A stretch of 20,969 nt of DNA from a virus. A program made the translations under genes and the position numbers. Below are positions 1 through 20,969 of the stretch, one piece after another (the stretch's first letter is position 1; every line of letters starts with the position of its first letter). Below the pieces are notes generated by a model that made no database searches, had not been told where the DNA came from, and saw nothing but the letters and a program-made list of their open reading frames with translations. The stretch spans positions 1 to 20,969 of IMG/VR virus record IMGVR_UViG_3300045972_000012. One strand, given 5' to 3'.

Positions 1-3000
1 CCAATTAGGCCGATAGCAACGCCAAGCAACGCTAGAGCCCCTACTACCCCTAGTAAAACAAACACAACGGGTCCCAAGACAAACGTCGCCGCAGCCAGGA
101 CAGCAAACAACGCGCCGATAGCAACCACTACAACAGCTAACATGATAGGATCTGCTTTGGAAAGAAGGAACAACGCAGGAGCTAGAACGCCGATTGCTAA
201 CGCGGCAACCAATAAGGCTGCTGCACCAGGTAGAGCATTCTGCATTGCATTGAGAGCTATACCAAACTCAAGAAGAAGGACGCCGATAGTTGCTAAACCA
301 ATGCCTAACATCTTTAGGTCCATGCTTCCAAATATGGCAATCACCCCAGCAAGTAGATACATTGCGCCAGCAATCAACGTAATGCCAATACCTGTCCCGA
401 TCATGTTCTTACCGTTTCCAGAGAACTTAGTGAACAGACCTAGTCCGAGTAGCAATGCGCCAACGGTCAACAAACCTTTCTGTAGCATCTTCTCAGGCAT
501 AAGACCAAACAACGCAATAGCGCCAACAAGGATGTTAATTGCAATTGCTATCCCCATGATTCCGAGGCCAGCACTTGCACTAAACTTAGCATTCTTTGCT
601 ACGGCCATGAAGGCTGTTAGTCCTGCCATGATCCCACCAATAGCCAACATGCCCTGACCCAACTTTGCTTGGTCCATATTCCCCAAGATCAGGACGGGAA
701 TACTTAACAAAGCGACAGCAGCAGCCATACCGAGGAGAGTCCCTGCGAGTTTCGTAGAATTCGCAGTGTTAATCTTCCCCATAATAGCCATGCTTCCCAT
801 CAAGTCAGCGAACATTGTCGTGATTGCACCTGTTGCGAAGAGGAGTTTAACAGGGTCTACGAAGGTTAAAGCAATAAGGGATACGGCAAGAATAGCGACA
901 GATACCGCGATTTTCTTAAGCGTGTCTGCCTGGATGTTCTTCTGCCAAGCCCCGAGAACACCTCCGACACTTGTTAGAATCTCTTTGATGGACTCGAAAC
1001 TCTTTATTACTCCCTTGCCGCCTTCTATGAACTTTTTAATCACTACAATTATTCCAGCAAGTAAACCGCCAGCTAGCCAAGGGGCGAGCAGTGCCTTTAT
1101 GTCAGTCTTTTTTGAGACGTTCTCACTCATTTCACCGAAGTTCTTGCTAACACTTCGTCCTATGGCATCCGATACCGGGGCAAGAGGCATAAACCGTTCT
1201 TTTAAGAAGTCGATAGTATCGCCGATACCCTTAGCGACCCACTTAATTCCTTCCCACATGAGTTTGAACTTAGTCACTATCGGATCAAATATGGCGGCGA
1301 AGTTACCGGTGTCAATCTTTGAGAATTGCTCACTAATGAAACCCTTCAGTTTAGAGAAGCCTTTACTAAGAACTCCGATAACGCCGGGCATTCCGCCGCC
1401 TAATCGGTTAAACTCAGCCAAGACATTTGCAAAACTTGGGCTCAAAGTTTTTAAAAACCCCTCGATCTGCATACGGATTCCGTATAGGAAATCGTTGATC
1501 TGCTGGAAGGTGGGCTTTAGGTATTCTATCCAGTCCATAAGCCATTTATAGGCGATTAGTAATGCTCCACCAACAGCCTGAACAGCTTTCTCAAAGACTT
1601 TGTTGGCTTCGAGCATTTGTTTGAATCCTGTTAGATAATCAGCAATATTAGCAATAAAGCCGATTATTCCTTTCGCACTCAGGTCAAACCCCTTCGCTAC
1701 GCCACCAGTAAGGAAGCCGATGAGTTGCAAGACCCCGCCGACTATCGCCCCGATAAGACTTCCTATGATTTGGAATATTGAAGCCAGACCAACGAAGATT
1801 CTTTTAAGCGGGGCGGCATCCTCTGTCGCAAATTTGAAAGCATACGCCATCTTCATAATGGTCACTGACAAATTGTACAACTGACCAGCCGTAACCGGAG
1901 GAAAGAGAGTAGATAGAACCTCGCCAAGAGCGTTCGCGATATTCATGAAGGCTTGGAAACCTGCACGTAGGGCGCCAATTAAGGCTTCACGACCGCCCAA
2001 GGCATTCCAACCGCTAAGAATATCGTTTCGAGCCGTTCCAAAACCTGAGACTATCGGGCCAATCATGTTGCTAACTTCAGTGAACAGCGCTCGCGCCTGG
2101 TCGAAATCGCCAAAGACGAGGGTCCAAGACTTAGCCCAGTCAGCGACGATAGCCTGTTTCAAGACATCCATTAAACCAGAGAAGGTCTTGATTTGCGTGG
2201 CAGCGTCGTTAGCCGTCTGACCAATCTTTTGGAAATTCTTGACCTGATCGTCTGTGAAACCTCCACCGGCATTACTCATGGATGTTAACGAGGCAGTTCC
2301 TTCTTTCGTGTACTTAACAACCAAACCAATCTGATCGGCGGTTAACCCGGCTTTTTTTAACTGAGCTTCGCTGAAATTAGCACCAATCGCAGTAGCAGTT
2401 GTCTCGTTAACCTTTAACGCTTGCATTTGCTGGCTGGTAAGTGCGATTGCCTTCATCTGCGTCTGTGTGAAAAGAACGTAGTCGGTCTGAGCAGCCTTAG
2501 TGTGTCCCAATGCCTTGATCTCTGCTTCACTCAAGTCGCCAGTCATGATCTGTAAGGCTGACGTTAAAACACTTGTCGTAAGCCATTTTTTGTCAAGACT
2601 AGCGTTGAAACTTCCAGACTCCTTAACCATAGCTTCGGCATTAACCCCTTGGGCTTTAGCAACGTCTAGAAGAACTTGCTGAAAGACCTTTCCACCCATG
2701 CCAGCCGATTGTTGAATCGAATTCCAATCTTCAAGCTGTACGATGCCTTTAGACATGGCCTGGGAGATTTGCACAAACGCTCCCGCTACTTGTGCGTTTG
2801 ACGAACCTGATAGAGCTCCTAGATTGGCAATACCCTTGATCGAAGCCACAGCCATGGGAAGTTTAATGCCCGCAGCGGTGAATTTGGAAACGCCGTCAGT
2901 CATCTGAGCGAAATTGTATACAGTCTTATCTGCGTACACATTAAGTTCAGCCAGAGCAGCGTTAACTTCTGAAAGTTTAACGTTGTCCATAGACGTGTTT

Positions 3001-3374
3001 GCCATGATTGTTTGAACAGAGTTGATCTTGGTTTCATATTCTCCAAGACCGTCAAGGATTGGCTGAATGGTAAGCGACCTAGCGGTGGTTTGGGCGAAGT
3101 TAATAACGGCGTTGGTGAGGTTAAAAATAACCCCCATCGCAGCGGCGCCCATAATAGTAAAACCGCCAGTCGATTCCTTTAGAGAGCTGTTCAGATTGGA
3201 AAGGTTAAACTTGCTTCCGACTGTTGAAAGAGTTGACAAGCCCTTCGTAACGCCTTCCATGTTAAGATTGGTCTTTAGATCCTTCAAAGACGTCATAGTA
3301 TTCTTGACGTTCTTCTCGAAATCTTTATTGTTGAATTGCATCTCTAGGATGCGTTGCTCGATCGCGTTGCTCAT
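1..3374 (-). CDS. Tail tape measure protein (N-terminal 1124 residues; truncated by the window edge)
   Basis: This open frame runs from an ATG at 3374-3372 to the left edge without a stop in the parts I translated. The start has AAGGAGG upstream, and the ATG overlaps the TGA of the preceding gene (ATGA). Tape measure proteins set tail length, fill the tail tube and often help DNA cross the cell envelope. The N-terminus (MSNAIEQRILEMQFNNKDFE) and a segment near residues 115-160 (TIMANTSMDNVKLSEVN, then YADKTVYNFAQMT) match the conserved start of tape measure proteins in gut siphoviruses. Roughly the last 250 residues in view are very rich in Gly, Ala, Val, Leu and Ile, with several membrane-like stretches such as VLLGVVGALALLGVAIGLI at the edge. 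Position after the tail-assembly genes and size over 1100 residues support the call. The C-terminus is not visible. Confidence 0.93.
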   Translation of the reverse strand, partial: MSNAIEQRILEMQFNNKDFEKNVKNTMTSLKDLKTNLNMEGVTKGLSTLSTVGSKFNLSNLNSSLKESTGGFTIMGAAAMGVIFNLTNAVINFAQTTARSLTIQPILDGLGEYETKINSVQTIMANTSMDNVKLSEVNAALAELNVYADKTVYNFAQMTDGVSKFTAAGIKLPMAVASIKGIANLGALSGSSNAQVAGAFVQISQAMSKGIVQLEDWNSIQQSAGMGGKVFQQVLLDVAKAQGVNAEAMVKESGSFNASLDKKWLTTSVLTSALQIMTGDLSEAEIKALGHTKAAQTDYVLFTQTQMKAIALTSQQMQALKVNETTATAIGANFSEAQLKKAGLTADQIGLVVKYTKEGTASLTSMSNAGGGFTDDQVKNFQKIGQTANDAATQIKTFSGLMDVLKQAIVADWAKSWTLVFGDFDQARALFTEVSNMIGPIVSGFGTARNDILSGWNALGGREALIGALRAGFQAFMNIANALGEVLSTLFPPVTAGQLYNLSVTIMKMAYAFKFATEDAAPLKRIFVGLASIFQIIGSLIGAIVGGVLQLIGFLTGGVAKGFDLSAKGIIGFIANIADYLTGFKQMLEANKVFEKAVQAVGGALLIAYKWLMDWIEYLKPTFQQINDFLYGIRMQIEGFLKTLSPSFANVLAEFNRLGGGMPGVIGVLSKGFSKLKGFISEQFSKIDTGNFAAIFDPIVTKFKLMWEGIKWVAKGIGDTIDFLKERFMPLAPVSDAIGRSVSKNFGEMSENVSKKTDIKALLAPWLAGGLLAGIIVVIKKFIEGGKGVIKSFESIKEILTSVGGVLGAWQKNIQADTLKKIAVSVAILAVSLIALTFVDPVKLLFATGAITTMFADLMGSMAIMGKINTANSTKLAGTLLGMAAAVALLSIPVLILGNMDQAKLGQGMLAIGGIMAGLTAFMAVAKNAKFSASAGLGIMGIAIAINILVGAIALFGLMPEKMLQKGLLTVGALLLGLGLFTKFSGNGKNMIGTGIGITLIAGAMYLLAGVIAIFGSMDLKMLGIGLATIGVLLLEFGIALNAMQNALPGAAALLVAALAIGVLAPALFLLSKADPIMLAVVVVAIGALFAVLAAATFVLGPVVFVLLGVVGALALLGVAIGLI

Positions 3375-3748
3375 TTGCTTGTAACCTCCTTCCAAAGTGA
3401 CCGTATGGCACTTCCGAATATCTGTTCCATCGGTGGATTAATGAAGTCAATTCCTTCAACCCAACCTCCGTTACCAGTCCCATGTCCATACTGCAAAAGA
3501 ATAGGAATGGGCATACCTGCGGCAGTGTTTGAGTTGGTCCAGGTTATCGTGTAGCCCTTCTTAGTTCTTGAGATGAAGTAACCCCAAGAGTCGGCGGTTA
3601 AACCAGAGTCTCTTGGGGTAGCATTCGACAAGGCTGCGACGCCTCGTTGGGCATATTGGTCGAGGACAGCAAATCTATTGTCGTCTTGCAGTCCGTGAAG
3701 CATTCCTTCTGTCTTCGCAGTGCTGCCTTTCTGTTTAAACGTTATCAT
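3371..3748 (-). CDS. HK97 gp10-like neck/tail-completion protein
   Basis: This is a 125-residue protein. It resembles the HK97 gp10 family, small head-tail joining or tail-completion proteins that act when the finished tail attaches to the filled head. The recognisable parts are ATPRDSGLTADSWGY in the middle and LLQYGHGTGNGGWVEGIDFI followed by NPP near the C-terminus; the QYGHGTG...G..DFINP pattern is typical. The ATG at 3748 overlaps the upstream stop (ATGA), and its own TGA overlaps the tape measure start, so the three genes are probably translationally coupled. A position just before the tape measure gene is unlike phage HK97 itself, but I recall this arrangement from gut siphoviruses. 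The exact role is inferred from the family. Confidence 0.8.
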   Translation of the reverse strand: MITFKQKGSTAKTEGMLHGLQDDNRFAVLDQYAQRGVAALSNATPRDSGLTADSWGYFISRTKKGYTITWTNSNTAAGMPIPILLQYGHGTGNGGWVEGIDFINPPMEQIFGSAIRSLWKEVTSK

Positions 3749-4293
3749 GTTTGTCCTCTCTTAGCGGCTTCCGCGCGTCGCAATTCATTGATCGCTCTGT
3801 AATCGGCGGCAAGTTGTGCTTGGGTCTTCTTCTTCTTAGGCTGATTATTAATGTTTGCAACTTTTATTAACGTAAGAAGTCTATTAAGGTGCCACTTCTC
3901 GCAAGAGAAAGGTATAGCTAGTAGCGCCATCCAGCTATAGATAACCTCATTGGTTATGACATCCGTATTGTTGCGAGGACCGTCTTCTTTAATAGTTGTC
4001 GCCGTCATAGGGGCTCTAATGTACGCCTCAACCAGAGAAAGATTCTCGTTTGTTAGGTTTTGGTATACGAACGGGTCAACAGATTGTGTCAAAGTCATAT
4101 AACGAACATAATCAATGGTTTGCTCGGGGGTCTTGTCCTCTTTGCTGAAGAACGGTATCTGCCAGTTAGACTCCCATTTTGATACCGAGAGTAACGAATG
4201 CTCTAACTGTAGAACGCACGCCTTCACAAGAAAGAAGCGGTTCCGTCCCTCGTCATAGTATTCAACTTCGGGGATCGTGATCGTTAGAGGCAT
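3745..4293 (-). CDS. Tail assembly protein upstream of tape measure (second chaperone-type gene)
   Basis: This 182-residue protein carries a pattern I recognise from gut siphoviruses: LQLEHSLLSVSKWESNW, a PF.SKEDKTPEQTIDYVRYMT block, APMTATTI, and EKWHLNRLLTLIKV followed by a lysine-rich KKKKTQAQ tail. It always sits between the tail assembly chaperone and the tape measure gene, so it probably helps fold the tape measure or load it with tail protein. No catalytic motif is visible. It starts at ATG 4293 with only a weak, distant AAAGGA. The preceding gene is in the same frame, but two stop codons (TAA at 4311-4309 and TAG at 4299-4297) lie between them, so no frameshifted fusion is made here. 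The family call is fairly sure; the mechanism is inferred from gene order. Confidence 0.72.
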   Translation of the reverse strand: MPLTITIPEVEYYDEGRNRFFLVKACVLQLEHSLLSVSKWESNWQIPFFSKEDKTPEQTIDYVRYMTLTQSVDPFVYQNLTNENLSLVEAYIRAPMTATTIKEDGPRNNTDVITNEVIYSWMALLAIPFSCEKWHLNRLLTLIKVANINNQPKKKKTQAQLAADYRAINELRRAEAAKRGQT

Positions 4294-4308
4294 TCGCTAC
4301 TTTGTCCT

Positions 4309-4686
4309 TTAGTTCGTTGGAATAACGAGCGACTTCGGTGCAAGACCGCGAATGAATTCCTCGACGCCCTTTCCGTTATCCTTTAAGAGTTCAAGGAAAA
4401 GGACACTGTAAGCCTCCGAGGCTTTGAAAATGTCCGACTGAAGTTGGTTTTTGTAAAAGGAACCGTCAAGACCTTTAACGCCGTAGGCGGAGAAGATGAT
4501 CCGATCAAAGAGTTCGATCAATCGACCGACGTTATTGGTCTCTGTAATCTCTTTGAGAGTTTTCTCAAGACCCCCTTCCGTCGACATCTGCATCTTAGCC
4601 AGTTCTGCCTCGGTGAGATTGAAGTAAAACGTCTGCGTTACTTTCTCATCGTCAGCGTTGGTGAACGTGATTTGTTTTCTTAACAC
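4309..4686 (-). CDS. Tail assembly chaperone
   Basis: A 125-residue protein starting with GTG at 4686 behind AAGGA with seven bases of spacing. The N-terminus (ITFTNADDEKVTQTFYFNLT) and the following EAELAKMQMSTEGGL match tail assembly chaperones of gut siphoviruses, as does the later FDRIIFSAYGVKGLDGS followed by an EAYSVLFLELL segment. Such proteins bind the tape measure protein and guide polymerisation of tail tube protein around it; they are not part of the finished tail. The gene follows the major tail protein, separated by a 62-base gap with a strong hairpin, which would lower its expression relative to the tube protein. Many phages make an extended form by -1 frameshifting; here the next gene is in the same frame behind two stops, so that mechanism is not supported. 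Confidence 0.83.
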   Translation of the reverse strand: MLRKQITFTNADDEKVTQTFYFNLTEAELAKMQMSTEGGLEKTLKEITETNNVGRLIELFDRIIFSAYGVKGLDGSFYKNQLQSDIFKASEAYSVLFLELLKDNGKGVEEFIRGLAPKSLVIPTN

Positions 4687-4706
4687 GGTGAAATCCTTTC
4701 AAGAAT

Positions 4707-4732
4707 GGAGGAGGCCCTTTCGGACCCCCTCC
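4707..4732 (-). terminator. GNRA-loop hairpin after the major tail protein gene (attenuator or weak terminator)
   Basis: On the transcribed strand GGAGGGGGTCC pairs with GGGCCTCCTCC across a GAAA loop, giving an 11-base-pair stem with two G-U pairs. It starts 17 bases past the major tail protein stop. Only ATTCTT follows, so the U-tract is poor. It may partly end transcription or protect the 3' end of the tail protein message, making far more tail protein than chaperone. The structure is seen in the sequence; the role is inferred. Confidence 0.5.
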
Positions 4733-4748
4733 CAGTAATGCCTGTCCC

Positions 4749-5411
4749 TTAGGTCAGGAGAGTGATCAGTTCGGCGGGTAACGGCATACGGGCAGTAGTC
4801 GCCGGAGTTGTGCCGTAGATGATGGTTTCCAAAGCGGTCAATTTTGCACCAGCGACCAGGGTGGAATCGACTACGGCCAGAGACACGGGTTTGTAGATGC
4901 CACCGGCAACAACCGGAACGCTTGTGAAATCCCAGCTAAGCGCATTGGCTTCAGGACTGTCGTTGATGGTCTTATAACCACGCTCGGTCGGTTTTGCAGT
5001 CAGACCGTACAGGAAATGCAACTTGTAACCGTAGTCGTTTCCCAGGGCGTCGTTTCCCAGAACGGTCCGGTAGCACAAACCAAAAGTCTTGCGGCTCTGC
5101 TGGCCGAAATTCAGGCCCGTCAGAGGTGACAGAGTACCATCGCACTGATCAAATTCCTTCGGAGAATAGAAAGCTTCGAGGGTGCCTTCCAACTGCTCAA
5201 CCGAGGTCAGAGACAGATACTTCATGTTGTCCGCGTACTGCGGACTTGCTTCGGCACCGGTCGGTTTTTCGGTTATGCCGGTAACGCCATTCCAAACCAC
5301 GCCCGTGGGGTAGGTACCCAAAGCGGAGTCCATGACAAACAGGACGACCCGGTCGATACCGGTTTCGTAAATCTTTTTAGTTGCGAGATCCCAAGCAAGC
5401 AGCATAGTCAT
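4749..5411 (-). CDS. Major tail (tube) protein
   Basis: A 220-residue protein matching major tail tube proteins of siphoviruses from gut Gram-positive hosts. The diagnostic pieces are YETGIDRVVLFV near the N-terminus, YPTGVVWNGVTGITEKPTGA, YADNMKYLSLTSVEQLEGTL, then FGQQSRKTFGLCYRT, GNDYGYKLHFLYG and INDSPEANALSWDF. The protein polymerises into the tail tube around the tape measure. The start at ATG 5411 follows AAAAGGA at a rather long distance; a second ATG two codons later is also possible. GC content and codon choice look more selected than in neighbouring tail genes, as expected for a highly expressed structural gene (judged by eye). A strong hairpin just after the stop probably shapes its expression. 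Confidence 0.9.
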   Translation of the reverse strand: MTMLLAWDLATKKIYETGIDRVVLFVMDSALGTYPTGVVWNGVTGITEKPTGAEASPQYADNMKYLSLTSVEQLEGTLEAFYSPKEFDQCDGTLSPLTGLNFGQQSRKTFGLCYRTVLGNDALGNDYGYKLHFLYGLTAKPTERGYKTINDSPEANALSWDFTSVPVVAGGIYKPVSLAVVDSTLVAGAKLTALETIIYGTTPATTARMPLPAELITLLT

Positions 5412-5426
5412 TGAGATGTATTCCTT

Positions 5427-5726
5427 TTAGAAGTACATGAAAAAGACGTCATGAGTTAACTGGTCAAACACGTAGTTCCGATTGAAACTGCACATCGGAA
5501 GAGCAGCCAGTCTTTTCACAACGGGACTATCCGGATCGTCTGCGATCAGAGTTAACTCGTATCTCTGAACGAAACTGTACGGTAGATTATCGGCGAACTG
5601 CGTTGAAGCGCTGTCGCGTTTGAACTTAATACACGGGTACGTCATAAACGACGGAGGTTGGGCGTAGACCTTTCCTTCTGGTATAACTGACTCAAGCAGT
5701 TGCTGTAGTTCTTCACTACTTCCCAT
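5427..5726 (-). CDS. Tail completion/terminator-type protein
   Basis: A 99-residue protein between the head-closure-type gene and the major tail protein. That position and the length fit a tail completion or tail terminator protein, which caps the head-proximal end of the tube. The pattern YPCIKFKRDSAST..FADN, YELTLIADDPDSPVVKRLAALP and the C-terminal FDQLTHDVFFMYF resembles a family I know from the same slot in gut siphoviruses. It starts at ATG 5726 with GGAGG eight bases upstream, inside the last codons of the preceding gene (11-base overlap). No motif fixes the exact role, and it could be another neck component. Confidence 0.68.
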   Translation of the reverse strand: MGSSEELQQLLESVIPEGKVYAQPPSFMTYPCIKFKRDSASTQFADNLPYSFVQRYELTLIADDPDSPVVKRLAALPMCSFNRNYVFDQLTHDVFFMYF

Positions 5727-6030
5727 TGTAAAGTCCTCCGACGCTGACTATAAGTCTCGGGCGAACGTATTCAACATTGGTAATCGTCCATTTAGCGCCC
5801 ATCCATTCGATATAGCGCATCATGGCGAAGTTGTCGTAGTTTGACCAGTCACCAACAAGCGAGAACCTGTTGGTGACTTTCAAAGTTGGGTTTACGTTCG
5901 TTCCGGAATCAGTGCTAACGCTTTGTCGAAGAACATCGCCTGTATAGGTGTAGGTTTTAATCTCGTCAACGAACACACCAGGACGAGCTTCAACGGACGT
6001 GGCGTATCCAACCACAAGGTTAGCTCTCAT
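5716..6030 (-). CDS. Head closure/head-tail joining protein
   Basis: A 104-residue protein immediately after the capsid gene, with start ATG 6030 behind AAGGA. The N-terminus (MRANLVVGYATSVEARPGVF), YTGDVLRQSV, and the C-terminal YIEWMGAKWTITNVEYVRPR followed by L.VSVGGLYNG match a conserved small protein that always follows the capsid gene in gut siphoviruses and is taken to be a head-closure or stopper protein. It would act at the neck, between portal/connector and tail. No enzymatic residues are visible. The assignment rests on family resemblance and gene order, so the family is more certain than the precise structural position. Confidence 0.72.
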   Translation of the reverse strand: MRANLVVGYATSVEARPGVFVDEIKTYTYTGDVLRQSVSTDSGTNVNPTLKVTNRFSLVGDWSNYDNFAMMRYIEWMGAKWTITNVEYVRPRLIVSVGGLYNGK

Positions 6031-6045
6031 TTTGATTCCTTAGAT

Positions 6046-7839
6046 CTAGTGAGCGATCTCGATAATCATGGCAGAGGCGAACATGGTCAGGGCGCCGGAG
6101 ATACGGGTTTCCATGAGGAACTCGTACTTATTGATCTTCAGGTCAAAGTTGTCAAAGAAGGCAATCTGCCCGCCCTTGTCGGCCCCTACGGTGTAATCGC
6201 CCATGTCGACGATGATGCCAATGAGGTCCAAGCGCACAGGAACCACGTCAGTCGAATCGCGGTGCAGTCCAGACATCAGAGGAACTTCGACGATTGCAGA
6301 GACACGAAGGTCCAGACAAAGTTCTTCCTTGGTCCGGTAGATCTTGTGGCCGAATTCGTCACGCAGAAGCATCATGTCGAGCACGACCTTGGCCGTGGTG
6401 AAGAAGGTCGGGGAACCGGAACCCAGGTAGTTCTCGCTGGCGCGGGTAATCTGGTCGATCATGCTGGTGATCTTTTCCGCGGGAGTCAGGGTGCCAGTGT
6501 AGACGATGCGAACCGGCAAAGCGTACAGCGGGTCTTCTTTGTAGATCGGGCGAAGCTTCTCTTCGTTGATCTTGTCGGGATCTTCGGCATCGCGACCGTC
6601 ACCGATCAGCATAGCGCGGGCAACTTCCTCATCCAGCAGGATGCGCATCGCGGACTTCTGCCACACGATGGCATCGAAACTGGTGATGTCCAGGTAGTCG
6701 TCACGATCCAGGCCACCCTTGATGTAAATGGTGGTCGGGCTGGTTTCGCGCTTGGCTGCCTTGAGGTACATTTCTTTCTTGATAGAGCCCTTGATGTACC
6801 CGCGGGCGCGGGCGGCTTCCATGGTCATGTCCGCGGTCACGGTCTTGATCTTGGAGTACGGGGAGTGACTGGCGCCATTAAAGACCGGGCTAACCCACTG
6901 GTTCTTCCGCTTGACCATCTGCGGCATAGTGTTCAGGGCCTGGGCGTCCGGCATCAGGACTTCAAAATTATCGATGCCGAAGTCAACGGCGTGCATCAAG
7001 ACGGCGTCTTTGAGGGAACCGAGCTTCTCAGCGTCGGCTTTCAGAGTGGCCCACTGGGCGGCGGTGATCGTGTTCTTGGCGGGATCGCCGGTGGTAGATT
7101 GATTGAATACGTTACGAGCCATTTCTGGGGATTCTCCTTCGGGTTCTGGTGTTTCTGAGTGAGCGGCGGTCTGATCTGCCTGATCCGTGGCAGTACCGGT
7201 AGTTACGGCCTCAACAGCGGCTTCGACTGAGGCAAAAAACAAATTCTTCTGAAGATCGTTCAGCGTGTCAAACACTTCCTGATATGACGGAGGTGTCGGA
7301 ATGTCGGCGAGAGTCAATGCCGCGGTTTCCGAAGTTGTATCGGCGTGCGCCATAGCGGGTTCAGGGGCTTCCCAAGCGGACGCAACAAGAGCGTCTTCAA
7401 CAAGTTCGTCGTCAGACCCGTCGGCATGTTGAACGTAGACATCATCGATGAAGGCGCCAGGGTTTTTACCGCTGACGGCCAAACTTACTTCGAGAATATC
7501 ACCGTGCATGACGTTGCCACGTTGCTGAGTTAGATTGTTGGCGAAAATGCTCAACGCCTTAATATCTTTGTGCTGAATGAGCGCCTTGGCAGTAACTGCG
7601 TTCGGGGTCTGGTTAAGGAACCCATATGTGTAAACGCCGTCGGTCTTATGCTCAAGGATTACATAGCCGTAGACATTGGTAGGACTGTCGTGCATGTGCT
7701 GCCAGACTAACGGAACCTGCTTCCCGTCGCAATGCTCGAAAGCTTTACTACGAATTGTACGGCCATCTCCGCAAAGTACGTCATACTTCGCAGCATAACC
7801 GGCGAAATCATAGCCGGTTGGCTTGACTTGGAGGGTCAT
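6046..7839 (-). CDS. Prohead protease-scaffold-major capsid fusion protein
   Basis: A 597-residue protein in three parts. Residues about 1-140 are an HK97-type prohead protease (peptidase family U35): likely catalytic His48 or His50 in VPLVWQHMHDSP, Ser97 in IKALSIFAN, and Glu117 in GDILEVSLAVSGKNPGAFID. Residues about 140-240 are low complexity, rich in Ala, Thr, Glu and Asp, and could serve as the scaffold or delta region. Residues 240-597 are an HK97-fold capsid protein (ITSFDAIVWQKSAMRILLDE, then FDNFDLKINKYEFLMETR near the end). The protease would trim the scaffold during head maturation. The ATG at 7839 has GGGAG upstream and overlaps the portal gene by 32 bases. An internal ATG at 7122 with its own AAGGAG may give free capsid. 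GC content appears to rise at that point. Confidence 0.92.
   Translation of the reverse strand: MTLQVKPTGYDFAGYAAKYDVLCGDGRTIRSKAFEHCDGKQVPLVWQHMHDSPTNVYGYVILEHKTDGVYTYGFLNQTPNAVTAKALIQHKDIKALSIFANNLTQQRGNVMHGDILEVSLAVSGKNPGAFIDDVYVQHADGSDDELVEDALVASAWEAPEPAMAHADTTSETAALTLADIPTPPSYQEVFDTLNDLQKNLFFASVEAAVEAVTTGTATDQADQTAAHSETPEPEGESPEMARNVFNQSTTGDPAKNTITAAQWATLKADAEKLGSLKDAVLMHAVDFGIDNFEVLMPDAQALNTMPQMVKRKNQWVSPVFNGASHSPYSKIKTVTADMTMEAARARGYIKGSIKKEMYLKAAKRETSPTTIYIKGGLDRDDYLDITSFDAIVWQKSAMRILLDEEVARAMLIGDGRDAEDPDKINEEKLRPIYKEDPLYALPVRIVYTGTLTPAEKITSMIDQITRASENYLGSGSPTFFTTAKVVLDMMLLRDEFGHKIYRTKEELCLDLRVSAIVEVPLMSGLHRDSTDVVPVRLDLIGIIVDMGDYTVGADKGGQIAFFDNFDLKINKYEFLMETRISGALTMFASAMIIEIAH
7120..7139 (-). 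promoter_or_regulatory. Internal ribosome binding site and start for free major capsid protein (358 residues)
   Basis: AAGGAG at 7139-7134 lies 11 bases before an in-frame ATG (7122-7120, codon 240 of the fusion), which begins MARNVFNQ. Translation from here would give a 358-residue protein covering just the capsid part. The spacing is longer than ideal. The start falls exactly where the low-complexity linker ends and where GC content rises by eye, which supports use of this start. An alternative is that capsid is released only by proteolytic cleavage near the same point. Confidence 0.5.
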
Positions 7840-9088
7840 TTTTTGTATCTCCCTTTAAAAGGTTGTTTGCGGGAACGGGGTTTTCCACTTTAGGTGGAGT
7901 TCCTGCTGGTTTAACGACTGGAGCCGGGTTCAACTTATCGGCGGCGCCTTCCTTACTAGGAAGATAGCCCATGACCGAGCGAACGTCGTTAGAGGTTATG
8001 ACCTTGTTACGAAGCAAGGTGTCCAACAAAGTGGTGAGAACGCTAAACGGAACCGAGCTCAACGGATCTCTGAATAAGCCGATGGTTTGCCCTTGAGTCC
8101 TGGCAGTTTTGCTCAGGAACCTTCGCCGCATTCCGTCAACTATTGCTAACAAGATCGGAACCAGGGTTCTATTATAGTAGTTCTGCATCTCCTGTTCGTT
8201 CGCAGTACCGTTGAATACCGCAGGAGTTATGCCGAGTTGGGAATAAAGTTCGATCTTCAACTCGGTAATCTCCGCTAAGAGTTGGTTCTCAACCGGACGA
8301 TTAAGTTGTACGATGTGTTCTGTGGCGTCAATGTAACCAACGCCGTATTGTGCACCGGTCAACTGATCTTCCAGATCTGAGCGACGTTGTTCGGCCTGCT
8401 TTCTCTTTGTTTCTGTCTTGATCGTGTAAGGTAACTGGATGATAACATCCAACTTTCCAGTGCCCTTTCTCTGATCGTCGGCGTCTAGTTGATTTAACTT
8501 GCCAACGAGACGCTTCAGAGTTCCATTAGGTTCGTTCATGACGTTGTAAAGAGGGTTCTCGACGATAACAACTTCGCGCTTGTCAAGATAGATTTCCTTG
8601 ACAGTTCCGGTAGATTCGTCGTAAAGCTTAACCCGAACCTTAGACGGTTTCCACTCCATGATTACCCCAACCCGTAAAGATTGGACATCGAAGTTTTGAG
8701 AAACAACAGGATCTCCGGTTGTATCGGTGGCAACGATTGCAACGGTTCCTTCGTCGAACATCGTCAAGACTACGTCCTGGATCAAGGCTTTAGCGGTTTG
8801 GTCGAGATTTGCTGATAGGCTCAAACATTCGTTTAGATCGCTGTTGATGAACTCGGAGAGTCTACCATTTTGATCGACTCGAATGTGTCGAAGAGTCACA
8901 CTCGCTGCGTCGACCGCCATTCTGGTGTAAAGAGACGTAGTGATAGAACGGTCGTTCCCTCCACTAAAACGTATGCGATCTGGGCGATAGTTTGACGACG
9001 GTCCGTCGTCACGAGCGGCGTACTTGTTGATGTCTCGACCCATAAAGACGTTAAAAGCGTGGGCGAGTCTGTCTGTTAATGATGGCAC
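7808..9088 (-). CDS. Portal protein
   Basis: A 426-residue portal of the HK97/SPP1-like type, the dodecameric ring at the head vertex through which DNA is packaged and ejected. Supporting segments include the RFSGGNDRSITTSLYTRMAV start with VDAASVTLRHI, EVVIVENPLYNVMNEPNGTL, and the later ITELKIELYSQLGITPAVFN with NYYNRTLVPILLAIVDGMRR. The Pro/Asn-rich C-terminal tail (about residues 385-426) is probably disordered. The true start is GTG at 9088, seven bases after GGAGG; an ATG two bases earlier is out of frame and hits TAA after four codons. The gene lies between the large terminase and the protease-capsid gene, the usual order for HK97-type head modules. Confidence 0.93.
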   Translation of the reverse strand: MPSLTDRLAHAFNVFMGRDINKYAARDDGPSSNYRPDRIRFSGGNDRSITTSLYTRMAVDAASVTLRHIRVDQNGRLSEFINSDLNECLSLSANLDQTAKALIQDVVLTMFDEGTVAIVATDTTGDPVVSQNFDVQSLRVGVIMEWKPSKVRVKLYDESTGTVKEIYLDKREVVIVENPLYNVMNEPNGTLKRLVGKLNQLDADDQRKGTGKLDVIIQLPYTIKTETKRKQAEQRRSDLEDQLTGAQYGVGYIDATEHIVQLNRPVENQLLAEITELKIELYSQLGITPAVFNGTANEQEMQNYYNRTLVPILLAIVDGMRRRFLSKTARTQGQTIGLFRDPLSSVPFSVLTTLLDTLLRNKVITSNDVRSVMGYLPSKEGAADKLNPAPVVKPAGTPPKVENPVPANNLLKGDTKNDPPSQANRL

Positions 9089-9115
9089 ATTTATACCTCC
9101 TTTACGAACATGAAA

Positions 9116-10861
9116 TTAATCGAATTCATCCTTGTTCGCTTTGTATGCAACGTACGCATCAAGTAACGCAGCGACAGAATCTATCTTCTCACTGTATCTC
9201 TTCTTGGACAATTGACGATTTCCGTTAGTGTCTTCGAGAGTTATTGCATTACCCATGGCGAAGGACATTAGTTCTTGGTCAAAGATTAGAACTCTATCTT
9301 CGGTCAACTTCTTGATCTCTCCGAGAGGAACGGATTCGGACTTCGCACCTTGGATGACTTTCTCTAACCCATAGGAACTGTTCTCCTCTTCCCAACGTTT
9401 CACAAAAGCTTTAGCATTGTAAGGATCAAAGCCAAAGCAACGAACGTCAAATGTAGAGTCTTCGATGTACTTTTCAAGATCATCGTAGACCAACATCATG
9501 TCAAGAATCTTTCCTTCCATGACGACGAGCGAACCTTCAGCCAAGAACTTGTCATACTTCTCTCGCATTGCTGCGGTTAGCAAATCCATAGTTCTTGAAG
9601 TGACGTAACAACGCGTCTTTACACCGAATGACTCTCTCTTCAGAGGGAACAAAAATGTGAACGCGCAGAAATCGTCACCTTGCGAGAGATCAGCGCCAAG
9701 CGCACAAGGCATAGACCAGAAATCTCTTTGGCGGTGGACTAGGGTTTCTTCGTAAGTGAAGAAATACGTGTAGCCCTCCATGGGGATTCCGAAACGCTTA
9801 GCTAGAATGTCATTACGAGCAGCAGGAACCATCTCTGCGCGTTCAACGTCGAGTTGGTAAACCTCGTAAGTGACTGTCTTGCCAAGGTTCGGGTTCGCCT
9901 TCGGCCACATTTCTGGGTCGTTGACTTCTTCGATGTTATCTAAACGATAATACCAAATTGAAACATGCGGGTTAGGATACGCACCCTTGAGAATATCAAG
10001 GAGTTCAAGTTTGATTGTATCGCCTACACCGTTTCGTACAGTCCCTTCTGATGACGCAGCAATGATAAGATAATCGTCCTGCTTAGAGGCGCCCTGCTCA
10101 AGAGCCCCGATCACATCTTCCTGAATATCGCAAGATAGCCATTCGTCGACTGTTGAAACGAACGGTCTTAGACCCTGAACTTTCGCAATCGCCATAGGGC
10201 GAATGTCAAGCAAGGACCCAGTCAGGAAATTCTCAATTCCTTTCTTTGTAGAAGCAAGCATTACACGGTTTGCCCTGGACCCAGTAGTATTCTGGAGGGA
10301 ACCAGCCGTAAGAAATTTGAAGTAAGGTCCACGCGCGCGCGTGATAGATGTCCTAATAGGACTCATGACCTCGTCGGCTTGCTTCATTGTTGGAGCAACT
10401 GTTACCTGGTGTGTCGTCTTTGAGAAGACGTTCAAGAAGTAACTTTGCACAAACGACATGTAGATGGATTTGGCTGCGCCACGAGCTACGATAAGATACT
10501 GCTTGTTTATAAGTCGTTTCTTAATTCGTTTGCGAACGTAGCGCCCGCCGTGTCCGTCTGGATTTGGATTCCAAACAGATCTTTCGACAAAGTAAAACCA
10601 GCCGAATAACTGCTCAGACCAAACTTTGAAAGTGTCTAATAGAACGACCGGAGTTCCGTCTGTAAGCGTAAGCTCGTTCTCGCAATAACGGACAAATCCT
10701 TGTACCGCTTCGTCGTCATAGTAGACGCCCGAATTGTCGATCAAAGCATCGATCCGGTTCATCTCCAAACTGACTTCCTTGCACACCGGGATTTCTCCGT
10801 TGAGTACCTTTTTACGAAACTCGCCGTAGTAAATTGGTGTGGCGGTATTTGAAAGTGTCAT
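9116..10861 (-). CDS. terL: Terminase large subunit
   Basis: A 581-residue two-domain DNA packaging motor. The ATPase half has a P-loop variant ARGAAKS at residues 126-132 and Walker B STVDE at 236-240 (Asp239, Glu240). The nuclease half shows the expected acidic residues: Asp391 in GADLSQGDD, Asp479 in FGFDP, and Asp561 in KIDSVAAL near the C-terminus. It cuts concatemeric DNA and pumps it through the portal. The P-loop lacks the usual Gly before Lys, which I also associate with this lineage of gut phage terminases. It starts at ATG 10861, straight after the preceding stop and without a strong ribosome binding site, so translation is probably coupled. The identity is clear; whether packaging is cos or pac cannot be read from the protein alone, though the nearby HNH gene favours cos. 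Confidence 0.95.
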   Translation of the reverse strand: MTLSNTATPIYYGEFRKKVLNGEIPVCKEVSLEMNRIDALIDNSGVYYDDEAVQGFVRYCENELTLTDGTPVVLLDTFKVWSEQLFGWFYFVERSVWNPNPDGHGGRYVRKRIKKRLINKQYLIVARGAAKSIYMSFVQSYFLNVFSKTTHQVTVAPTMKQADEVMSPIRTSITRARGPYFKFLTAGSLQNTTGSRANRVMLASTKKGIENFLTGSLLDIRPMAIAKVQGLRPFVSTVDEWLSCDIQEDVIGALEQGASKQDDYLIIAASSEGTVRNGVGDTIKLELLDILKGAYPNPHVSIWYYRLDNIEEVNDPEMWPKANPNLGKTVTYEVYQLDVERAEMVPAARNDILAKRFGIPMEGYTYFFTYEETLVHRQRDFWSMPCALGADLSQGDDFCAFTFLFPLKRESFGVKTRCYVTSRTMDLLTAAMREKYDKFLAEGSLVVMEGKILDMMLVYDDLEKYIEDSTFDVRCFGFDPYNAKAFVKRWEEENSSYGLEKVIQGAKSESVPLGEIKKLTEDRVLIFDQELMSFAMGNAITLEDTNGNRQLSKKRYSEKIDSVAALLDAYVAYKANKDEFD

Positions 10862-10863
10862 AG

Positions 10864-11910
10864 CTATTTACGTTTCTTGCTCATCATTCGGCGAACCTGC
10901 TCAGCGCTCATCTTAGACCACTTCTCTGAAGTTAGGACGGGTTTGTAAGACTTGACGACCTTGAGAGCATCGGCGTTAGAAGATCCTAACTTAACATTTA
11001 ACCCTGTCGGCGTGTAACTTCCAGGGTTGTTTTGCGAGGGCGTCTTAGGAATCTTAACCGTGTCCGCTTCCGAGAAGTTTGATTTTGGCATCTTGACGGT
11101 CTCGGCCTCGGTGAACGATTTTGGAGGTTTAACACTTGCCGGTTCTGGAGCCTTTGGAATCTTAACCGTCGATGATTGCAGGGCACTCTTCTTTTCAGCC
11201 GCAGGGGCAGGTTTAATAACTCTTTCTGCTACGCCGTTCTTATTAATTCTAACGTCTCCACTGGTGACCATTTTTCGCAAATCCGCTTCAATGCTCTCAA
11301 CAGATGGTGGCTTTACGCCGGGCGTTAGATTCTTGAACGCGGTGTCAGCGACGTGTTTTGCAGCGGCCTTAAAACTAGCGTTGACACCTTCGACAGTTGG
11401 TTCTCCGTCGTCAGCATTCATCTTCACGCCGAACTTCTTTTCCATGTAAACTTCTGCAAACTGCGCAGCTTTAGGGGTGAAATTCTGGATGAAAAGCGTC
11501 GCTGCCTGACCGCCGTACTTTCCAAGGGTTGCCATCGTCTGCTTTCGCTTGATCTCTTCGGGCGTGATCATGATCTGACGATACTTCGTTTCGAGGTCCG
11601 CGCGCGCAGCAAGAGTTTGAATCTCTTTGTTGGACAACTGGGAGAGAGGCTTCTTTTTGATTGCATCGATAGCTAGTTGGTCTTCGGAACGACCGTCGGG
11701 GTTTGCTTTTTTCTTCGCGTCTGCTGCACGAGCTTCTAAGTAACTTTTTTTAATTTTAGACAGCGAGGCTCCGCCAAACTTTTTCAACGCGCCACCGACT
11801 TGCTGAGCCTTATGAACGCCCCAATGCATTCCTATAACTCCGACATGCGCGAGGGTGGCGTCGTTAGACTCGGAGACAATCTTGCTAAGGAACTGTTGGT
11901 TGTTCAGCAT
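10864..11910 (-). CDS. Virion-type protein with N-terminal HxGxxGMxWG motif and VKxPK repeats
   Basis: A 348-residue protein next to the terminase. I chose ATG 11910 because AAGGAG lies six bases upstream; the longer frame to 11952 has no such site. Residues 20-32 read LAHVGVIGMHWGV, a form of the HYGVKGMKWGV motif common at the ends of structural or portal-associated proteins in gut phages. Residues about 35-150 are charged and helical (LSNKEIQTLAARADLETKYR). After about residue 230 come near-repeats of TVKIPK / TVKMPK / TVKIPK in a Pro/Lys/Ser-rich, probably disordered region, and the C-terminus is very basic (MMSKKRK). A role as a scaffold-like or internal head protein is possible from its context, but no function is established. 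It overlaps the upstream gene by 26 bases and TerL follows immediately. Confidence 0.7.
   Translation of the reverse strand: MLNNQQFLSKIVSESNDATLAHVGVIGMHWGVHKAQQVGGALKKFGGASLSKIKKSYLEARAADAKKKANPDGRSEDQLAIDAIKKKPLSQLSNKEIQTLAARADLETKYRQIMITPEEIKRKQTMATLGKYGGQAATLFIQNFTPKAAQFAEVYMEKKFGVKMNADDGEPTVEGVNASFKAAAKHVADTAFKNLTPGVKPPSVESIEADLRKMVTSGDVRINKNGVAERVIKPAPAAEKKSALQSSTVKIPKAPEPASVKPPKSFTEAETVKMPKSNFSEADTVKIPKTPSQNNPGSYTPTGLNVKLGSSNADALKVVKSYKPVLTSEKWSKMSAEQVRRMMSKKRK
11041..11173 (-). repeat. Degenerate in-gene repeat encoding VKxPK units
   Basis: The stretch encodes STVKIPKAPEP, SVKPPKSFTEAE, TVKMPKSNFSEAD and TVKIPKTPSQ in succession: four related units of roughly 10-13 residues with a shared VK-x-PK core. 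The DNA copies have diverged but still show repeated GGAATCTTAACCGT-like pieces on the plus strand. Lysine and proline spacing suggests a flexible, positively charged tail, perhaps binding DNA or another virion protein. That role is inference. Confidence 0.65.
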
Positions 11911-12259
11911 TGAGTTCTCCTTGTATAAGTAGACGCCACTCGTACTCGGCAATCATGGTTTGGTAGGCTCCTAAAACTGCGGCTGAAATCGAGTTGGGAT
12001 CGAATAGGATTCGAACTCGAATGCAAACAAGAGCCTTCGCAGCTTCGAGACTAACGACGTCTCCGAGAAAATCAGTCCAAACTTCCTCAGTTCCAGTGAT
12101 CTTGAACCCTTGACGAGGGCCAATTCCGATTTGAGTAAGGTTGAATAAGGCACCATTTGTCAGGAGGATAATGTCCTGGTCAAATGCGCCAGAGTCTAGA
12201 TCAATCCCGCAGAACTTTTTGACAGTCTCAAAGATACTAGACAACTCTACAGTTGGCAT
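11885..12259 (-). CDS. Head-tail connector (gp6-like adaptor)
   Basis: A 124-residue protein of the HK97 gp6 / SPP1 gp15 adaptor type, which forms a ring under the portal. Recognisable parts are FCGIDLDSGAFDQDIILLTN, LTQIGIGPRQGFKITGTEEV, WTDFLGDVVSLEAAKALVCI followed by RVRILFDPNS, and the C-terminal YQTMIAEYEWRLLIQGE. The ATG at 12259 has AGGAGG upstream. In this phage lineage the adaptor gene lies before the terminase large gene rather than after the capsid gene, as here. It overlaps the start of the KWG-motif gene by 26 bases. Confidence is high for the family and moderate for the exact position in the neck. Confidence 0.78.
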   Translation of the reverse strand: MPTVELSSIFETVKKFCGIDLDSGAFDQDIILLTNGALFNLTQIGIGPRQGFKITGTEEVWTDFLGDVVSLEAAKALVCIRVRILFDPNSISAAVLGAYQTMIAEYEWRLLIQGELNAEQPTVP

Positions 12260-12274
12260 ACTTACCTCCTTTCT

Positions 12275-12697
12275 TTAGTGTTTCCACGGAGTTGTATCGT
12301 TCGGACGTCTCGTAATTGGTTCCCGAGTTTCCGGAGCGTTAGCACCGTAGTGTAGTTGGGTGTGGGTTGATTTCATCGTACAGATCAGGAACTCAAGGTC
12401 AAAGATACTGGTGTCTCTACCATTGACTTCTTCTAACGTAAGTGGGTTCATGTGGTGAACGAGCACTAAACCTTTCGGTAATTCGTGCCCTTCAACACCC
12501 AAATCACACCCATTGTCACGAATGATGGCACGGTTTCGAGCCAGTTTCCATTGAGGAGAGTTGTAGAGAGCTTGGTTTACGTACCGGTCGTAGCCAAACG
12601 TCGCAGACCCGAGTTCGCCATTCAACTTAAGGTAATTGAACCGCTCTTCGAAAGTCTTGTACTTGCTCAACTCGGAATACGTTCTAAGTTTGGTCAT
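12275..12697 (-). CDS. HNH endonuclease
   Basis: A 140-residue HNH nuclease. The core is RDNGCDLGVEGHEL (residues 60-73) followed by LVLVHHMNP (77-85), with His81/His82 and Asn84 as the expected metal and catalytic residues, and a later His in STHTQLHYG (about 110-118). Small HNH proteins beside the terminase, such as HK97 gp74, work with the terminase in cutting DNA at cos sites. The N-terminal pattern FEERFNYLKLNG and FGYDRYVNQALYNSPQWK is one I know from HNH genes in the same slot in gut siphoviruses. It starts at ATG 12697 with GGAG seven bases upstream and overlaps the putative small terminase gene by 14 bases. Confidence 0.9.
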   Translation of the reverse strand: MTKLRTYSELSKYKTFEERFNYLKLNGELGSATFGYDRYVNQALYNSPQWKLARNRAIIRDNGCDLGVEGHELPKGLVLVHHMNPLTLEEVNGRDTSIFDLEFLICTMKSTHTQLHYGANAPETREPITRRPNDTTPWKH

Positions 12698-13025
12698 CTG
12701 TGCTCTCCGGTGTTCCGTTGTAAGACCTTACGGCCTCGATCGCTTCCGCGAATAGTTCTTCTGTCCTCTTTCCCGATTTGATAGCCTCTACTTTGGCTAG
12801 GGAAAGAAGATTCTCATTTACTATTCGCTCTTTCTCAAGAACTTCACGCGTAGAACCGAGTTTTAGATAGAACAAGACGACCTGATCGGTGGCGGTGCCG
12901 TCGGCAAGTCGCTTAGCAGCTAGTTCAACTGCCGCATGTATCATCTGATTCTCGCGAGCTTCGACGGTTTTTGCCGGGGCCTCCTGCGGGATCTGTTGAT
13001 CAGCAACTTGCCGACGTTTAGCCAT
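12684..13025 (-). CDS. Putative terminase small subunit or terminase-associated protein
   Basis: A 113-residue, highly charged helical protein. The middle holds ENQMIHAAVELAAKRLADGT, ATDQVVLFYLKLGSTREVLE and KERIVNENLLSLAKVEAIKS, the end EELFAEAIEAVRSYNG. This is a conserved family always found just before the HNH endonuclease in gut siphoviruses, where it is assumed to be the DNA-recognising small terminase or a helper of it. The LFYLKLGSTRE segment could be part of a DNA-binding helix pair, followed by a coiled coil. The ATG at 13025 shares a base with the upstream TAA (TAATG coupling). No small terminase fold can be proven from sequence alone, so the function is inferred mainly from position. 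Confidence 0.6.
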   Translation of the reverse strand: MAKRRQVADQQIPQEAPAKTVEARENQMIHAAVELAAKRLADGTATDQVVLFYLKLGSTREVLEKERIVNENLLSLAKVEAIKSGKRTEELFAEAIEAVRSYNGTPESTDDQT

Positions 13026-13225
13026 TAGGAGACTTTCTTTTGCAAAGATGCGCGGACGAAGCAGTCTTTTGCTTCCAGCAATTTCCGCATACCAGCAGAT
13101 TTCTCTGGCCCGTCCGGGAGAGTTGTTTCCAACTCGTGAGCAAGGGCGGAAATCTTTTTCGATACTTCCTGCTGTTCAAAAGGAAGATGATCATACTCAA
13201 AATATTGAATTGTCGTGGAAGGCAT
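13025..13225 (-). CDS. Small helical-hairpin protein, candidate Acb2/Tad1-type cyclic-nucleotide sponge
   Basis: A 66-residue protein from ATG 13225, which overlaps the lysin stop as TAATG and has GAGG six bases upstream; a longer frame to 13252 would overlap the lysin further and has no better site. The sequence QYFEYDHLP, then two helices (EVSKKISALAHELETTLPDG, and PEKSAGMRKLLEAKDCFVRA) matches the layout I associate with the Acb2/Tad1 hairpin family: an aromatic strand, a helix, a short SREKS-like turn (here PEKSAG) and a K-LEEA-like helix. Acb2 proteins soak up cyclic nucleotide signals and block CBASS and some Thoeris defences. The protein lies in the late operon but is independent of its neighbours' functions. 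The resemblance is distant; it could be an unrelated small helical protein. Confidence 0.55.
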   Translation of the reverse strand: MPSTTIQYFEYDHLPFEQQEVSKKISALAHELETTLPDGPEKSAGMRKLLEAKDCFVRASLQKKVS

Positions 13226-15078
13226 TAGGCACCTCGGATTTTGGCTTGCCACAGTTGCAACGCCACGATAGCGGCAATTGCATCTGCGAGAGTGACAATT
13301 GTTCCAGGAACTACCACGGGAGGTTCAACAGGAGGAACAACAACTGGCGCACCTGTCCACTCAAGGAGTTTGTAAAGGTCTTCGGTTGTCGAATTGTGCA
13401 AAGACAGACTTACAGTGGAGGCGGCGCCCGACCCGTCGACAATCTCGCTAACCTTGAGAGACTCGTCCGAATACTCGTGACCAAACACACGTTCCTCAAA
13501 TCCAGCGAGAGGATACCATTTACTGGAACCGTAAGTCCACTGGAATGTTTCGAGAGGACGATACTGCCACAGTTCGGAAACGGTCGGGAAGGTCTTAGTA
13601 TTAACCTGCGTCCATTGAGCCAGGTGGAGATACAAGTAATCCTTGCAGTTTGAAATGAAGGTGTTCATCTCTCCGTCGACAGGATAGGAAGGATCTCCGA
13701 GAATCCAGGGGCCGGTGAAGAGAGCGATCTTTTTGGTCGGGATGTAGTTGCGTAGCATCAGCCAGCGCAAAGGCTGGAGGACGTGCTTGAGAGCAAGACC
13801 CATCCAGAGATCGATTTCCTTTTCACCCTTGAAACTGTCGACGCTGTTAACTCCAACTTCAAGCATTTCCAAAGGCAACCAAGACATCTGGCGACTGAAT
13901 AACCGGTCCCATGAGAAAGCTCCGTCGCACCAAGAAGACAAAAGATACGGAAGAACGAAATTGTCGCGAACGCCTTGTTCTTTCTCAGCATCAGTGGTCC
14001 CGGGATTGCAACTCTGGTTTTTAATCGTAGTGTCACCATATTGGCGAATACGATAGTACCCTGGTTTCAAGTTGAATCGCCCGATGACAGGAAGACCAGC
14101 AGCGTGGACGATACCGAGACGACCCTTGAAAGTTGGCTCGCTGTAGAGCGTCGGTTGATTGCCAAGGTTACGATCCATACCGCCCATGGGAAGGACGATT
14201 GCTTTGGCCTTGGTCGAGGTGAAGGTTGTTCCGGGAGTAAGGGCCTGATCTCCGCGATACGTTAAGATCTCGGCACGGTCCTTTTGAGGAACTGACTGTT
14301 TGTAAATGGTTGCCATTGGAACTCCTGTTAGTTCTTTCTTCACAGCTGCTAACATCTCTTCGAGAGTGCCTTTGTAAACAGCCCAGTCGTAATTAGCGTA
14401 TTGCGCAGGTGTGATCATAGTGCTTGAATACTGCCAAATGTCCCATTCAAGTTCTGTCCCAACTGGCATAAGAACTGTAAAGGGATCTGGAGGAGTGTTG
14501 TTAAGGTATTCCCATGTAACAACTCGCTTCCCTAAGCTTCCGTCAAAGTAGTGCGCCCAATAGAGCGGATACTTTGCAATCCATGAGACCATGTCCGGGG
14601 AATGCGTCTGAGTGAACCAGGTTGCTGAATAAATACCGATGACTAGATTAGGAAACTCGACTTGAAGTAGGTCGGCGATCTTCTTTGCGTGATTGCTTAT
14701 AACAATCGAGGAAAGATGTTTGACATCTGTCCACTTAATCTTTCCTGCAATAGCATCAAAGTATTCTGTCCAACTTGCCCAATACTGTTCGACGTCCAGC
14801 CAAACGAAATCGGGCTTGTGTTCCCGAATGTCGTTAGCAAACCAGGAAGCAAGATAGCCTGCATCACTTGTTGGATCGCACCAGAAGTATTCTCCGACGA
14901 TTGGAACACCAGCTTCTCTTGCAAGAAACATGTGGTTGTCTGTCGCGGTCATTTGATCGCCTTTAACGATCGCAAAACCGAGTCCGGCGTTGTCAATCAG
15001 TGCTTTCCACGGAACATTGACCTGATAACCAGAGACGTCAATGCCCTTCACTTTCTTTTTAGGTAGTAAGTCGAGCAT
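13225..15078 (-). CDS. Two-barrel GH25-type endolysin or virion lysin
   Basis: A 617-residue protein starting at ATG 15078, with AAAGGAG just upstream (the frame is open to 15213 but without a site there). Residues 10-240 form a GH25 muramidase barrel that hydrolyses peptidoglycan: Asp14 in VKGIDVSGYQ, Asp95 and Glu97 in FVWLDVEQYW, and WDIWQYSS at 212-219. From residue 255 a second, divergent barrel seems to repeat the pattern (AIVLPMGGMDRN, HAAGLPVIGRFNLKPG, IALFTGPWILGDPSY, YLYLHLAQWTQ) but with changed catalytic positions. A proline-rich linker (VVVPPVEPPVVVPG) leads to a short hydrophobic helix at the C-terminus. It is the first gene after a likely promoter, ahead of the packaging genes, and no holin is seen nearby. 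GH25 is sure; the second barrel is by my own comparison. Confidence 0.88.
   Translation of the reverse strand: MLDLLPKKKVKGIDVSGYQVNVPWKALIDNAGLGFAIVKGDQMTATDNHMFLAREAGVPIVGEYFWCDPTSDAGYLASWFANDIREHKPDFVWLDVEQYWASWTEYFDAIAGKIKWTDVKHLSSIVISNHAKKIADLLQVEFPNLVIGIYSATWFTQTHSPDMVSWIAKYPLYWAHYFDGSLGKRVVTWEYLNNTPPDPFTVLMPVGTELEWDIWQYSSTMITPAQYANYDWAVYKGTLEEMLAAVKKELTGVPMATIYKQSVPQKDRAEILTYRGDQALTPGTTFTSTKAKAIVLPMGGMDRNLGNQPTLYSEPTFKGRLGIVHAAGLPVIGRFNLKPGYYRIRQYGDTTIKNQSCNPGTTDAEKEQGVRDNFVLPYLLSSWCDGAFSWDRLFSRQMSWLPLEMLEVGVNSVDSFKGEKEIDLWMGLALKHVLQPLRWLMLRNYIPTKKIALFTGPWILGDPSYPVDGEMNTFISNCKDYLYLHLAQWTQVNTKTFPTVSELWQYRPLETFQWTYGSSKWYPLAGFEERVFGHEYSDESLKVSEIVDGSGAASTVSLSLHNSTTEDLYKLLEWTGAPVVVPPVEPPVVVPGTIVTLADAIAAIVALQLWQAKIRGA
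14314..14326 (-). promoter_or_regulatory. Internal ribosome binding site and start within the lysin gene
   Basis: AGGAG at 14326-14322 lies five bases before an in-frame ATG (14316-14314, codon 255, beginning MATIYKQSVPQ). It sits exactly between the GH25 barrel and the second domain. Translation from it would give a separate protein of 363 residues. Nested starts of this kind are known from several clostridial and enterococcal phage endolysins. Use of this site is inferred from spacing and position. Confidence 0.5.
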
Positions 15079-15116
15079 GTTTCTCCTTTCATTAGTGTTA
15101 TTACTTGTTTCCAGGA

Positions 15117-15160
15117 ACTTGTTAAGAGATTGTAGGACTTTCGGACCACTTGTTAAGTGG
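15117..15160 (-). promoter_or_regulatory. Operator-like repeats over the lysin promoter
   Basis: A perfect palindrome CCACTT-GTT-AAGTGG lies at 15146-15160. Part of it, ACTTGTTAAG on the plus strand, occurs again at 15117-15126, 31 bases away (about three helical turns). One copy covers the -35 box, and the other covers the expected transcription start. That is the arrangement of a repressor or activator binding two sites on one face of the DNA. No other copy was noticed in the window. The regulator is unknown. Confidence 0.5.
15129..15156 (-). promoter_or_regulatory. Sigma70-like promoter for the lysin and late genes
   Basis: On the minus strand TTAACA (15156-15151) and TACAAT (15134-15129) are separated by 16 bases, five of six matches to each consensus box. 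Transcription would begin near 15121, about 45 bases before the lysin ATG. A weaker second pair, TTAACA (15125-15120) and AATAAC (15102-15097) with 17 bases between, lies just downstream. It is the only convincing promoter found in the window and stands at the head of the late gene block. Confidence 0.55.
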
Positions 15161-15241
15161 CTCTTGAAAGGAGAAAGCGGGCACCAACCGACTTTTTTGT
15201 GAAAGTAGCCCACAATCCCTTAGAAAGTCCCTGGAAAATGT

Positions 15242-15313
15242 CCCCCCGGAGTTTTTTTGAGGGGCCAAGTGATCGATAGGGGGGGGCTTTTACGCGACAC
15301 CCCCCCAACTATC
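15242..15313 (-). other. GC-homopolymer region with strong, mutually exclusive hairpins
   Basis: This non-coding stretch just after the 89-residue gene holds C6 (15242-15247), T7, G4 (15261-15264), G8 (15279-15286) and C7 (15300-15306). GATAG plus seven G pairs with seven C plus CTATC (15275-15313, AA bulge, 13-base loop), giving a very stable hairpin. The C6 run could instead pair with the G8 run. There is no U-tract on the minus strand, so it is not a textbook terminator. A cos or packaging site, a transcription barrier and an attenuator are all possible. Confidence 0.55.
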
Positions 15314-15319
15314 CTCAAA

Positions 15320-15589
15320 TTATGCTTTTGCAGCAGCCATTTCGGCTTCAAACCCTGCCTCACTTACTGTTAAATAAATATTATTGGGGTCAAAAGAAAT
15401 AATATCATTAACAGCAAGAAGGTAGGCCTGGTCTTGATCAAGTTCTGACAGTTCGTCACTTGTCTTGATCACTCTTGCTAGGTAGGAGGGTGTATTATAA
15501 CCACATTGTCTATCAAAGACATACCATTCATCGTATTGAGTGAATGGATTATAAGGGTTATCAATAGTTGTTAACATTACATTTGGCAT
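15320..15589 (-). CDS. Conserved small phage protein, partner of the RNA-polymerase-like gene
   Basis: An 89-residue acidic protein starting at ATG 15589, six bases after AAGGGA. Its pattern (TTIDNPYNPFTQYDEWYVFD, then CGYNTPSYLARVIKTSDELS) is one I recognise as conserved in gut phages, where it also follows the large DFDGD-motif protein. There are no membrane segments, signal peptide or known catalytic residues. Its start lies ten bases after the polymerase-like stop, so the two are co-transcribed and probably work together, for example as a subunit or regulator; that is inference. The gene is more AT-rich than the structural genes. Its stop is followed within seven bases by the GC-rich hairpin region, which may end the operon. 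Confidence 0.72.
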   Translation of the reverse strand: MPNVMLTTIDNPYNPFTQYDEWYVFDRQCGYNTPSYLARVIKTSDELSELDQDQAYLLAVNDIISFDPNNIYLTVSEAGFEAEMAAAKA

Positions 15590-15599
15590 ATGACATCCC

Positions 15600-18323
15600 T
15601 TATTCTAAGAACTTCTTTAATGTAGTTGTACTAATCCCTAATGCTTCTGCTATCTCTGCTTTAGTAGCACCATTATTAAGCATAGAACGTGCTCTAGATT
15701 GTTGTCCTTTTGATAAAGATACAATAGTTCTAGGCATAGCAAGCTCTTTAATAGCATCTACATCACCATTCTGCAAGATTTGCATTAGTTTATGATCGCT
15801 AATAGCACCCGCTTGTATTGCTTCCCAACGCTTAGCGTCAATAGTAACCTTATCTTTATTAGCATCAAGCCTATAACGTGCTTCTTTTAGTGCTTGTCCA
15901 CGTATCTTCTTGATCTCCTCGGGTTCCATTGAGGGATTCTGGGCTTTCTTGTTTTCTACAATCTTACCGCAGAGTATTTGAGCATTTCTCTCATTAGGCT
16001 TCTTAATTAACGCCTTATTAAGTTCTGCTTTTAAAGATTTTACTTCTGCATCATAAGTTTTAGCAGCACTTGGCGAATAGTTAAGAAGAGGGGTCTCTAA
16101 ATACGATTTTCTTGCTTTGTTAGCAAGGGATTTCATCGTATTGGCATGATCGCCATAGACTTTTTCCATTTCAGTGCCACTAGATAACTCTAAAGCATCA
16201 GTGACATTCTCCATCTTTGAGATCTTGGTTGTACGAAAAACCACTTTATCTTTAGTGCCTCGTTTTCCATCTTCTCCTGGTATTCCCTTCTTTATATAAC
16301 TCCCGCCAACAACAGTATAGGCCTTTTCGCCAGTTATGCTGTTAATACCGCGCTTAATTTCTGGATGTAAGGGATCGTTTCTTGAAACTTCCCTGTATGG
16401 AGCACGATATTGACTTTTTGCCCTAGACACTAAAGTAGCAGCCCCATTTTTAGGGCCACCTTGATATTCTGTTTTTAAATCAGCAATACCAAAGTCTTTT
16501 GCAGCTTTGCTGTGATTGAGTCGGTGCTTCTTGGCATCAATAACAACCATGCTATACTTTACTGCCCTAGCAATTTTATCCCAACCAGCGCCTTGAATTG
16601 TCATATCTGTAATTAGATTAGACGCCTCGCCCATAAGAGTCTGCATACGCTGATTTTTCATGTCAGGAGCTTCTGGAGGAAGTTTGTAATGCTCTTTTGG
16701 GTCAAAACCCTGCAAATCAGGCAACGCTGCTCTTGTTTTAATCTGGCCGTTATGATTGGGGATGACAATGACGGCATCACCATCAAAATCCGCCCCAGAT
16801 AACCTGGCAGCAACTTTAGGATTGATCCCAACGAAATCTTCAGAGTTTTTGTAAATTCTTTTTGCCTCAGCATTATTGTTATTAACAATTAGCTCAGGAA
16901 TCTCGAAGGTCCCGCCGTGGGGATGCCTAATTAGAACAACAGGTTCGCCTGGTCTGTAACCAGGAGCATAAACTTCATTCTCTTTAAGAGACAACACAGG
17001 CAAAAGAACATGAGATCCTTGTCTAGGCAACGCAGCAGCCTTCAAATGAACGCTTTCTGAATCGCAAGAATCAGCAAACTTAGCCAACAAGAATTTCTTT
17101 ACTGTTGGATTAGTAAGAGCCATAATCTCATTGTATTCTTTTTCCTTAGCTATAGCTTTTGCCTTTAATTGCTGTTTTGCTAAGGGAGTCCTTTGTTTCG
17201 AAAGAACTTGGGACGACAAAGATTTCTGCCAATTTGCCCATCGTCCTTCTTCGTTAGGACTTTCTTCCGAACCAACAGTGTTTAAAGCAGAAAGATGCTC
17301 TTTTCCATCTTTTCCCTTATAAGTCATTTGGCGAATTGTACTACCAAACGGATTATCAGGATCAGACTTCATAGGTTTCATAACACTGTTGTCTTTGTCT
17401 CCTAGAATAGGAGTTCCTGCCTTTTTGCTGGTGTTGTAAATGATATCTATCCCAGGAGGCATATTATCGCCATGGATAGCCATGCCCTTCATGTAATGAG
17501 TTCCCTCTACAGCAACGCGAACTTGCATGTAGTTTAACTTCCCTAGAGAAAGATCTTCAACACCACGTCGAACTTCAATAACCCCATCTTTGTCTCCCCC
17601 ACCGTCATCCTTGTATTTAACAAGAATGCGTTTTAAGGAAACATTTGTCGGGGTCTTAATGGTTTCCCAGCTAAGTCCGCCGTCTAGGCTGTATTTTTTG
17701 CCTACCATGCGCATTTTCTCAAAGTTCTCGCGGAACTCTTTAGGAGTTACACCAGGGGCGCACAATGCTCTCAAACTGGTTGGTTTTCCAGTTCCTGCCT
17801 GAACAACCTTATGATAACGAAGAACATAGCCTTCTTTCTGCAATTTGTAAATTGAAGTATCGAGTTTTGTTCTTGTTATACCGAGTTGCATGTCAACCAT
17901 GGCGCCAACGTCAACATATCTGCTTTGGGCAACTTCATCCCTAAGAACCTGGCAGATTTTTTCTGTTGTCTGAGCTCGTTCAAGGAGAGCCGGACGCAAA
18001 AGAGATCTGGCAGAAGACTCGTTTGGCAATCCCATCACTTCTGCGATCGCAGTCGGAGAAAGGCCTTTATCTTTAAGATACAAAGCCTGCGATGCCTTAG
18101 CAAGTTTTTCCGCATCCCGTTCCAATGAGATTTGCTTACGAAGTTGTGTGGTCTTCATTCCTTGAGCCTTAGCTCTTTCGACAAGACCCAAACCTTCATT
18201 CTTTAAGACTTTATCAACACCACGGACGCTTGCACCGCTTTGCTCAGGTTTTTTCCCAGATCCCCATTTATAACGGCCAGATCTGTGGAGCACCCCAGTA
18301 TGGGCTAGATAATCGGTAGGCAT
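15600..18323 (-). CDS. Single-chain RNA-polymerase-like protein (DFDGD, double-psi barrel) with HTH segments
   Basis: A 907-residue protein from ATG 18323 behind GAGGAG. Residues 512-516 are DFDGD in RLSGADFDGDAVIV, the magnesium-binding motif of RNA polymerase beta-prime, phage SP-beta YonO and the QDE-1 family. About 45 residues earlier, PVVLIRHPHGG (Arg466, Pro468) resembles the beta-prime segment VLLNRAPTLH that precedes NADFDGD. The length is close to YonO, a known single-chain phage RNA polymerase. Residues 83-108 (LKDKGLSPTAIAEVMGLPN) and 870-907 (GATKAEIAEALGISTTTLKK) are helix-turn-helix segments, and 136-170 may be a winged helix. Residues 5-23 form an LAHTGV...YKWGSG motif like that of the virion-type protein at 10864-11910. 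It would transcribe phage genes, perhaps late ones. DNA- or RNA-dependence cannot be told from sequence. Confidence 0.8.
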   Translation of the reverse strand: MPTDYLAHTGVLHRSGRYKWGSGKKPEQSGASVRGVDKVLKNEGLGLVERAKAQGMKTTQLRKQISLERDAEKLAKASQALYLKDKGLSPTAIAEVMGLPNESSARSLLRPALLERAQTTEKICQVLRDEVAQSRYVDVGAMVDMQLGITRTKLDTSIYKLQKEGYVLRYHKVVQAGTGKPTSLRALCAPGVTPKEFRENFEKMRMVGKKYSLDGGLSWETIKTPTNVSLKRILVKYKDDGGGDKDGVIEVRRGVEDLSLGKLNYMQVRVAVEGTHYMKGMAIHGDNMPPGIDIIYNTSKKAGTPILGDKDNSVMKPMKSDPDNPFGSTIRQMTYKGKDGKEHLSALNTVGSEESPNEEGRWANWQKSLSSQVLSKQRTPLAKQQLKAKAIAKEKEYNEIMALTNPTVKKFLLAKFADSCDSESVHLKAAALPRQGSHVLLPVLSLKENEVYAPGYRPGEPVVLIRHPHGGTFEIPELIVNNNNAEAKRIYKNSEDFVGINPKVAARLSGADFDGDAVIVIPNHNGQIKTRAALPDLQGFDPKEHYKLPPEAPDMKNQRMQTLMGEASNLITDMTIQGAGWDKIARAVKYSMVVIDAKKHRLNHSKAAKDFGIADLKTEYQGGPKNGAATLVSRAKSQYRAPYREVSRNDPLHPEIKRGINSITGEKAYTVVGGSYIKKGIPGEDGKRGTKDKVVFRTTKISKMENVTDALELSSGTEMEKVYGDHANTMKSLANKARKSYLETPLLNYSPSAAKTYDAEVKSLKAELNKALIKKPNERNAQILCGKIVENKKAQNPSMEPEEIKKIRGQALKEARYRLDANKDKVTIDAKRWEAIQAGAISDHKLMQILQNGDVDAIKELAMPRTIVSLSKGQQSRARSMLNNGATKAEIAEALGISTTTLKKFLE

Positions 18324-18326
18324 AGT

Positions 18327-18905
18327 CTACTCCTCGGGATTAGTATTCCACTTCTCTAAACTCTGGTCGAATTCAATGATTTTGTCCATGATTGCTTGAA
18401 TATCTTCAAACGCCGGATTTTCAGTAACTACTGCGTTGTTCTGATAAATGCGAAGTTCGATTGAACTATCTCTGGGCCTTAGGCCATATTCGAGATAAAA
18501 GAACGCCGCATAGATTTCAAGTTGTTCCATCCAGACGGGAGAAACACCGGTTTTCAAATCGTGAATTCTAAGAATGGGGCCTATCTTCTTTTCTTCTCGA
18601 AAAGAGATAGCATCAGCAGTGCCAAAGGCATTATAGGAAACAAACAGCGGTTGCTCTGGTGTCATCCTAAATCCAATGGCATCGTTCACGTATTGGTTAA
18701 TGGACAATTTGGAATTCGGCAATCTTTGCTTTTGCTTAATGCACATACAGGCCAAGGCGTGCAAGTCAGTACCACGCTGGGTATTCTGAGCCTTTGTGTA
18801 AGCAACCTTAAGTCTTTCCAAATCCCAGTTCAACCAAAAGTGTTTACTTGGTGCAAGCATGAACGCGTGCTTACCAAGAAGATCTGAGTGCTGTCGAAAG
18901 TTCAC
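18327..18905 (-). CDS. RecB/Cas4-like PD-(D/E)XK exonuclease
   Basis: A 192-residue nuclease starting with GTG at 18905; GGAGG six bases upstream decides the start. The motifs run in the order expected for the RecB/Cas4-type family: His49 in RGTDLHALA, Asp98 in FGTADAIS, Asp116-Leu-Lys118 in LRIHDLKTG, and Gln128/Tyr132 in WMEQLEIYAA. The N-terminal LLGKHAFMLAPSKHFWLNW is typical of the phage members. No cysteine cluster for an iron-sulphur centre is seen, so it is Cas4-like only in the nuclease core. It probably processes DNA ends during phage replication or recombination, together with the adjoining VRR-NUC nuclease, helicase and ssDNA-binding protein. It overlaps the upstream gene by 35 bases. 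Confidence 0.85.
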   Translation of the reverse strand: MNFRQHSDLLGKHAFMLAPSKHFWLNWDLERLKVAYTKAQNTQRGTDLHALACMCIKQKQRLPNSKLSINQYVNDAIGFRMTPEQPLFVSYNAFGTADAISFREEKKIGPILRIHDLKTGVSPVWMEQLEIYAAFFYLEYGLRPRDSSIELRIYQNNAVVTENPAFEDIQAIMDKIIEFDQSLEKWNTNPEE

Positions 18906-19170
18906 TTAAAACCTCCTCTTGGTTTTCAGGATAGATGAAAGCAGCAAACGACATGTCATTGCAGACAGTGACATAGTGATCTTGGTTGGATTGATGTGGA
19001 GCATTGTACGAGTCTTTTGCTTCCAGAAGTGCCCACCGATCATTAAATAAAATAATAAGATCGGGGATTCCTTGAAGATAGTTGGCGTCGTTCTTTAGGA
19101 TTATACAACCCGGAAACATTTTTCGTAAGCGTCGTATAAGCTTACTCTTGAAGTCACCTTCAGGTGTCAT
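18871..19170 (-). CDS. VRR-NUC domain nuclease
   Basis: A 99-residue protein of the VRR-NUC type, a small restriction-fold nuclease often found beside phage helicases and thought to cut structured or replication-intermediate DNA. Seen directly: Glu4 or nearby acidic residue in TPEGDFKSK, Asp37 in GIPDLIILF, Glu50-Ala-Lys52 in ALLEAKDSY, and HQSNQDHYV after it, the standard PD...ExK plus Q pattern. I chose ATG 19170, which has GGAG six to seven bases upstream; the longer frame from 19218 would begin inside an intrinsic terminator. The gene lies directly after that terminator, so it is expressed by readthrough, antitermination or not at all in some phases. The 3' end overlaps the RecB-like gene. 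Confidence 0.87.
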   Translation of the reverse strand: MTPEGDFKSKLIRRLRKMFPGCIILKNDANYLQGIPDLIILFNDRWALLEAKDSYNAPHQSNQDHYVTVCNDMSFAAFIYPENQEEVLSELSTALRSSW

Positions 19171-19181
19171 TTTGATCTCCG

Positions 19182-19216
19182 AAAAAAGGAGAGAGAAGAT
19201 AGTCATCCTCTCTCTC
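19182..19216 (-). terminator. Intrinsic terminator between helicase and VRR-NUC nuclease
   Basis: On the minus strand GAGAGAGAGGAT pairs with ATCTTCTCTCTC (12 base pairs, one G-U) around a GACT loop, followed by C and six T. This is a classical rho-independent terminator. It lies 14 bases after the helicase stop and about 11 bases before the next ATG, between genes that otherwise look like one operon. It therefore probably divides the operon or is a control point. Confidence 0.85.
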
Positions 19217-19229
19217 ATACTAGCATAAG

Positions 19230-20402
19230 TTATTTACGCGTCTCGAACGAACGCTCGTTGAAATTCTTTTTCCCGTTAAGAGCTCGGGCAATAGATCTAT
19301 CTATCAACGATGAGGACTTGAAAGTGTAATAGTACAAATTTGCAAATGGACTATTCAATCTGTCAATCCTTCCTGCCGCTTGTTTCATTACGCGATAACT
19401 ATAGCTTTGCGAGTAGAACACTACGCAGTTGGTTTCGATGCAATTCCATCCCTCAGCACCAGAATTATACTGGACAAGATACACCCATCTCTTAGAAGAT
19501 GGAACGGGCTCGTGTTTGTGCCCATTATGCTCAGCGACTTCGAAGTCTGGTTTGGATTTCAACTCGCGCAGAATATCTAACTCATAGTTAAAATTGTAGA
19601 AGACAATTATGCGGTCGTGCTTTGCGAATAGAATGTTCAACGCTTCGAATCTACTCGGGTCGCTATTGGCAACCTTCCTCATTGTGCTACAATATTCCGA
19701 CACGTCTTTGATCGGCATATTGGTGAATGGGTTCCAACGGTTCTTTACGACCAATCGCATTTTTATCTCATCGTGGTCTACATGGACGATCTCATAGTTG
19801 CTAACGCTGGGCTTTATATATTCCATATCGACCACTAATTCTTCACGAATTAATCTTAGCCTATCTTCCTCGACATAGTGGTCTATCTTGGGATACTTGG
19901 TAAACCCTTTATAGACAACGTGCTCTCGCTGGAACTCTGCTTTAGAGTTGTAAAACCGATTAGCAACCATTACGGGAATATAATCCATCCAGGTGTCACC
20001 AGGAGTGGCGCTTAGTAAGATCCAGTTGTTGTTCTTTGCTATTTTGTAGAAGGATCTTACCCATGAGCCTGAGCCAACAAGACGCTGCTCGTCAAAAAGA
20101 AAAAAGCAGTTTTTTACTTTAGTATACTTCCTTATATTATTCCACGAGTCGACCACCAGGCTCGGGGCATTATCGCCAATCTCCAGCATAGCATGTTCTT
20201 TTTTCCAGTCGCCAGTATCACGCTTTGCTGCTGTCGTGATGACATAAAGATCTTTTGGTTTCTTCATGTCATCACACTCAACGTGGTAGTAATACCATAA
20301 GGAAGTCAAAGTCTTCCCAGAACCGACCCCACCGCATAGGATAGAGCCGGTTCTGAGTTTTGTTGCTGCTAGAAGTTGGTGGTCGTAAAGCTTAAGCTCC
20401 AC
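19230..20402 (-). CDS. SF2 (SNF2-like) DNA helicase
   Basis: A 390-residue helicase if it starts at GTG 20402 (MELKLYDHQ, a usual Q-motif-like start). The frame is open to 20585, but an ATG there would overlap the ssDNA-binding gene by about 190 bases and add unrelated sequence. Motifs in order: Walker A GGVGSGKT (24-31), DEQR in place of DEAH (104-107), SATP (131-134), and QAAGRIDR (341-348), the arginine-rich motif VI. Together these define superfamily 2, close to phage SNF2-like helicases that unwind or remodel DNA with ATP. No clear ribosome binding site precedes the GTG; an 11-base overlap with the upstream gene suggests translational coupling. The terminator at 19182-19216 follows its stop. 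Confidence 0.88.
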   Translation of the reverse strand: MELKLYDHQLLAATKLRTGSILCGGVGSGKTLTSLWYYYHVECDDMKKPKDLYVITTAAKRDTGDWKKEHAMLEIGDNAPSLVVDSWNNIRKYTKVKNCFFLFDEQRLVGSGSWVRSFYKIAKNNNWILLSATPGDTWMDYIPVMVANRFYNSKAEFQREHVVYKGFTKYPKIDHYVEEDRLRLIREELVVDMEYIKPSVSNYEIVHVDHDEIKMRLVVKNRWNPFTNMPIKDVSEYCSTMRKVANSDPSRFEALNILFAKHDRIIVFYNFNYELDILRELKSKPDFEVAEHNGHKHEPVPSSKRWVYLVQYNSGAEGWNCIETNCVVFYSQSYSYRVMKQAAGRIDRLNSPFANLYYYTFKSSSLIDRSIARALNGKKNFNERSFETRK

Positions 20403-20877
20403 CCTGAACTGCGGGGCGGCGACGATATTTTCCGCCGAAAGGTTCTTCTTCGCGAGTGAAGTAACCAGCCTTAAGCCAGGCTTTAATACCAGAACGCTCG
20501 TCCATCTCCCAATAACTTCCGCGAATAACGATGTCGGCGTTCTGGATATCGATGGTGTCGAGAATTTCAACCGACATCTGGTCAAGCGGAACGCTGTCTT
20601 CGCCTTCGATCAGTACGACGGTTGGCGGGATCTTGCTAAAGTCCACTGTAACTTCCAGGTAGGCTTGGTCTTCCTCTTCTTTTCCTGGGCGAGCCTCACG
20701 GACTTTGATGTTCCAACCTTCGGCGCGATAGCGAGCTGCGGTTTCATAGTCAAGCCAAATGCAGAAATTGCGGTTTCCAAGGTCATTATAGCGCTTCTTA
20801 GCGCCGGTGAAATTCTTCCACTGGACATCCGCGCCTTCGATACGAAGTTCGGGGTAACGCTTTTTGCTAGTTGCCAT
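20392..20877 (-). CDS. Phage ssDNA-binding-like protein
   Basis: A 161-residue protein starting at ATG 20877, behind AAGGA. The N-terminal pattern LRIEGADVQWKNFTGAKKRY, NDLGNRNFCIWLDYETA, RYRAEGWNIKV and YLEVTVDFSKIPPTVVLIEG matches a family in phages of Gram-positive bacteria annotated as ssDNA-binding (OB-fold, gp2.5-like in role). It would coat single-stranded DNA during replication and recombination. A charged tail (EEPFGGKYRRRP) may contact partner proteins such as the helicase encoded next, which overlaps by 11 bases. The family resemblance is good; ssDNA binding is known only by annotation, not from residues I can point to. Confidence 0.72.
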   Translation of the reverse strand: MATSKKRYPELRIEGADVQWKNFTGAKKRYNDLGNRNFCIWLDYETAARYRAEGWNIKVREARPGKEEEDQAYLEVTVDFSKIPPTVVLIEGEDSVPLDQMSVEILDTIDIQNADIVIRGSYWEMDERSGIKAWLKAGYFTREEEPFGGKYRRRPAVQGGA

Positions 20878-20895
20878 TTTACGATCCTTTCAAGA

Positions 20896-20969
20896 TCAAT
20901 CAACAAATGATTCGACATCCACATTGTACGCGGTTAAGTTAGCTACTGCCGCATCAACTAGATGGCGAT
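20896..20969 (-). CDS. C-terminal end of an unidentified upstream gene (partial)
   Basis: A frame open from the right window edge ends at TGA 20898-20896 after 23 codons (RHLVDAAVANLTAYNVDVES then FVD). It stops 18 bases before the ssDNA-binding gene, in the same direction and with the usual tight spacing, so it is probably the tail end of another gene of the replication operon. Too little is visible to name it. Confidence 0.5.
   Translation of the reverse strand, partial: RHLVDAAVANLTAYNVDVESFVD

Follow-up and report, generated by a model that had tools for sequence, protein, structure and literature searches.

A predicted single-chain two-barrel RNA polymerase and an associated promoter-like motif in phages of Actinobacteria and Firmicutes

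The stretch of DNA presented here (the window, a 20,969-base IMG/VR fragment that holds the right end and the late genes of a phage genome) raises the question of whether its phage makes RNA with a one-polypeptide polymerase of its own and, if so, which genes such an enzyme would read and from what signal.

Predicted fold and family of the polymerase

The open reading frame at issue lies on the minus strand at exactly the position given in the first-pass annotation, starts with ATG behind a GGAG-type ribosome site and has 907 codons for 907 amino acids. The motif that had first suggested a polymerase was confirmed as D512-F513-D514-G515-D516 inside RLSGADFDGDAVIV, as was PVVLIRHPHGG ahead of it, with VVLIRHPHGG about 45-50 residues earlier.

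15600-18323, minus strand: polymerase gene, a predicted single-chain two-barrel RNA polymerase of phrog_4291 (open reading frame, profile, AlphaFold2, fold comparison)
16776-16790, minus strand: DFDGD metal-binding motif, residues 512-516 (sequence, alignment of relatives)

A full-length match to phrog_4291 (hmmscan against PHROGs; 1045 bits, E 0, residues 3-906 on 9-905 of 909) makes the gene, on its sequence, a member of an already catalogued family that bears the name 'RNA-dependent RNA polymerase'. D512, D514, D516, G515, R466, P468 and H469, together with K279, K300, K599 and H600, are invariant in an alignment of 99 relatives that were partly fetched with patterns including GADFDGD, and DFDGD is also kept in 10 named phages recovered by plain tblastn. 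The ratio dN/dS is 0.015-0.11 in eight close pairs of relatives; given this and the strength of the profile match, the occurrence of DFDGD is far from chance.

The family is widespread and has been described under several names. Our tblastn search returned 251 phage records, 249 of them with at least 80% coverage and those listed at 35-48% identity, from phages of Arthrobacter, Gordonia, Streptomyces, Curtobacterium, Microbacterium, Rhodococcus and Lactococcus as well as uncultured phages, and IMG/VR holds more than 500 relatives, with at least 132 genome contigs carrying one, many of them labelled Clostridia. Full-length homologues within this identity range include gp94 of Arthrobacter phage Mudcat, gp85 of Gordonia phage OhMyWard and orf75 of Lactococcus phage 1706, whose neighbours (VRR-Nuc, exonuclease, phrog_4303, genome end) are those of the window gene; we find no essential difference from them, except that the family name implies an RNA template where DNA is the more likely one. 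Records label the homologues mostly as helix-turn-helix (HTH) DNA-binding or structural proteins and otherwise as tail fiber or as RNA-dependent RNA polymerase, and the phrase 'RNA polymerase' is absent from the paper on Arthrobacter phages Circum and Mudcat (PMC5513430). In the human saliva siphovirus contig89 (KF594186) the homologue, gp106, is labelled 'tail fiber protein', a misannotation. No polymerase family of Pfam or NCBIfam matches the window protein above cutoff.

The AlphaFold2 model, built on the alignment of 99 relatives, has a mean pLDDT of 89.3 and a pTM of 0.85 and contains two double-psi barrels, the first of them based on strands at residues 248-350.

17274-17651, minus strand: first double-psi barrel, beta-like, about residues 225-350, with invariant K279-G280 (model, alignment, invariants)
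16749-17036, minus strand: second double-psi barrel, beta-prime-like, about residues 430-525, with R466, P468, H469 and DFDGD (model, fold alignment)
16461-16655, minus strand: conserved helices after the barrel, about residues 557-621, MG..SNLITDMT...VIDA.KH (model, alignment)

In this model DFDGD falls inside the second barrel, the placement on which the first-pass annotation had staked its proposal, and the paired barrels that it had called for are predicted at about residues 225-350 and 430-525. The second barrel region aligns with beta-prime-type subunits at a Z of ~10 in VIA-align, which also places the barrel of the p97 N-domain on residues 354-533, and K279 and K300, candidates for the catalytic basic residues of the beta-like barrel, are invariant at the level of the alignment. 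The helices at residues 557-621 would take the position of the bridge helix and trigger loop, a role suggested by their collinearity with YonO and RNA-dependent RNA polymerases. Foldseek against the PDB ranked QDE-1 best (E 1.8e-9), followed by phage P74 gp62 (E 1.6e-5) and plant RDR2, and VIA-align gave a Z of 13.8 for QDE-1, with 371 residues aligned within 226-745, and 12.4 for phage P32 gp64. Two barrels like those of a solved member, with DxDxD in the beta-prime-like one, characterise the two-barrel class and are found in the predicted model, which together with the fold matches supports a one-polypeptide RNA polymerase of this class, whose basic architecture the polymerases of all cells share. 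Searches of PDB sequences with the single protein or with profiles gave no significant polymerase match; the one polymerase to appear was the tail-fused P23-45 enzyme, around DFDGD at E ~0.5.

Among solved structures, the eukaryotic RNAi polymerases QDE-1 and RDR2 are the closest in fold, sharing both barrels and the following helices at a Z of ~13, but they are only ~11-16% identical, function in RNAi and have no match for the HTH ends of the window protein. The RNA polymerases of the P23-45 type (solved P74 gp62 and P32 gp64; tail-fused gp96), one of which is a virion enzyme (PMC10770324), are likewise single-chain phage two-barrel proteins, with Z scores of 11.6-12.4 and a local match around DFDGD. 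They differ in being shorter chains of 592-595 amino acids or fused to the tape measure, and their fold alignments span only residues 210-742 of the window protein, so that here too the HTH ends are unmatched.

17994-18227, minus strand: N-terminal tandem HTHs, about residues 33-56 and 76-110 (models, HTH_23 in relatives)
17742-17993, minus strand: winged helix, about residues 111-194 (AlphaFold2, VIA-align)
15606-15716, minus strand: C-terminal HTH, about residues 870-906 (Pfam, PHROGs profile)

The HTH segments noted near both ends are real. HTH_23 lies above the Pfam cutoff at the C-terminus of the window protein and matches the N-terminal region in 59 of 73 relatives, and all 11 named family members examined have HTH matches. 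A separate AlphaFold2 model of the N-terminal 187 residues (pLDDT 92.8) contains two helical units that resemble HTHs, followed by a winged helix; the winged-helix call rests on this model and on VIA-align, in which winged-helix proteins make up nearly all of the best 50 rows for residues ~111-194 (best Z 8.5). Foldseek with the N-terminal model gave no match at E <0.001.

YonO of Bacillus phage SPbeta, to which the protein had been likened, belongs to phrog_8308 (1220 bits), a family that the window protein matches only at residues 442-524 (E 1.8e-5, 24 bits) and not over its full length. Profile-profile comparison with the YonO family yielded a 190-column collinear alignment, of low formal probability and to be taken together with the phrog_8308 match, through the R.PH, D.DGD and bridge-helix regions; the family profile against a single YonO sequence gave nothing useful. 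Judged by sequence, phrog_4291 and the YonO family are distant sisters, with the window protein outside the latter. Both are single chains with a collinear R.PH and D.DGD region and following helices, encoded just upstream of late genes, whereas the window protein ends in an HTH and lacks the C-terminal CxxC...CxxC four-cysteine motif that all 30 YonO proteins examined share. A Pfam scan of 30 YonO-family proteins found no HTH family common to them, unlike phrog_4291 members. A relationship to QDE-1 by fold and to YonO by active-site sequence is accordingly upheld, as is the suggestion of DNA-binding domains that YonO lacks; the length of about 905 residues attributed to YonO was mistaken, the recorded protein having 839 amino acids.

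Gene neighbourhood and the cos joint

The polymerase gene sits in a conserved order of helicase, VRR-Nuc, exonuclease, polymerase and phrog_4303, followed by HNH and TerL. Across about 171 loci the exonuclease lies upstream in 167 and phrog_4303 downstream in 166, and VRR-Nuc is present in 163.

18871-19218, minus strand: VRR-Nuc-type endonuclease gene, phrog_93, first in the cassette (profile, neighbourhood)
18327-18905, minus strand: exonuclease-like gene, phrog_3953, Cas4-type in relatives, same cassette (profile, neighbourhood)
15320-15589, minus strand: small acidic protein, phrog_4303, pI ~4.05 (profile, neighbourhood)
15214-15319, minus strand: non-coding joint with a G7/C7 hairpin, resembling right and left genome ends of relatives joined at cos (by-eye comparison)

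The polymerase is basic (pI 9.6), and the acidic phrog_4303 protein is a possible partner for it, with an inhibitor or a packaging factor as alternatives. In the linear genomes of relatives the polymerase gene is the last but one and the genome ends directly after phrog_4303; this, and the resemblance of the joint to fused ends when compared by eye, indicates that the window appears to have been assembled across the cos site and that what the first-pass annotation had read as an early/late gene boundary is the cos junction. Its description holds for the joined genome and fails for the linear virion genomes of relatives, which end between the polymerase and the late genes. The joint itself contains a conserved G-run/C-run hairpin, GGGGGGGTGTCGCGTAAAAGCCCCCCC, which may serve in terminase recognition or as a terminator.

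Two minus-strand genes beyond the joint deserve mention in their own right. The first after the cos joint (13225-15213) encodes a protein of 662 residues, with a GH25 lysozyme domain at the N-terminus and a long remainder towards the C-terminus that no Pfam family matches, and at 6046-7839 a head maturation protease and the capsid protein are apparently fused in a single gene (phrog_3270), as has been described for Arthrobacter cluster AM/AU phages (PMC5513430).

A promoter-like motif in phages that carry the gene

Family phages of Streptomyces, Arthrobacter, Gordonia, Rhodococcus and Lactococcus have in common a motif, TCGCA-N4-TTACA-N5-TATAAT-GAGA, that is repeated in each of five named phages, where it is among the top over-represented words of each genome and contains the most over-represented 10-mers. 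The strict pattern TTACA-N5-TATART occurs 78 times in 30 contigs that carry the polymerase, where the reversed pattern occurs 3 times, and in nine phages with the gene it has 48 matches on the sense strand and 1 on the opposite strand. Counting against a strict link, Bilo and MediumFry have one strict match each, and Curtobacterium phage Eevee, which carries the gene, has none. Six same-host phages without the polymerase gene have no match, and the motif does not belong to YonO phages, 30 of which (3.9 Mb) gave 8 matches against ~27 for the reversed control. The converse test agrees, since 28 of 38 long contigs picked by the motif contain phrog_4291, compared with 1 of 20 picked by the reversed motif (Fisher p 6e-7). 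Two of the 28 (G065 and G087) have partial phrog_4291 matches and may be truncated contigs or carry stand-alone HTH relatives. The association between polymerase family and motif across phages of Actinobacteria and Firmicutes is thus tight, and its description here is new as far as our partial coverage of the literature extends. Because the named phages share the motif though their hosts span two phyla, a phage-encoded reader is its simplest cause.

The form of the motif was examined further in 106 metagenomic copies. TCGCA, whose positions lie outside the search pattern, is 89-97% conserved in them, TGn occurs in 1 of the 106, and TTGACA was matched no better than in shuffled upstream sequence, so that these copies show no -35 box.

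In the named phages the motif precedes small early and middle genes just to the right of the tail genes, on the coding strand, and a weight matrix trained on family phages likewise matched the coding strand only. The matrix found none in the late-gene regions of Bilo (1-23 kb), Kardesai (1-24 kb) and 1706 (1-24 kb) and one low-scoring match (2.9) in the first 16 kb of Poco6; one strict match of P078, inside the tape-measure gene, has no support from it. A second location is upstream of the VRR-exonuclease-polymerase cassette, where 63 of 116 relatives have a sense match, mostly 866-952 bp before the polymerase start, compared with 1 of 116 in antisense and 3 of 55 downstream of the polymerase. 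The claim that the enzyme transcribes late genes as YonO does thus finds no backing in the motif, which precedes early and middle genes and the cassette and was not found in the late regions examined.

19210-19241, minus strand: candidate cassette promoter ACGCG-TAAA-TAACT-TATGC-TAGTAT-GAGAGA (best match in the window, at 19222, 899 bp before the polymerase start)

No strict copy of the motif occurs in the window, whose sequence covers just the right end of the genome and the late genes, and a generic sigma-70 scan of it was uninformative. The copy listed is a degenerate one (TAGTAT, TAACT) whose score exceeds random maxima only a little, and we put it forward as a candidate promoter for its position, which matches that in relatives, rather than for its score.

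A proposed transcription system and its alternatives

We consider it probable that the protein is a one-chain DNA-dependent RNA polymerase that reads a motif of its own and transcribes the early and middle genes together with its own cassette. The model predicts a fold with three catalytic aspartates flanked by HTH and winged-helix ends. We infer that the polymerase itself recognises the motif, the tandem HTH and winged-helix domains reading its boxes directly and without sigma; neighbouring boxes begin 9-10 bp apart, close to one turn of the helix, a spacing suited to several HTHs on one face of the DNA. The enzyme would then transcribe the small early and middle genes and the VRR-exonuclease-polymerase cassette. 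Since the motif is missing from the late regions examined, late genes would be read otherwise, either by the host's polymerase or by transcription that begins at the polymerase cassette and continues over the joined cos ends. Early genes and cassette both seem motif-dependent and the enzyme would therefore be needed at the start, so that some polymerase may enter with the virion, or weak reading by the host may begin the cycle. Virion entry is the less certain element and leans on a GenBank label, that of orf75 in Lactococcus phage 1706 as 'structural protein', which reportedly came from LC-MS/MS of virions by Garneau and colleagues in 2008. In the same record orf62 and orf71 are also called 'structural protein' outside the structural module and are possible virion-carried early proteins. 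The fullest form of the proposal, a virion-packaged, sigma-free, single-chain two-barrel polymerase that uses its own three-box promoter through fused HTH and winged-helix domains, sets off early transcription and that of its own cassette, and occurs together with its conserved promoter in phages of two bacterial phyla, is one that we advance tentatively and think somewhat less likely to be right than wrong.

The same association could arise if the host's RNA polymerase read the motif with the help of a DNA-binding activator from the phage or through a replaced sigma, leaving the two-barrel enzyme some other job. TATAAT is the sigma-70 -10 box, phages of the group carry other HTH proteins, and 1706 lists a 'putative positive regulator of sigma'; yet the motif has neither a -35 nor a TGn element, is used by phages whose hosts belong to two phyla, and is missing from phages of the same hosts that lack the gene, and we hold this reading to be unlikely. 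A late polymerase in the manner of YonO, made early from a host promoter and then transcribing the adjoining late operon, draws on the position of its distant relative just upstream of the SPbeta late genes (PMC5467207) and on the adjacency of gene and late genes in the joined genome. Against it, the tracking motif is absent from the late regions examined and rare downstream of the gene (3 of 55), and the cos end lies between gene and late operon in linear genomes, and we regard such a role as quite unlikely.

The template is far more likely to be DNA than RNA, judging from YonO, which shows the same Pfam RdRP similarity and is a proven DNA-dependent RNA polymerase (PMC5467207). An RNA-dependent RNA polymerase or primase, as the PHROG and RefSeq name implies, would agree with the eukaryotic RdRPs being the closest solved folds and with the Pfam RdRP model matching 8 of 11 phrog_4291 members, but that model also matches 15 of 30 YonO-family proteins, and DNA-binding domains in a double-stranded DNA phage favour a DNA template; the reading seems to us very improbable, and the 'RNA-dependent' of the database name presumably derives from similarity to RNAi polymerases. 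Least probable, and barely credible, is a catalytically dead two-barrel protein with only a DNA-binding or structural virion role, which the labels 'HTH DNA-binding', 'structural protein' and 'tail fiber protein' would suit and which the invariant aspartates and barrel residues, under strong purifying selection, contradict.

Single-chain relatives of cellular RNA polymerase are used in arguments on the origin of transcription, and the promoter of YonO was left undetermined (PMC5467207), where the phrog_4291 family now offers a concrete promoter hypothesis and ample material in at least 249 phage records, including cultured phages of Arthrobacter, Gordonia, Streptomyces and Lactococcus. If our reading is true, the labels 'HTH DNA-binding protein', 'structural protein', 'tail fiber' and 'RNA-dependent RNA polymerase' are due for correction, and the family would give a direct route to how a two-barrel polymerase initiates without sigma and might provide an orthogonal, compact expression system. 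The polymerase probably recognises the motif on its own, and if it does, these phages carry a self-contained and directly testable transcription system.
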